The position numbers were made by a program, and so were the translations under genes. A stretch of 52,651 nucleotides of DNA from Chloroflexota bacterium (GTDB lineage: Bacteria; Chloroflexota; Dehalococcoidia; Lucifugimonadales; Lucifugimonadaceae), in the NCBI GenBank assembly GCA_018673955.1, contig JABHBJ010000007.1, positions 1 through 52,651 on the forward strand, given 5' to 3'. The notes beneath the pieces are model-generated. The model was not told where the DNA came from and ran no database searches. It was given only the letters and a program-made list of their open reading frames with translations. Below are positions 1 through 52,651 of the stretch, piece by piece. Position 1 is the stretch's first letter. The number at the start of each line of letters is the position of its first letter.

Positions 1-269
1 CAATTTAGTGATTACCTAAATATCGGAATTCGTAGCGTCCAACGATAACAAGTGTTTACGTTCATGGCTATCTTCGTTTTCTTATTTTTCGAACATTCAC
101 CATCAATGGTTGGCTATTCGCCGATAAAACAACTGCCGATTAAGCATGAAAATATTGTTTCCGTATGTTGACTGACATGTCAGATTCAGATATAAATTCT
201 TGCCACAGATCAACGTCGTCGCTTGACGGCATGTCTGATTTCGCGTCTGACATTTATTCGGAGGTCAAC

Positions 270-2144
270 TTGACATTTACTGAGAGGTGGAGAATTCTCT
301 TCCTCGCCATGCTTTCAATTGCGCTAATTGCGGCAATTGCTTGTGGTGGCGGAGACGATGAAGGCTCTGAGCCTGCAGCTACAACTGCACCTGCTGCACC
401 TGCAGCTACAACTGCACCAGCACCAGACCCAACGGAGGCTCCGGCCGACGATACGCCAGGTACTGTTGCTATTGCAGACATCGCTCGTGACGACACGTTC
501 ATTGGTTACCTAGGTGGTGCCGAAGGTCGTTTCGTAGATCACGAGCTATGGAACCCATACGCTATTGGTGCAAACCACCAATCTGGTCCAAACATCATTT
601 TCGAGCCGCTTGCATTCTTTAGTGCATTCGACGACAAGACGATCCCTTGGCTCGCTGAGAGCTGGGACTGGAACAGCGACTTTACTGAGTTGACGATGAA
701 CCTACGAACCGGTGTTAACTGGTCCGACGGTGAAGAGTTCAACGCAGACGACGTTGTTTACACGTTGAACACTCTTAAGGACCTTAAAGAAGAAGTCCGA
801 TGGGGTAACGACATTGACAATGCAATGAACCGTGCAGAGAAGGTTGATAGCCACACCGTAAAGGTGATCTTGGACCGACCAGACCCACGATTCATGTTCC
901 TTCTTACATACAAGTTCGACATTGGTGTGTACATGGTGCCAGAGCACCACTACAGCAGCCAGGACTGGACTACGTTCAAGGACTATGACCCAGCGCAAGG
1001 CTTCCCATTGACCACAGGTCCTTGGCAAGTTGTCTCAGGTACCCCTGAGCAGAAAATCATCGACCGCCGCGATTCGTGGTGGGGTGAAGGCGTTGCTGAC
1101 CTCGGTCAGTTCAACAAGCTGCCTGGACCAAAACGTGTTATCTATCTGCCAACACCTGACCAGACGGTTCGGTCGCAGGCTTTGATTTCTGACACTGTTG
1201 ACTACTCAGCAATGACCACACCTGCGGTTATTGTCGAGACAATGGGCAAGAACTCTGATCTTGTCACTCACACTGGAACAGACTCTCCTTACGGATATGT
1301 TGACTGGTGGCCGGTATCGATTGGTTTCAACGACTCCGGTAAGTTCGGTCCTTACGACAACAAAGACGTTCGATGGGCATTCAGTTACCTACTTGATAGG
1401 CAAGAACTGAGTGACGTGGCCTACGACGGTGCAGCAGCATTCAATCCGCTGACTATGCCTGGCTACCCGCCATTGAAGAAATACTTTGACTCAGTAGCGG
1501 ATCTACTCGCAGTAATGGACACCACAGAGCACAACCCAGCCAAGGCTGCTGAGTTGCTCGAAGGTGCTGGTTACTCGAAGGATGGCGAAGGCAACTGGGT
1601 TGACGCTCAGGGCAACGGCATCAACTGTGAAATCATCGGCTTCAGCCCGTGGGTGGACCTTGGTCCTATCACAGCTGAGCAGCTTCGACGAGAGGGCATC
1701 AACGCCACTTACTCGCAGCCGCCAGATGCTTCTTCACGAATGGCTGAAGGTAACTTCGAATGTCTGATGTTCGGACACGGCGGATCGGTCCGTGACCCTT
1801 ACTTCACGATGAAGCTTTACCAGTCAGCATCAGTAAACATTCCAGGTGGTCACCAGGTTAACTTCTACCACTGGGAGAATGAACGTTTCGACGAACTTAC
1901 TGACGAAGTCGCTAAGACTCACCCTGATGACCTCGACAAGATGCAGGAACTATGGCACGAAGCCATGGAAATCTGGATCACTGAACTCCCTGACGTTCCT
2001 GTCCTTGAGTTCTACCACCGAATAATCATGAGTGAGAAGCGATGGACTAACTGGCCACTCGGTGGTCAGACCTCTGGTTACGTGAACGAGGCCTCTTGGC
2101 ACCTCACGTGGTCATTGGTTCTGCATGGCCTAACAGCCAAGTAG
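270..2144 (+). CDS. ABC transporter substrate-binding lipoprotein, family 5 (peptide/opine type)
   Basis: Extracytoplasmic solute-binding protein of the SBP_bac_5 (DppA/OppA-like) family, which captures peptides, opines or similar solutes for an ABC importer. A hydrophobic signal segment ends in a lipobox (AAIAC), followed by an Ala/Thr/Pro linker and then the binding domain with the family motif [20 protein letters not shown]. The frame is open from an ATG at 165, but I chose the TTG at 270. It has a GGAGG ribosome site at 260-264, and the protein then begins with a normal positively charged signal peptide, whereas the 165 start would add 35 polar residues before it. The resulting 624 aa is normal for the family. 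No permease or ATPase gene lies within 6 kb downstream, so it appears to be an orphan binding protein. The ligand is unknown. Confidence 0.9.
372..418 (+). repeat. 27-bp-period direct repeat in the lipoprotein linker
   Basis: A 20-base unit beginning cctgcagctaca occurs exactly twice (372-391 and 399-418) with a 27-base period. It encodes the Ala-Ala-Thr-Thr-Ala-Pro linker between the lipobox and the binding domain of the solute-binding protein. In-frame repeats of this kind expand and contract by slippage and only change the length of the tether. Confidence 0.85.
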
Positions 2145-2191
2145 TAGTACTACTCATTTAGTTATTACTACTTGAGATAACAGACGCGATT

Positions 2192-2229
2192 AAGTGCCCC
2201 CGTCAATTTTGACGGGGGCACTTTTTTTT
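2192..2229 (+). terminator. intrinsic terminator of the solute-binding protein gene
   Basis: A near-perfect hairpin (aagtgcccccgtcaa, then its complement) is followed directly by a run of seven or more T. It lies about 50 bases after the stop codon of the binding-protein gene. Confidence 0.92.
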
Positions 2230-2298
2230 ATGCAAGAAAGCCGTTACGATTCGATTATCGCTTGCGGCATGCTTTCGATTCCGATCAGAAAGTTCAAA

Positions 2299-2820
2299 AT
2301 GACTAACTCTCCTCGAATTTCGCTGATTAGCTTTCAAAATTACGCGGCGCTTGTACCAGTACTTTTTGTATTCGCATTAATTCTCATGATCGCCGGATGT
2401 GGCTCTTCAAGTTCTGCCCCCGAGATTTCGAAAGATGGTGTCGTGATTGGTGTGCCGGATGAAGAAGGTGTTCGCCTGATTACGAATCCGGCGTCGGTGT
2501 ATGTGATTGACGATCTGGAGACTGTAGGTTTTAAGAAAAACAAACAGTTTGATGTAGATACCGTTCCGGGCGCTATCGATATTTGGTATGGCTTTTTTCA
2601 ACAGCAAGATATCGAAGTTAGATTCTACGAGTCACATGCAATAGCACTCGATAAGGGTGTAGAGCTCGCTGAAACTGTCATAGCTCGTACGGCAGGACAG
2701 CGGGACCCACTTATTCCTGTGGTGAACTTGTATCCCGCCTACGCAGTCGTTGGTAACACCGTCATGCTGTGTGAGCGGCAATTAGCGACCTGTGAAGCAT
2801 TGATAACAGTACTCCAGTAG
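2299..2820 (+). CDS. small lipoprotein, member 1 of a six-copy local family
   Basis: Predicted secreted lipoprotein of 173 aa, function unknown. The signal segment runs from Met-Thr-Asn to the lipobox MIAGC. The ATG at 2299 gives the best signal peptide; in-frame starts at 2230 and 2269 would add a polar leader, and a GTG at 2194 lies inside the preceding terminator stem. It shares with the minus-strand copies at 3.6-6.0 kb the pattern VYVIDDLE, then a YGF segment, then VRFYESH, then a C-terminal GNTVMLC followed by a second Cys. It is the most divergent copy: the region carrying W-x-E-G-x-K-D-R-R in the others is missing, and the final Cys pair is spaced C-x6-C instead of C-x11-C. It lies on the opposite strand from the other copies. 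I recognise no named domain. Confidence 0.75.
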   Translation: MTNSPRISLISFQNYAALVPVLFVFALILMIAGCGSSSSAPEISKDGVVIGVPDEEGVRLITNPASVYVIDDLETVGFKKNKQFDVDTVPGAIDIWYGFFQQQDIEVRFYESHAIALDKGVELAETVIARTAGQRDPLIPVVNLYPAYAVVGNTVMLCERQLATCEALITVLQ

Positions 2821-2860
2821 TCACCAATGGATTTGAATTGATCGGACCTTTAGCCGCAGA

Positions 2861-2912
2861 GACTATTTGCCCAAGCAAAGGCTAGCGGGTTAGATTCTCG
2901 CCTCCCGCTCCA
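2861..2912 (+). pseudogene. tRNA-Gly-like 3' half (degenerate)
   Basis: The stretch ending gcctcccgctcca reads like the T arm, 3' acceptor strand, discriminator T and CCA of a bacterial tRNA-Gly. A 5-base T stem (gcggg with ctcgc, one G-T pair) can be drawn, with a 5-base variable region and a loop containing CCC before it. It is not functional as drawn: the T loop reads TTAGATT instead of TTCGANN, the base before the putative anticodon is G instead of U, and no matching 5' acceptor strand (gcgggag) is found upstream. Likely a tRNA remnant or an old integration-site fragment. Confidence 0.5.
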
Positions 2913-2988
2913 ACTGAAATTGGATTAAGGCGTTCTCACGGAAATAATGGTGTCGCTACGCTTGCTATAACAAAGAAGATTAGTAGCA

Positions 2989-3420
2989 CTAATAACCAAT
3001 TCCCACTGCCAAGAGTAAAACTTCGTATCGACTCAATGACTGCGTCGAATCTCGACCTTCACACAGTATTATCACGTTACCAACAGCTGCGTAATCGCCG
3101 TATAAGGGAGTCAGACCGTCCCGGGCAAAACCATCCGTCGATTCTTTGTGCCCTCGTTCCACCGTACGTCAACAGAGCGCAGTAGGGCGTCTACTATGGT
3201 TACTTCTCCGCATACTCAATGCCCTTCTCAACTGAACTCACCTGGTCAGAATAAATTCGTAGTTCATACTGGATTGGTTCGCTATCAGAAGGACGTTTTA
3301 ACAAATAACGGGCCGAGCAAGTAAAATCCGACCCGTTTTTATTTAGTGGACAGATACGTTTCCACCGGTTGGAAACGCTGCTTTATATCGTCGTCTTTGA
3401 GGCGCTCCGAATTCGATTAC
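2989..3420 (-). pseudogene. decayed sixth copy of the small-lipoprotein family
   Basis: No long frame is open here, but translating the minus strand in shifting frames recovers the family's blocks in the correct order. They are ERLKDDDIKQRF (about 3395-3360), YELRIYSDQ then VEKGIEYAEK (about 3270-3215), RWNEGTKNRRM (about 3165-3130), and finally YGDYAAVGNVIILCEGRDS, running to a stop at 2989. The closest intact relative is the copy at 4906-5472. Frameshifts and stops (for example right after AEK) separate the blocks, the signal peptide is not recoverable, and the last conserved Cys has become Tyr. This is a dead duplicate of the neighbouring genes. Confidence 0.8.
3307..3340 (+). terminator. 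possible hairpin terminator inside the decayed copy
   Basis: AACGGG pairs with CCCGTT across a 19-base spacer, with a short imperfect inner extension, followed by TTTTTATTT. It could end plus-strand transcription from the lipoprotein gene at 2299, though it lies about 490 bases downstream of that stop. Weak. Confidence 0.35.
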
Positions 3421-3541
3421 CTCAGTGACGGCTCGATGAATCGACATTTCAAATACTGGGAGCTTTATTTCTACAATTTTCATTTGTGCTCTGATTATCT
3501 GAACTGAATCTCTTGGACTGCTGCATTTTGGAAAATCAGAT

Positions 3542-3574
3542 AAAAAAAGCCCGGAAACACGTGGTAACCAGGCT
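3542..3574 (-). terminator. intrinsic terminator of the minus-strand lipoprotein operon
   Basis: Read on the minus strand, AGCCTGG pairs with CCGGGCT (one G-T pair) around a 13-base loop, followed by a run of seven T. It lies about 25 bases after the stop codon of the last lipoprotein gene. Confidence 0.8.
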
Positions 3575-3579
3575 GTTTT

Positions 3580-3597
3580 TGTGTGTGTGTGTGTGTG
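3580..3597. repeat. (TG)9 dinucleotide microsatellite
   Basis: Nine uninterrupted TG units lie between the stop codon of the lipoprotein gene at 3600 and its terminator. Such runs are uncommon in bacteria and are prone to slippage. Here it is in the 3' untranslated part of the operon, not in a frame or promoter. Confidence 0.95.
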
Positions 3598-3599
3598 GG

Positions 3600-4163
3600 C
3601 TACACCGGATCAGTAAGCGTCATAAGATTTTCACAGTTTGTGAATGCTTGTTGGGATTCATCTCCCTCACAGAAAAGAATCATGTTGCCTCGAATCACGT
3701 ATTCAAGATAACGAGCCGAGTATGAACAGCCTGAATGCGGGGTTCCACTTGCTCTGCTGCATTTTTTGCGGTCTTTTTCGCCTTCTTCCCAAAGAACCTC
3801 ATCTCCTATTACCACTGCATCATCGCCAGTTATAGAATCTGCAAAAAGTATTCCCTGCTGAACGGCATCTTCATGAGTTGCGTAGAAGCGGGCTTCGTAG
3901 TCGAGCTTGTTGTAGATGACCTTCCAAGCTTCAAGAGCTCCGGGAAGCTCTTCTACATCGTAATCCTTAAATCCCTTTACGCCGGGGGCATCCTTTAGAT
4001 CATCGATTACATATATACGGTCATTATCGATAATACGAACAACGCCTACTTCGTCGCCGTTCGATGCAGCGTCGGAACCGCAAGCGACTGCAGCCATCGC
4101 TACAAAAATGGCTAAAGCAACAACGATTGGGACATTTCTTATCGTCAAATGATTCAATGGCAT
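3600..4163 (-). CDS. small lipoprotein, family member 2
   Basis: Predicted lipoprotein of 187 aa, function unknown. The N-terminal hydrophobic segment ends in AAVAC. The mature part carries all family blocks: RIYVIDDLKD (about residue 50), DYDVEELPGALEAW, YEARFYATHEDA, LWEEGEKDRKKC, YLEYVIRGNMILFC and a terminal Cys. It has two Cys pairs, C-x10-C in the middle (shared only with the copy at 4167) and C-x11-C near the end, likely disulfides outside the membrane. Only 3 bases separate it from the stop of the upstream gene and its ribosome site is weak, so translation is probably coupled. It is the last gene of a four-gene minus-strand operon. Confidence 0.8.
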   Translation of the reverse strand: MPLNHLTIRNVPIVVALAIFVAMAAVACGSDAASNGDEVGVVRIIDNDRIYVIDDLKDAPGVKGFKDYDVEELPGALEAWKVIYNKLDYEARFYATHEDAVQQGILFADSITGDDAVVIGDEVLWEEGEKDRKKCSRASGTPHSGCSYSARYLEYVIRGNMILFCEGDESQQAFTNCENLMTLTDPV

Positions 4164-4166
4164 GAT

Positions 4167-4745
4167 TTATTGCACTACCAGCATAAGCTCGGAACATGCG
4201 AGATGAGACTCTGCGGTGTCCTTGCCCTGGCACATAAGAATCATGTTTCCGACAACAATGTAGTCAAAGTATTTTGGATTGTCGCATTTGCCTGAGTGGT
4301 GTCCACCATTACCAGCGCACTGTCGCCGGTCTTTGAGGCCCTCGTCCCAGCGCTGTATGTCCTTAAGAATCGAAGCTTCAGCACCGGTGGCTTCGTCTGC
4401 GTAGTCGACTCCTTGCGCCATCGCTGTAGCGTGGTCAGGGTAAAAACGAGCTTCGTATTCTTTGCGCTTGTATGGGTCTGTTCCGTAGAAACCGTAAACG
4501 GCTGCTACTGCTGCATCGAGACCTTCGACATCGTAATCGTCATCAGTTTTAAAGAACGGTGTTTCTTTAATATCGTCCGGTGTGTAGATACGGTCTGTGG
4601 CGTCGATCTTGGCGATTATTTCATCTGATTCCGATCCGACACCATCTCCACTATCGCTCCCGCAAGCTAGTGCTGCAATCGATAATGCTGCGACTGCTAA
4701 AAGCAGCATAAGCAGCCGTGCCCTGCTGCTGTTTGCCTCATTCAT
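4167..4745 (-). CDS. small lipoprotein, family member 3
   Basis: Predicted lipoprotein of 192 aa, function unknown. I chose the ATG at 4745 because GGGAG lies just upstream and the protein then begins MNEANSSRARLL, leading into a hydrophobic stretch and the lipobox AALAC. A longer reading to 4820 has no such site. The family blocks are RIYTPDDIKET, DYDVEGLDAA, YEARFYPDHATA, RWDEGLKDRRQC, YFDYIVVGNMILMC. It shares the middle C-x10-C pair and the His-His-Ser-Gly segment with the copy at 3600, so these two form a subgroup. The charged, Asp-rich head after the Cys is typical of an exposed tether. Confidence 0.8.
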   Translation of the reverse strand: MNEANSSRARLLMLLLAVAALSIAALACGSDSGDGVGSESDEIIAKIDATDRIYTPDDIKETPFFKTDDDYDVEGLDAAVAAVYGFYGTDPYKRKEYEARFYPDHATAMAQGVDYADEATGAEASILKDIQRWDEGLKDRRQCAGNGGHHSGKCDNPKYFDYIVVGNMILMCQGKDTAESHLACSELMLVVQ

Positions 4746-4905
4746 AAAATAGCTCCCTATCGTTATTCGAATCCCACCTGTTGCAATTGATGAAAATAAG
4801 TTCGCTGGCGGATGCTCCAAATATACCTGTTAACAACTCCATAGTCATTCACTCACCTAACTAAAATAGTGAGCGACTACTATCTTCGACTCTCTAAAAA
4901 GATAA

Positions 4906-5472
4906 TTATGCGCCTTGATCTCGAAGTAAATTGACGAAAGGCGCACATTGCTCTAGAGAATGTTCCGAAGTTCGTCCTTCGCAAAGAATTACGATATTAC
5001 CAAGAATTATATAATCGTAGTAACGAGGGTTTTGACTCCCCCTTGATCCGCCTCCGACTATTATTCTACGATCACGTACGCCCTCATCCCACATCGCATC
5101 TTCGGAGTTAAGGGACGCATCTTCGCCAGATGCGTCCTCGGCAAAAGGGGTGCCTTTCTCAACTGCTATTTGATGGCTTGGGTAAATACGAATTTCGTAA
5201 TTGAGCGATCCGAGACCAGGCGGAGTCCAGAAGCCAACGTAAGCTTCCTCAGCACCGTCGAGTCCTTCAATGTCGTAAGTTTTGCCAAGTTTCCATCCGA
5301 CGTTTTTAATATCGTCGACAGTGAGCAGGCGCTCAAAATCTGTCACTTTTACGAGATCTGCCTCGTCAGAATTATCCGATGTATCTGCACCGCAGCCGAC
5401 TAACGTGATCAGCAGGCTGAGTATCGTTATAAGAAATATCAGCGGTAATCTGTTGCAATTCGTTTTATTCAC
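4906..5472 (-). CDS. small lipoprotein, family member 4
   Basis: Predicted lipoprotein of 188 aa, function unknown. The signal segment ends in the lipobox TLVGC. The blocks are ERLLTVDDIKNVGWK, YDIEGLDGAEEAYVGFW, YEIRIYPSHQIAVEKG, MWDEGVRDRRIIVGGG, YYDYIILGNIVILCEG and a final Cys (C-x11-C). The middle Cys pair of the two downstream copies is replaced by a Gly-rich stretch, as in the copy at 5465. Its start overlaps the end of that gene by 8 bases, so the two are probably translated together. A 160-base gap follows before the next gene. The decayed copy at 2989-3420 resembles this member most. Confidence 0.8.
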   Translation of the reverse strand: MNKTNCNRLPLIFLITILSLLITLVGCGADTSDNSDEADLVKVTDFERLLTVDDIKNVGWKLGKTYDIEGLDGAEEAYVGFWTPPGLGSLNYEIRIYPSHQIAVEKGTPFAEDASGEDASLNSEDAMWDEGVRDRRIIVGGGSRGSQNPRYYDYIILGNIVILCEGRTSEHSLEQCAPFVNLLRDQGA

Positions 5473-6043
5473 TTGGCACCAGCGCGTTCGCCATCAAACT
5501 GCATCGTTCAAGTGAAGTTTCAGGCTCAGAACCTTGGCAAAGCATTATGATGTTTCCAAAAATTGCGTAGGCAGCGAATTTCGGTCCGATACCACTTCGA
5601 GCTCCTCCGCCGACACCACCGCCAATGATGGTTCGGCGATCTTTAATGCCTTCCTTGAAAATAGCGTCATCTTCGCTGAGAATTGCATTTTTACCAGTGC
5701 CTTCAAGTGCCATAGGAGTTCCTCGTTCAATTGCTGCCTCATGAGAATCGTAGACCCGAATCTCATAGTCGTATGGTTCTCCTCCACCGATCCTCATAAA
5801 GCCATAGCTAGCTTCTGAGGCACCAGGTAGTTCGGCTGTCGAGTAGTTGTTTAGTTCTTTGTATGGCGTCGCCAGAACATCATCCAGAGTAAAAATCCTG
5901 CCTGGATCACTGATCTTTGGGAATATTTCGTCTTCATTGGCGCCTGATCCGCAACCGGCGATAACAATGGTCGAAATGGTCAGTAGTGCGATAAATAACC
6001 CTAGGTAGTGCACCGAGAGCGTTTCCGTGGTTTTAGATATCAA
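5465..6043 (-). CDS. small lipoprotein, family member 5 (first gene of the operon)
   Basis: Predicted lipoprotein of 192 aa, function unknown. The signal segment ends in VIAGC, followed by a short acidic tether. The blocks are RIFTLDDVLATPYKEL, ELPGASEASYGFM, YEIRVYDSHEAAIERG, IFKEGIKDRRTIIGGG, YAIFGNIIMLCQG and a terminal C-x11-C pair. The middle block has Phe where the other copies have Trp. It heads the minus-strand operon, so the promoter should lie in the 700-base gap above 6043. Confidence 0.8.
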   Translation of the reverse strand: MISKTTETLSVHYLGLFIALLTISTIVIAGCGSGANEDEIFPKISDPGRIFTLDDVLATPYKELNNYSTAELPGASEASYGFMRIGGGEPYDYEIRVYDSHEAAIERGTPMALEGTGKNAILSEDDAIFKEGIKDRRTIIGGGVGGGARSGIGPKFAAYAIFGNIIMLCQGSEPETSLERCSLMANALVPSE

Positions 6044-6760
6044 GTAGTAGGACCTCAGTGATTATGGGCGACCAGCGGATGATACTGGTTTAGATCGAAC
6101 GGTCAATTTGCAGTCGAAGCCATTACCGAGATATCCGGTTACGGGAAAGATAGACAAAATAAGGAATCTCGATAAGTTAAACCGGAGACACGGGAATCCT
6201 TTGGCTCGCCTCGTTGAAACGCTTGATAGTCGTCCCAAAGACACCCTGATTCTCATTCTTTTGCTTTCGAATTCTTAAAACAACGCAGTCAAGAACCTGT
6301 CAATCTTGATCTCAATTAATTGTAAACCCTCTTAGAGTAATTTCTGATCGATCGACTGGTAAACCTTGGTGAAAAGCTAGTAGTGACCACCGTCCTGCCG
6401 CGCTGAATCGACTGGCTCTGGTTGGACACGAGACTGGATGTCCGTCAGTAAATGTAGGCGAGCTTCGACTGGAATCGCTTAGTCGACTGGCTGGTCGAGC
6501 TTGCGCACCGAATAGATATGAATTTAGCCTTTCGACGTTAGGACTATTTTCGGATCGATTATTCCTTTCACATTGAACAATTTATAGTCGTTACAGTCGG
6601 GTATTTCTGTTGCTAGCTTTATTAGTGACACAAGAAACCAAATATTTAGTCGATAAGAATTGAACTCTTGAGACTCCATGGCGTTAGTATTTACGAAATC
6701 GACCTATATTTTGAGTTGATGCGGTCTAACAGTTCGATAACTAACGAGTGGAGTTGAACA
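6044..6760. other. 717-base gene-free gap with four CGACTGG repeats
   Basis: Divergent intergenic region between the lipoprotein operon and the SDR pair. I see no convincing gene. The heptamer CGACTGG occurs at 6353, 6409, 6466 and 6484, with spacings of 56, 57 and 18 bases, and a related gagactgg lies near 6431. The repeats could be binding sites for a regulator of either flank, or chance. No recognisable hairpin terminator or RNA gene was found. Confidence 0.4.
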
Positions 6761-7447
6761 TTGAACGTGCTGATAACCTCGGCTGCTTCTGCAACGGCGC
6801 AAATCATTATTGGTGCACTAGGCGGTATGCATACACTGCGCCTAACCGATCTTCCTGGTAAAACCAGCGGTGACATCATCAAAAACGAGCTTGGGCATGA
6901 GTCGGAAACCGACGAACTTGTAACCGGTATCGATGCGATTGTTAACATCGGATATCAAGGTCAGTCTGGGTCGAATACCCACCTAATGGACTACCATACT
7001 CGTCGAATGTACAACCTACTTCAGGCTGCTTCTGATGCGGGCGTGAAGCGCTACATTAACATCAGCACATTGAAGTTATTTCAGGATCACGAGGAAAATC
7101 TCGTAGTGACTGAAAAATGGCGCAGCGATCCACCGGCAGAAGACATCGAATTGTTAGTCGCACATATGGCCGAATACGTCTGCAAAGAGTTCGCCCGCGA
7201 CAGGCTAATCCAAGTGGTAAACCTTCGACTCGGCTGGCCTTTCATTGGTGATTCGTTGGCTGGATCAGACGATACGGCGGCTATATCTCACGGCATGATA
7301 GGTGAATCGATCACGGCAGTTCTTACGACCGAAGACCTGATTCAGTGGCAGGACATTCACGTTCAGTCACCGGTGGATCATCAGCGATTTATTACGAAGA
7401 CAGCTGCGAGATTACTGCCTGAACTAGCAGGAAGGCTATCATCATGA
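6761..7447 (+). CDS. SDR-fold (NAD-epimerase-like) protein with lost catalytic motifs
   Basis: A 228-aa protein with the overall pattern of an extended short-chain dehydrogenase / NAD-dependent epimerase: a beta strand at the start, IDAIVNIGYQG after the second nucleotide-binding segment, VKRYINISTLKLF, and VVNLRLGWPF. The defining residues are gone. The TGxxGxxG loop reads TSAASATAQ, and no YxxxK pair is present where it should be (VAHMAEYVCKEF). The TTG start at 6761 has GGAG seven bases upstream. Its stop overlaps the start of the next SDR gene (ATGA), so the two proteins are probably made together. It may be a non-catalytic partner; function unknown. Confidence 0.75.
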   Translation: MNVLITSAASATAQIIIGALGGMHTLRLTDLPGKTSGDIIKNELGHESETDELVTGIDAIVNIGYQGQSGSNTHLMDYHTRRMYNLLQAASDAGVKRYINISTLKLFQDHEENLVVTEKWRSDPPAEDIELLVAHMAEYVCKEFARDRLIQVVNLRLGWPFIGDSLAGSDDTAAISHGMIGESITAVLTTEDLIQWQDIHVQSPVDHQRFITKTAARLLPELAGRLSS

Positions 7448-8229
7448 AGATTCTGATTCTTGGTGGAAACGGAATGTTGGGGCCTTGGGCTGTGAAAGCC
7501 ATGCAGGATCGCCACGACATTCTGCTGACGGATATCAACGATCCGTACCCTGAGTACACTGGTAAATTTCAGAAGCTATCGGTCGATGATGTTGATGGAG
7601 TCGTGAAGGCTGCCAAAGGTATGGACATGATCGTGAACCTCTCGGTTTTACGACCACATCGTCAGATTGCATTCGACGTGAATACGATGGGTAACTACGC
7701 CATGATGGTAGCTGCACGTGAGCACCGAATTAAACGAGTCATCACGACAGGTCCCCACTTTCAAATGGTTGGGCAGCAGTACGAAGAGTGGGATTTCGAT
7801 CTCAACCCCGACATGCCCCCAGCACCTGGTACTCGGCTCTACGCACACACGAAGGCGTTAGGGCAGGAGATCTGCCGAGTGTTCAGCGAGCGACACGGTA
7901 TTCAGGTCATCACATTGCTGTACTACAACATGAAGCATTCTTGGAACTTGGGTGGCCCAGAGGCTCCTGTGGTATATCACGAAGACATGGTTCCGTTCTC
8001 GACTGCTTGGCAGGATTGTGGGACTGCGGTTCGGGCAGCAGTTGAAGTGTCTGAAGAACGACTTGCCTCTAAAAACGAGGCATTCTTCATCTTCCCTGAT
8101 CTGCCTCATCGCAAGCACGACAACGAGAAGACACGCCGAGTGCTTGGATGGAGGCCTAGGTATCAAGTGGAACGTCTATGGAACAAGGATTCTCGAAACC
8201 CTGAAAGTCATCTGACCGAAGCATTCTAG
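7444..8229 (+). CDS. NAD(P)-dependent epimerase/dehydratase family protein
   Basis: Extended SDR of 261 aa with an intact dinucleotide loop (LILGGNGMLGPWA, residues 4-16) and a catalytic Tyr-Lys pair in LYAHTKALGQEI. It also has INxSVLRPH and VITTGPHFQ, which occupy the usual third and fourth strands. Members act on nucleotide sugars, sugar acids or similar carbonyl compounds; the substrate here cannot be told. It is coupled by a 4-base overlap to the degenerate SDR upstream, and the unit ends at a strong bidirectional terminator. It is somewhat short for the family (about 300 aa is usual). Confidence 0.82.
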   Translation: MKILILGGNGMLGPWAVKAMQDRHDILLTDINDPYPEYTGKFQKLSVDDVDGVVKAAKGMDMIVNLSVLRPHRQIAFDVNTMGNYAMMVAAREHRIKRVITTGPHFQMVGQQYEEWDFDLNPDMPPAPGTRLYAHTKALGQEICRVFSERHGIQVITLLYYNMKHSWNLGGPEAPVVYHEDMVPFSTAWQDCGTAVRAAVEVSEERLASKNEAFFIFPDLPHRKHDNEKTRRVLGWRPRYQVERLWNKDSRNPESHLTEAF

Positions 8230-8361
8230 AAAGCTCCTACGTCAGATCATTTTCTGGTGGTCAGGGTCGCATGTTGGCCGAGTCGCCGAACCGATTACGG
8301 TTTAATCGTGATTCCTCCACTTCGTCGGGAAGAGGAAATTGCAACCTTCACTCTAGAAAAC

Positions 8362-8399
8362 AAAAAGCCCGGAAGAATATTGGTTCTTCCAGGCTTTTT
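8362..8399. terminator. bidirectional terminator between the SDR pair and pntB
   Basis: AAAAAGCC-C-GGAAGAA, a six-base loop, then TTCTTCC-A-GGCTTTTT. One mismatch sits in an otherwise perfect stem, with an A run on one side and a T run on the other, so it can serve both converging transcripts. Confidence 0.93.
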
Positions 8400-8422
8400 A
8401 TTATGTACGTCGTTATGAGGAG

Positions 8423-9826
8423 CTAGAGGTCTTTCACTTCCGCAGTGATCTTCTCTACTGAATCCTTGGCGTCACCGAACAGCATCTGAGTCTTGTCGAG
8501 GAAGAACAGTTCGTTCTGTACCCCGGCGAATCCAGATGACATTCCACGCTTCATCATGATGACCGACTGAGCGGCATCGACGTTCAGAATGGGCATTCCG
8601 TAGATCGGACTCGACTTGTCGGTTCGTGCCGACGGGTTCGTCACGTCGTTCGCACCGATCACGACAGCAACATCGGTTCGTTGGAACTCACCGTTGATTT
8701 CGTCCAGATCCTTCAGTTCGTCGTAAGGCACGTTAGCTTCAGCGAGCAGCACGTTCATGTGCCCTGGCATACGGCCTGCAACAGGGTGAATGGCGTAGCG
8801 AACACTAATGCCTTTCTCCTTGAGCAAGTCGGCAAGTTCTCGAACCTGGTGTTGAGCCTGAGCAACTGCTAGACCGTAACCAGGAACGAAGATCACCGAC
8901 TGTGCGTACGCCAGCATCATCGCCGCGTCTTCCGGCTGAATTGATGTGACTGGACGTTCGTCTTCGCCGCCCGCGCTAGCTGCACCATCTTCGACACCGA
9001 AGCCACCCAGCATCACGTTCGCTAGTGATCGGTTCATCGCTTTGGTCATGATCCTCGTGAGAATCAGGCCCGATGCACCAACCAGCGAACCAGCGATGAT
9101 TAAGACCGTGTTCCCAAGTACGAAACCTGTCGCTGCTCCAGCGATGCCCGAATACGAGTTCAACAGAGCGATGACGACTGGCATGTCGGCTCCCCCAATT
9201 GGAATCACTACAAGGATTCCTAGGGCAAGAGCGATTGCACCAGCGATCATGAAGGCGGTGAGCGAAGGATCAATCACCAACCAAACGGTCGATGCGATCA
9301 TTCCGATCAATAACGCAACGTTGATTACATTTCGAATCGGCAGGAGAATCGGTCGAGTCGGAACAATGCCTTGAAGCTTGCCGAAAGCGATGAAGCTACC
9401 GGTAAGGGTTACACCACCAACGATTACCGAGGCCATGATCGTAATCGAAACGTCCTCAGCAATGTGGGATCCATCATCGATCAATCGAATAAGCTCCGCA
9501 GCAGCAATGGCAGCTGAGGCGGCTCCGCCGAAACCGTTGAATATTGCCACCAGTTGCGGCATCGATGTCATTGCGACCTTACGGGCTGAGAACGCTCCGA
9601 TCGCCGAACCGACGATGGCACCACCAATAATGAACTCCCAAGAGGCAATATCGTTACCAACTACGGTAGCGACAACTGCAACCAACATCGCTAGAGCCGA
9701 CATTCGGTTACCGTTTCGAGCTGTCGCAGGCGAACCGAGCTGTTTGAGTCCGACAATGAACAGAATGGCAGCGACGATGTACGCAGCGTTTGTAATGTTC
9801 AAGTGGAAAAGTGCTTCGGTGTTCAT
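8423..9826 (-). CDS. pntB: NAD(P) transhydrogenase subunit beta
   Basis: Membrane subunit of the proton-translocating transhydrogenase, which uses the proton gradient to drive NADH + NADP+ to NAD+ + NADPH. The 467-aa length is typical. The first two thirds are hydrophobic helices (domain II); from about residue 300 comes the NADP(H)-binding domain III with GYGLAVAQAQH, GANDVTNPSA and KRGMSSGFAGVQNELFF. It overlaps pntAB by 4 bases. It is the last gene of the operon and ends at the shared terminator. It would supply NADPH beside the pentose-phosphate genes further right. Confidence 0.96.
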   Translation of the reverse strand: MNTEALFHLNITNAAYIVAAILFIVGLKQLGSPATARNGNRMSALAMLVAVVATVVGNDIASWEFIIGGAIVGSAIGAFSARKVAMTSMPQLVAIFNGFGGAASAAIAAAELIRLIDDGSHIAEDVSITIMASVIVGGVTLTGSFIAFGKLQGIVPTRPILLPIRNVINVALLIGMIASTVWLVIDPSLTAFMIAGAIALALGILVVIPIGGADMPVVIALLNSYSGIAGAATGFVLGNTVLIIAGSLVGASGLILTRIMTKAMNRSLANVMLGGFGVEDGAASAGGEDERPVTSIQPEDAAMMLAYAQSVIFVPGYGLAVAQAQHQVRELADLLKEKGISVRYAIHPVAGRMPGHMNVLLAEANVPYDELKDLDEINGEFQRTDVAVVIGANDVTNPSARTDKSSPIYGMPILNVDAAQSVIMMKRGMSSGFAGVQNELFFLDKTQMLFGDAKDSVEKITAEVKDL

Positions 9827-10122
9827 CGTTTGTCACCGGACTTCCGGAACATTTTTAGCATTCTGTCGGTAACCATGAATCCACCAACAACGTTGACCAT
9901 GGCGAGTCCGACCGCGATGGCTCCCAGAATCTGACCTGCGATTCCGTCGGCCTGTCCTGCAACCAATAACGCACCGACAATCACGATTCCAGATATGGCG
10001 TTCGATCCCGACATGAGCGGAGTGTGCAGCGTAGGCGGCACTTTGGTGATTACTTCGTAACCAATGAAAATCGCCAGTACGAATACTGTTAGAGCGATGA
10101 TTAGCGCTTCAGCGTCAAACAT
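9823..10122 (-). CDS. pntAB: NAD(P) transhydrogenase subunit alpha part 2
   Basis: Small membrane subunit of 99 aa with three hydrophobic helices and the conserved TPLMSGSNAISGI segment (about residue 35) that contributes to the proton path of domain II. In enterobacteria this is the C-terminal part of PntA; the split arrangement seen here is common in Chloroflexota and alphaproteobacteria. Its start directly abuts the pntAA stop, and its end overlaps pntB by 4 bases, which indicates tight co-translation. Confidence 0.95.
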   Translation of the reverse strand: MFDAEALIIALTVFVLAIFIGYEVITKVPPTLHTPLMSGSNAISGIVIVGALLVAGQADGIAGQILGAIAVGLAMVNVVGGFMVTDRMLKMFRKSGDKR

Positions 10123-11241
10123 TTATTCACCTAATCCGTGTCGTGCTTCGCCTTCGTGGGCGACACACATGGTGTCGATCACTTCATCTTCGAAATCGAT
10201 GGTAAGAGTTCCCTCTTTTCGATCGATGATGAGATCTAATAGCGCCATTACGTTCCGAGAGTAGAGCTGGCTTGCGTGGAACGGCATTGAGCTTGGAACG
10301 TTGATAGGTCCGTTGATCATTACACCATTCTTGTTGATGATTTCACCAGCGACCGTGCCTGCAACGTTTCCGCCCGATTCAGCAGCAAGGTCGATAACAA
10401 CACTACCCGGCTTCATTACGTCGACCATGTCTTCAGTCATTAGTAGTGGGGCAGGGCGTCCAGGAATTGCAGCAGTCGTGATTACGGCGTCGGCATCTGC
10501 GATGTGCCCTTTTAGGAACTCTCGCTGGGCTGCCTGTTCTTCTTCAGTCTGAGCTCGTGCGTATCCACCAGCACCTTCAGCGTCTTCCGCTGTTGGTGGC
10601 TGAATGAACTTAGCGCCAAGACTTTCGACCTGTTCGCCCGCAGCGGCTCGAACGTCGAATGCTTCGACGATCGCACCTAGTCGGCGAGCAGTGGCTATTG
10701 CTTGAAGGCCGGCAACACCGGCTCCGAGCACTAGAATTTTAGCTGGCGGGATAGTCCCAGCAGCGGTCATCATCATTGGAAGATATTTCCCGAGAGAGTT
10801 AGCGGCGAGAAGTGCAGCCTTGTACCCTGCGATAGACGCCTGAGACGACAGAACGTCCATTCGCTGCGCTCGGGCGATTCGTGGAACTAACTCCATTGCA
10901 AGAGCGGTTGCTCCGGCTGAAGCGAGAGAAGCGACGTCCGTTGCATTCGCTCGTGCATTCAACGTGCTTACAACGATGCTTCCATTTTTCAAGGAACCGA
11001 CTTCTTCGGCAGTTGGAGGTTGGATATGGACGAATATATCGACCGATCCAGCTATCTCGGTTGCAGAGGCAGTCTTTGCACCAGCTTCAGCATACGCGGC
11101 GTCAGGGAAGCCAGCGGCCGTCCCTGCGTCTTCTTCAATAAATAACTGGTGGCCAGCTTTGACGAGGCGTTCAACCGTCTCTGGTACAAGTGCTACGCGA
11201 TTCTCGTTGGGATCTGACTCCCTCGGGGCGCCGATCTTCAT
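10123..11241 (-). CDS. pntAA: NAD(P) transhydrogenase subunit alpha part 1
   Basis: Soluble NAD(H)-binding domain I of the transhydrogenase, 372 aa, related to alanine dehydrogenase. Visible family motifs are GAPRESDPNENRVALVPE at the N-terminus, VLGAGVAGLQAIATARRLGA (Rossmann loop, about residue 171) and FDVRAAAGEQVESLGAKF. The ATG at 11241 has GGAG close upstream. It is the first gene of pntAA-pntAB-pntB; the promoter should lie in the 280-base divergent gap up to 11523. Confidence 0.96.
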   Translation of the reverse strand: MKIGAPRESDPNENRVALVPETVERLVKAGHQLFIEEDAGTAAGFPDAAYAEAGAKTASATEIAGSVDIFVHIQPPTAEEVGSLKNGSIVVSTLNARANATDVASLASAGATALAMELVPRIARAQRMDVLSSQASIAGYKAALLAANSLGKYLPMMMTAAGTIPPAKILVLGAGVAGLQAIATARRLGAIVEAFDVRAAAGEQVESLGAKFIQPPTAEDAEGAGGYARAQTEEEQAAQREFLKGHIADADAVITTAAIPGRPAPLLMTEDMVDVMKPGSVVIDLAAESGGNVAGTVAGEIINKNGVMINGPINVPSSMPFHASQLYSRNVMALLDLIIDRKEGTLTIDFEDEVIDTMCVAHEGEARHGLGE

Positions 11242-11522
11242 CCATTGCTCCAGTCGAACAAGCGTGATTGCTCGTTACGGTTAGTTTGGCCTATGTAGTT
11301 AGGTGACAACCATTTCATCATATCTCCGATATTCGTCGAATCGGCGTGAAATTATGATGTAACCCTTGTGCATCCATTTACTGGCAGTTGGTTTGGGATG
11401 TATTTTAGTCGTGCTCGGTCAAAATATCATTGACTGATAGATCAATATTGTTAAAAATATCTTAGCTTTCATGCCCTGCAGGCACTCGAATCGCATTAGA
11501 GATAAGAACAAAGGAGCGAGTT

Positions 11523-11846
11523 ATGTACGTGATCAGACGTGTCTACGACGTGAAACCCGGAACAGCCCGCAAAGTTGCGACTCTACTTCAGCAGCAGGGT
11601 GATGCTTACACCGTAGCCGGTCAGCGCTCCGAAGTGACTATTACTTTCAATGGCGGAACATTGCCCGGTGACACAAATCGTGTATACATGCAGTGGACTG
11701 AAGAAACCATTGATTCACCGTACCGCGAGGGTGTGCCGTCGGTACCTGCGGCTTCCGCAATCGGTGCTCAAGTGCGAGAGCACGTGATCGGCAATCGCAT
11801 TGAGTTCTTTGAAATGATGATTCCTGCCAAGATGCAAAAAGACTAA
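11523..11846 (+). CDS. hypothetical protein, possible dimeric alpha/beta-barrel fold
   Basis: A 107-aa soluble protein with a good ribosome site (AAAGGAG, 9 bases before the ATG). The pattern YVIRRVYDVKPGTARKVATL (strand, loop, helix) and the later RIEFFEMMIP strand resemble small ferredoxin-like dimeric barrel proteins (NIPSNAP / ABM type), but no catalytic signature is visible. It lies divergent from the pnt operon and 84 bases upstream of an enolase-superfamily gene on the same strand. Function unknown. Confidence 0.7.
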   Translation: MYVIRRVYDVKPGTARKVATLLQQQGDAYTVAGQRSEVTITFNGGTLPGDTNRVYMQWTEETIDSPYREGVPSVPAASAIGAQVREHVIGNRIEFFEMMIPAKMQKD

Positions 11847-11930
11847 TCGTTCTACATGTGATCCAGTTTGGCCACCATTCGTTTTGAACACGCATAGCTA
11901 CACCAGCCTTTAGAAAGTTCTTCGCTCGAA

Positions 11931-13091
11931 TTGAAGATAAAAGAAATAACGGCCTTTCCAATCCGAATCTCTCGAGAAGACGATGAAGAAGGCAACGATC
12001 GTCCCAGTGTTATCGATTTTGGCGACTACTTCGTCGATGAATCGGCGTTTACTTCGATCTACTCGAAGCACCACGAAACGACGGTAATAAAAATCGAAAC
12101 TGACACAGGAATTGTCGGTTGGGGCGAAGCGCAATCACCTGTGGCACCTCGTACGACGCAGGTGATTGTCGAGGATCTGGTGCGACCTCTCGTCCTCGGG
12201 CGTGATCCGTTCGATATCGAAGCGATTTGGACTCGAAACTTTGGTGCTATGCGGGAAAGAGGCCATCCGACAGGCTTCTACATCGATGCTATCGGAGGAA
12301 CTGACATCGCTCTCTGGGACATTGTCGGCAAAGCGACAGGCAAGCCCGTGCATAAGCTCGCTGGTGGCCGATACCGCGACAAGGTCAAGCTTTACGCTGG
12401 TTTGGGTGGAACCGATCCCGAGAAAGTGGCCGACGCTGCCGAAGAACATGTTGGTCTTGGCTACAAAGCTCTGAAGCTTCATCTGTTACTTGATGTTGAA
12501 GGCGTTGCAGAAATAGCCAGTGCAGTTCGTACGCGAGTTGGCCCAGACATCATGCTGATGTGCGACGTTCACATGCGTCAGTCCTTAACTAGCGCTATCA
12601 AGCTTGGTCGTGCTTTAGAAAAGCTCGATTTCACTTGGCTCGAATCGCCCCTAGTTCCTGATGATATTCCAGGAGCGGTGGCTCTTTCCGAAGCTCTCGA
12701 TATGGCAGTGGCGATTGGTGAGTGGAGCCGCACTAGATATGAAATGCGAGAAGCATTCGAACGTCGTGCCTACGATATCGTCATGCACGACATCGCTCGA
12801 ACCGGGATCACTGAAGGTCACCGGATCGGCACGATTGCCGATACGTACAACATCCCTGTCGCGCCCCACGTTGGTGGCGGAGGAATTTTATCTGTTGCAG
12901 CCACGGTTGAATATTCGGCTTCGTGTTCGAACTTCATGATTATGGAGCATGGTCATCACGCCAACAGCTACAAGAATGCAATCACTTCTGAAGAGTACGG
13001 GCCGAGCAACGGATACTTCGAGGTGAGCGACAAACCAGGACTCGGCATCGAAATCGATCAGTCACTCGTCGAAAAATATCTAGTCACTTAA
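11931..13091 (+). CDS. enolase-superfamily sugar-acid dehydratase (mandelate racemase group), copy 1
   Basis: 386-aa member of the mandelate racemase / muconate lactonizing enzyme group. These enzymes abstract the alpha-proton of a carboxylate, most often dehydrating an aldonic or uronic acid to a 2-keto-3-deoxy acid. Visible are the capping domain, the LKLH base motif (about residue 182), three metal-ligand strands (MCDVH, WLESP, IGEWS) and the catalytic Asp-His pair in HDIARTGITEG and APHVGGGG. The start is a TTG at 11931 with only a weak ribosome site; no better in-frame start is seen. It lies 28 bases before the FGGY kinase, so the two may be cotranscribed. The substrate is not assignable from sequence alone. 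Confidence 0.88.
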   Translation: MKIKEITAFPIRISREDDEEGNDRPSVIDFGDYFVDESAFTSIYSKHHETTVIKIETDTGIVGWGEAQSPVAPRTTQVIVEDLVRPLVLGRDPFDIEAIWTRNFGAMRERGHPTGFYIDAIGGTDIALWDIVGKATGKPVHKLAGGRYRDKVKLYAGLGGTDPEKVADAAEEHVGLGYKALKLHLLLDVEGVAEIASAVRTRVGPDIMLMCDVHMRQSLTSAIKLGRALEKLDFTWLESPLVPDDIPGAVALSEALDMAVAIGEWSRTRYEMREAFERRAYDIVMHDIARTGITEGHRIGTIADTYNIPVAPHVGGGGILSVAATVEYSASCSNFMIMEHGHHANSYKNAITSEEYGPSNGYFEVSDKPGLGIEIDQSLVEKYLVT

Positions 13092-13119
13092 CCTGATACG
13101 AGCCAAAAGAGGTGATGCG

Positions 13120-14604
13120 TTGAGCGATTACGAATCGCCGTTCGTTCTGGCAGTCGATATCGGCAGTTCGTCGGTTAAGGCTGGATTTTTTGATGCCCGT
13201 GCGAAGAGCGTGAAAGGGGTTGAGGAGACCATCCCTCATGCCCAAACTGTTGCATCTGATGGCACGTCCGAAGAGGACGCAGATCAGATTCGAATCGCCA
13301 CTGAACAAGCAATCGATTCAGTGCTTAATAAAGCAGGTAATCTAGCATCCGAAATAATCGGCGTCGGATTCGATTGCATGTCAAGCACCGTGCTCGGCGT
13401 AGACGCACAAGGTAATGCGATCACCCCCGTTTACACCTACGCTGACACTCGTTCGGCCGCCGATGTAGATCGCCTTCGTGACGAACTGAACGTCCCGATC
13501 ATCTACGACCGCACCGGGGTGATGCAGCACACATCGTACCTTCCGGGGCGTATTAGATGGTTACGAAGAACGCAGCCAGAACTCGCTGATCGAGTCGATC
13601 GATATGTCGACGTATCGACCTATATTTTTACGAAATGGTTTGGCCGGCGCGACGTAAAAGCGAGCTACTGTGTTTCGTCGTGGAGTGGTCTGCTGAACAG
13701 ACATGATCTTGAATGGGATCATGGACTGCTCGGTCGACTCGGAATCGACGAAAGCAATCTTCCTGAGCTAGCGCCTTGGAGCACTCCGGAACGAGGGTTA
13801 ACCGGCGAATTCGCCGCACGATGGCCAATATTAGCTGAATTGCCGTTCCTGTTAGCCGTTGGTGATGGTGCTGCGGTAAACGTCGGAACAGGGTGTGTGG
13901 ATGAAACCAAAGTGGCGCTTACGATAGGTACAACCGGGGCGATGCGGGTTCTCAGCGAGGGACCTGCGCCTGATGTACCCACGGGTCTTTGGGCGTATCG
14001 TCTAGGTAGTAATCGAACGTTGCTTGGCGGATCATTCTCCGAGGGCGGAAACGTAGTGCAGTGGGCGCTAGATAATCTGAAACTACCACCAATCGAGCAG
14101 CTCAATTCTGAACTAACAAAGCTGAAACCAGCCCAGCACGGAATTAACGTTTTGCCGTTTATCGCTGGTGAACGAGCGACCGGCTGGTCCACCTCCGCTA
14201 CTGGCGTTCTGGAAGGCGTGAGAATTTCGACCACTCCTATCGAAATACTTCAGGCAATGCTCGAATCGGTGTCGTATCGATTCGCTATGGTCGCCGATTT
14301 ATTGTTACCGGGCGTAAAATCGGGCTACCAGATGATCGCCAGCGGTGGCGCGATACAGAACTCTCCTTGGTGGCTGCAAACGATGTGCGACGTGTTGGGT
14401 GTTCCAGTAGGCGTATCGGCAGAGCAGCAAGACACCAGCAGGGGAACTGCAGTACTGGCATTGAATGCACTTGGAGTTTGGGACAGTCTCGAAACGCACC
14501 ACGCCGACATTGCCGAAACTTATGAACCAAACTCGACTAACGCTGAAATTTATACCGAAGGCAGACAGCGACAATCCGAACTCTACAGTAGGCTGCTCAG
14601 TTAG
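13120..14604 (+). CDS. FGGY-family carbohydrate kinase, gluconokinase-like
   Basis: 494-aa sugar kinase that transfers ATP phosphate to an open-chain sugar, polyol or aldonate. Motifs are AVDIGSSSVKAGFFD (phosphate 1, about residue 10), LTIGTTGAMRVL (phosphate 2, about residue 267) and ASGGAIQNSPWWLQTMCDV (adenosine loop). These resemble FGGY gluconokinases and xylulokinases. The gluconate assignment is an inference from its convergent neighbour gnd and nearby SMP-30 lactonases. The TTG start at 13120 has AGAGGTG upstream. The last 4 bases overlap the end of the small minus-strand gene at 14601. Confidence 0.85.
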   Translation: MSDYESPFVLAVDIGSSSVKAGFFDARAKSVKGVEETIPHAQTVASDGTSEEDADQIRIATEQAIDSVLNKAGNLASEIIGVGFDCMSSTVLGVDAQGNAITPVYTYADTRSAADVDRLRDELNVPIIYDRTGVMQHTSYLPGRIRWLRRTQPELADRVDRYVDVSTYIFTKWFGRRDVKASYCVSSWSGLLNRHDLEWDHGLLGRLGIDESNLPELAPWSTPERGLTGEFAARWPILAELPFLLAVGDGAAVNVGTGCVDETKVALTIGTTGAMRVLSEGPAPDVPTGLWAYRLGSNRTLLGGSFSEGGNVVQWALDNLKLPPIEQLNSELTKLKPAQHGINVLPFIAGERATGWSTSATGVLEGVRISTTPIEILQAMLESVSYRFAMVADLLLPGVKSGYQMIASGGAIQNSPWWLQTMCDVLGVPVGVSAEQQDTSRGTAVLALNALGVWDSLETHHADIAETYEPNSTNAEIYTEGRQRQSELYSRLLS

Positions 14605-14873
14605 CCGCTTCGGGAGCCCTTTGGTTCGTCGGAATGTCGATCGACCCGTTCTTCGATAACGGTTCCCATTTGGTGCCTAACGTCCTGAATTAGTTCATCG
14701 GCAGGGGCGATATCTTCAGGTGCCATTTCGGCTTCATGAACCCACTCCCATAGGTCTTCAAGGGTTTCTCTAAGTTCGCGCGCCGACATCATTTGCGTGT
14801 TGAGCAAAGGGTAGTGTGGCGGCGGTCGGAAGTTTTCTTCTGGCACGGATCTAATCTGCCTTCTTGACTGCAT
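14601..14873 (-). CDS. small hypothetical protein coupled to gnd
   Basis: About 90 aa, mostly charged, with a predicted amphipathic helix (LRETLEDLWEWVHEAEM, then DELIQDVRHQMGTVIEER). Its ATG at 14873 lies inside the last codons of gnd (about 23 bases of overlap); an in-frame GTG lies at 14879. No known domain is recognised. The overlap with gnd and the protein-like composition support a real gene, perhaps an accessory of the dehydrogenase, but there is no direct evidence of function. Confidence 0.6.
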   Translation of the reverse strand: MQSRRQIRSVPEENFRPPPHYPLLNTQMMSARELRETLEDLWEWVHEAEMAPEDIAPADELIQDVRHQMGTVIEERVDRHSDEPKGSRSG

Positions 14874-15759
14874 GACCACCGAAACCGTTACGCATCGCTG
14901 CTAGCATCTTACCGCCTAGCGGGTTTGACTGGCGTGAACGGAATCGCATTTGGAGAGCAGCTGTAATTACAGGTGCAGGAACAGCGAGCTCGACTGATGC
15001 ATCCACCGTCCAGCGTCCTTCACCCGAGTCATCGACGTATGAACTGAGTTCTTCAAGTTGAGGGTCTTTTTCGAGTTCATCGACTGTGAGATCGAGCAGC
15101 CAAGATCGAATCACGCTACCCCGAGTCCAGTTTTCGGCTATGGCTCCGAGATCAAGTTTAAAATCTTCTTTGGCCGCAAGTAATTCGAAGCCTTCGGCAT
15201 AGGCCTGCATCAGACCATATTCGATGCCGTTGTGAATCATCTTCACGTAGTGACCCGAACCAGTAGGCCCTACGTGTAGATTGCCGTCGGAATCGTCTGG
15301 GGCAAGGGTTTTGAAAATCGGCCTGTTTCGGTTGTAGGCATCCCGGTTGCCACCAACCGTCAGGCAATATCCGTTGGCGAGTCCCCAGACTCCTCCGCTG
15401 GTTCCTGAATCGAGGAAGTCGATACCGGTCTGGGCCGCATGCTCTCCTCGACGCTGCGATTCTTTGTAGTTCGAGTTTCCGCCGTCGATTAGGGTGTCGC
15501 CTTCTTCCAGAAGCTCAACAAGTTTGTTGACAGTAATCTCAGTAATATCGCCAGATGGAACCATCACCCAGACGGTTCGTGGGGCTTCAAGTTGGCTCAC
15601 AACATCGCCAAGTGAGCTTGCTGCCGAAGCGCCTTTTTCCGCAAGAGCATCAACTGCCGAAGAATCAGGATCAAACACGACAACTTCGTGTCCGTCATTG
15701 AGTAGTCGTTCCGACATATTTCCACCCATGCGACCGAGGCCAATCATACCGAGTTTCAT
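14851..15759 (-). CDS. gnd: 6-phosphogluconate dehydrogenase, decarboxylating (short type)
   Basis: Oxidises and decarboxylates 6-phosphogluconate to ribulose 5-phosphate with reduction of NAD(P)+. The 302-aa length matches the short YqeC/GndA-like class rather than the 470-aa enterobacterial form. It has MIGLGRMGGNM (Rossmann loop, residues 5-15), DSGTSGGVWGLANGYCL (substrate loop) and the catalytic-Lys helix YVKMIHNGIEYGLMQAYAE. The start is backed by GGAGAAAA. It is followed by the overlapping small gene at 14601 and preceded in the minus-strand run by the HAD hydrolase. Confidence 0.94.
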   Translation of the reverse strand: MKLGMIGLGRMGGNMSERLLNDGHEVVVFDPDSSAVDALAEKGASAASSLGDVVSQLEAPRTVWVMVPSGDITEITVNKLVELLEEGDTLIDGGNSNYKESQRRGEHAAQTGIDFLDSGTSGGVWGLANGYCLTVGGNRDAYNRNRPIFKTLAPDDSDGNLHVGPTGSGHYVKMIHNGIEYGLMQAYAEGFELLAAKEDFKLDLGAIAENWTRGSVIRSWLLDLTVDELEKDPQLEELSSYVDDSGEGRWTVDASVELAVPAPVITAALQMRFRSRQSNPLGGKMLAAMRNGFGGHAVKKAD

Positions 15760-15806
15760 TTATTTTCTCCGTGGAAATTCGACCGTACTTCTTATGAGGT
15801 CTAAGA

Positions 15807-16562
15807 TCAGATGTTGCTTGTCGAGTTGATTCTGCGATTTACCGTTTGGTTGAGTTTAGACGTGTCGTGCACCACCCACTGCGGATCTAACCATGAACTT
15901 GCTTCTATCGCCGCGCGTGAAAATGGGGTACTGACGCATATCCAAGATGCCCCAGCAGCCATTGCTGCTTTCGTGCCGATAGGTGAATCTTCAATGATTA
16001 CGACTTCTTCTGGGGCAACACCAAGTCGCTCCATCGCAAGAAGATATATATCGGGGTCAGGTTTCGGGTTGGTGACCATCTCTCGCCCAACGATATCGTC
16101 GAGCAATACTCTGACTCCCAGAGCATCTAGCACACGTTTTGCTTCGTCGCTGAACGACGATGTTGCGACTGATACTGTTCGCCCGTTTCGCTTTTGCCCT
16201 CGCAAAAGATCGATGTTGTGCTGATAGACGCTTTTGAGCAGTTGTTCAGGTGCGCCGTCGGTGGCTCGATATTCGTCCATTCGGATTTGGTGCAGATGCT
16301 TCCAAAGTTCACCATCGATGGGTTCAAAGGAATCTGCGAGTCCGAACTCTTCGATCATCCGGCGACTGACCATTTCGTCGGTTGAGCCAACGATACGTTC
16401 ATAAAGTTCGATTGCACGGTGGTCTGGGGTGTTTGCCCCGGTGAGTCTGCCCAGAACCGTTGCATACGATTTTGCTTTGAGCCGTTCGGTTTCTACGAGG
16501 GTTCCGTCGAGATCGAAAATGAACGCGCTAATCCTGTTGTCTGTTTCAATCTGATTTGACAT
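15807..16562 (-). CDS. HAD-superfamily hydrolase (beta-phosphoglucomutase-like)
   Basis: 251-aa HAD subfamily IA protein. It has the nucleophile motif FIFDLDGTLVE (about residues 14-24), a cap domain, a Thr/Ser motif II (VATSSF), and Lys plus acidic motifs III/IV in NPKPDPDIYL and VVIIEDSPIGTKAA. Such enzymes dephosphorylate sugar phosphates or act as beta-phosphoglucomutases. It lies 20 bases downstream of the DUF2090 gene and 47 upstream of gnd, within the pentose-phosphate run, which points to a sugar-phosphate substrate. Confidence 0.87.
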   Translation of the reverse strand: MSNQIETDNRISAFIFDLDGTLVETERLKAKSYATVLGRLTGANTPDHRAIELYERIVGSTDEMVSRRMIEEFGLADSFEPIDGELWKHLHQIRMDEYRATDGAPEQLLKSVYQHNIDLLRGQKRNGRTVSVATSSFSDEAKRVLDALGVRVLLDDIVGREMVTNPKPDPDIYLLAMERLGVAPEEVVIIEDSPIGTKAAMAAGASWICVSTPFSRAAIEASSWLDPQWVVHDTSKLNQTVNRRINSTSNI

Positions 16563-16582
16563 TAATCGTTTCTAGGGGCTCG

Positions 16583-17485
16583 TTACAGAACTTCGGAAGT
16601 CGAACGTGATCTTTCGAAAATGTTGCTGATATCGCCAAAATGAGCGGCGATTACGTCTACGGCTTCGTTTCGTTTGATTATGCCTTCATTTAACTGAACT
16701 AGGTGTCGGTAATATGCACCTGGGCCGATCAACACGCCCGAAACACCCAGCGTACGGGCTGCGAGCGAGATAACGCTCTTCTCACTTTCGGATAGTCCGT
16801 TTCCTATCTTCTCTGTAGATAGTCCTCCGGCAACAACGAGAAGCACAGTGTTGTCGCGATCATCGATGTGCACCTGAGCTGTCATTGACTCGGTGTGCTT
16901 TTCATCGTCCGCCGGTTCGAAAGCCCATATCGACGGCTGAACTCCGGCGTCTTGCAACTGTTGAATCGACATCATTACAAGCATCGCACGTGCGTTCGAA
17001 AATCCGCCATACATTTCGATTTGAGTCGATGTTGGAACTGAATCGAGTTCAATCATCAGTGGAACCGACTCCTCACGAGCCTTATCCGAAACGATCTTCA
17101 GCCTCTCTAGAAGTTCCTTACGACCTGATTCGGGTCCATCTGGATTCAGCGTGAGCTGAACTGCCGTGTAGTCGACATCGAGTCGACTCAACGAATGGTT
17201 TCCACTTTTAGGGGATGATGCTGTGGTCAATTCAATCGCTTTGGCTCGCAGCAATACTGATTCGCCAAGATCGCTATCTGCCCAGAGACCAATGCTCGAT
17301 TTTGCCAAACCGTTTTCGACTGCCGTAGTTATGCCATCGAAAACCACTCGCTTGAGATCCGCTGCTTGTTCTCGATCAGCGGCAGTTGGCTGCCCGCTAG
17401 TTGCAAGTACCTCAGAAATTAGATCAACTCGATCGTCGAGTGCGATGAAGTAATTAGCGTGTGAATTCATTGTCGATCTAGTCAT
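16583..17485 (-). CDS. DUF2090 / IolC C-terminal-like TIM-barrel protein
   Basis: 300 aa. The second half matches the pattern of the DUF2090 domain found at the C-terminus of IolC (5-dehydro-2-deoxygluconokinase): LMIELDSVPTSTQI, then ELQ-type LQDAGVQPSIWAFEPADD, then LGVSGVLIGPGAYY near the end. The domain is thought to be an aldolase-like TIM barrel, and its reaction in stand-alone form is not established. The start at 17485 is preceded by GGAGA. Its place between pgi and the HAD gene links it to sugar-phosphate turnover. A DeoC/LacD-type aldolase role is possible but unproven. Confidence 0.72.
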   Translation of the reverse strand: MTRSTMNSHANYFIALDDRVDLISEVLATSGQPTAADREQAADLKRVVFDGITTAVENGLAKSSIGLWADSDLGESVLLRAKAIELTTASSPKSGNHSLSRLDVDYTAVQLTLNPDGPESGRKELLERLKIVSDKAREESVPLMIELDSVPTSTQIEMYGGFSNARAMLVMMSIQQLQDAGVQPSIWAFEPADDEKHTESMTAQVHIDDRDNTVLLVVAGGLSTEKIGNGLSESEKSVISLAARTLGVSGVLIGPGAYYRHLVQLNEGIIKRNEAVDVIAAHFGDISNIFERSRSTSEVL

Positions 17486-17543
17486 ATGAAGGTCTCCGAA
17501 TCGTTGGGGGCCGTTCTGTTCGTTCTAACTTATATTGTCTGGT

Positions 17544-19172
17544 CTAGTTCTTATCAAGCGTTCGTATCGCCGTCATCAGTTCATCGATAATGTCGCCTTC
17601 GATCTTGATCGTTAGAACTGTTTGACCGCCTTCAGCCATAACCGCAAAGTCACCGCCAGCTTGAGCCTCGATCAGGTGACCGAAAGTGTATGCCTCATCC
17701 GGTACGGCAAGATGATCGTATTTCCCTGATACGAAACCTAGTACGAGAGCGTTTTGTGGTCCGCCTTTATACAACTGACCAGTCGAATGGAGGTAGCGAG
17801 GGCCGTATCCAAATGTTGTTGCCATACCGGTCTGCGTCGATACCCACTTGCGCAGTTCCGAGAATGCGGCGGTTACTTCGGGGGATTCAGGTAAGAAGGC
17901 CGTTATAGCAACGTAACGAGGGCTTGATTCTGATTTGATCTGGTCGAGAGCCGCATCTAATGAAATGCCTTCGATCGCTACCGACGGGTCTGAAATTAGT
18001 TCTCTAGATTTTAACTTTGCTGATTCGACGTCAGGCTGGTCGAACGGATATATGTCCATTAGCGAAGAGGCGGCTGTAGTTGCAAATTGCCACCGAAAAA
18101 ACTCTCCGGAAATTTCATGTATGTCATCTGTGGGTGGTTCGATAACGAACACTGGATGATCCGAATTTCGAAGCGTAAATATGGTGTGATTTACCCGCTT
18201 ATCATCGTTTTTTGACTTTAACACGACGAACTGGCGATCTGATGCGAAATCGTCGAGAGTCAAAACCGGTTCACCAGTAATCGGGATCAACCCTTTACCG
18301 TTTTTTCCCGTTGATTCGGCGAGAAGTTGATCGACCCACATTCCGAACACCGAATACTCATCGCTCGTGATAAGCGTGACTTTATCTCGCCCTCCTAGTG
18401 CGTTCGATGCTAAGAACGCTGCGAGAGCCAAGCCGGGGTTTTCTGTCGAATCAACTTGACATCGGTGCGCCATTCTGACGGCAGATTCAGCAAATGCTCG
18501 AATATTTATTCCGATCGCAGCAGCAGGCATCATTCCGAAAGTGCTGAGCGCAGAAAACCTGCCGCCTACGTCAACCGGGGTTGAAACCCACGTGCCAAAT
18601 TCTCCTGCTCTAGCTCGGTCGGCAAGCGGAGTGCCAGGATCTGTCAATGCAACGAAGTTTTTACGATTCATCGATGATCCGACGGTGTTGGCCATCACCG
18701 CTCGGAAGTGTGCCTCTAACGTCAATGGCTCGACGGTAGTGCCAGATTTACTCGACACTAAGAACAGCGTTTTACTAAGATCAAGCTCGGCAGTGATATT
18801 TGAAACGGTTGTGGGGTTCACCGTGTCGAGTGCATGAAGCCGAATCGTTGGGTGGTCATCCGAAGCTGAATTCGATTCCCCGAATATGCTGCTTAGAGTC
18901 AGCGGTGTCATGCTGCTACCGCCCATTCCAAGTACTACGACGTCCGTAAAGCCATCGCTGAGAAGCTGTGAGTGAAGATCAGAGAACTGAGCAGCCAACA
19001 TCGACAATCGGATTGGTAGGTCGAGCCAACCGAGCGTTTTACTTGCTGGGTCGCCACCATGAGATGGCTTAGGCCACAACGTAGCGTCACGGTTCCACAG
19101 CCTCGACGCTAATGATTCGTCCACCAATCGTTGCAGTGCTTGGGTTACTGAAACAGTGTGGTTTTCATTCAT
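17544..19172 (-). CDS. pgi: glucose-6-phosphate isomerase
   Basis: Interconverts glucose 6-phosphate and fructose 6-phosphate. The 542-aa protein has SIS-type phosphosugar binding segments: VVLGMGGSSMTPLTLSS (about residue 78), LFLVSSKSGTTVEPLTLE (about residue 136), and a late SGKYDHLAVPDEAYTFGHL region. It resembles the form fused to or paired with transaldolase in actinobacteria and Chloroflexota. It lies 18 bases after the tal stop codon, with GGAG before its start, so it is in an operon with tal. Confidence 0.92.
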   Translation of the reverse strand: MNENHTVSVTQALQRLVDESLASRLWNRDATLWPKPSHGGDPASKTLGWLDLPIRLSMLAAQFSDLHSQLLSDGFTDVVVLGMGGSSMTPLTLSSIFGESNSASDDHPTIRLHALDTVNPTTVSNITAELDLSKTLFLVSSKSGTTVEPLTLEAHFRAVMANTVGSSMNRKNFVALTDPGTPLADRARAGEFGTWVSTPVDVGGRFSALSTFGMMPAAAIGINIRAFAESAVRMAHRCQVDSTENPGLALAAFLASNALGGRDKVTLITSDEYSVFGMWVDQLLAESTGKNGKGLIPITGEPVLTLDDFASDRQFVVLKSKNDDKRVNHTIFTLRNSDHPVFVIEPPTDDIHEISGEFFRWQFATTAASSLMDIYPFDQPDVESAKLKSRELISDPSVAIEGISLDAALDQIKSESSPRYVAITAFLPESPEVTAAFSELRKWVSTQTGMATTFGYGPRYLHSTGQLYKGGPQNALVLGFVSGKYDHLAVPDEAYTFGHLIEAQAGGDFAVMAEGGQTVLTIKIEGDIIDELMTAIRTLDKN

Positions 19173-19190
19173 TGCGTCGTTACTCCGAAA

Positions 19191-20294
19191 TCAATTTCTG
19201 AGCGCCTTTAGCTTTGCTTCAATTCGACCAAGCAGTGATGCATATGAATCAGCGAACGTTGCCACACCGGCGGCGAGAAGATCGTCAGTGATCGAATCGA
19301 GCGATATGCCAACTTCCGCGAGAGATTTCAACTGCGCCTGAGCTTCACCTAGGCCATTGGTTAGATCAGATCCGGGATTCCCGTGATCTGAGTATGCCGC
19401 CAACGTTGCTTCCGGAATGGTATCGACCGTGTCGGGTCCCATTAAGCTGTCAACGTACATCGTGTCGGAGTAGTCGGGGTTCTTTACGCCAGTAGATGCC
19501 CACAAAGGACGTTGTACCTGCGCTCCGGTTGTGTGGAGTGGGAAGAACGAACCTCCGCCACCTAACTTGCGATCAAACAGCTCAGCGAACGTGGCGTACG
19601 CAACCTTGGCATTCGCTATACCGATCTTCCCACGTAGTTCGTGTCCGTCGGGTAGGGCATTGTCGACCGCTGTATCGACTCGGCTGACGAAGAATGATGC
19701 GACAGATGCGACCCCAGCAGGTATGCCGCGTGCTGCCTTAGCGAATTCGCCGAGACCTTCTATATATGCGTTCGCGGCGGCTGTGTAGGCATCGAGAGAG
19801 AACAGCAGTGTGACGTTTACATTGATGCCTTCTGAAATGAGTGTCTTGATTGCTGGAACGCCTTCAGGAGTACCGGGAACTTTGATCATCACGTTAGGAC
19901 GGTCGATGGCAGCCCAAAGCCGGCGTGCTTCAGTGATCGTGCCAGCGGTGTCTGCGGCGAGTGCAGGAGACACCTCGATGCTGACGTATCCGTCACGCAT
20001 GCTTGCACCGTCGTAAACAGCGCGTAGAACGTCGGCGGCATCTCGAATATCGTCAACAGCCAATCGTTCGAATACGATTTGGCTGTTGACGCCATCCTTC
20101 GCGTACTCGATCAGTGACTTGTCGTAGATGTCACTTTCAGCGATGGCTTTGTCAAAGATCGATGGGTTCGACGTGACTCCAGTGATTCCGGAATCGATGA
20201 ACTTCTGAAGTTCGCCTGACCGAATCATGTCGCGGCTGATCGAATCGAGCCAGATCGACTGACCGTTTTCCAGTGCCTTCTTGATGTTGTTCAT
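19191..20294 (-). CDS. tal: transaldolase
   Basis: Moves a dihydroxyacetone unit between sedoheptulose 7-phosphate and glyceraldehyde 3-phosphate in the non-oxidative pentose phosphate pathway. At 367 aa it is the long actinobacterial-type (TalB subfamily 2) form. It has SGITGVTSNPSIFDKAI near residue 34 and the Schiff-base Lys in NVMIKVPGTPEGV (about residue 138), followed by INVNVTLLFSLDAY. AGGAAA precedes the ATG. It is directly upstream of pgi and downstream of rpiB. Confidence 0.95.
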   Translation of the reverse strand: MNNIKKALENGQSIWLDSISRDMIRSGELQKFIDSGITGVTSNPSIFDKAIAESDIYDKSLIEYAKDGVNSQIVFERLAVDDIRDAADVLRAVYDGASMRDGYVSIEVSPALAADTAGTITEARRLWAAIDRPNVMIKVPGTPEGVPAIKTLISEGINVNVTLLFSLDAYTAAANAYIEGLGEFAKAARGIPAGVASVASFFVSRVDTAVDNALPDGHELRGKIGIANAKVAYATFAELFDRKLGGGGSFFPLHTTGAQVQRPLWASTGVKNPDYSDTMYVDSLMGPDTVDTIPEATLAAYSDHGNPGSDLTNGLGEAQAQLKSLAEVGISLDSITDDLLAAGVATFADSYASLLGRIEAKLKALRN

Positions 20295-20354
20295 GTGTTT
20301 CCTGTGAATGAGAAGTGTTCAGATTGCAGAGCTGGCGAGCAGTATTACATCGAG

Positions 20355-20819
20355 TTAGCTTTTAGAGATTTGATCTTTTTCGATGGCGGTGACTTTGTCG
20401 AGACGACGTTGGAATCGTGGTTCGTAGGCTTCAAGATTTGCAGCCATAAACGACTTCACAAGATCTTCTGCAAGCGCAACGCCAACTACTCGTGCACCCA
20501 TGCACAAAACGTTCATGTCATCGTGTCGAACCCCTTGGCCAGCCGAGTAGGTGTCGTGGCAAAGACCTGCTCGCACCCCGGTGTACTTGTTGGCTGCGAT
20601 AGCGGCACCAACTCCGCTGCCGCAGATGACGATCCCACGTTCGGATTCGCCCGACTGAACCGAGGCTGCTACAGGTGCTGCGAAATCGGGGAAATCGTCT
20701 TCGGCGTCGTAATCGTATGCGCCTTTGTCCATAACCTCATGACCCAAAGATTCGAGAACCTTGGTAATGTCGGATTTCAGTTCGTAGCCGCCGTGGTCGG
20801 CGCCAATTGCCACTTTCAT
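20355..20819 (-). CDS. rpiB: ribose-5-phosphate isomerase B
   Basis: Interconverts ribose 5-phosphate and ribulose 5-phosphate. The 154-aa length is typical of the RpiB/LacAB family. Motifs are MKVAIGADHGGYELK at the N-terminus, IVICGSGVGAAIAANK with the catalytic Cys (about residue 67), and RAGLCHDTYSAGQGVRHDD with NVLCMGARVVG. It lies between the SMP-30 genes and tal in the same direction and would take the product of gnd. Confidence 0.95.
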   Translation of the reverse strand: MKVAIGADHGGYELKSDITKVLESLGHEVMDKGAYDYDAEDDFPDFAAPVAASVQSGESERGIVICGSGVGAAIAANKYTGVRAGLCHDTYSAGQGVRHDDMNVLCMGARVVGVALAEDLVKSFMAANLEAYEPRFQRRLDKVTAIEKDQISKS

Positions 20820-20953
20820 ATCAAGCCAGCCTGTTCAATGGTTTGTAGTCACCAAGTAATTTATGTAAAACATTCTCGGTTTAATCGTGCGGGATTGCCA
20901 CCGAACCACCGAGAATATCCGCCTAAGTTTTTCTATTAATTCACTGCCACTTA

Positions 20954-21910
20954 CTAAAAACGGTGTGAACCGGATACTTTGACTCGAACCGAGTAGAGAG
21001 AAGTGTCGCCGCAAATGTAGATGCGCTTGCCGTCTTTGTCACCAAATACGAGATTAGCAGTCGCCTGTTCGGGAATCAGTATCTTTCCAAGAAGCGTTCC
21101 ATCAGCCGAGTAACATTGCACGCCATCTCGAGCGCTAGTCCAAATGTTGCCCTGTTCATCGACTCGGAAGCCGTCTGACGCACCGGGGCGAACTTCGGCG
21201 AAGAGTCGACGGTTGGACAGCGTCTTGCCATCGTCAGATACATCGAAGACTGTGATGTCACGAGATTCACCGGTATCGGCTAAGTAGAACAATTTTTCGT
21301 CAGGTGAGAAGGCGAGACCGTTTGGTCGATCGCCAACACTATCGACAATTGAAGTTTCGTTGGTTTCTGGATCGAATCGGTATGTGAAATTGCCGTCGAG
21401 CTCAGAGGCTCGCTTATTGCCTTCGCGGTCGGAGAGGATGCCGTAAGGAGGGTCTGTGAACCAGATCGTGCCATCCTTTTTCACGACGAGATCATTCGGA
21501 GAATTCAGCCGGCTGCCTTGCCAATTATCGACAAGAGTGTTCACTGTGCCATCGGCTTCAGTGCGTGAAATTCGGTTGGCGGCGTGTTCACACGATACGA
21601 GCCGACCCTGTTGATCGCGGTAATGTCCGTTCGTGTTGTTGCACGGCTCGCGGAACACTGTTGTGTCGCCGGAGCCAGCTTCGAATTTAAGAATGCGGTT
21701 GTTGGGAATGTCCGACCATAGAACGTAGTCGCCCGCTGGGAAGTAGACCGGACCCTCGGCCCATTCGCAGCCGGTGAAATGCTTTGAGATTTCAGCGTTT
21801 GCGTCGATGAGATCGAGAAACCGGCCGTCGATCACCTCTATGCCTTGTAGTAGTTCTTCAGCAGGAGTTTGTGATCGGTGATCTGGGAAGGTCTTGTTTT
21901 CAGCTGTCAT
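20954..21910 (-). CDS. SMP-30/gluconolactonase family protein, copy 1
   Basis: 318-aa six-bladed beta-propeller lactonase, a metal-dependent family hydrolysing sugar lactones such as glucono-1,5-lactone. Metal-site positions are visible: Glu in EWAEGPVYFP, Asn in LNSPNDLVVKKDG, Asn in DRPNGLAFSPDEK and Asp in PGASDGFRVDEQG. The repeated pattern of G-x-I-W-F-T-D-P marks propeller blades. No signal peptide is seen, so it is cytoplasmic. It lies 78 bases downstream of a paralogue in the same direction and upstream of rpiB, consistent with feeding aldonates into the pentose phosphate genes. Confidence 0.88.
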   Translation of the reverse strand: MTAENKTFPDHRSQTPAEELLQGIEVIDGRFLDLIDANAEISKHFTGCEWAEGPVYFPAGDYVLWSDIPNNRILKFEAGSGDTTVFREPCNNTNGHYRDQQGRLVSCEHAANRISRTEADGTVNTLVDNWQGSRLNSPNDLVVKKDGTIWFTDPPYGILSDREGNKRASELDGNFTYRFDPETNETSIVDSVGDRPNGLAFSPDEKLFYLADTGESRDITVFDVSDDGKTLSNRRLFAEVRPGASDGFRVDEQGNIWTSARDGVQCYSADGTLLGKILIPEQATANLVFGDKDGKRIYICGDTSLYSVRVKVSGSHRF

Positions 21911-21988
21911 TGGTATTTAGGCTCTTTCTCATCATTGGATATTGTTTGAGATTCGCTGATTTCGGAGTGTCGAATCGAGTGGGGGGTG

Positions 21989-22897
21989 TTAGTTGGTGGG
22001 GCGAGTAGCGCCAGCGATATTTAGTTCGATGCTCCATATCGAGCTTGTTGCACCGATAAACAGCGTTTGACCATCTGGCATACCGAACGATAGGTTTGCA
22101 GATATTTCTGGGGTATGGATTTTACCGAGCAAATTGCCTGCCGGGTTGAATACTTGCACGCCATCCCCTGCAGCGACCCAGATATTGCCGTTTACATCGG
22201 CACGGAAGCCATCTGGTACATGCGGTTCTACATCGGCGAAGAGTCGAGGATTGGCGAGTTTGTCACCTGCCACGTCGAACGCCATTAGGTTGTGAGGTCG
22301 AAAATCACCGTGTGTTCGACCGGTATCGCCAATGTAAAGCACCGACTCGTCGGGCGAAAATGTAATGCCATTAGGCTTGTCGAAATCTTCGCTCACCATC
22401 GAAATATCGAGTGTGTCGCCATCGACACGGAAGACTCGATTGCGGTCTTGTTCGGGCTTTTCACCATGACCGAGTTCAAGGTGGAGAAACCCGTAGTCAG
22501 GATCCGTAAACCAGATCGAACCGTCGGATTTCACAGACACATCGTTAGGGGAAGTCAGCTTCCCTCCTTTAAACGAATTGGCGATCGTGGTCATCGTGCC
22601 ATCTAACTCTTCGCGTACCACCGCTCGTCCGCGAGTCAAGCAAGAAATTATCCTGCCTTCGCGATCGACCGTATTGCCGTTCGAGCATCCTGATGGCTCT
22701 CGGTATATTCCGAAACCTTCGGATTTGCCCCAACTTACGATTCGATTGTTCGGAATATCGCTGGCGATCACCTTGTTCAGGCGAGGCACCCAGCAGACAC
22801 CCTCCGCGAATGCTAGACCGCCGGCGCGTTGAATCAATTCGGGATTCGAACCGAGAATCCTTTGAAATTCATCATCGAAAACTTCGAACTGCTCCAT
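21989..22897 (-). CDS. SMP-30/gluconolactonase family protein, copy 2
   Basis: 302 aa, a paralogue of the next gene downstream. Metal-site segments are LAFAEGVCWVP, TSPNDVSVKSDG, DKPNGITFSPDES and HVPDGFRADVNG, in the usual order and spacing. The start has AAAGGA upstream. It is the first gene of the long minus-strand run ending at gnd and the small gene at 14601; the promoter should lie in the 205-base divergent gap to 23103. The substrate is unknown; the two copies may differ in lactone preference. Confidence 0.88.
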   Translation of the reverse strand: MEQFEVFDDEFQRILGSNPELIQRAGGLAFAEGVCWVPRLNKVIASDIPNNRIVSWGKSEGFGIYREPSGCSNGNTVDREGRIISCLTRGRAVVREELDGTMTTIANSFKGGKLTSPNDVSVKSDGSIWFTDPDYGFLHLELGHGEKPEQDRNRVFRVDGDTLDISMVSEDFDKPNGITFSPDESVLYIGDTGRTHGDFRPHNLMAFDVAGDKLANPRLFADVEPHVPDGFRADVNGNIWVAAGDGVQVFNPAGNLLGKIHTPEISANLSFGMPDGQTLFIGATSSIWSIELNIAGATRPTN

Positions 22898-23102
22898 CGT
22901 TTAAGTCCTTTCGTCTCAGGTAATCTCGCTTGGTATACCCGCCAGCATCGCTGTTGCATCTAAATTAGTCGAAAAGCGAGAACGATGCGGAGCGTACCAC
23001 TCGATCGTAAGATTGGCACACGTATAAAGCCGATCAACCGCTAATATCTTTAGACGTAAATTTGTAATGCAGAAACTTCGTGCGACCTAGATGGGAATTT
23101 GA

Positions 23103-24173
23103 ATGGTTCTGGAAATGGCTGGCAAGACCGATCCCGGTTTGTTCAGGGCAGGCGTCGGTAGGGCGGTAATCACACCGCCGGTTGGATTTGTTATCGATGG
23201 ACCAGAGCATGGCTCTCGAATTTCGACCGGAATTTTGGACGATCTTCTCGCTAGAGTCATAGTGCTTGAATCCAAAGGCACGCGTGTTGTGCTCATTGGC
23301 CTCGACGTATGGGGGCTTTCGTCGTCAGTTCTGAGTTCGGTCAAGCTGGCTGCTAGCACCGCAGCGAGCGTCGAACCCGAGTCGGTCTGGGTAACGACAA
23401 CAGGTAACGGATCGAGTCCTCCTCTTTGGCGGGAAGATCCTCAATACGCAGCCTATTCCGCATATTTTCCCGAACAGGTTTCCGGCGCAGTACGAATTGC
23501 TGTGACTTCTCTTGAGCCTGCCTCGATGGGATCTACGGGAACGCTGCTAGCGGATGTTTCTACTTTCACCGCTGGGCCGGGTCGTCCCGGAAACGCTGCA
23601 TTGTTTGTGATGGCAGTCAACCGCGCTGACGGAAGCGGGATTGCTCGGCTAATAAACTTTGCCTGCCCTGCGACTATTTTTGGGAATTCGACACAGTGGA
23701 CTGCCGACTACCCCGGCTATGCTGCGTGGGCCATCGAGCAAAACGGTGGTGGGGTGACGCTATTTTCACAAGCTCCATCTCACGACATTCGACCCTACGA
23801 TTGGTGGGACGACAACCCTGAGCCGTCACACGCGGATCGAGTGCCTCAGGACGTTCACGCGCTGGGACTGCTGCTGGCAACTCAGGCCGCTAACGGTGCT
23901 GCTGATACGACTCAGCGTCGAAACGTTGCAGTTGAAATCCGCACCGATGAGGAAGCCGGAATTCAGATCATGAAGATTGGTGACGCTTACTTCATTTCGA
24001 CCGAAAAGCCGCAACCTAACAAGTTCGCTCGTCGATTCCGACGCGACTTGCCGCATTCGAACACTTTTATTGCCGCCAACCTTTCGGGTGGCATGTTCGA
24101 TGACAAAGCAACCTTCGACGCTCGTGCTATCAAGCGAGGTACCATCGCCTTAAAAGAGATGGGTGCCAGTTAG
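23103..24173 (+). CDS. neutral-ceramidase-like domain protein lacking the zinc-site histidines
   Basis: 356 aa. The start FRAGVGRAVITPPVGFVI (residues 14-31), LIGLDVWGLS, and the later TADYPGYAAWAIEQ match the N-terminal domain of neutral/alkaline non-lysosomal ceramidases and related bacterial proteins. Two hallmark segments have changed. The usual S-H-T-H-S-G-P reads TTTGNGSSPP (residues 98-107), and the usual F-A-C-H-P-T reads NFACPATIFG (185-194), so both expected zinc His are missing. It has no signal peptide. It lies upstream of a GH4 glycosidase in the same direction. Either the reaction differs or the protein is non-catalytic. Confidence 0.75.
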   Translation: MVLEMAGKTDPGLFRAGVGRAVITPPVGFVIDGPEHGSRISTGILDDLLARVIVLESKGTRVVLIGLDVWGLSSSVLSSVKLAASTAASVEPESVWVTTTGNGSSPPLWREDPQYAAYSAYFPEQVSGAVRIAVTSLEPASMGSTGTLLADVSTFTAGPGRPGNAALFVMAVNRADGSGIARLINFACPATIFGNSTQWTADYPGYAAWAIEQNGGGVTLFSQAPSHDIRPYDWWDDNPEPSHADRVPQDVHALGLLLATQAANGAADTTQRRNVAVEIRTDEEAGIQIMKIGDAYFISTEKPQPNKFARRFRRDLPHSNTFIAANLSGGMFDDKATFDARAIKRGTIALKEMGAS

Positions 24174-24266
24174 CTGCAGGCTCTGGTCGCGTTCTTGATC
24201 GTATGCTAGCTTGCCGTATCACCTTTGATTACTTCGGGTATGTAAGCGCGTAGGAGACGGATTACT

Positions 24267-25553
24267 TTGGCAAAGATTTCACTGATTGGTGCAGGCAGCG
24301 TAGTGTTCGCTCGGCGATTGCTACAGGATATCGTTTGTGTTCCTGAGCTATCCGATGCGACTGTCTCTCTGATGGACACGGACCCTGAACGTCTTGCTCT
24401 GATGAGCAAATTCGCTAACAAGCTTGTTCGCGATACTGGCACGAACATCAAAGTCGAAACAACCCCTGATCGACGCGAAGCTCTCGATGGTTCTGACTAC
24501 GTGCTAACGACGATCAGAGTTGGCGACAGCTTCGAACGCGACATAGCGATTCCGCTCAAATACGGAGTTGATCAATCAGTAGGCGACACAGTCGGGCCCG
24601 GTGGCGTTTTTAAGGCACTTCGTACTGCTCCTGTTCTGATAGACATCTGCGAAGACATCGAAGACGTTGCCCCGAACGCTACTTTGCTGAACTACACGAA
24701 CCCAATGGCGATTACTTGCTGGGCTATCGCTGAATCAACCGATGTGCCAACGATAGGTCTGTGCCACAGTGTTCAGCACACAACAGCCGAACTTGCGGAC
24801 TACATCGGCGTTTCTGAGGACCGAGTCAAAGGCTGGGGTGCTGGAATCAATCACTTAGCATGGTTCTTGAGATTTGAGGTAGACGGACAAGATGCCTACC
24901 CGCAGTTGTTCGAAGCGATGGAAAACCCGGAGATATTCTCCCAGGATACTGTTCGTTTCGAAGTGATGAAGCAGTTCGGTTATTTTGTAACGGAATCGAC
25001 CCGGCATATGTCGGAGTACACACCGTACTTCCGCACGAACGAAGAGACTATCGAAGATTTTAACCTGAACCAAATTCGACAGGATCTACAACGTCGAACC
25101 GCTCGTGTAGACGATCACTACACACAGCTTGTGGAAGACGCCAACTCCGATCGTATTTTGACTTCGGATCGATCGGAAGAGTATGCCTGCCGCATCATCG
25201 AGGCGATGGAATCGGATCGGCCTGTGGTGATAAACGGAAACGTTCGAAACGAAGGACTAATCGATAATCTGCTCGATCTGAGCAGTGTCGAAGTTCCGAT
25301 TCTTATCGACAAACTCGGATTCCATCCCATGGCTGTGGGCGAATTGCCTGGGCAATTAGCTGCCCTTAGTCGTTCGAACCAGGCCGTGCAGCAGCTGGCG
25401 ACTCAGGCAATTCTCGATGGCGATAAAGAGGCGGCGTTCCACGCGATCGCACTCGACCCGCTTACTTCTGCCGTTTTGTCACTCGGTGAAATTCGAGCGA
25501 TGTTTGATGAAATGTGGACCGCTCACGGCACCGAGCTTGCCGCGTATTCGTAA
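24267..25553 (+). CDS. glycoside hydrolase family 4 protein (alpha-galactosidase/glucuronidase type)
   Basis: 428-aa GH4 enzyme. GH4 enzymes use NAD+ and a divalent metal for a redox-elimination cleavage of glycosides. It has the NAD loop ISLIGAGSVVFARRLLQDI (residues 4-22), LLNYTNPMAI, and metal-ligand segments GLCHSVQH (Cys) and GINHLAWFL (His). The TTG start at 24267 has TAGGAG upstream. It is closer to AglA/MelA alpha-galactosidases and alpha-glucuronidases than to 6-phospho-glycosidases, judging by the CHS motif; the substrate is not certain. It overlaps the following dehydrogenase by one base (TAATG). Confidence 0.88.
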   Translation: MAKISLIGAGSVVFARRLLQDIVCVPELSDATVSLMDTDPERLALMSKFANKLVRDTGTNIKVETTPDRREALDGSDYVLTTIRVGDSFERDIAIPLKYGVDQSVGDTVGPGGVFKALRTAPVLIDICEDIEDVAPNATLLNYTNPMAITCWAIAESTDVPTIGLCHSVQHTTAELADYIGVSEDRVKGWGAGINHLAWFLRFEVDGQDAYPQLFEAMENPEIFSQDTVRFEVMKQFGYFVTESTRHMSEYTPYFRTNEETIEDFNLNQIRQDLQRRTARVDDHYTQLVEDANSDRILTSDRSEEYACRIIEAMESDRPVVINGNVRNEGLIDNLLDLSSVEVPILIDKLGFHPMAVGELPGQLAALSRSNQAVQQLATQAILDGDKEAAFHAIALDPLTSAVLSLGEIRAMFDEMWTAHGTELAAYS

Positions 25554-26548
25554 TGGCTGATCTATCGGGATTAATGCGAGCCGCAGTAGCGGTAGAAAAA
25601 GGCGTGGTTCGTTGCGAAGAGGTAGAAATACCACATCCCTCCGCTGGCGAAGTTCTGGTGCGGACACGGGCGGCTTCTATATGCGGCAGCGATCTTCACA
25701 TGGTCAACACCGGTTGGGCGATGCACGCCTTTCCCGCGATGGCGGGGCATCCCGGGCACGAAGCGGTTGGAGAGGTGATCAAATCGCTGTCTGGAAAGTT
25801 CGCTGTGGGAGATATCGTCCTCACTGCACCGCACATCTGGAATTCTCGCTGCTTCGCCGACTATCAAGTCGTCGATGACGCTCATGTGTTGAAGCTGGCG
25901 TCTGACGTTGATATCGATACCGTGACTCTGGCGCAGCAGTTAGGGACGGTTGTTTACGCTGCGAAACGTTTGCCTTCTTCGCTCGAAGGGCAAACCTGTT
26001 TGGTTGTCGGGCAGGGTAGCGCAGGGCTGTTCTGGGATTTCACTCTTCGAAATTTAGGTGCCGAGAAGATCATTTCGATCGAGCCGCTGGCGTGGCGACG
26101 TGAACTTGGACTGGCGTATGGCGTTGATGAAACAGTCGATGTAACAGGTGATTCTGCGGTTGAAGCTGTGCGCGATCTCACTGGTGGCGCAGGAGCCGAT
26201 CTTGTCATTGAGGCGGTCGGTACAACTCGGACTCTCTCACAAGCGTTCCACCTCGTTCGCAATGAAGGGCGTGTCGTTCTATTTGGGCTTCCTGAGTCGG
26301 AGGACCCAGTTCCGTTCGATTATTCGCAGATGTTCAAGAGTCGAGCAGACGTGTTCACTGTTCTCGGATCCCAAGACGAGCCCGGGCTTACCAGTTACTC
26401 CGAGGCAGCGCTCTTGATTAGTTCAGGTGAAATCGATGTTAAACCGATCATTTCACACCGAGTGAATATCGGTAAAATCGATCGGGCGTTCGAGATCGCC
26501 AACGAACGAGTCGATGACGCCGTGAAGATAGGCATTACATTCGATTAG
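25553..26548 (+). CDS. zinc-type alcohol dehydrogenase (MDR family)
   Basis: 331-aa medium-chain dehydrogenase. The ATG at 25553 shares a base with the GH4 stop codon; a longer reading from 25514 would overlap GH4 and is less likely. Catalytic-zinc segments are intact (CGSDLHM, GHPGHEAVGEV), followed by a Rossmann domain (VVGQGSAGLFWDFTL, GADLVIEAVG). The structural-zinc lobe with four Cys that usually follows G-D-x-V is missing; the chain goes from GDIVLTAPHIW straight to FADYQVV. Context suggests oxidation of a sugar or polyol released by the GH4 enzyme. Confidence 0.88.
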   Translation: MADLSGLMRAAVAVEKGVVRCEEVEIPHPSAGEVLVRTRAASICGSDLHMVNTGWAMHAFPAMAGHPGHEAVGEVIKSLSGKFAVGDIVLTAPHIWNSRCFADYQVVDDAHVLKLASDVDIDTVTLAQQLGTVVYAAKRLPSSLEGQTCLVVGQGSAGLFWDFTLRNLGAEKIISIEPLAWRRELGLAYGVDETVDVTGDSAVEAVRDLTGGAGADLVIEAVGTTRTLSQAFHLVRNEGRVVLFGLPESEDPVPFDYSQMFKSRADVFTVLGSQDEPGLTSYSEAALLISSGEIDVKPIISHRVNIGKIDRAFEIANERVDDAVKIGITFD

Positions 26549-26553
26549 GGCGC

Positions 26554-27405
26554 TCAGCCGGGTAAGTCGGATAGCGGCTGGCTTGTGTGGTGGTCTTTGC
26601 GGGTCATGACCTCTCGAGAGTAGAACTCGTTCGACCATCCGATGAGATTCTTCACTGCTTCGTCAAACAGAATCTTCCCCTTTTCTGGTGTGGCGAGAAG
26701 TGCGTCGCCACACACTCCAGAGTCGGTGTACTCGCTCGTCCATGAAGTTACCGAAACCGGCCCAGCGCCCCAGAGATCAACCCATTGGTACGGCGATTTG
26801 TGCTCGTGGAATTTGATGTCTTCGTTTACCGCATCGTTCATTTGAATGAGATCGGCGTTCATGTGCAAAGCCATCGACGTTTCTGCCTCGCCAGAATGAG
26901 CGCAGCCGCCGGGGAATTCCGAGTCACGCCATGTTTTCATGAACTCGGCGTCGACGGCCGTCAGGTTCCACCACGAAGTGAGAGCCACGTTGGCGTCGGT
27001 TTCCACATTGGCTCGTCGGCAAGCAAGATCAAGCGGCGGCATGTTCGAACCGTGTCCGTTGATGACGATGATTCGGCTAAATCCGTGATATGCGAGTGAT
27101 TTCAAAATATCGACGATGTAGCGAATGAACGTCTCATGGTGGATAGTGACCGACCCAGGGAAGTCCATTACGTGAGTCGTGTATCCGTAGGCGACAGGAG
27201 GCATGAAGAGTAATCGATCCTGATGCTGTTCTGTAGCGGTCTTGGCCACTTCAGTAGCGGTCCATCGATCCATTTTCACTGGAAGGTGAGGACCGTGCTG
27301 CTCCATCGTTCCTACCGGCAACACTGGAATAAGTCCTGCTTCGACAGCATGATTCATTTCTGCCCATGTGAGGTCTTCGTATCGCCATTTTCCGTTGATT
27401 GACAT
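26554..27405 (-). CDS. creatininase family amidohydrolase
   Basis: 283-aa metal-dependent amidohydrolase of the creatininase / MftE / FAPy-deformylase family. Metal-site motifs are GTMEQHGPHLPVKMD near residue 33, INGHGSN, and CAHSGEAETS. The start at 27405 is preceded by GGAGA; an ATG at 27427 is in frame but has no such site. It converges on the MDR dehydrogenase with 5 bases between stops, and lies 47 bases downstream of the enolase-superfamily gene on the same strand, so the two form a probable operon. The actual amide or cyclic-amide substrate is unknown. Confidence 0.88.
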   Translation of the reverse strand: MSINGKWRYEDLTWAEMNHAVEAGLIPVLPVGTMEQHGPHLPVKMDRWTATEVAKTATEQHQDRLLFMPPVAYGYTTHVMDFPGSVTIHHETFIRYIVDILKSLAYHGFSRIIVINGHGSNMPPLDLACRRANVETDANVALTSWWNLTAVDAEFMKTWRDSEFPGGCAHSGEAETSMALHMNADLIQMNDAVNEDIKFHEHKSPYQWVDLWGAGPVSVTSWTSEYTDSGVCGDALLATPEKGKILFDEAVKNLIGWSNEFYSREVMTRKDHHTSQPLSDLPG

Positions 27406-27452
27406 GAGATTCTCCGAATAGATGTTCACGGATATTTTCGTGAGTGAATTAG

Positions 27453-28604
27453 TTAGAGTGCGCCGAAGTCGTCTGAACCTTTGCCGTGTGCGATGACAGC
27501 GTCTTCGTCGATCTCGATGCCCAGTCCGGGTCCATCGGGAATCGGCAACATGCCGTCCGAATCAAGTAGCATAGGCTTGGCAAGAATTCCGCTTACGTAA
27601 GGTGCTGGATGCCAGTATTCGAGATAACGACCGTTTGGCATTGATGCAGACAATTGCAGGTCGGCGGCGGCTCCAACCGCAGTGTTCCAGCCGTGCATTA
27701 CGACCTGAACGTTGTTGTCATATGCCCTCTGCCAGATTTTTCGTGATTCAGATAATCCACCACAGATCGTTTGGTCGGGCTGCAGAATGTCGCACGCCTT
27801 TCCGTCGATGAACGGATCGAAATTGAGTCGGCCACGAAGCACTTCACCAGTAGCGATTCTCACAGGTGAAACTTCCGTCAGTCTCTTATAGCCGTCGATG
27901 TCGTCAGCACGCAGCGGCTCTTCGAACCACGATACGTTGTAGTCCTTGAGCATCTTCGCTGCTTCGATCGCCCACTTAAGATCACCGTGCCAGAAGACGT
28001 CTGAGCCACCAGGGTCGACCATCAGTTCGCAGTTGTCCCCAATGGTTTCACGTGCTTTTCGCACGAGTTCTTCGTCGTGCCGTAGATCACGCTCTCGGCC
28101 AAAAGTACCCCAACCGAGTTTGAAGGCTCGGAAGTTCTTTTCCAGACCCGATTCAAGACTCGCTACCATTTCGTCTACCGGCCAAGAAAATAACATCGAT
28201 GCGTAGGGTTTCACCTTTTCGACGTAGCGACCGCCCAATAATCGTGAAATCGAAAGACTGGTGTGCTTGCCAAGAATGTCCCAGAGGGCATGATTTACCG
28301 CTCCTATGTAGCTTGTGACAGCCCCACCTCTGCCGTACCAGAACGTCCACTGGTGCAGTCGCTCTGTGACTGATTCAGGTTGAAGAGCGTCCTCACCGAT
28401 CAGGTGTGGCCAAAGCACTTTCATCGTCGCTTCAGCCATTTCCCATCGAACTCCAGTACATCCCCAACCCGATATTCCGCTTTCGGTGTCGATCCGAATA
28501 AGCGTTTGGTCGTATCCCCACCAACTTGGGTGGATTGGCTGGCCGACGCGAAGTTCGGGGCGTTGGCTAACAAGTGGGAAGACGGTTATGTTCGTGATTT
28601 TCAT
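27453..28604 (-). CDS. enolase-superfamily sugar-acid dehydratase, copy 2
   Basis: 383-aa member of the mandelate racemase group. After the capping domain come the Lys base in FRAFKLGWG (about residue 165), metal ligands in ELMVDPGG, WFEEPL and IATGEV, and the Asp-His pair in ILQPDQTICGG and VVMHGWNTAVG. It is only distantly like copy 1 at 11931, so the two probably act on different acids. It is first in a two-gene unit with the creatininase and divergent from the glucarate-dehydratase-like gene across a 173-base gap that should hold both promoters. Confidence 0.88.
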   Translation of the reverse strand: MKITNITVFPLVSQRPELRVGQPIHPSWWGYDQTLIRIDTESGISGWGCTGVRWEMAEATMKVLWPHLIGEDALQPESVTERLHQWTFWYGRGGAVTSYIGAVNHALWDILGKHTSLSISRLLGGRYVEKVKPYASMLFSWPVDEMVASLESGLEKNFRAFKLGWGTFGRERDLRHDEELVRKARETIGDNCELMVDPGGSDVFWHGDLKWAIEAAKMLKDYNVSWFEEPLRADDIDGYKRLTEVSPVRIATGEVLRGRLNFDPFIDGKACDILQPDQTICGGLSESRKIWQRAYDNNVQVVMHGWNTAVGAAADLQLSASMPNGRYLEYWHPAPYVSGILAKPMLLDSDGMLPIPDGPGLGIEIDEDAVIAHGKGSDDFGAL

Positions 28605-28777
28605 GGAATTTGAAATTGTGTTGCTCAGTGGCTATATATGGATTGGCGATGTTGCGCTTGATACAAAACACTGTCAATGAATTCGATGGCTAGTTCGGCT
28701 GTGAACACATTGACATATGCCAATCTGATGTCAAAATTTGGCGTCGCCAAGTTTAGTCGAATCAGAGTCATCAAAGT

Positions 28778-30013
28778 ATGAAAATATCTAAGTTAATCGT
28801 TACACCTGTCGCAACTCATGATCAACCGTTGCTCAACAGTACGGGTGTTCATGAATCGTATCGTGAACGGACTATCATTCAAATCGAAACGTCCGATGGC
28901 TACACCGGAGTCGGTGAAACACACGGTGGAAAAGCCCCTGAAGCCGAGGCGAACCGTGATTGGATCATTGGACACGACCCTCGGCAGATGACACAGGCAC
29001 GACTCAACTGGAAAGGCACGCCGCAGGGCTGGTCGGCAGTCGAGACAGCGATGTTGGACGCAGCTGCCAAGGAAGCCGATATGCCTGTGTGCGACTACAT
29101 AGGAGGTCGAGCTAGGGACCGGGTCGAATGGGCAGCGTATCTTTTCTACAAATTTGCCGATGAGAACGGACAGGGTGAAATCGCTACTGGCTCGGCTCTC
29201 GATCCACAAGGATTCGTGAAGCAGGCGGAAGAGTTCGTTGAGCGATACGGATTCAAAGCGCTAAAGATCAAAGGCGGGTTCTTCGAGCCAGATGTCGATA
29301 TCGAGACGTTCCGTTTATTGCGCAAGCGATTCCCGAAGCAAGACGGCTACGAGATTCGGATCGATCCGAACGCCGTGTGGACTATCGAAACTTCGATTCG
29401 AGTTGCCAAAGCGATCGAAGAATATGAGCCGCAGTATCTTGAAGATCCCACCGACACTATCGCCGATCATGCTGAGCTGAAAAAGTACACGGATATCCCA
29501 ACTGCCTCGAACATGTGTGTTTCCGCGTTTTCACACGTCAAGCCCAATGCTCAGATGGAAGGAATCGACGTGATATTAGGCGATCACCACCATTGGGGCG
29601 GAATTCTTGCTTACAAGGAAACTGGTGTTCTTTGTCGAGTATTGGGATGGGGATTATCTGGACACTCGAATAACTCGCTGGGCGTTTCTCAAGCAGCGAT
29701 GCTTCACGCTTGTGCTGCTACACCAGAATTGGCGTACCAGCCTGATACTCACTATCCGTGGACCGATACTGATGGCGACATCATCAAAGGCGGAAAGTTG
29801 CAGTTCGTTGATGGTTTCATGGAAGTTCCTGATGCACCCGGTTTGGGAGTTGAGATCGATGAAGATGCGCTTGCCGAACGGAATGAAGCACTCATACAGG
29901 GCGCACCGAGCAATCGAAAAGAAATGATTCTGGATATCGACCCAACGGCAGTGCCTCGAGATGGATCGTGGACGGGTTATAACTTCCCCAATTACGCCAA
30001 GCCAAGATGGTAG
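28778..30013 (+). CDS. glucarate dehydratase-like enolase-superfamily protein
   Basis: 411 aa. It carries the glucarate-dehydratase pattern: LKIKGGFF (the K-x-K base, about residue 165), RIDPNAVW, YLEDP, ASNMCV, GDHHHWGG and GHSNNSLGVSQAAM. True GudD converts D-glucarate or L-idarate to 5-keto-4-deoxyglucarate. The family also contains many related enzymes of other specificity, so I leave the symbol empty. The C-terminal 40 residues (IDPTAVPRDGSWTGYNFPNY) resemble the tail of the glucarate/galactarate group. It is the third enolase-superfamily gene of the window. Confidence 0.87.
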   Translation: MKISKLIVTPVATHDQPLLNSTGVHESYRERTIIQIETSDGYTGVGETHGGKAPEAEANRDWIIGHDPRQMTQARLNWKGTPQGWSAVETAMLDAAAKEADMPVCDYIGGRARDRVEWAAYLFYKFADENGQGEIATGSALDPQGFVKQAEEFVERYGFKALKIKGGFFEPDVDIETFRLLRKRFPKQDGYEIRIDPNAVWTIETSIRVAKAIEEYEPQYLEDPTDTIADHAELKKYTDIPTASNMCVSAFSHVKPNAQMEGIDVILGDHHHWGGILAYKETGVLCRVLGWGLSGHSNNSLGVSQAAMLHACAATPELAYQPDTHYPWTDTDGDIIKGGKLQFVDGFMEVPDAPGLGVEIDEDALAERNEALIQGAPSNRKEMILDIDPTAVPRDGSWTGYNFPNYAKPRW

Positions 30014-30070
30014 GATTCGTTCTGTAAATCATCATTTTCAGAGAATTCATACAGAAATAAAGGGCTGACC

Positions 30071-30622
30071 ATCGATGCAGAGATCGCTGTTCTAAGGTTT
30101 TTGCACATCTTGCCGGGAGCTGTCGAGGTAGGAAAAGCAGTGTATTTTAGAGTGGATTGGGCAGCCAATACTAGCAAAAACCGGGTCCCCACATACTCCT
30201 ACTTTAATGTCGAATATGCTGGAGCCATTGATGATTGTTCTGAAGTGATCAGCAATTTTGACGATTATGTTCGGTGTGATCATGGCTTTCCGGGTGCGAG
30301 AGCCGCTGTTGGATTTCCTCTGGTCTATCGATTGGAAACGATGATCAGGCTCGGTTTCGTGATTTCAATAATCGCTTATGGAATCGGAAACGTCTCCAGA
30401 ATGAGCAACAAGGAGATGGGTGACATTGGCAATAGCCTTACCGGCCCACCAACTCCTGATCAGGCTGGCGAAATGGCCAAGCTTCGAGACCATGGGAGCT
30501 TATTGGCTAGAATCGCTTCAATCGGAGTAGTGATAGCGGTTGCTTGTATGACTCTTGCGCAGTACTTTTACCAACTCTTACCAGTTAGCAATATAGAAAG
30601 ATCGAATTGGACGTCGGTTTAG
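30071..30622 (+). pseudogene. frameshifted four-helix membrane protein (DUF2269/CopD-like)
   Basis: One frame starts with LRFLHILPGAVEVGKAVYF, a typical first helix. The second helix, SAILTIMFGVIMAFRV then LDFLWSIDW, is only readable in the next frame (about 30250-30335), and the first frame resumes with MIRLGFVISIIAYGIG and ends with ASIGVVIAVACMTLAQYF. A stop lies in the middle frame just before the second helix. Two frame changes and a stop make this a decayed copy. It precedes, and overlaps by 16 bases, an intact gene of the same layout (30607). Confidence 0.7.
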
Positions 30623-31092
30623 TAACAACGCGGATCATCCACATCATTGCAGGTTCGTTTTGGATGGGCTCTGCGATATATCTTGCAGTGCTTCTCGAAC
30701 CCCGCATTCGCGCTACGTCTGGTGATCTTGAACGGCAGCTTATGAATAAAACAAGCAAGCTGAATAGTCTTTGGATTACTAGTGCTGCAGTAGTTACGAT
30801 GCTGAGCGGATTCGCACTTGTATCAACCACCCCAGGGCGCAGCATGTCTGACATCGGCTCTGGTAGTTGGGGAACGATGATTTTGATCGGGATTATGACG
30901 TCAGTGACAGCTTTCTTAGTCTCCGGGGCTGCGGGCGCATTCACTGCCAAATTGCGTCGAGGGTTAGAGTCGAGCGAAGCCGATGAAGATGAACTCGCTA
31001 TGTACCGATCCAAGCTGACGCTGCTTGGATATCTCAACGCCATTCTCGTTGTGATAGCGGTCAGCACCATGGCAACTGCCCGGTACGCCTAG
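30607..31092 (+). CDS. four-helix integral membrane protein (DUF2269/CopD-like)
   Basis: 161 aa with four hydrophobic helices: IIHIIAGSFWMGSAIYLAVL, SLWITSAAVVTMLSGFALV, GTMILIGIMTSVTAFLVSGA, and GYLNAILVVIAVSTMATARY. The His-x-x-x-G-x-x-W/F-x-G in helix 1 and the Met-Ala-x-Ala-Arg-Tyr ending are typical of small DUF2269/CopD-like proteins, some of which bind haem or copper; that role is not shown here. The TTG start at 30607 overlaps the decayed upstream copy. Confidence 0.72.
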   Translation: MDVGLVTTRIIHIIAGSFWMGSAIYLAVLLEPRIRATSGDLERQLMNKTSKLNSLWITSAAVVTMLSGFALVSTTPGRSMSDIGSGSWGTMILIGIMTSVTAFLVSGAAGAFTAKLRRGLESSEADEDELAMYRSKLTLLGYLNAILVVIAVSTMATARYA

Positions 31093-31134
31093 CCTACGTA
31101 CGGCTCGGTGAGAGATCGTCATATGGATACTAAG

Positions 31135-31815
31135 CTAGACGTAAAGCCCGAGCTGTCCGCCGCCGAGCAAGAACAGGCTTGCAGGATTCTCACCTCCCGC
31201 TCGTCGCTGCTGACCGGGATTATTCGTTGTTGATGGATCGAAGCTCGACATTAGTCGAAACCCATTTGGCGAGTAGCGTTCAGCCACTGCGATGGCTTGC
31301 CTCGACGTTTCGAGTATCTGCCCTGAACCCCACAGTTCGCGTTGTGACATTGCGGTGCTCGGGGCAATGCTGGCAGCAAACGGGCTTTCATCAACGTCGT
31401 ACTCAACGACCGAGGTCAACTTTGTGCGATCTAGCGACGATTTCTGGACTGCTGACTGGAGCTGTCTAGACGTTCCAGACACAATGTGAATGTGAGCATG
31501 GGGTTGGCTCTGATGGGCTTGTAGCCCGAAGTTGGATATGGCGCGGTAACCTTCATCCCCGCCGTGTTTGTCGCCCATTTCAAGCGCAAGACGGGCGGCG
31601 TCGATCAAAACGTCAGACGACCACAAGTCCTGTTGTGTGTGATGTTGCGTTGGGACGATCAATAACATGACTCGCTCCCATTTCAGCCGATTGTGGAAGC
31701 AACTGACATGCGAGTCTCCAGTCGGGCGTGACTCCCATTTCGCCTCAATGTCACCCTCTATAATCGAGCAAAATGTGCAGCCGTCGATTCCGCTAACAGG
31801 AAGTTCGAAATTCAC
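31135..31815 (-). CDS. HIT-domain protein with a degenerate second HIT half
   Basis: 226 aa. The first half is a normal histidine-triad domain of nucleotide hydrolases/transferases: CTFCSIIEGDIEA near residue 13 and QPHAHIHIV with the triad His106, His108, His110. The second half repeats the layout (GFRLMSSF, then ASLFLLGGGQLGLYV, where a HIT domain would have HLHLLGG), but its histidines are gone. The start overlaps the stop of the double-ATPase gene by 4 bases, so it belongs to the dnaB-dnaD-loader operon. It converges on the membrane-protein gene at 30607. Confidence 0.82.
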   Translation of the reverse strand: MNFELPVSGIDGCTFCSIIEGDIEAKWESRPTGDSHVSCFHNRLKWERVMLLIVPTQHHTQQDLWSSDVLIDAARLALEMGDKHGGDEGYRAISNFGLQAHQSQPHAHIHIVSGTSRQLQSAVQKSSLDRTKLTSVVEYDVDESPFAASIAPSTAMSQRELWGSGQILETSRQAIAVAERYSPNGFRLMSSFDPSTTNNPGQQRRAGGENPASLFLLGGGQLGLYV

Positions 31816-33254
31816 TTGCGAGGGTATTTTCTGCCTGTCGATCTAGGCCGGGGTGCAGCACCACGATGGCGGAAGTCGGGAGCAGTTAAATATCGCTCGG
31901 CGACGACGTTCGCATCACTGAGTCGAGAGATGATCGAATCCGAATATCGAGACACCGACCGCGACTCGGTCGTGCTCATCATTTCGATTGCCGTTCGGCT
32001 GGTGAACACTGTAGGACTCATCGAGTCGTGTCGATGAACGATTAGCTGGTAAAGCTTCTCCTCGGCCCAGGCAGTAGAGGCTTCGGCACCGAAATCGTCT
32101 AGGATCAAAATATCGGCATCACGTACCTGCCGGAACGCGTTGTCAAAAGAGTTGCCCCCGCCTGAACCGTACGACCGTCGAAGATCATCAAGCAAGTCAG
32201 GCACGAAGCGGAACAGTACTTCTCGACCTTGGGCGATGCTCTCGCCGACGATAGATGCTGCAAGATGAGTCTTGCCAACGCCTGTAGGGCCTGCCAGATA
32301 GATCCATCCTGAAGGATGCTCGGTAAACACCTTCGCTGCTGCGTGCGCCTCCGACAGCGACTGTCGTTGGGCTGAGGTTGCACCGGCTGCGCCTTTGGTT
32401 GTGAAGCTGTCGAACGTCATTGCTTCAGAAAGCCGAGTTTCAAGCCCTGAGTCGCGTATATCTGGCATCCCACTACCGGCTTTGATGTTAACTACTTTTG
32501 AGAAATACGGATCGCCAAGACGTGTGCGAAGACGGTCGCCCAATTCATCGAACCGAGTTCCAGTCGTTACCAGCGTCGGAAGTCGGCGATTGAATCGATG
32601 AGTGAGAATTTGATCGAGCTTTTCGTCGGCCCATGCTGTGGACGACTGTGCTCCTAGATCATCGAGAATAAGAATCGGAGCTTCAATTGCTTGCAAGAAT
32701 ATTTCGTCGTATTGGGCTCCGATGGCTGGGTCGAATGCAGATCGCAAGTGATCCAATAGGTCGGGCACTGAAACAAATCGAACCGGCTGGTCGGCTTCAA
32801 CAAGAGCGTTCCCGACTGCGGCAGCCAAATGAGTTTTTCCTGTGCCCGACGGCCCGCAAAGAACTAGCCAACCCTGTAAATCTGTGACAAATCGTTGAGC
32901 GGCATGGTACGCCTCACGGAAGCTAGATGGCTCGGAGAATGTGTCGCGGGTACCGAGTTCAACCGTGTCAAAGGTGAGACGTTCTAACGGTCCCAAGTCG
33001 GAATACTGTCTAATGCGATCTGATGATTTAACGCCCCACACGCGTTCCTGACATCCGCAAGGGATTACTGTCCGAGCTGAAGCCGGAGCATTTTCACTTG
33101 GAGCAGAAATAAACCACCGTCTGTCGTCACAGATGTCGCAGTGACTCTCGGCACTAATTGGCTCCTCGAGCTCGTTGTCGCTTGAGGTACTCCTCGTAGA
33201 ACTGGTCTGACCGATCCTCTTGAAGATCTCGTTCAGTGGTTCCATACGATCCAT
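31812..33254 (-). CDS. DnaC/DnaI-like helicase-loader protein with two fused ATPase domains
   Basis: 480 aa, about twice the usual DnaC/DnaI length. A zinc-ribbon-like head (CDICDDRRWF and PCGC, residues 39-68) is followed by two AAA+ modules. The first has Walker A GPSGTGKTH and Walker B ILILDDLGAQ; the second has GPTGVGKTH and ILILDDFGAE. Each is followed by S-x-T-A-W-A-(D/E)-E-K-L and an Arg-finger region (TRLGD, SRLSD), so this is an internal duplication. Both P-loops look intact. DnaC/DnaI proteins load the DnaB helicase, and dnaB and a dnaD-like gene lie directly upstream. The ATG at 33254 (TTG at 33260 possible) lies within the end of the dnaD-like gene. Confidence 0.85.
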   Translation of the reverse strand: MDRMEPLNEIFKRIGQTSSTRSTSSDNELEEPISAESHCDICDDRRWFISAPSENAPASARTVIPCGCQERVWGVKSSDRIRQYSDLGPLERLTFDTVELGTRDTFSEPSSFREAYHAAQRFVTDLQGWLVLCGPSGTGKTHLAAAVGNALVEADQPVRFVSVPDLLDHLRSAFDPAIGAQYDEIFLQAIEAPILILDDLGAQSSTAWADEKLDQILTHRFNRRLPTLVTTGTRFDELGDRLRTRLGDPYFSKVVNIKAGSGMPDIRDSGLETRLSEAMTFDSFTTKGAAGATSAQRQSLSEAHAAAKVFTEHPSGWIYLAGPTGVGKTHLAASIVGESIAQGREVLFRFVPDLLDDLRRSYGSGGGNSFDNAFRQVRDADILILDDFGAEASTAWAEEKLYQLIVHRHDSMSPTVFTSRTAIEMMSTTESRSVSRYSDSIISRLSDANVVAERYLTAPDFRHRGAAPRPRSTGRKYPRK

Positions 33255-33885
33255 CGTCAAGTTCCTCGGGTCTTCCTTCTGTCGCCCATCTGCGAAGAAT
33301 GGCGGCTATATAGTTCCAGTTGCGGGCGTTGGCTTCAACTGCGTATCGAATTGCTAGAATCACCTCATCCTCGGGGTGTTGTTCCAACGCTTCGTGAATG
33401 TTTTCAGCAACTATGGGCGTGACAGAAGCTATGTTCTGTTCGTAGAACGTTACTGCATCTTGCTTAGGCTTCGCAGATTCAGTGTCTGCCCATGTTTCAG
33501 CGGGTTTACGTGCCTTGATCATTGGATCAACACCCTGCCGAACGAGTGCTCTTCGCACTGGCTCAGTATTTAGCAGTATTCGTCTTTGCACGGTTCCTTC
33601 ATCGACTACCAGCAATATTCCTCGTTCTACTGCTGAATTTATCGACTTTTCCACTATCTCTTCAAGCTGCGGTCCTGAGGATTCGAGCATTGATGCTACC
33701 GTCCTATCCGACAGTAAATCGTCGAAGCCGATCGATGCCGGGACCTTACGTAGCTTGTGCAATCCATGAACTGTTCGTAGTACCACTTTCAGTTCGTCGA
33801 GAGAGTCGATCTCTTCCAAAAGCGAGGCTAAGAGTGGATTTGGAACTGGTGTGAACTGAACCCCGCGTGGGAAGCCGCCTTTCAC
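33154..33885 (-). CDS. DnaD-domain primosome protein
   Basis: 243 aa. The C-terminal half contains a DnaD/DnaB-type domain: FYEQNIASVTPIVAENIHEA (about residue 150), then AIRYAVEANARNWNYIAAIL, the conserved helix that contacts DNA in primosomal DnaD. The N-terminal half (LDELKVVLRTVHGLHKL, later VERGILLVV) looks like a winged helix. DnaD helps recruit helicase and loader at origins or stalled forks. The GTG start overlaps the dnaB stop by 4 bases, and the 3' end overlaps the loader start by about 100 bases, which is long and suggests strict coupling. Confidence 0.83.
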   Translation of the reverse strand: MKGGFPRGVQFTPVPNPLLASLLEEIDSLDELKVVLRTVHGLHKLRKVPASIGFDDLLSDRTVASMLESSGPQLEEIVEKSINSAVERGILLVVDEGTVQRRILLNTEPVRRALVRQGVDPMIKARKPAETWADTESAKPKQDAVTFYEQNIASVTPIVAENIHEALEQHPEDEVILAIRYAVEANARNWNYIAAILRRWATEGRPEELDDGSYGTTERDLQEDRSDQFYEEYLKRQRARGAN

Positions 33886-35294
33886 CGAACTGCCCCTGAT
33901 TGATGTGCGTAAGTCTGAGAACTTTGCGGGGCGAACGAAAGTTCTTCGAACACACCAACTGAATCACGGACACGCATTTCTACTTCGTCAGTTGGGCCGT
34001 TTCTGTGTTTTGCGATGATCAATGACGCACGGTCACGTGGAAACGGCTGGGTTGGATTAGCCTTGTTCCATTCTTCTTCGGTAATGAACTTGTCTTCTCT
34101 GTGGATAAACATCACGACATCTGCATCTTGTTCAATCGAACCTGACTCTCGAAGGTCAGAAAGCATAGGTCGGTGGGAAGTACGGTGTTCGACGGCACGA
34201 CTAAGCTGTGAAATGGCGACGACTGGAATGTGTAAGTCACGTGCCATTCCCTTCATCTGCCTCGAAATCTCGGATACTTCTTGCGCACGGTTGCCTTCAC
34301 GTCCGCCGGAGGATCCACCATTTATGAGCTGCATATAGTCGACGATCAAAAGGTCGAGGCCGTGAGTCATTTGTAAACGTCGTGCCTTGCCGCGCATTTC
34401 AGCAACGGTCTGGAACGGAGTGTCGTCAACGTAGATCGTTAAGTCAGAAAGTAGACCGATCGAGTTGATGACTTGATCTTCTTCACTGGGCGACTGAATC
34501 CTGTTTCGAATCTGCTGCATATTCACCCGAGACTGAGCAGCCAACAGTCGCATAGCGATCTGGTCGCGTCCCATTTCGAGCGAGAAGATGCCTACCCGAA
34601 ACCCCGCCTTTGCGGCGCTCAGAGTGAAGTTGAGACCCATCATCGATTTACCAACAGAAGGTCGCGCCGCAAGCACTACCATGTCGGATCGTTGTAATCC
34701 GCCGACGAGCAGTTCGTCGAGGCGTTTGTAGCCGGTGAGGATCGGTGATGTGTTTTGTTCGCCATCGACTTGGTCGAGCGGCGAGGATTCTTCAAGATAT
34801 GGGGTGAGTGAATCGGCTAACGGAACGAAGTCGCGGTTTTGTGCGCCCTGCCTGATGCCAAACAGGGCGTCCTCAGCGGCTGAGAGAGCGACGTCTACGT
34901 CAGGATCGTCGTTATAGCCGATGTCTGCGATCTCCGCTGCGGCGGCGATCAACCGGCGCATCGTGGCGGTGCGGTGGACCAGATTGGCGTAGTGCTCGAT
35001 ATGAACCGACGTTGGCGTCACTTCTACTAGGTGAGAAAGATACGAAGCTCCTCCTACAGATTCGAGGAGGTCTTTGTGATCGAGCTCGTGAGTGACGGTT
35101 ACCTGGTTGATCGCTTCGTCACGTTGGAAGAGGTCATAGCAAACTTCGAACGTTTGACGGTTGATCTCTCGATAAAAATCCTCAGCCGAAAGAAAGCCTG
35201 CGATCTGTGTGATCGTCATACCGTCGATGAGGATCGATCCTAGGACAGATTCCTCGGCGTGTAAATCGTGTGGGGGAAGGCGGTCTGCTTGCAT
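33882..35294 (-). CDS. dnaB: replicative DNA helicase
   Basis: 470-aa hexameric helicase that unwinds DNA at the replication fork. The N-terminal helical domain begins PPHDLHAEESVLGSILIDG; the RecA-like domain has Walker A AARPSVGKS (residues 209-217), Walker B LLIVDYMQLI, and SRQMKGMARDLHIPVVAISQLSR (split here by motif), then DLRESGSIEQDADVV. The length is normal and there is no intein. It heads an operon with the dnaD-like, loader and HIT genes. Two DnaA-type boxes lie about 130 bases upstream of its start. Confidence 0.96.
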   Translation of the reverse strand: MQADRLPPHDLHAEESVLGSILIDGMTITQIAGFLSAEDFYREINRQTFEVCYDLFQRDEAINQVTVTHELDHKDLLESVGGASYLSHLVEVTPTSVHIEHYANLVHRTATMRRLIAAAAEIADIGYNDDPDVDVALSAAEDALFGIRQGAQNRDFVPLADSLTPYLEESSPLDQVDGEQNTSPILTGYKRLDELLVGGLQRSDMVVLAARPSVGKSMMGLNFTLSAAKAGFRVGIFSLEMGRDQIAMRLLAAQSRVNMQQIRNRIQSPSEEDQVINSIGLLSDLTIYVDDTPFQTVAEMRGKARRLQMTHGLDLLIVDYMQLINGGSSGGREGNRAQEVSEISRQMKGMARDLHIPVVAISQLSRAVEHRTSHRPMLSDLRESGSIEQDADVVMFIHREDKFITEEEWNKANPTQPFPRDRASLIIAKHRNGPTDEVEMRVRDSVGVFEELSFAPQSSQTYAHQSGAVR

Positions 35295-35422
35295 TTAGTG
35301 ACGTTTTTAGCTGCCGTAGCGGCTATTCAGAAATCCATGGGAAACTCAAGAAAGTGAGAGTGGAATATACACTCATTCGACTGGGATATAGAAGTCTCAA
35401 CAGGCGCTAAATCGACCTGAAG

Positions 35423-35442
35423 ATATCCACAGGTTATCCACA
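35423..35442 (+). promoter_or_regulatory. tandem DnaA boxes upstream of dnaB
   Basis: TTATCCACA at 35434-35442 is a perfect consensus DnaA box; ATATCCACA at 35423-35431 differs at one position. They lie in the same orientation, 11 bases apart, about one helical turn. They sit in the gap between the rplI terminator and dnaB, where the dnaB promoter should be, so DnaA may control the primosome operon. Only two boxes and no AT-rich unwinding element were seen, so this is not read as an origin. Confidence 0.7.
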
Positions 35443-35484
35443 CCCCAGTTCAACTCAAAGCGTCGGGGTCACATTCGGTCGGTT

Positions 35485-35521
35485 AAAAACAATTGCCAGG
35501 AGCGTGTAGCCCCCGGCAATT
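35485..35521 (-). terminator. intrinsic terminator of rplI
   Basis: On the minus strand AATTGCC pairs with GGCAATT and the inner GGGGC with GCTCC around a five-base loop, followed by GTTTTT. It lies 26 bases after the rplI stop codon and separates rplI from the dnaB operon. Confidence 0.85.
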
Positions 35522-35546
35522 TTGGAATCAGTATGTGACGGCAGGA

Positions 35547-36212
35547 TTACTCTTCGGACTTCTCTTCCGAATCGTCGGCAGTGTCGTCTGAATCTGTTTC
35601 GCCTTGGGCGTCATCAGATTTCGCTGAACTGTCCGAAGCACCAGACTGGATATCAGCTTCCGCAGCTGCAAGAACATCCTCGAATGACGGGTCGAGAACG
35701 TCGGTGTCCGCTTCGGTCATCTGGGCCTGAGCTTCTTCCATCTGACGGTTGAGTTCGATGGAGGCATCGTCGGCAACTACTTCAATGACGAGAGTAGCTG
35801 TAACGCCCTCAACGAATCGCGCTGGAACCTTGTATTCACCGACAGTGCGGATCGGAGCAGGAATAAGAATTCCTCTTCGATCGATCTCCCGCTCGGTCAT
35901 TTCAGAAACCTTGGCGGCGATCATGGTGTTGGTAACAGAACCGTAAAGGCGGCCAGTTGGTCCCGTGCGCACGTCAATTCGAACCTTCTGGTCCTTAAGT
36001 GCGTCTGCAACTTCCTGCCATTCCTTGGCTTCAACGAGTCGTCGGTCTTCAGCCTGTCCTCGAAGAGCTGATGCTCGTCGAAGTTCATGTTCTGTAGCCT
36101 GAACGGCTAGGCCTTGTGGGATCAGGAAGTTTCGTGCGAAGCCAAGTTTGACATCTTTTACATCACCGGCTCGGGCGGTAGGACGTAGATCCTGTAGAAA
36201 TAGAACTTTCAC
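35547..36212 (-). CDS. rplI: 50S ribosomal protein L9 with acidic C-terminal extension
   Basis: The first ~150 residues are a normal L9: N-domain MKVLFLQDLRPTARAGDVKD with KLGFARNFLIPQGLA, connecting helix, and C-domain (GRLYGSVTN, GEYKVPARF). L9 binds 23S rRNA at the base of the L1 stalk and limits frame slippage. After residue ~155 comes an added tail of about 65 residues rich in Asp, Glu, Ser and Ala (ending DDSEEKSEE), absent from typical L9 (about 150 aa). The GTG start at 36212 has AAGGTGAT upstream. L9 next to dnaB is a widespread bacterial arrangement. Confidence 0.94.
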   Translation of the reverse strand: MKVLFLQDLRPTARAGDVKDVKLGFARNFLIPQGLAVQATEHELRRASALRGQAEDRRLVEAKEWQEVADALKDQKVRIDVRTGPTGRLYGSVTNTMIAAKVSEMTEREIDRRGILIPAPIRTVGEYKVPARFVEGVTATLVIEVVADDASIELNRQMEEAQAQMTEADTDVLDPSFEDVLAAAEADIQSGASDSSAKSDDAQGETDSDDTADDSEEKSEE

Positions 36213-36537
36213 TTGTTCATCACCTTGGAGTCCAACGGTAGGTTTTGCGCTGAAAAACAGCGGATCGGCATGCCGACCCAGTCTCGTATTACGCTACGCG
36301 ACTGCCGTCACACTCACTGTGCTATATGTTGGTTTTTCGAACAAATAAATTTGAGCTAATGCTCGGATGCTCGTGAGCCAACTAATTAAAAGTACAACAT
36401 CGAAGTGGTCAGGGCTAGCTATGTTTTTCGCTTTTTAACAACGATCTGAAAGTGTTCGTGTCGTCTTGTAGTGATCTATATTCTTTACATTCCTGAACCC
36501 AGCACGGTGTTCAGTGAATTTTGAAAGGCACCTAAAC
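36213..36537. other. 325-base divergent intergenic gap
   Basis: It lies between rplI (minus) and an SMP-30 gene (plus) and should hold both promoters. I see no gene, RNA or clear repeat in it. The second half is AT-rich. Confidence 0.5.
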
Positions 36538-37425
36538 GTGAACTCCGATTCGATATTTCACACTGGACTTGGCGATCCTGAAGGACCGGTTCTACTTCCG
36601 ACAGGGGAGTGGGGCCTGGTTGAAATGACACCCGAAACAGGCTGCGTTTCAGTGGTTTCTCCTGATGGCGGATCGAGGCGAGTCATTGTGAAAACTGGAC
36701 GTCCGAACGGTATGGCTCAAGATAGTTCGGGTTCACTGTGGGTTGCTGAATCGATGAATCCACCGTCGTTGCTCAAGGTCGAATTAGACGGCAGGAACGA
36801 AGTGATGATGACTGAAGGAGACGGCATCGAGTTTATGTTTCCTAACGATTTGGCGTTTGGTCCCGACGGTGTGCTGTACATGACCGATTCGGGAGTTCAC
36901 CGAGGGCCATTCGTGAAGGCTTGCGAGGAAGGCCGTACCGACTTTCCGATCGATGGCAAGCTATTTCGCATCGATCTCGAAGATATGACAGCTTCCGTGC
37001 TCGACGACGGCCTTCAGTTCGCTAATGGTCTAGCGTTTGGTGTTGATCGAGCTCTATACGTAACAGCGACCATTACAGGCATGCTCTATCGATACGAGTG
37101 GAACGATGATGGCACCCTAGGCTCAAGGGAAGATTTTGCCGATCTTGTCGATCGTTCCCAGCCGCTAGGATTCACGGGTGGCGATGGTATAGCCGTTGGC
37201 GAGAACGGTTACTTCTACTGTGCCGTGGTTGGCCAAGGTGATGTGACGGTGGTCGATACTGACGGATACATAGTCGAGCGAATTAACGTTGGTGGGGACC
37301 AACCGACAAACGTTGCGTTCGGTCCGAAGGGAAGCGGCGATATATACGTCACCGTCAAAGACGCGGGAACGGTAGAGCGATATCATGTCGGTGTCGACGG
37401 GCTGGCATTGCTCCCTTCGAAGTAA
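36538..37425 (+). CDS. SMP-30/gluconolactonase family protein, copy 3
   Basis: 295-aa beta-propeller lactonase-like protein. Metal-site segments are LGDPEGPVLLP (Glu), MFPNDLAFGPDG (Asn), FANGLAFGVD (Asn) and TGGDGIAVGENG (Asp). I prefer the GTG at 36538, with GAAAGG nine bases upstream; a GTG at 36514 would add 8 residues. It is distinct in sequence from the two tandem copies at 21-23 kb, and has no operon partner on its strand. Some family members are not lactonases, so the activity is open. Confidence 0.83.
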   Translation: MNSDSIFHTGLGDPEGPVLLPTGEWGLVEMTPETGCVSVVSPDGGSRRVIVKTGRPNGMAQDSSGSLWVAESMNPPSLLKVELDGRNEVMMTEGDGIEFMFPNDLAFGPDGVLYMTDSGVHRGPFVKACEEGRTDFPIDGKLFRIDLEDMTASVLDDGLQFANGLAFGVDRALYVTATITGMLYRYEWNDDGTLGSREDFADLVDRSQPLGFTGGDGIAVGENGYFYCAVVGQGDVTVVDTDGYIVERINVGGDQPTNVAFGPKGSGDIYVTVKDAGTVERYHVGVDGLALLPSK

Positions 37426-37444
37426 AGTACCGAAATATCGACGA

Positions 37445-38044
37445 CTACGCCTTAGGATCGATCGGTTCAGTTTCGGATGCTTCGTCGAAACTACCACTGG
37501 CTCGGCTCAAGAACAGATTCATCGCTGATGCTGCGGCTTCAGGATTGTCCTTCGCTGGAAAGTCACCGCAGTTTTCTGGTTCGATCAATGTCGAATTTTT
37601 AAGCGACTCATGCATTTTTACGGCTGCCGCGTGTGATAGTGATTTGCCTTGTCGGCCTCGTAAGACCAAAGTCGATATTTCGTGCATCTCAGCCACCTGG
37701 TCGGTATCGATTTCACCGTCGCATACGATGATTCCGGCTGCAGCTGCAGGTGCAATAGCGACAAGGTTACTGGCGATATCAACCGCTGGTTGTCCTTGCG
37801 CCATAACCAAAACCGGTTCGCCAATCTCCCAAGTGAGCATCAACAATTCAAGGCTCGATGAAACGTTTGCCAGAATCGAGGCGTGGGTAGGGGCGAGAAA
37901 CGCGACGAAGTCGTTCCAATCGACTGCCGAGCTACTCGGTGCAACTATCACTAGCGGTTGAGCGTCGTCGCTGCCCTCCCAAGCTTGGATCTTGATATGC
38001 GATCCCGATTGCAATGTCACTGAGACTTCTTCGAAGTCGGCCAT
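37445..38044 (-). CDS. alpha/beta-hydrolase-fold protein without the catalytic triad
   Basis: 199 aa. The order of segments follows an alpha/beta hydrolase: PLVIVAPSSSAVDWNDFVAF (residues 30-49), a nucleophile-elbow position at GEPVLVMAQGQPAVDIASNL, STLVLRGRQGKSLSHAAAV, and a C-terminal CGDFPAKDNPEAAASAMNLF. In active enzymes the elbow is G-x-S-x-G and the last segment contains G-H; here they read A-Q-G-Q-P and G-D, so the Ser and His are gone. It is also shorter than usual because the cap region is missing. Probably non-catalytic; the role is unknown. It converges on the SMP-30 gene. Confidence 0.65.
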   Translation of the reverse strand: MADFEEVSVTLQSGSHIKIQAWEGSDDAQPLVIVAPSSSAVDWNDFVAFLAPTHASILANVSSSLELLMLTWEIGEPVLVMAQGQPAVDIASNLVAIAPAAAAGIIVCDGEIDTDQVAEMHEISTLVLRGRQGKSLSHAAAVKMHESLKNSTLIEPENCGDFPAKDNPEAAASAMNLFLSRASGSFDEASETEPIDPKA

Positions 38045-38267
38045 TTTCAGCTTGTCCTGTACACCCGTACATTAATTCTTGGATGCGAATAGTATCTCGC
38101 CTACTGGCATATGCACTAGCTAAAAGAGATCAATCCGTTGCTAACTGGGTGCGAGTGTCGTTCTCTCAGGGTATATTGGCTCGACAACCTAAAAGAGAAT
38201 CGTAATGTGTTCTATTTATGAATTTACGAGACTCTAGATTTCAAACTTCAGAAGGACGTATCTAAAC

Positions 38268-39419
38268 GTGACTACAAACGATTGGGGATCGATCTACAAA
38301 GAAATGGGAGCGAAGCCAGTAATAAACGCGACTGGCAGCGTTACATTACTCGGTGGTTCGACTCCTGTTCCAGAAGTTAAAGCCGCTATGGATGCTGCAG
38401 ATTCTGCATTTATTCCGCTGATGGAACTTGAACAGGTTGCGGGCGACCGTATTGCCGAAATGCTCGATGTTCCAGCGGCGTACATTACGTCGGGTGCAGG
38501 ATCGGCATTAACACTTGCTACTGCGGCATTTATGGCGGGAACTGACGATGCAAAAATTGAACAGCTACCCGACACGACAGGGATGCCGAACGAAATTCTG
38601 ATTCAAAAGCGTCAGCGTTACTGGTACGACAGGTGTCTCGAACTCGCCGGAGCGAAGCTGGTAGAGTTTGGCGATGAGAATGGCACGACTGAGGAAGACC
38701 TCAAAAATGCCATCAACGAACGAACTGCGGCCGTTCATTATGTTGTCTACGAACAGAAGCCGACTGATCCGAATGTTCTGACTCTTGAACAGGTTCTAGA
38801 AATTACCCATGCAGCAGGAAAACCTGTTTCAGTCGATGCGGCAGGTCAGATCTACCCTCTAGAGAATTTCGGTAAGTACGTGAGGATGGGAGCCGACTTC
38901 CAGTGTATCGCAGCTAAATACATGGGCGCACCGCATTCGACGGGGTTTGCTCTCGGTACCAAGGAAGTCATCGACGCTATTGGTCGACATTCATTTGTAG
39001 GTTACGAGGGCAGGCGAGTACGTGGAATAGGTCGTCCGCAGAAGATCGACCGACAGGAAATCATGGGAGTCGTCGCTGCCGTAGATCGCTGGCTCACGAT
39101 AAATCATGAAGATCGATTAGCGTATGCGGAGAGTCAGTCTCAAGCGATATTGAAGCCCCTTCAGGGTATTCCCGGAGTCAAAGCCGAACTCAATACCAAC
39201 ATCATGGGACACCAGCCATTTGGCGCGATTGTGAGCATTGATCCCGCCATTATTGGATTTACGATCGATGATCTAGTCCAGAAACTACAAGATGGCGACC
39301 CTTCGATTTGGACCCGTGTGTCATTGGAAGCACCCCAGATCGAAATTCATGTTTTTGGCATGAGCGAAGGACAACCCGAATTGGTCGGTAATGCAATTGC
39401 CGATGCCGTGAAGGGTTAG
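38268..39419 (+). CDS. SelA-fold PLP-dependent enzyme (aminotransferase/lyase type)
   Basis: 383 aa of the group containing SelA and D-glucosaminate 6-phosphate ammonia-lyase. It starts KPVINATGSVTLLGGS, has SGAGSALTLATAAFMAG around residue 75, SVDAAGQIYPL (PLP Asp region) and the Schiff-base Lys in CIAAKYMGAPHSTGFAL. A selenocysteine-synthase role is unlikely: there is no selB or tRNA-Sec nearby, and SelA proteins are longer. A sugar-amino-acid or amino-acid lyase fits the neighbourhood better. The GTG start at 38268 has GAAGGA upstream; a strong terminator follows. Confidence 0.82.
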   Translation: MTTNDWGSIYKEMGAKPVINATGSVTLLGGSTPVPEVKAAMDAADSAFIPLMELEQVAGDRIAEMLDVPAAYITSGAGSALTLATAAFMAGTDDAKIEQLPDTTGMPNEILIQKRQRYWYDRCLELAGAKLVEFGDENGTTEEDLKNAINERTAAVHYVVYEQKPTDPNVLTLEQVLEITHAAGKPVSVDAAGQIYPLENFGKYVRMGADFQCIAAKYMGAPHSTGFALGTKEVIDAIGRHSFVGYEGRRVRGIGRPQKIDRQEIMGVVAAVDRWLTINHEDRLAYAESQSQAILKPLQGIPGVKAELNTNIMGHQPFGAIVSIDPAIIGFTIDDLVQKLQDGDPSIWTRVSLEAPQIEIHVFGMSEGQPELVGNAIADAVKG

Positions 39420-39446
39420 CCCTAGTTTCGAACAACTTTGATAATG

Positions 39447-39475
39447 CGCCCGGTCGGTATGGCCGGGCGTTTTTC
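39447..39475 (+). terminator. intrinsic terminator after the SelA-fold gene
   Basis: CGCCCGG pairs with CCGGGCG across a nine-base loop and is followed by TTTTT. It lies 28 bases after the stop codon. Confidence 0.93.
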
Positions 39476-39552
39476 GTCTGAAAAGATGACAATAGCGACA
39501 CCAGTTTGCAGACTGTCATAAGACCCGAGCAACAGTAGCAGGAGAAGATCTA

Positions 39553-40428
39553 GTGGCAGTCGAAACCGTTGGAGTGATGAGCCCCGGAGACATGGGGAGT
39601 GGCGTTGGTGGGGTACTAAAGAAGAACGGCCTGAGGGTTATCACTGCACTCAATGGTCGAAGCGATGACTCGAAGCAGCGAGCATCTGAACAAGGATTTA
39701 TAGATGTTGGGTCGCTTGATGAACTGGTAATCCAATCAGATCTCATCTTGTCGATACTTGTGCCATCTGAAGCATTGTCGTTTGCTCAAAATATCGCCGA
39801 GTCAATTGTTCGTACCGATTCTCAAGTAGCGGTTGCCGACTGCAATGCTGTTTCACCCGCTACTGGGATAAAAATTGCCGAAATCATCTCTGCTGCTGGC
39901 GGTAAATTCGTCGATGCAGGGATCATTGGTGGATCGCCGCGTGCCGGAGCTGTTCCCCGTTTTTACGCCTCAGGCAAACACGCTGGAATTCTCGCCGAGC
40001 TAGACGGCAAGGGAATTTCAGTGCCTGTTATGGATGGCCCAATTGGTAGCGCTTCGGGTCTCAAAATGGTCTACGCTGCGCTGACCAAAGGCACTGCTGC
40101 TCTCTACGCATCGACGTTAATGACTGCAAAGTCACTTGATCTATATGAAGATCTGATTGGTGAGTTGGAGCAGAGCCAAGCAGGTACTCTTGCTGCAATG
40201 AATAGCGTGAATACAGTTTCTTCTAAGGCGTTCCGCTGGATTGGTGAGATGGACGAGATTGCCGCCACGTTCGGTGACGCTGGCACAACGTCGAAGATCC
40301 ACGAGGGAGCTTCCGAAACGTTCCAGCAAATCGCTGTCTCATCGATTGGCCATGAACGTGTCGATTCGATCGACAAAAGCCGTTCGCTAGAGGATTCGAT
40401 TGCCGCAATGCTGAAGAGAGCTGATTAG
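39553..40428 (+). CDS. NAD(P)-dependent dehydrogenase, 6PGDH-like N-domain with DUF1932-type C-domain
   Basis: 291 aa. It has the nucleotide loop VGVMSPGDMGSGVGGVLKKNG (shown in part; residues 5-24), LILSILVPSEA as the next strand, and DAGIIGGSPRAG in the place of the D-x-G-x-S-G-G loop of beta-hydroxyacid dehydrogenases. The C-terminal helices (SGLKMVYAALTKGTAALYAS, with the catalytic-type Lys) fit DUF1932 proteins, some of which act on phosphogluconate-like acids. The GTG start at 39553 is backed by AGGAGAAG. It directly abuts the next gene. Confidence 0.82.
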   Translation: MAVETVGVMSPGDMGSGVGGVLKKNGLRVITALNGRSDDSKQRASEQGFIDVGSLDELVIQSDLILSILVPSEALSFAQNIAESIVRTDSQVAVADCNAVSPATGIKIAEIISAAGGKFVDAGIIGGSPRAGAVPRFYASGKHAGILAELDGKGISVPVMDGPIGSASGLKMVYAALTKGTAALYASTLMTAKSLDLYEDLIGELEQSQAGTLAAMNSVNTVSSKAFRWIGEMDEIAATFGDAGTTSKIHEGASETFQQIAVSSIGHERVDSIDKSRSLEDSIAAMLKRAD

Positions 40429-41154
40429 ATGGAAAATATGTCATCACGAAAACTTGCGCTAACCGTCTTTTTTGCATCAGTTGTCATCAACGCCGCACTC
40501 GGAATATTTTCGCTGTTCTCCGGAGATTTCGGCGAACTTCAAGGCAAAGTATTAATGACATCTCTGAGTGTTTCGGCAGCTAGCGTGTTATTGCTGTCGA
40601 TGTTCCCCGCACGGGAAAAAGAGTTGTTGGGACCGGTTCCGACAGTCGGTATGGCTCTTTCAGTGCTTGGGTTCGGAATGTTGGTTGTCCTTGTATGGAC
40701 AGAGTTCAATGCAGACAATCTTGGACGACTTGCAGCAAGTGTTCTTACGTTTGCAGTGGCGGCCGGTTATGCGTCGCTTGTAGCGTTGGCAATCGTTCAC
40801 CAAAAATTTCGCAACATAGTCAACGCTGCTTTCGGATTAGCCGCTGTGCTTTCGGTGCTCATCGTCGGATCTCTCTGGAGTGAACCCGAGGGAGACATTA
40901 TGCTTCGACTAATGGGAGTGATATCGATATTGCTGGCCGCGGCGACTGTGTCGATACCGGTGCTGCAGAGGCTAAACCGCTTGGTGATCAATGATGCTGA
41001 ATCAATTGTCGAGCGACAGTACACGCATGTGTATCTCGACCAGCAGCCGACGATTTGTCTCAATTGTGGGAACGCTGGAATAGATATTGCAGAGAACGGT
41101 ACTTACGAATGTGAGTCGTGTGACGGTCGGTACCGGGTCGAAATACCCGGGTAG
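40429..41154 (+). CDS. six-helix membrane protein with C-terminal zinc ribbon
   Basis: 241 aa. About six hydrophobic segments fill residues 8-185 (for example LALTVFFASVVINAALGIF, PTVGMALSVLGFGMLVVLVW, MGVISILLAAATVSIPVL), followed by a cytoplasmic or external tail with two C-x2-C knuckles (CLNCGNAG and CESCDGRY). The ATG starts on the base after the stop codon of the dehydrogenase, so the two are cotranslated. The family is unknown to me. The zinc-ribbon tail suggests a sensing or scaffolding role, but that is a guess. Confidence 0.75.
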   Translation: MENMSSRKLALTVFFASVVINAALGIFSLFSGDFGELQGKVLMTSLSVSAASVLLLSMFPAREKELLGPVPTVGMALSVLGFGMLVVLVWTEFNADNLGRLAASVLTFAVAAGYASLVALAIVHQKFRNIVNAAFGLAAVLSVLIVGSLWSEPEGDIMLRLMGVISILLAAATVSIPVLQRLNRLVINDAESIVERQYTHVYLDQQPTICLNCGNAGIDIAENGTYECESCDGRYRVEIPG

Positions 41155-41233
41155 ATTCACCCGTTCTGATTTGGGCGAATCAGCTAGTCAAAGTGAACGG
41201 ACGGGTTGCGATAACCAAACGTAAGAGCTGTTA

Positions 41234-42043
41234 CTATCCAGCTTCGATCTGAGACTTCAGATTATCGGTAATTACTTTGAACTCGGCAGCGACTTCGTCA
41301 GATTCAAGAGAAGCTGGTCGCTGTGAATTCGTATATTCAGCGCTCATTGTGAGTGCGCCCAAGAACGGCAGTTCCATCTCTTCAGCAAGAGCCTTGCCAC
41401 CGCCGGTTCCAAATACTCCGCCTGATAGGTTTTCGACAATTCCGAAGACCTTCAAGTTCATCTTCTTGATCATGTTGATCGAGCGTTTAGCATCGAGAAC
41501 AGCAAGCTCGTGCGGAGTAGTGACAATCACAAATCCGTCGAGGTTGAGAGTCTGCATGACCGTAAGTGGGGCGTCAGACGTTCCTGGAGGAAGATCGACA
41601 ACCATGTAATCGGGATCACCCCACTCGGTCGAGTGGAGGAACTGGTTGATAGCGTTATGAATCATCGGGCCACGCCAAACGATTGCTTCATCTTCGTTGT
41701 CTTGGAAGAACGCCATAGACATGACCTTCACACCAAAGCGGGATGGCGGAACCAACTTTTCACCGTTCTGGATCGGACCTTCTGAGATCCTGAGAACCCG
41801 CGTCACGTTAGGGCAGTCGATATCGCAATCGAACAGTGCGACGTCGTTTTCTTGCAAAGCAAGTGTCACCGCTAGGTTGGTGGCAACGGTCGTTTTACCA
41901 ACTCCACCCTTACCTGAATAAACCCCGACTCGAACGCCAATACCTTCGAGCGATTCAGAAACTTTTCGTCGCTCCTGAAAGTTTGCACGCACCTGTGCAA
42001 GTCGGGCTTCTTCTTGAGGGGTTAGTTTTCGAGGTGACGACAT
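41234..42043 (-). CDS. Mrp/ApbC-family P-loop ATPase without the C-terminal CxxC
   Basis: 269 aa of the Mrp/NBP35 group of Fe-S cluster carriers. It has the deviant Walker A VYSGKGGVGKTTVATNLAV (about residue 41), VALFDCDIDCPNVTRVL, and MVVDLPPGTSDAPLTVMQ. The family normally reads E-N-M-S-x-F-x-C-P-x-C-G before the last G-G-G; here it reads ENLSGGVFGTGGGKALAEEM, so the cluster-bridging Cys pair is absent. It is 69 bases downstream of a sufT-like gene on the same strand, supporting a role in Fe-S assembly, but cluster binding cannot follow the usual mode. Confidence 0.86.
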   Translation of the reverse strand: MSSPRKLTPQEEARLAQVRANFQERRKVSESLEGIGVRVGVYSGKGGVGKTTVATNLAVTLALQENDVALFDCDIDCPNVTRVLRISEGPIQNGEKLVPPSRFGVKVMSMAFFQDNEDEAIVWRGPMIHNAINQFLHSTEWGDPDYMVVDLPPGTSDAPLTVMQTLNLDGFVIVTTPHELAVLDAKRSINMIKKMNLKVFGIVENLSGGVFGTGGGKALAEEMELPFLGALTMSAEYTNSQRPASLESDEVAAEFKVITDNLKSQIEAG

Positions 42044-42112
42044 ATTTTTGGGTCAGGAAACTTTTAGTCGCGGCAAACCGCAGATTAGTAGATACGAGTA
42101 GAGCGAACTGTT

Positions 42113-42427
42113 TTAGTCGATGCCCAAAAGACGCTTGCCGTCTTCGGTAATCATGTCGGGGGTCCAAGGGGGGTCGAACACAACATCAACCTGCACATCT
42201 TCCACGTCGTCGATCTCAGCAATTCGCCATTCTGCCTGCTGAGCGATGTAAGGCCCCATGCCGCAACCGGGGGCGGTCAGCGTCATCTCGACGTGAACAT
42301 CTCCATCGGCAACTTCGACTGTGTAGATCAGCCCGAGATCGACAACGTTGACCGGGATTTCCGGGTCGTAAACGTCGCGTAGTGCCTCGAGAACGATCTC
42401 TTGTTCTAGTACTGCATCGTCGGCCAT
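42113..42427 (-). CDS. SufT / MIP18 family (DUF59) Fe-S assembly factor
   Basis: 104 aa. Motifs are LRDVYDPEIPVNVVDLGLIY (about residues 16-35), LTAPGCGMGPYI with the conserved Cys, and VFDPPWTPDMI. This matches SufT/PaaD-like proteins that help mature Fe-S proteins. Length is normal. It is first in a probable two-gene unit with the Mrp-like ATPase downstream, a pairing that is common in bacteria. Confidence 0.9.
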   Translation of the reverse strand: MADDAVLEQEIVLEALRDVYDPEIPVNVVDLGLIYTVEVADGDVHVEMTLTAPGCGMGPYIAQQAEWRIAEIDDVEDVQVDVVFDPPWTPDMITEDGKRLLGID

Positions 42428-42615
42428 TAGTTTCTCCGAGAGCCATGGTAAATACGGTTCGCCACGGCAGCCAAATCAGAATCAAACAGATATTAGTCTA
42501 CCAGAGAGGTAAGGAATTTTTGGCATGAGGGAGCTAGGATTTTTGACGCGATCAAATAATCAATACGTCGGATGGGTGAAGGGTTGACCGCCAACGTGAT
42601 TGGCAGAAGCAATTG

Positions 42616-44706
42616 CTAGTCAGCCCTAACTATCTCTTCTGGTACACCGTCGGCTGTTGCGGGGGCTAGTTCTACAGCAGTATCTGGTTCGGGGTCGATC
42701 GATTTCGAGCCATCCATATCGACGAGCACTTTGCGTATATCGACCACCTGATCTCGAAGCAGAGCAGCCTTTTCGAACTCGAGGTCTCGGGCAGCTTTCT
42801 TCATCTGCTTTTCCAGATCCTTCAAGAGCCTGAGTAGATCGTTCTTCGGCAATGCAGATGGCGTGATGTAAGGAGTCTTGGTCTCAGCGACTTGTCTGAC
42901 CTGAGTCGTAATGTCCTTGACTGCCTTGACAATAGAAGTAGGCGTGATCGAGTTGGCATCATTGTGCGCCTTCTGAATCTTGCGTCGTCGGTCGGTTTCA
43001 TCCATAGCGAACTTCATCGATTTCGTGATCTTGTCGGCGTACATGACAACCTTGCCTTCGACGTGACGTGCTGCTCGGCCGATGGTCTGAACCAGTGAAG
43101 TGCTTGAACGCAGGTAGCCCTCTTTATCCGCGTCGAGAATTGCGACCAACGACACCTCTGGCAGATCAAGTCCCTCACGAAGCAGGTTGATTCCAACTAC
43201 TACATCGTAAACACCCAGTCGTAAATCTCGGAGAATCTCCGTGCGCTCCAAAGTCTGAATATCGGAATGGAGATACTGCACTCGAATTCCGAGTTCCCGT
43301 AGATAGTCGGAAAGCTCTTCCGCCATACGCTTGGTCAGCGTCGTTACAAGTACTCGTTCGTGCTTAGCGGTGGTCGCTTGAATTCGTTCGAGTAGATTGT
43401 CGATCTGGCCTTCGGTCGGCTCCATGATGATCTCAGGATCGATCAAACCGGTAGGTCTAATCACCTGCTCGACGCGACGATCTTCGTGTGCCGCCTCGTA
43501 AGGACCCGGCGTGGCAGAGACATAAACGATCTGCTTTACTCGATCTTCAAATTCTTCGAATGCAAGAGGACGGTTGTCCATCGCAGAAGGCAGTCGGAAC
43601 CCGTAATCGACCAGACTCGTCTTACGGGCGAAGTCGCCTTTGTACATTCCGTTGATCTGCGGGAGCGTGATGTGCGATTCGTCGATGAAAATTACGAAAT
43701 CGTCAGGGAAGTAGTCCAACAACGTCCACGGAGCCGAACCCGGGGGACGTCGACCAAGCGGACGCGAATAGTTCTCGATTCCAGGACAGGAACCGGTTTC
43801 CTTGAGCATTTCAAGATCGAAGTTCGTCCGTTGTTCCAAACGCTGTGCTTCGACGAGTTTCCCGTTCGAACGTAGTACGTCAAGTCGCACGCCAAGTTCG
43901 TTTTCGATGTCCTGTAAAGCCTCTTTTAGTTCGTCTTCTGGAGTTACGAAGTGCTTGCCAGGGAATATATCTATGTGATCGAGTTCAGCGAGGATCTCGC
44001 CAGTAAGCGGGTCGAGCTCGATGATGCGTTCGATTTCGTCGCCGAAGAACTGCACCCGAATCGCCAGCTCTTCGTAAGCCGGCATGATTTCGAGCGTGTC
44101 ACCACGAAGACGGAATCGACCTCGAACCATCTCCATGTCGTTTCGTTCGTAGTACATATCGATGAGGTTGCGTACGACTTTGCGAAGTCCGGGCTCTTCG
44201 CCTTTGCGCAGATTGAGAACGACTGAACGATATTCCTCGGGAGATCCGAGACCGTAAATGCACGAAACACTAGCGACGATTAGCGTGTCGCGGCGGGTCA
44301 ATAACGCTCTTGTTGCAGCATGCCTGAGACGGTCGATCTCTTCGTTAACGTCAGATTCCTTCTCGATGTAGGTATCCGACTGCGGGATATATGCTTCGGG
44401 CTGGTAGTAGTCGTAGTAGCTAACGAAGTACTGCACCGAGTTGTTCGGGAAGAAATCTTGGAACTCGGACGACAGCTGTGCCGCCAGCGTCTTATTGTGA
44501 GCAATAACGAGGGTAGGGCGTTGAACTTCTTCAACGATCTTTGCCATCGTGAACGTCTTGCCGGAGCCAGTGACGCCGAGCAGGGTCTGATGTTTTAGCT
44601 CATCGTTGAGCCCGGCTGACAGGTCGCGTATCGCCGCGGGCTGGTCACCTGTCGGCTCGAAATCGGCATCGATCTCAAATCGACCTTTAATTTTCGGATT
44701 AGGCAT
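42616..44706 (-). CDS. uvrB: excinuclease ABC subunit B
   Basis: 696-aa damage-recognition helicase of nucleotide excision repair. It has Walker [16 protein letters not shown] (residues 41-55), the beta-hairpin motif [12 protein letters not shown] that probes the lesion, [13 protein letters not shown], helicase motif [15 protein letters not shown] and QTIGRAARH, and a C-terminal UVR domain (about residues 637-675) that contacts UvrC/UvrA. The length and all motifs are normal. uvrA and uvrC are not in the window. No close partner on the strand. Confidence 0.97.
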
Positions 44707-44798
44707 TCTCGAATTCTACCTCCTGAACCGTCAGGGTTGAACTGTGAATGTCACTAGCCGCATACCATAGCTGACCGGTGCCGGCGCTTAGATGAAGA

Positions 44799-45449
44799 CT
44801 AGACGTCGTCCCAATTCTTTGGAATCTGCGGGATCTCCCAAAGAATGTCGGGGCGCCAATCGCCCCAGGCGCTGTTGAACGGTTTGCGGTTTTCCGCCAC
44901 CGTTTGCAGAGCTTGGGCGGCAGCGTCACGAACTTTCTGGGCCTCGAACTCGGTGAAAATCCCTGCTTCGATCGCCTCGGCGAATTCATCCTCATCTTTG
45001 TATCGCCACGTCTTGCGATCGGGCTGAACCACGACATCGAGGAACATATCGAAAGTGTCGAATCCGATGCTTGTTCGCTTGTAAGGGGCATCGATATTGA
45101 TGTACCAGCTCCGTACTTCGTTCATCTGAGGTTCCCAGAAAACCCAAAGCGACCACATCAATCGGGGATTCTTTATCCGAAGAGTTCCCGAGGTGTGCCA
45201 GTTTCGTTTTGCCATGGTCCATTTTTTGGCGGCCATAGATTCTGCACTCAGATGCCCCCTGCCGTTGTCGACTTCGTCTGAAGTATTGGTCACTCCGTTC
45301 AGTACGAGCGTGTCGAGCGGTAGCCATGTCGCTACTAGTTCTGGAGAGTCGACCACGACGATCGACGGGAATACGGTTTGCACGCGATCTCCGAACACAT
45401 TGCGGACCACAATGTGCTGTCCAGTTTCGAATCGGGTGGGAGGAATCAT
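44799..45449 (-). CDS. DUF402 domain protein
   Basis: 216 aa. The DUF402 core is visible: WYINIDAPYKRTSIGFDTFD, then MFLDVVVQPDRKTWRYKDED with the acidic cluster continuing E-F-A-E-A, typical of Ntdp/FomD-like nucleoside diphosphatases that need a divalent metal and the two Asp. The ATG at 45449 is the first start that does not run into the oppositely oriented gene at 45554; an open frame extends to 45680 but would overlap it by over 100 bases. The ribosome site is weak. Function in the cell is uncertain. Confidence 0.82.
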   Translation of the reverse strand: MIPPTRFETGQHIVVRNVFGDRVQTVFPSIVVVDSPELVATWLPLDTLVLNGVTNTSDEVDNGRGHLSAESMAAKKWTMAKRNWHTSGTLRIKNPRLMWSLWVFWEPQMNEVRSWYINIDAPYKRTSIGFDTFDMFLDVVVQPDRKTWRYKDEDEFAEAIEAGIFTEFEAQKVRDAAAQALQTVAENRKPFNSAWGDWRPDILWEIPQIPKNWDDV

Positions 45450-45553
45450 TCGTCTTTGATTATTTCTATGTTTCCGTCGGAGTGTAGACCATTGGCGCAT
45501 TATGCCTGTTGTGACAACATGCTCATCTGCAAAATACTGAGCGGAGTTTATAG

Positions 45554-46519
45554 ATGACGAACCTGAAAGTTGTAATTGGAACTGACCACGTGGGCACTCA
45601 ATATGCCGACGAGTTGATCGATTCCTTCCCTGATATCGAGTTCGTGATAGCCTACGATTCAGCTGACCACGTCGAAGCAATCAAAGGTGCTGATGCCTTC
45701 TTTGGCTGGCCTAATGACGAAGCGTTCGCCGCAGCCGATCAGCTGAGGTGGATCGCTTGCCCTGGTATGGGAATCGACAAGATAGTCGCCTACCAGAACA
45801 TCGTCGATTCCGATGTGCCAATCACCAATGCTCCCGGCACGCATGTCACTTCAATGGGTGACCACGTGATCGGTGCGATGGTCGGTCTGACTCACCGTTT
45901 TCAGGAAGCATTTGAAGATCGCCAGAAAAAGACGTGGGATACCGAGAAGTACGCTTCACGCATTACTGAAATTACTGGAACAACGGTCGGTATTTTGGGA
46001 CTCGGTGCGATAGGTCGGGCGGTTGCCGAACGGGTGTCGGCATTTGGCACAACGACGTACGCAATCGACCCTGCGCCTTCGAACGTTCCTGCAACCATCA
46101 AAGAATGCTGGGATTTAGATCGTCTTGACGATCTGGCGAAAGTATCTGACTTCCTAGTGATCGCAGCTCCGGTGCTTGATACAACGCGAAACTCCATCGA
46201 CGCACGCCGAATCGCAATGATGCCCAAGGGCAGCTACATTATCGTGATTTCACGTGGTGAAATTGTTGATGAGGATGCAATGTGCGATGCGCTAGAATCG
46301 GGACATCTTGCTGGTGCAGCACTCGATGCTACCGCAGTCGAACCGTTGGCTGACGATTCACGATTGTGGATGCTGCCAAACGTAATTCTTACACCACATT
46401 CTTCAGCGCTTACGCCTGAGCTATACGAAATGCGACGACAGGCGTTCAAGTCGAATCTACATCGTTTTGCTGCAGGTGTAGAGCTTCAGAATATCTGCAA
46501 CAAGACAGCAGGATTCTAG
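45554..46519 (+). CDS. D-isomer-specific 2-hydroxyacid dehydrogenase
   Basis: 321 aa. It has the Rossmann loop VGILGLGAIGRAVAERV (about residue 146) and the catalytic set Arg in VISRGEIVDE, Glu in TAVEPLADD and His in LTPHSSALTPE. Members reduce 2-keto acids to D-2-hydroxyacids or act as phosphoglycerate or glyoxylate reductases; substrate unknown. GCGGAG precedes the ATG. A long hairpin separates it from the convergent methyltransferase. Confidence 0.9.
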   Translation: MTNLKVVIGTDHVGTQYADELIDSFPDIEFVIAYDSADHVEAIKGADAFFGWPNDEAFAAADQLRWIACPGMGIDKIVAYQNIVDSDVPITNAPGTHVTSMGDHVIGAMVGLTHRFQEAFEDRQKKTWDTEKYASRITEITGTTVGILGLGAIGRAVAERVSAFGTTTYAIDPAPSNVPATIKECWDLDRLDDLAKVSDFLVIAAPVLDTTRNSIDARRIAMMPKGSYIIVISRGEIVDEDAMCDALESGHLAGAALDATAVEPLADDSRLWMLPNVILTPHSSALTPELYEMRRQAFKSNLHRFAAGVELQNICNKTAGF

Positions 46520-46535
46520 GTTCTGTCTGGTTGGC

Positions 46536-46591
46536 CGATATGAACGAGCTGAGGCGATTAATCCGCTGATTGGTCGCCTCAGCTCATATCG
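46536..46591. terminator. long bidirectional hairpin between convergent genes
   Basis: GAGCTGAGGCGA (46546-46557) pairs perfectly with TCGCCTCAGCTC (46574-46585), and CGATAT with ATATCG outside it across a four-base bulge. There is no T run on either side, so it may act as a Rho-assisted end or RNA-stabilising element rather than a classic terminator. It ends 3 bases before the methyltransferase stop codon. Confidence 0.6.
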
Positions 46592-46594
46592 AAA

Positions 46595-47374
46595 CTAGTC
46601 TGATGTCTTGTGCCGGGCGAGCACGACGATCTCGTCGCTTTCCTCGTCTAGCTCGCCGCCTTCGAAATCGCCCCACATCTCGATAACTTCCAAGCCGACT
46701 CGATCGCATAGGGCGATGATCTGCTCGGGGTACAGGAAACGAACAACAACTTCGAGGTCTTGTCGCCTAAGAATCTCACCTTTCGGATCAAGCTCTTCAG
46801 CAATCTGAACACCGTGATTTAATTGTGATTCTAGATCGAAACGATTCTTTGCCGTTAGAACGTATCGACCACCATCGGGCTTATCTACAACCTCTAAAAG
46901 GAACTCTTCGTCAGGATCATCGGCGAGCATTTCGGGGTCGGGATAGAACAGGTTGAACGCCATCGTTCCGTCTGGTGCCAAATGCTTTGCAGCGCAACAT
47001 AGCGTACCGATCTGTTCAGCCTCGGTCGTTGCGAGTAATAACGTTCGCGCCGGGATAGTCACAACTGGAAACAGTCGTTTCAAATCGAAATCACGCATGT
47101 CAGCCTGAATCAGTCGAAGGCTGCCATCAAGCGGTGCTACGTCTAGGGCGTTCTGCTGTGCGACCTTGAGCATTGGTTCGAAAAGATCGATCCCAACGAC
47201 TTCCATTCCCTGTTGAGCGAGCGGCAGGGCAATACGCCCTGTACCAACACCAATTTCCAAAACAGGCCCGCCAGAAGCCTTGCAAAGTCCGTGATAGAAA
47301 TCGATATCTCCGGGGTCAGCAGCCGCATAGAAAATGTCGTACCACTCGGCCCACGCCACGTAGTCCATCGTCAC
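46595..47374 (-). CDS. class I SAM-dependent methyltransferase
   Basis: 259 aa. SAM-binding motif I is PVLEIGVGTGRIALPLAQQG (about residues 34-53), with motif II VVGIDLFEPML and LIQADMRDFDL for the adenine side. The substrate domain is unassigned; the early AEWYDIFYAA is common in small-molecule methyltransferases. The GTG at 47374 or the ATG at 47368 may be the start; neither has a strong ribosome site. It lies 34 bases downstream of the aldolase gene on the same strand. Confidence 0.88.
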   Translation of the reverse strand: MTMDYVAWAEWYDIFYAAADPGDIDFYHGLCKASGGPVLEIGVGTGRIALPLAQQGMEVVGIDLFEPMLKVAQQNALDVAPLDGSLRLIQADMRDFDLKRLFPVVTIPARTLLLATTEAEQIGTLCCAAKHLAPDGTMAFNLFYPDPEMLADDPDEEFLLEVVDKPDGGRYVLTAKNRFDLESQLNHGVQIAEELDPKGEILRRQDLEVVVRFLYPEQIIALCDRVGLEVIEMWGDFEGGELDEESDEIVVLARHKTSD

Positions 47375-47408
47375 TTGTAATTGAATCCATATCCGGCCAT
47401 AAAAGCCT

Positions 47409-48194
47409 CTAAGCCCGTCCGACGATTTCCATGAAGTGGCGACCGTAGCTGCTCATGAACGTTGGAATGTGGGTGTAGTGGTACTGAACGCCGGCTTGGG
47501 TGTTCTTCGACGCTGCCTCGGCTGCACTCGGCGTTCCTGAGGCGTGCCCGGCTGCATGAATTCTGTCGAAGGTTTCCTTGACGACTTTCTGAACATCAGG
47601 GTGTCCATTGTCACCGGGGTAACCCATTGATTGCGCTAGGTCGGTTGGTCCGATGAAGAACACGTCGATGTCAGGAACGGCGAGTATCTCATCGAGATTA
47701 TCGACAGCAGCTATGTCTTCGATCTGAATACAGACGAGCATCTCTCGATTGGCGTCTTTGACGTACTCAGAAGTTGGCGATCCCCAGCCGAAATCTGCCA
47801 TACGTCCTCCACCTAGTCCCCTCATGCCGTTCGGGTGGTACAGGCAGGCTTCGACAACGGCGCTGGCTTCGTCTGCGGTATTAACGTGAGGAACCTGGAC
47901 ACCCATGGCACCGCGATCGAGGTACTTATTGATGATCGCTGGATCGTTTTTCTCAGGTCGAACGATTGGTGTGATACCGCGAATTTCAGCAGCCATAATC
48001 ATCGGACCGATGTTGTCTGGGGTAATCGACCCGTGTTCTGCATCGAGCATCACCCAGTCGAAGTTGAGTTCGCCGATCATTTCCACGATTTCGGCGGAGG
48101 GAAATTGAACCGATACCCCGTAAGCCGGTTCCCCTGACTTGATGAGATTTTTCATTCGATTCTGTCTATTTCGTTTGGTGTCTGACTGCAGCAT
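47409..48194 (-). CDS. HpcH/HpaI family aldolase
   Basis: 261-aa class II aldolase of the HpaI/GarL/YfaU type, which cleaves 2-keto-3-deoxy acids to pyruvate and an aldehyde. Motifs are MLDAEHGSITPDN, IVRPEKNDP (the catalytic Arg), a metal-ligand Glu in VCIQIED, and the metal Asp in VFFIGPTDLAQSMGYPG. An ATG at 48155 (MKNLIKSGEPAYG) could be the true start, since most homologues begin there. It fits as the cleavage step for products of the enolase-superfamily dehydratases, though it lies far from them. Confidence 0.87.
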   Translation of the reverse strand: MLQSDTKRNRQNRMKNLIKSGEPAYGVSVQFPSAEIVEMIGELNFDWVMLDAEHGSITPDNIGPMIMAAEIRGITPIVRPEKNDPAIINKYLDRGAMGVQVPHVNTADEASAVVEACLYHPNGMRGLGGGRMADFGWGSPTSEYVKDANREMLVCIQIEDIAAVDNLDEILAVPDIDVFFIGPTDLAQSMGYPGDNGHPDVQKVVKETFDRIHAAGHASGTPSAAEAASKNTQAGVQYHYTHIPTFMSSYGRHFMEIVGRA

Positions 48195-48479
48195 GGTGTT
48201 TTATGTCTCTTCGCTCAATGCGATTTTCTTGCTACGGGTTGATCTGTAAACTGATGGTCTTAGGGCGATAATCTGCTAAATCGTCTTGAAGATTTCGAAT
48301 TGCCTAACGTACTGGCAGTGCCATTGTCTCATCAGATGTTGACATGCCAACTGTGCGGGAAGAAAATTTTTATCTAACTCCGAATTCCGTAACGTCCGAA
48401 GTCGACTCGCTTGAGTGACTATCAGAAGGGAATTCGTTTTGGCTCTCGCATCTTTAATAGTTGAATAGGCCGCTCCACA

Positions 48480-49643
48480 GTGACACAGCTCGCATCTCGA
48501 CAGGCAAATCTGGGTACCGAAACTGCGTTCGAAACCCTCGCAAAGGCCAAAGAGCTCGAACGGCAGGGAAAATCGATCATTCACCTCGAAATTGGTGAAC
48601 CTGATTTCGATACTCCTGAGCACATCCGCTCCGCCGCCAAAAAGGCTCTCGACGACGGATTCACCCACTACGGTGCATCCGCCGGTCAGCTCGAAACCCG
48701 CCAGGCTATCGCCAAGCACCAGACCGAGCGACAGGGCTACGACGTATCGCCAGACAGCGTGATCGTCACCCCTGGTGGTAAGCCAGTCATGTTCTTCACG
48801 ATAATGGCACTCATTGAAGAGGGCGACGAGGTTATTTACCCGAACCCCGGTTTCCCTATCTACGAATCGATGATCGAGTACATGGGCGGCACAGCCGTTC
48901 CGATGCAGCTGAATGAAGAGACCGGCTACAACGCCGATATCGATAAGCTCCGTTCGTTGATTACGCCTCGCACTAAGTTGATGATCGTCAACTCGCCCAA
49001 CAACCCGTGTGGAAGTGTTATTCCTGAAGCAGATCTCGAGAAAATCGCTCAGATGGCTGTCGAAAATGACATCACCGTCATGTCCGACGAAATTTACAAA
49101 GACATGTACTACGGCGACGAGGTAGAGCATGTTTCTATTACGAAATTCCCCGGCATGCGCGAGCGCACGGTGATTCTCGATGGCTTCTCGAAGAGCTACG
49201 CTATGACCGGCTGGCGCTTGGGCTACGGCATCTTCCCTGAATTCCTTGTTGAGCCTGTGACCCGACTCATGACCAACAGCGTGTCTTGCACTTCAGTTCA
49301 CACCCAGATGGCCGGCATTGCTGCGCTTGGAGGTTCTCAGGAATCAGTGAAGGAAATGATGAAAGAGTTCACCATCCGACGAGACATCATCGTCGAGGGG
49401 TTGAATTCACTTCCTGGAGTCACTTGCCCGACACCGAAGGGTGCTTTCTATGCGTTCCCGAACATCAAGGGAACCGGATTGAGCTCGCAGGAGTTTGCCG
49501 AGAAGGCAATGTACCAGGGTGGCGTTGCGCTGCTTTCAGGGACTGCTTTCGGTGTTTTCGGTGACGGTTACGTTCGAGTTTCGTTTGCGAACTCACGAGA
49601 GAACCTCAAAGAGGCTATTGAGCGACTCCGCAAGATTCTCTAG
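48480..49643 (+). CDS. class I/II pyridoxal-phosphate aminotransferase (aspartate aminotransferase type)
   Basis: 387 aa. It has IIHLEIGEPDFDTPEHIR near residue 40, LMIVNSPNNPCGSVI, the PLP Asp/Tyr region VMSDEIYKDMYY, the Schiff-base Lys in VILDGFSKSYAMTGWRLGY, and the late Arg in YVRVSFANSRENL. This is the AspB / subgroup I-beta pattern. The GTG start at 48480 has no clear ribosome site. It is divergent from the aldolase across a 285-base gap. The exact amino donor is not determined. Confidence 0.92.
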   Translation: MTQLASRQANLGTETAFETLAKAKELERQGKSIIHLEIGEPDFDTPEHIRSAAKKALDDGFTHYGASAGQLETRQAIAKHQTERQGYDVSPDSVIVTPGGKPVMFFTIMALIEEGDEVIYPNPGFPIYESMIEYMGGTAVPMQLNEETGYNADIDKLRSLITPRTKLMIVNSPNNPCGSVIPEADLEKIAQMAVENDITVMSDEIYKDMYYGDEVEHVSITKFPGMRERTVILDGFSKSYAMTGWRLGYGIFPEFLVEPVTRLMTNSVSCTSVHTQMAGIAALGGSQESVKEMMKEFTIRRDIIVEGLNSLPGVTCPTPKGAFYAFPNIKGTGLSSQEFAEKAMYQGGVALLSGTAFGVFGDGYVRVSFANSRENLKEAIERLRKIL

Positions 49644-50150
49644 GTTTCGTATTTACGCTCCGCTTCGAAAATCACTTCATTCGTTGGACGTCGACTTCGC
49701 ACGCCGTCATTAGGTCACGGGTGTGTGCGCGAACGATAGCTCTGAGCACATGCTGACTGGTCTGTGATTTTCGCAGCGTCCGATTCAGCGATTGCGACCG
49801 CACGTACTGATCCGATTATCGGTTTGGCGCTCGATGCAATCCTCGCAGTTGCCAGAACGCTGCTCGTTAGCTCCGCCGCCGCCCTTAGCGTCTTTCCCTT
49901 TCGGCGTAATTTATCCTGTGTTCGTTCATTACCGAGATACAGGCGTGGAGATTGGACGTAATCCGGGTCAATGTGACGCTAGGTATGACGAATTGGGCTT
50001 CTTACCTGCAAACAGGTAAATCAGCACAGGTGTTTCGAATTAGTGTTCTAAAAGCTTCCCTTTAATAGAACGCTTGTGCTAATTTTTATAGACGGTAGTG
50101 ATTGGAACAACTAATTGATCTCTGCCAAATGCAAATAAGGCAGGGTTCGG
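49644..50150. other. 507-base gap with no recognised gene
   Basis: It lies between the aminotransferase and the FtsZ-like gene, both on the plus strand. Short open frames occur on both strands (for example 49764-49961), but they have no ribosome sites or family-like patterns. The part after about 50020 is AT-rich and probably holds the promoter of the FtsZ-like gene. Confidence 0.5.
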
Positions 50151-51212
50151 ATGATGAAGCTAAAAGAGTTGCCAAAGGTAGCCACCATTGAAATTAAAAT
50201 AATTGGTATCGGTGGGGCTGGATGCTCCTCACTAAATCGATTGTCAGAAACTGTGTCGAGTGAAGTACCCATGCTCGGTATCGACACCGGATCAGCGACT
50301 GCACATCTAAATGATGGTGTGGAAGCACTATCCATTGGAAATGGTTTTGGTAGCGGTGGAGACCCTGAAGCCGCTGTAGATCTGTTTAGCGAATATGAAT
50401 CAAGGTTGATTGAATTCATCGATGGCGCGGACGTGGTGATTCTGCTAGCTGGTTTAGGCCGAGGGACAGGCTCGGGGCTTGCACCAGAGATAGCTCGACT
50501 TACACGAGATTCAGGTGCGCTGACGATTGCAGCAGTGAACATGCCATTCGAATTCGAAGGTCGCTTACGAAATCAATCTGCGACACGTGCACGTGAGCTC
50601 CTAGAATCTTCAGCCGATGCCGTAATAACAATGTGCAACGATGATTTAGTGGTCGGCGATACGATGAGTGGTTCGTTGAATGCTGCCTTGCAAAATTCTG
50701 ATATGAGTATCACAGCTGCGGTACATGCAATTACGCTCGCACTTGAGTCTTCGCCTGAACGTTCTGAATCCGTACAGGTTTCGCTTACAAACGCTGGTGC
50801 GTCGGCTGTTGTTTCGGGTGTTTTCACTGGGCTTCATGCCGGTAGTAACGCTGTTCAACAAGCGTTTGCTTCTACTTCAAACAATTTCGTTGGCGCCCGA
50901 TCGGCCGTTGTGCACGTCGAGGGCGGCATTGGATTATCGCTTGGTCAAGTTGCCGAGGCTGTCGCCAAGGTACGAGAGGAAATTGGCTTAGACACTGCGG
51001 TTCACGTTTCCAGTGAACGATTGATCGGTATGGGGCGAGAGATGAAAGTAACGATAGTTCTTGCTGGAATCGACAGTGGTCTAACTAGGGAAGAAAAGTT
51101 CACTTCGATCATTCCTGTACGACGTGAAGCAACGATAACTCCCTTAGAGTCGGTGTTCGACACACCAGCGCCTCGTCGCACGCGTGGACCTGTACTTCTA
51201 CCAACTGGCTAA
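50151..51212 (+). CDS. divergent FtsZ/tubulin-superfamily GTPase homologue
   Basis: 353 aa. The FtsZ layout is clear: IKIIGIGGAGCSSLNRL (residues 16-31; FtsZ has G-V-G-G-G-G-x-N), MLGIDTGSATAHL (for N-T-D-x-Q-x-L), GNGFGSGGDPEAA, and the nucleotide signature LAGLGRGTGSGLAPEIA (99-115; consensus G-G-G-T-G-T-G). VNMPFEFEGRLRNQSA then matches the FtsZ P-F-x-F-E-G-x-x-R segment. The T7 loop that triggers GTP hydrolysis (N-x-D-x-A-D-V) is replaced by ERSESVQV (203-210). The usual C-terminal FtsA/ZipA-binding peptide is not visible. There is no ftsA, ftsQ or mur gene nearby. Probably a paralogue rather than the cell's main FtsZ. Confidence 0.82.
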   Translation: MMKLKELPKVATIEIKIIGIGGAGCSSLNRLSETVSSEVPMLGIDTGSATAHLNDGVEALSIGNGFGSGGDPEAAVDLFSEYESRLIEFIDGADVVILLAGLGRGTGSGLAPEIARLTRDSGALTIAAVNMPFEFEGRLRNQSATRARELLESSADAVITMCNDDLVVGDTMSGSLNAALQNSDMSITAAVHAITLALESSPERSESVQVSLTNAGASAVVSGVFTGLHAGSNAVQQAFASTSNNFVGARSAVVHVEGGIGLSLGQVAEAVAKVREEIGLDTAVHVSSERLIGMGREMKVTIVLAGIDSGLTREEKFTSIIPVRREATITPLESVFDTPAPRRTRGPVLLPTG

Positions 51213-51256
51213 TTTGTGAAAGTCGTTGCCACACACAACGTCTACATATAGCGGAC

Positions 51257-51310
51257 CCGGTCGAGAGACCGGTTGGCGTAACGTCGTACCAAACGCCTCG
51301 GTGCGGCGTT
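51257..51310. other. two adjacent hairpins after the FtsZ-like gene
   Basis: CCGGTC-gaga-GACCGG (51257-51272) is a perfect six-base-pair stem closed by a GNRA-type loop. AACGCC-tcggtgc-GGCGTT (51292-51310) follows and is trailed by CACTTTT. The second could be a weak plus-strand terminator; the first is unexplained. Both lie between the convergent FtsZ-like and regulator genes. Confidence 0.5.
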
Positions 51311-51350
51311 CACTTTTAAGTGATGCCGATATTAGTTGGAAGCTAAAGAA

Positions 51351-52544
51351 CTAGTCGGCGACTACCGGCGAAGCAGCAATCGAAGCTGGCGGGATAAACA
51401 TGTAGCCGCTACCTCGAACTGTCTTGATAAGGCCCTTGCCCAAAGAGGTCTTGTTCAACTTCTTGCGCAATCGAAATATGGCGACATCGACGGCGTTCTC
51501 GGCGGGGAGCGAATCCTTCGACCAGCACCTGTTCATGAGTGCTTCTGGTGAAATGGGTTTGTCCGGTGATGACGCAAGTGCATGCATCAACAGAAACTCC
51601 GTTGGGGATAAAGAGATCAACATTCCGTCCATCTCCATTCGTTCCGACTCAGGATTCAATGCGAAGCCGTCCATTCGGATCGGCCGAGTCGCAGTAGGTG
51701 AGTCAGTGCTGCTTGACGTGACGGGTTTTTCTACGATTCGGAACGGCTGGCTTTGACCTGATGTGCTCTCACGACCTGATTCGAGCGCACTGTGCGAACT
51801 GAAACTCACTATTAATTCAAGTTGTTCTATTTCTTCAAGGGACGGAAGTTCAGCTGATTTGCTGAATACATAAACCACGCCGATGGTGTCGATTCCGCGG
51901 CTGATCGGTACCACGATTCCCTGTGAAAAACCGGCGTTCTCAGCCCACGACGGCAGCCCTTCAGTACGTGTGTCGGTGTTTGAAAGAATGATGGCGGATC
52001 CTTGTCTGGCCGCTATCGCACCAGGGTCTTCGCCATTGACCGGTTCGAACTGGTCTCGGATGTGGGAAAGCTGACCATCGTAGTTCCAATTGGAAGGGGC
52101 AAGAACTCCATGAGCATCACGAAGATTGAACACGATGGCTGCTGGGTACTCGGTCGCCATTCTCGCGGCGGCAGCAAGACGTGCATCAGCGCTGAGTGAA
52201 TCATTTGCTCGGAGAGTGCGAATTCCGCTGAGAATTCTGCTTGAACTAGCCTCCTTTAACAGTTTGGCTTCAGCTTCAGCGAGCTCCTTGCTCGTAATCC
52301 GAATCCGATTCGACATAAACACGTGAATACCGATCGAACTGCCGGTTAATGCTGTACCAATTATCATTAACCCAAGTGCACTACCGGTAAGCAACCCAAC
52401 CGAAATTACGACCGACAGTGCCATGACTGTTGCCATTGAATAATTGACCCAATTGTCGCTGTAAACGTTTATCCATTTATTAAGTGAGTAATGCCGCGGC
52501 GATCCGGTATCGTTGATCGTATAGCTGGTATTGATTGTGGTCAT
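51351..52544 (-). CDS. membrane-anchored GAF-domain regulator with C-terminal OmpR-type winged helix
   Basis: 397 aa from the ATG at 52544 (a GTG at 52553 is in frame). Two transmembrane helices lie at about residues 36-77 (SMATVMALSVVISVGLLTGS, then LMIIGTALTGSSIGIHVFM), followed by a charged coiled linker, a GAF-like domain (about 107-253: AAIVFNLRDAHGVLAP, IIL, FSQGIVVPISRGIDTIGVVY) and an OmpR/PhoB-type DNA-binding domain (about 287-385: ISLSPTEFLLMHALASSPD, NAVDVAIFRLRKKL, IKTVRGSGYMF). There is no receiver domain or kinase. It looks like a one-component membrane sensor. It converges on the FtsZ-like gene. Confidence 0.87.
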   Translation of the reverse strand: MTTINTSYTINDTGSPRHYSLNKWINVYSDNWVNYSMATVMALSVVISVGLLTGSALGLMIIGTALTGSSIGIHVFMSNRIRITSKELAEAEAKLLKEASSSRILSGIRTLRANDSLSADARLAAAARMATEYPAAIVFNLRDAHGVLAPSNWNYDGQLSHIRDQFEPVNGEDPGAIAARQGSAIILSNTDTRTEGLPSWAENAGFSQGIVVPISRGIDTIGVVYVFSKSAELPSLEEIEQLELIVSFSSHSALESGRESTSGQSQPFRIVEKPVTSSSTDSPTATRPIRMDGFALNPESERMEMDGMLISLSPTEFLLMHALASSPDKPISPEALMNRCWSKDSLPAENAVDVAIFRLRKKLNKTSLGKGLIKTVRGSGYMFIPPASIAASPVVAD

Positions 52545-52651
52545 AAGCGTCACACTATCGAAAACTGTGGTTTAGCTACCTGTTTACAGTTGAACAGAGT
52601 TTGATGGAATCTAAATCTAAACCGAAGTTGATTGTCAGAAGTGCTCGAACA

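What the first reader, a model, noticed from the sequence alone, without database searches (positions are those of the whole stretch)
2299..6043. Tandem array of a small, unrecognised secreted-lipoprotein family
Five intact genes and one relic within 4 kb encode lipoproteins sharing the ordered blocks R-(I/L)-(Y/F/L)-x-x-D-D-(I/L/V), a Y-G-F / A-Y-x-G-F segment, Y-E-x-R-(F/I/V)-Y-x-x-H, (W/F)-x-E-G-x-(K/R)-D-R-(R/K) and G-N-x-(I/V)-x-(L/F/M)-C-x11-C. Four are in one operon with 3-base gaps or overlaps. Two carry an extra C-x10-C pair and two a Gly-rich replacement, so the copies have diversified. I know no named domain with this pattern. Repeated duplication of an exposed lipoprotein suggests a surface role such as ligand capture, adhesion or phage interaction.
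Basis: partly seen in the sequence, partly recalled or inferred. Interest (0 to 1): 0.7.

Follow-up and report, generated by a model that had tools for sequence, protein, structure and literature searches.

The report
SAR202 surface-lipoprotein array, family DUF6810
An ocean bacterium of the SAR202 group carries an old, conserved row of genes for small proteins that are probably anchored on the cell surface; they belong to a listed family of unknown function whose copies its relatives keep in large numbers, have swapped one by one, and have even spliced into a membrane transporter.

Summary
The array is real: four tandem lipoprotein genes (3600-6043, minus strand), a convergent shorter fifth (2299-2820) and a frameshifted relic between. 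It is not unrecognised: all five match Pfam PF20650 (DUF6810), function unknown; two full-text searches found no paper naming it. The host is SAR202, same genus as Ca. Lucifugimonas marina. In genome samples the family occurred in one GTDB family only (36 of 61 genomes; up to 31 matches in 1.3 Mb). AlphaFold2 gives a confident compact domain (pLDDT 96) without a significant PDB match by Foldseek. Array genes fall by position in a tree of the window plus 14 syntenic loci, with dN/dS 0.06-0.21 in the 17 of 30 comparisons where it could be computed: old duplicates under purifying selection. Yet single genes look replaced by alleles of other species (gene D here, gene C in a relative; AU tests). 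With ankyrin repeats the domain also sits in-frame in an FtsX-type permease in 4 genomes; 3 congeners have the empty site. One loop varies most in length and carries an optional cysteine pair (28 of 81). My reading: a disulfide-locked surface recognition module. Ligand unknown; binding untested.

The parts
5465..6043 (-). Gene A, DUF6810 lipoprotein, 192 aa, TTG start, Gly-rich loop type
   Evidence: Pfam PF20650 E 4e-46; lipobox; starred clade 100/99 by position
4906..5472 (-). Gene B, DUF6810 lipoprotein, 188 aa, GTG start, Gly-rich loop type; overlaps A by 8 bp
   Evidence: PF20650 E 3.4e-54; modelled by AlphaFold2, pLDDT 96; starred clade 97/94
4167..4745 (-). Gene C, DUF6810 lipoprotein, 192 aa from the ATG (a TTG at 4820 is also possible), extra C-x10-C pair
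   Evidence: PF20650 E 9.5e-43; lies in a starred group of 19 rows (100/98) with the domain inserted in the permease
3600..4163 (-). Gene D, DUF6810 lipoprotein, 187 aa, extra C-x10-C pair; allele probably of foreign origin
   Evidence: PF20650 E 2e-33; AU test rejects grouping with L039/L040 (p 0.00125)
2299..2820 (+). Gene E, short DUF6810 lipoprotein, 173 aa, convergent with the array
   Evidence: PF20650 E 8.8e-21 in two stretches; conserved short subfamily
2979..3382 (-). Relic of a sixth DUF6810 gene in broken frames, most like L113, L031 and L109
2860..2945 (+). 3' half of a tRNA-Gly(CCC) gene from the anticodon loop on, with some downstream sequence: looks like an integration scar
   Evidence: 43 bp at 86% to C8; matches in 6 of 7 congeners, 7 of 12 fetched places are intact tRNA-Gly(ccc); no ARAGORN call here
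2751..3500 (.). Stretch seen in this lineage only, holding the tRNA scar and the relic
   Evidence: none of the three 250-base bins reaches 121 aligned bases in any of 14 syntenic relatives
6172..6595 (-). Decayed gene for a staphylococcal-nuclease-like lipoprotein that heads the array in relatives
   Evidence: tblastn matches with stop codons

Best explanation
The array makes five paralogous lipoproteins of the DUF6810 family. Each is exported, lipidated at its lipobox cysteine and anchored on the outer face of the cell membrane of a SAR202 bacterium that probably has no peptidoglycan (read from sequence and from a cultured relative; export and lipidation inferred). There each presents one compact alpha/beta domain locked by an invariant strand-to-helix cysteine pair (model; disulfide inferred). 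One loop, about residues 97-111 of the model, differs most in length and carries an optional second cysteine pair; it is the likely specificity loop and the rest is scaffold. I propose that the domain is a recognition module for an extracellular ligand (a dissolved polymer, or a cell-surface or phage component), that each array position keeps its own ligand class (hence old orthologues under purifying selection), and that alleles at single positions are traded between species by homologous recombination. The same module was copied, with ankyrin repeats, into an FtsX-type permease, by family knowledge into a part outside the membrane, which fits a binding role there. Binding, ligand and benefit are inferred, not shown.
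For: Family: PF20650 in 5 of 5 window proteins and in 81 of 81 aligned homologues (these were picked with a profile of window proteins). Lipobox in 223 of 238 distinct ORFs; of the 15 without, 4 are permease inserts and 5 are the long fusion form. Lgt and LspA present in G000 and G211. No peptidoglycan synthesis genes and a layer reminiscent of an S-layer in the cultured relative (PMC10444878, section 8 read). Model pLDDT 96, pTM 0.90. 13 positions at least 97% invariant, among them E54, R56, N120, C125 and C137, against a segment of 11-27 residues with 0 or 2 cysteines (53 and 28 of 81, none with 1). Orthology by position, dN/dS 0.06-0.21 in 17 of 30 pairs, allele replacement. Permease insert: filled in G000, G245, G221 and L110, empty in G231, G211, G239. 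One homologue lies next to VKOR and a DsbA-like gene, a disulfide-forming pathway.
Against: No ligand, no binding test, no significant fold match to any known protein. No shared operon with a transporter: the neighbouring binding-protein gene lies on the other strand from A-D and is followed by a terminator-like hairpin at about 2192-2228. dN/dS is low, so whole genes show no positive selection. Among 6 close pairs the array genes are raised at third codon positions against the flanks quite generally, so part of the divergence may be weak codon constraint rather than exchange. The array is nearly fixed in make-up, unlike a typical receptor repertoire.
Confidence: 0.45

Rival explanations
1. 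Structural envelope proteins: DUF6810 lipoproteins tie the S-layer-like coat to the membrane or organise the envelope of a cell without peptidoglycan. Copies differ because they fit different coat proteins.
For: Many copies per genome and a stable five-gene set; no peptidoglycan synthesis genes and an S-layer-like coat in the cultured relative; purifying selection.
Against: No match in 25 of 61 genomes of the same GTDB family (some of these genomes are incomplete), so not a general need of the envelope there; a copy inside a permease and a variable loop with an optional cysteine pair are not expected of a lattice anchor.
Confidence: 0.25
2. Phage- or grazer-facing surface proteins (receptor, decoy or blocker) whose alleles are exchanged under frequency-dependent selection.
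For: Replacement of single genes by alleles of other species while the tested flanks stay vertical; a relic in a lineage-specific stretch next to a tRNA scar; some copies near tRNA genes.
Against: No relative found in viral contigs, phages or plasmids; no consistent defence-family match (best E 7.9e-4 to a Cas5-like model, in 7 of 81 members at E <= 0.1, not followed up); low dN/dS.
Confidence: 0.15
3. Accessory proteins of the neighbouring oligopeptide-type ABC transporter (its SBP_bac_5 protein lies at 165-2144).
For: A gene of that binding-protein cluster lies within two genes of a DUF6810 gene in 22 of 93 sources compared, and a gene that by eye is a DppB-like permease in 15 (Pfam for the window's binding protein).
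Against: Opposite strand and separate transcription for A-D; the copies elsewhere in the genome lie beside various other genes.
Confidence: 0.08

Closest known systems
Pfam PF20650 DUF6810
   Same: All five proteins score above the curated cut-off; A-D cover nearly the whole profile.
   Different: Nothing essential; gene E is a short form matching in two stretches. Pfam gives no function, and full-text searches for its name and accession found no paper.
Staphylococcal tandem-type lipoproteins (TIGR01742)
   Same: Alike only in layout (recalled): tandem paralogous lipoproteins.
   Different: Not a member: gene B scores 14 bits against a cut-off of 160.45, the other four are not listed.
Staphylococcal nuclease fold (SNase, PF00565), for the gene that heads the array in relatives
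   Same: A profile of 6 open genes hits thermonuclease chains over most of the chain (best E 0.0038).
   Different: Pfam: 1 of 6 proteins, E 0.14, below the cut-off. In the alignment most positions that I recall as catalytic (D21, R35, E43, R87) are not conserved, so probably not an active nuclease.
Class I type III secretion chaperone / YbjN topology, and kinase N-lobe
   Same: Order of elements alpha-beta-beta-beta-alpha-beta-beta-alpha in the short model (the comparison is from memory).
   Different: Foldseek matches are not significant (best E 0.038 to a kinase, TM to query 0.36; AmyR 0.099, Spa15 0.14).

Membership tests
Pfam DUF6810 (PF20650) | Score above the curated cut-off of 25 bits | tested here: met
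   74.7, 115.7, 145.9, 183 and 156.8 bits for E, D, C, B, A: 5 of 5
Pfam DUF6810 (PF20650) | Match over the whole profile | tested here: met
   A 1-139, B 1-140, C 3-136, D 2-138 of 141; E only in two stretches, best 2-69, so met by 4 of 5
Bacterial lipoproteins | Signal peptide with lipobox cysteine, and Lgt and LspA in the genome | tested here: met
   Lipobox pattern in 5 of 5 window genes and 223 of 238 distinct ORFs; PF01790 and PF01252 in G000 and G211
Bacterial lipoproteins | Lipid attached and protein exposed at the surface | not testable with these tools
   Needs labelling or proteomics
Staphylococcal tandem lipoproteins (TIGR01742) | Score above the cut-off of 160.45 bits | tested here: not met
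   14 bits for gene B; not listed for the other four
SNase family (PF00565), head gene of relatives only | Score above Pfam's cut-off of 21 bits | tested here: not met
   13.1 bits in 1 of 6 proteins; profile search of PDB sequences gives weak thermonuclease hits
Any fold of the PDB | Significant Foldseek match of a confident model | tested here: not met
   0 matches at E <= 0.001 for both models; no library of predicted cellular structures, and the second aligner was not on the machine
Ligand-binding surface receptor | Bound ligand shown | not testable with these tools
   Needs binding assays

The most novel reading that the evidence does not exclude
DUF6810 is a new-fold, clade-specific recognition domain that SAR202 bacteria use as a movable part: kept as a set of surface lipoproteins with one variable, optionally disulfide-clamped loop, traded allele by allele between species inside an otherwise vertically inherited array, and copied in-frame with ankyrin repeats into an ABC permease. 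It would be a receptor repertoire of ocean bacteria that enzyme-based surveys of their paralogue expansions have passed over.
Probability: 0.3. Interest if true: 0.75.

Novelty: new member of a known kind. Interest (0 to 1): 0.5.

Why it matters
SAR202 bacteria are widespread in the ocean, and the expansions of gene families reported for them in what I saw are enzymes (PMC6946804, passages; PMC10444878, abstract and section 8). This family, with 14-26 matches per genome in the 8 sampled genomes of the window's genus, has no known function and no solved relative found. Since a cultured strain carries the same array (L043, CP046147.1), its role can be tested directly.

Tried and rejected
Dispersal by a living mobile element. 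Some copies lie beside tRNA genes: in the own genome 4 of 13 loci outside the window within 1 kb (binomial P 0.0006), in G211 3 of 12 (P 0.004). The 1-kb limit was chosen after seeing the data and the two genomes are not independent: the copies at tRNA-Pro and tRNA-Met are orthologous, so those are old. At tRNA-Phe the two genomes hold copies of different subfamilies (L030 long, L164 short), which rather suggests a hotspot. No integrase was looked for, so no living element is claimed.

Fold relatives: two AlphaFold2 models, three Foldseek searches and a PDB profile search (best E 0.76), none significant. Kinase N-lobe hits rejected as generic sheet-plus-helix matches. PHROGs, NCBIfam and PADLOC matches rejected as scattered or weak.

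The 6 Rfam matches at 1-9000 are all below their gathering scores and lie on terminator-like hairpins (my reading). Two long frames were explained away: L153 reads across masked bases, and L154 runs an SNase-like gene and a gene A together.
Full report
What is there. The window is contig C44 of a 2.2-Mb, 103-contig genome, 87% complete. Its relatives are SAR202 Chloroflexota; G211, of the same genus, has the length and the coordinates of Ca. Lucifugimonas marina JH1073, CP046147.1. Five genes at 2299-6043 encode proteins of 173-192 aa with lipoboxes, collinear in alignment. A-D run on the minus strand; A/B overlap by 8 bp, B/C are 160 bases apart, C/D 3 bp. E is convergent with D. Between D and E lie a broken DUF6810 relic and a tRNA scar.

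The family. All five hit Pfam PF20650, DUF6810; so do all 81 members of a wider alignment, which had been picked with a profile of window proteins. Pfam gives no function; full-text searches for 'DUF6810' and 'PF20650' found 0 papers. Of SAR202 papers I saw: PMC10444878 (outline with abstract, section 8, passages), PMC6946804, PMC6306507 and PMC5395668 (passages); the word lipoprotein occurs in none of the four main texts. A search for SAR202 with lipoprotein listed 6 papers, none of which I opened.

Where it occurs. DUF6810 was found in 36 of 61 genomes sampled from the GTDB family, including 8 of 8 of the genus with 14-26 matches each, and with up to 31 matches in a 1.3-Mb genome of another genus. 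In the class sample it was found in 2 of 4 genomes of that family and 0 of 144 others; in the phylum sample in the own genome and in 0 of 200 others, only one of which is of the family. 0 of 14 control genomes had it. A genome-contig scan confirmed 115 of 138 candidate stretches; the 79 loci kept bear Chloroflexi, Chloroflexota, Dehalococcoidia, SAR202 or Lucifugimonas titles. None of 49 candidates in viral contigs was confirmed, and there was no match in phages or plasmids. Other phyla were searched only through these collections.

Fold. AlphaFold2 on gene B with 80 homologues gave pLDDT 96.0 and pTM 0.90; on gene E's short domain with 22 homologues 86.6 and 0.82. Foldseek against the PDB found nothing at E <= 0.001 for either (best E 0.71 and 0.038; TM to query at most 0.33 and 0.43 in the 50 rows shown), nor among viral models (best 1.5). 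A second aligner failed to run and no library of predicted cellular proteins was on hand. So: no known fold found, which is weaker than a new fold shown.

Conserved core and variable loop. Over 81 sequences 13 positions are at least 97% invariant, among them E54, R56, N120, C125 and C137 of the model. The segment between residues 96 and 112 holds 11 to 27 residues and takes the most different lengths of four segments measured, and carries 0 cysteines in 53 and 2 in 28 sequences, never 1. C125 lies in a strand and C137 in the last helix, so the C-x11-C pair could form a strand-to-helix disulfide; the coordinates were not open to me for a distance check.

Age and selection. In a tree of 105 domains (99 distinct; the L. 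marina array is in it twice, as L043 and as G211), the array genes of the window and L039-L052 fall by position: A (100/99), B (97/94) and D (100/99) are starred clades; E is one group without a star (86/92); C lies in a starred group of 19 rows (100/98) that also holds the permease insert and the 390-aa form. L041 and L043 have one extra B copy. dN/dS of window genes against six relatives is 0.06-0.21 in the 17 of 30 pairs where dS could be computed, several of them with dS above 2; in 13 dS was saturated. Protein identity (62-89%) is mostly lower than in flanking genes (78-97%).

Allele replacement. Against its closest relatives L039 and L040 the window is 83-95% identical in most coding flank bins (67-79% in 6001-6750, where the decayed gene lies) but 69-74% inside gene D; L039 falls to 60-76% in gene C where L040 stays at 87-88%. 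Codon-alignment trees keep window, L039 and L040 together for A, B, E and two flanking genes, but AU tests reject this for C (p 3.3e-5) and D (p 0.00125) (the group was chosen after the protein tree). Third-position differences agree: L039-L040 0.64 in C against 0.20-0.30 elsewhere, window-L040 0.60 in D against 0.21-0.28 in flanks. Other array genes are also raised (window-L040 E 0.48, B 0.39), and in further close pairs the array is more diverged than most flanks too, so faster silent change may play a part.

Domain insertion in a permease. C23 encodes a 1496-aa FtsX-type permease with ankyrin repeats and a DUF6810 domain in the middle. Orthologues in G245 and G221 have the same insert; G231, G211 and G239 (80-84% identical over the C-terminal 406 residues) lack it, with open frames of 1160-1182 against 1478-1502 aa. 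Homologues further off are mostly of the short size, so gain is likelier than loss. L110, from another SAR202 assembly and cut at its start by the contig end, has the insert with two DUF6810 domains in a row. The boundary lies between LGSLLPR and KC-D/E-V. The insert's domain falls with array gene C. In G245 another frame joins part of a DUF6810 gene to what by eye is part of a sulfatase.

Head gene. In 6 of 15 loci examined (window plus 14) the array is preceded by an open gene for an SNase-like lipoprotein; in 6, the window among them, it is broken or partial, and 3 gave no match. Homology rests on a profile search that hits thermonucleases (best E 0.0038); Pfam gave 1 weak hit in 6.

Scar. 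Window 2870-2912 matches the 3' half of tRNA-Gly(CCC) from the anticodon loop on; of 12 related places fetched in congeners, 7 are intact tRNA-Gly(ccc), 1 is tRNA-Gly(gcc) and 4 are not called. It lies beside the relic in a stretch that no relative shares at length. It looks like the trace of an element inserted at a tRNA end and suggests how one DUF6810 copy arrived.

Mechanism. Shown by sequence: family, lipobox, conserved core, loop variation, orthology, allele replacement, insertion in a permease. Inferred: export, lipidation, surface exposure, disulfide, binding. I judge a ligand-recognition module likeliest (0.45), an envelope or coat anchor next (0.25), a phage- or grazer-facing protein (0.15), a transporter accessory (0.08).

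Verdict. The finding is real and partly misnamed: not an unrecognised family but a listed family of unknown function. What raises it above routine is its clade-bound expansion, a confident model without a known fold match, exchange of single alleles and reuse inside a permease.

Noticed in passing
L029:1416-5906 (G000:C23), L148, L149, L110 versus L150, L151, L152: In-frame insertion of ankyrin repeats plus DUF6810 (two copies in L110) into an FtsX-type permease; empty sites in three congeners.
   Followed up: yes
window 2860-2945: 3' half of tRNA-Gly(CCC) as a scar; similar stretches, intact or not, in 6 of 7 congeners and at two places of contig C8.
   Followed up: partly
window 6172-6595; L040, L041, L043, L045, L047, L049: SNase-like lipoprotein gene heading the array, open in six relatives, decayed here; residues recalled as catalytic are mostly not conserved.
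   Followed up: partly
L064, L066, L075, L096: These Chloroflexota loci gave 10-12 DUF6810 domain rows each within 6.3-12.6 kb (one gene may give two rows), larger arrays than this one.
   Followed up: no
L028:5503-6675 (G000:C79) and relatives L111, L114, L115, L117: A form of about 390 aa with an unknown cysteine-bearing N-terminal part, followed by another unknown lipoprotein; in four of these loci a gene that by eye is a leucyl-tRNA synthetase lies nearby.
   Followed up: no
L167 (G245:C38): N-terminal part of a DUF6810 lipoprotein in one frame with what by eye is the C-terminal part of a sulfatase.
   Followed up: no
L026 (G000:C96): DUF6810 gene next to VKOR and a DsbA-like gene; a VKOR-like neighbour also in L091, L104 and L106.
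   Followed up: partly
L030 (G000:C86) and L164 (G211): DUF6810 copies of different subfamilies at tRNA-Phe(gaa) in two species, as if the site were a hotspot.
   Followed up: no
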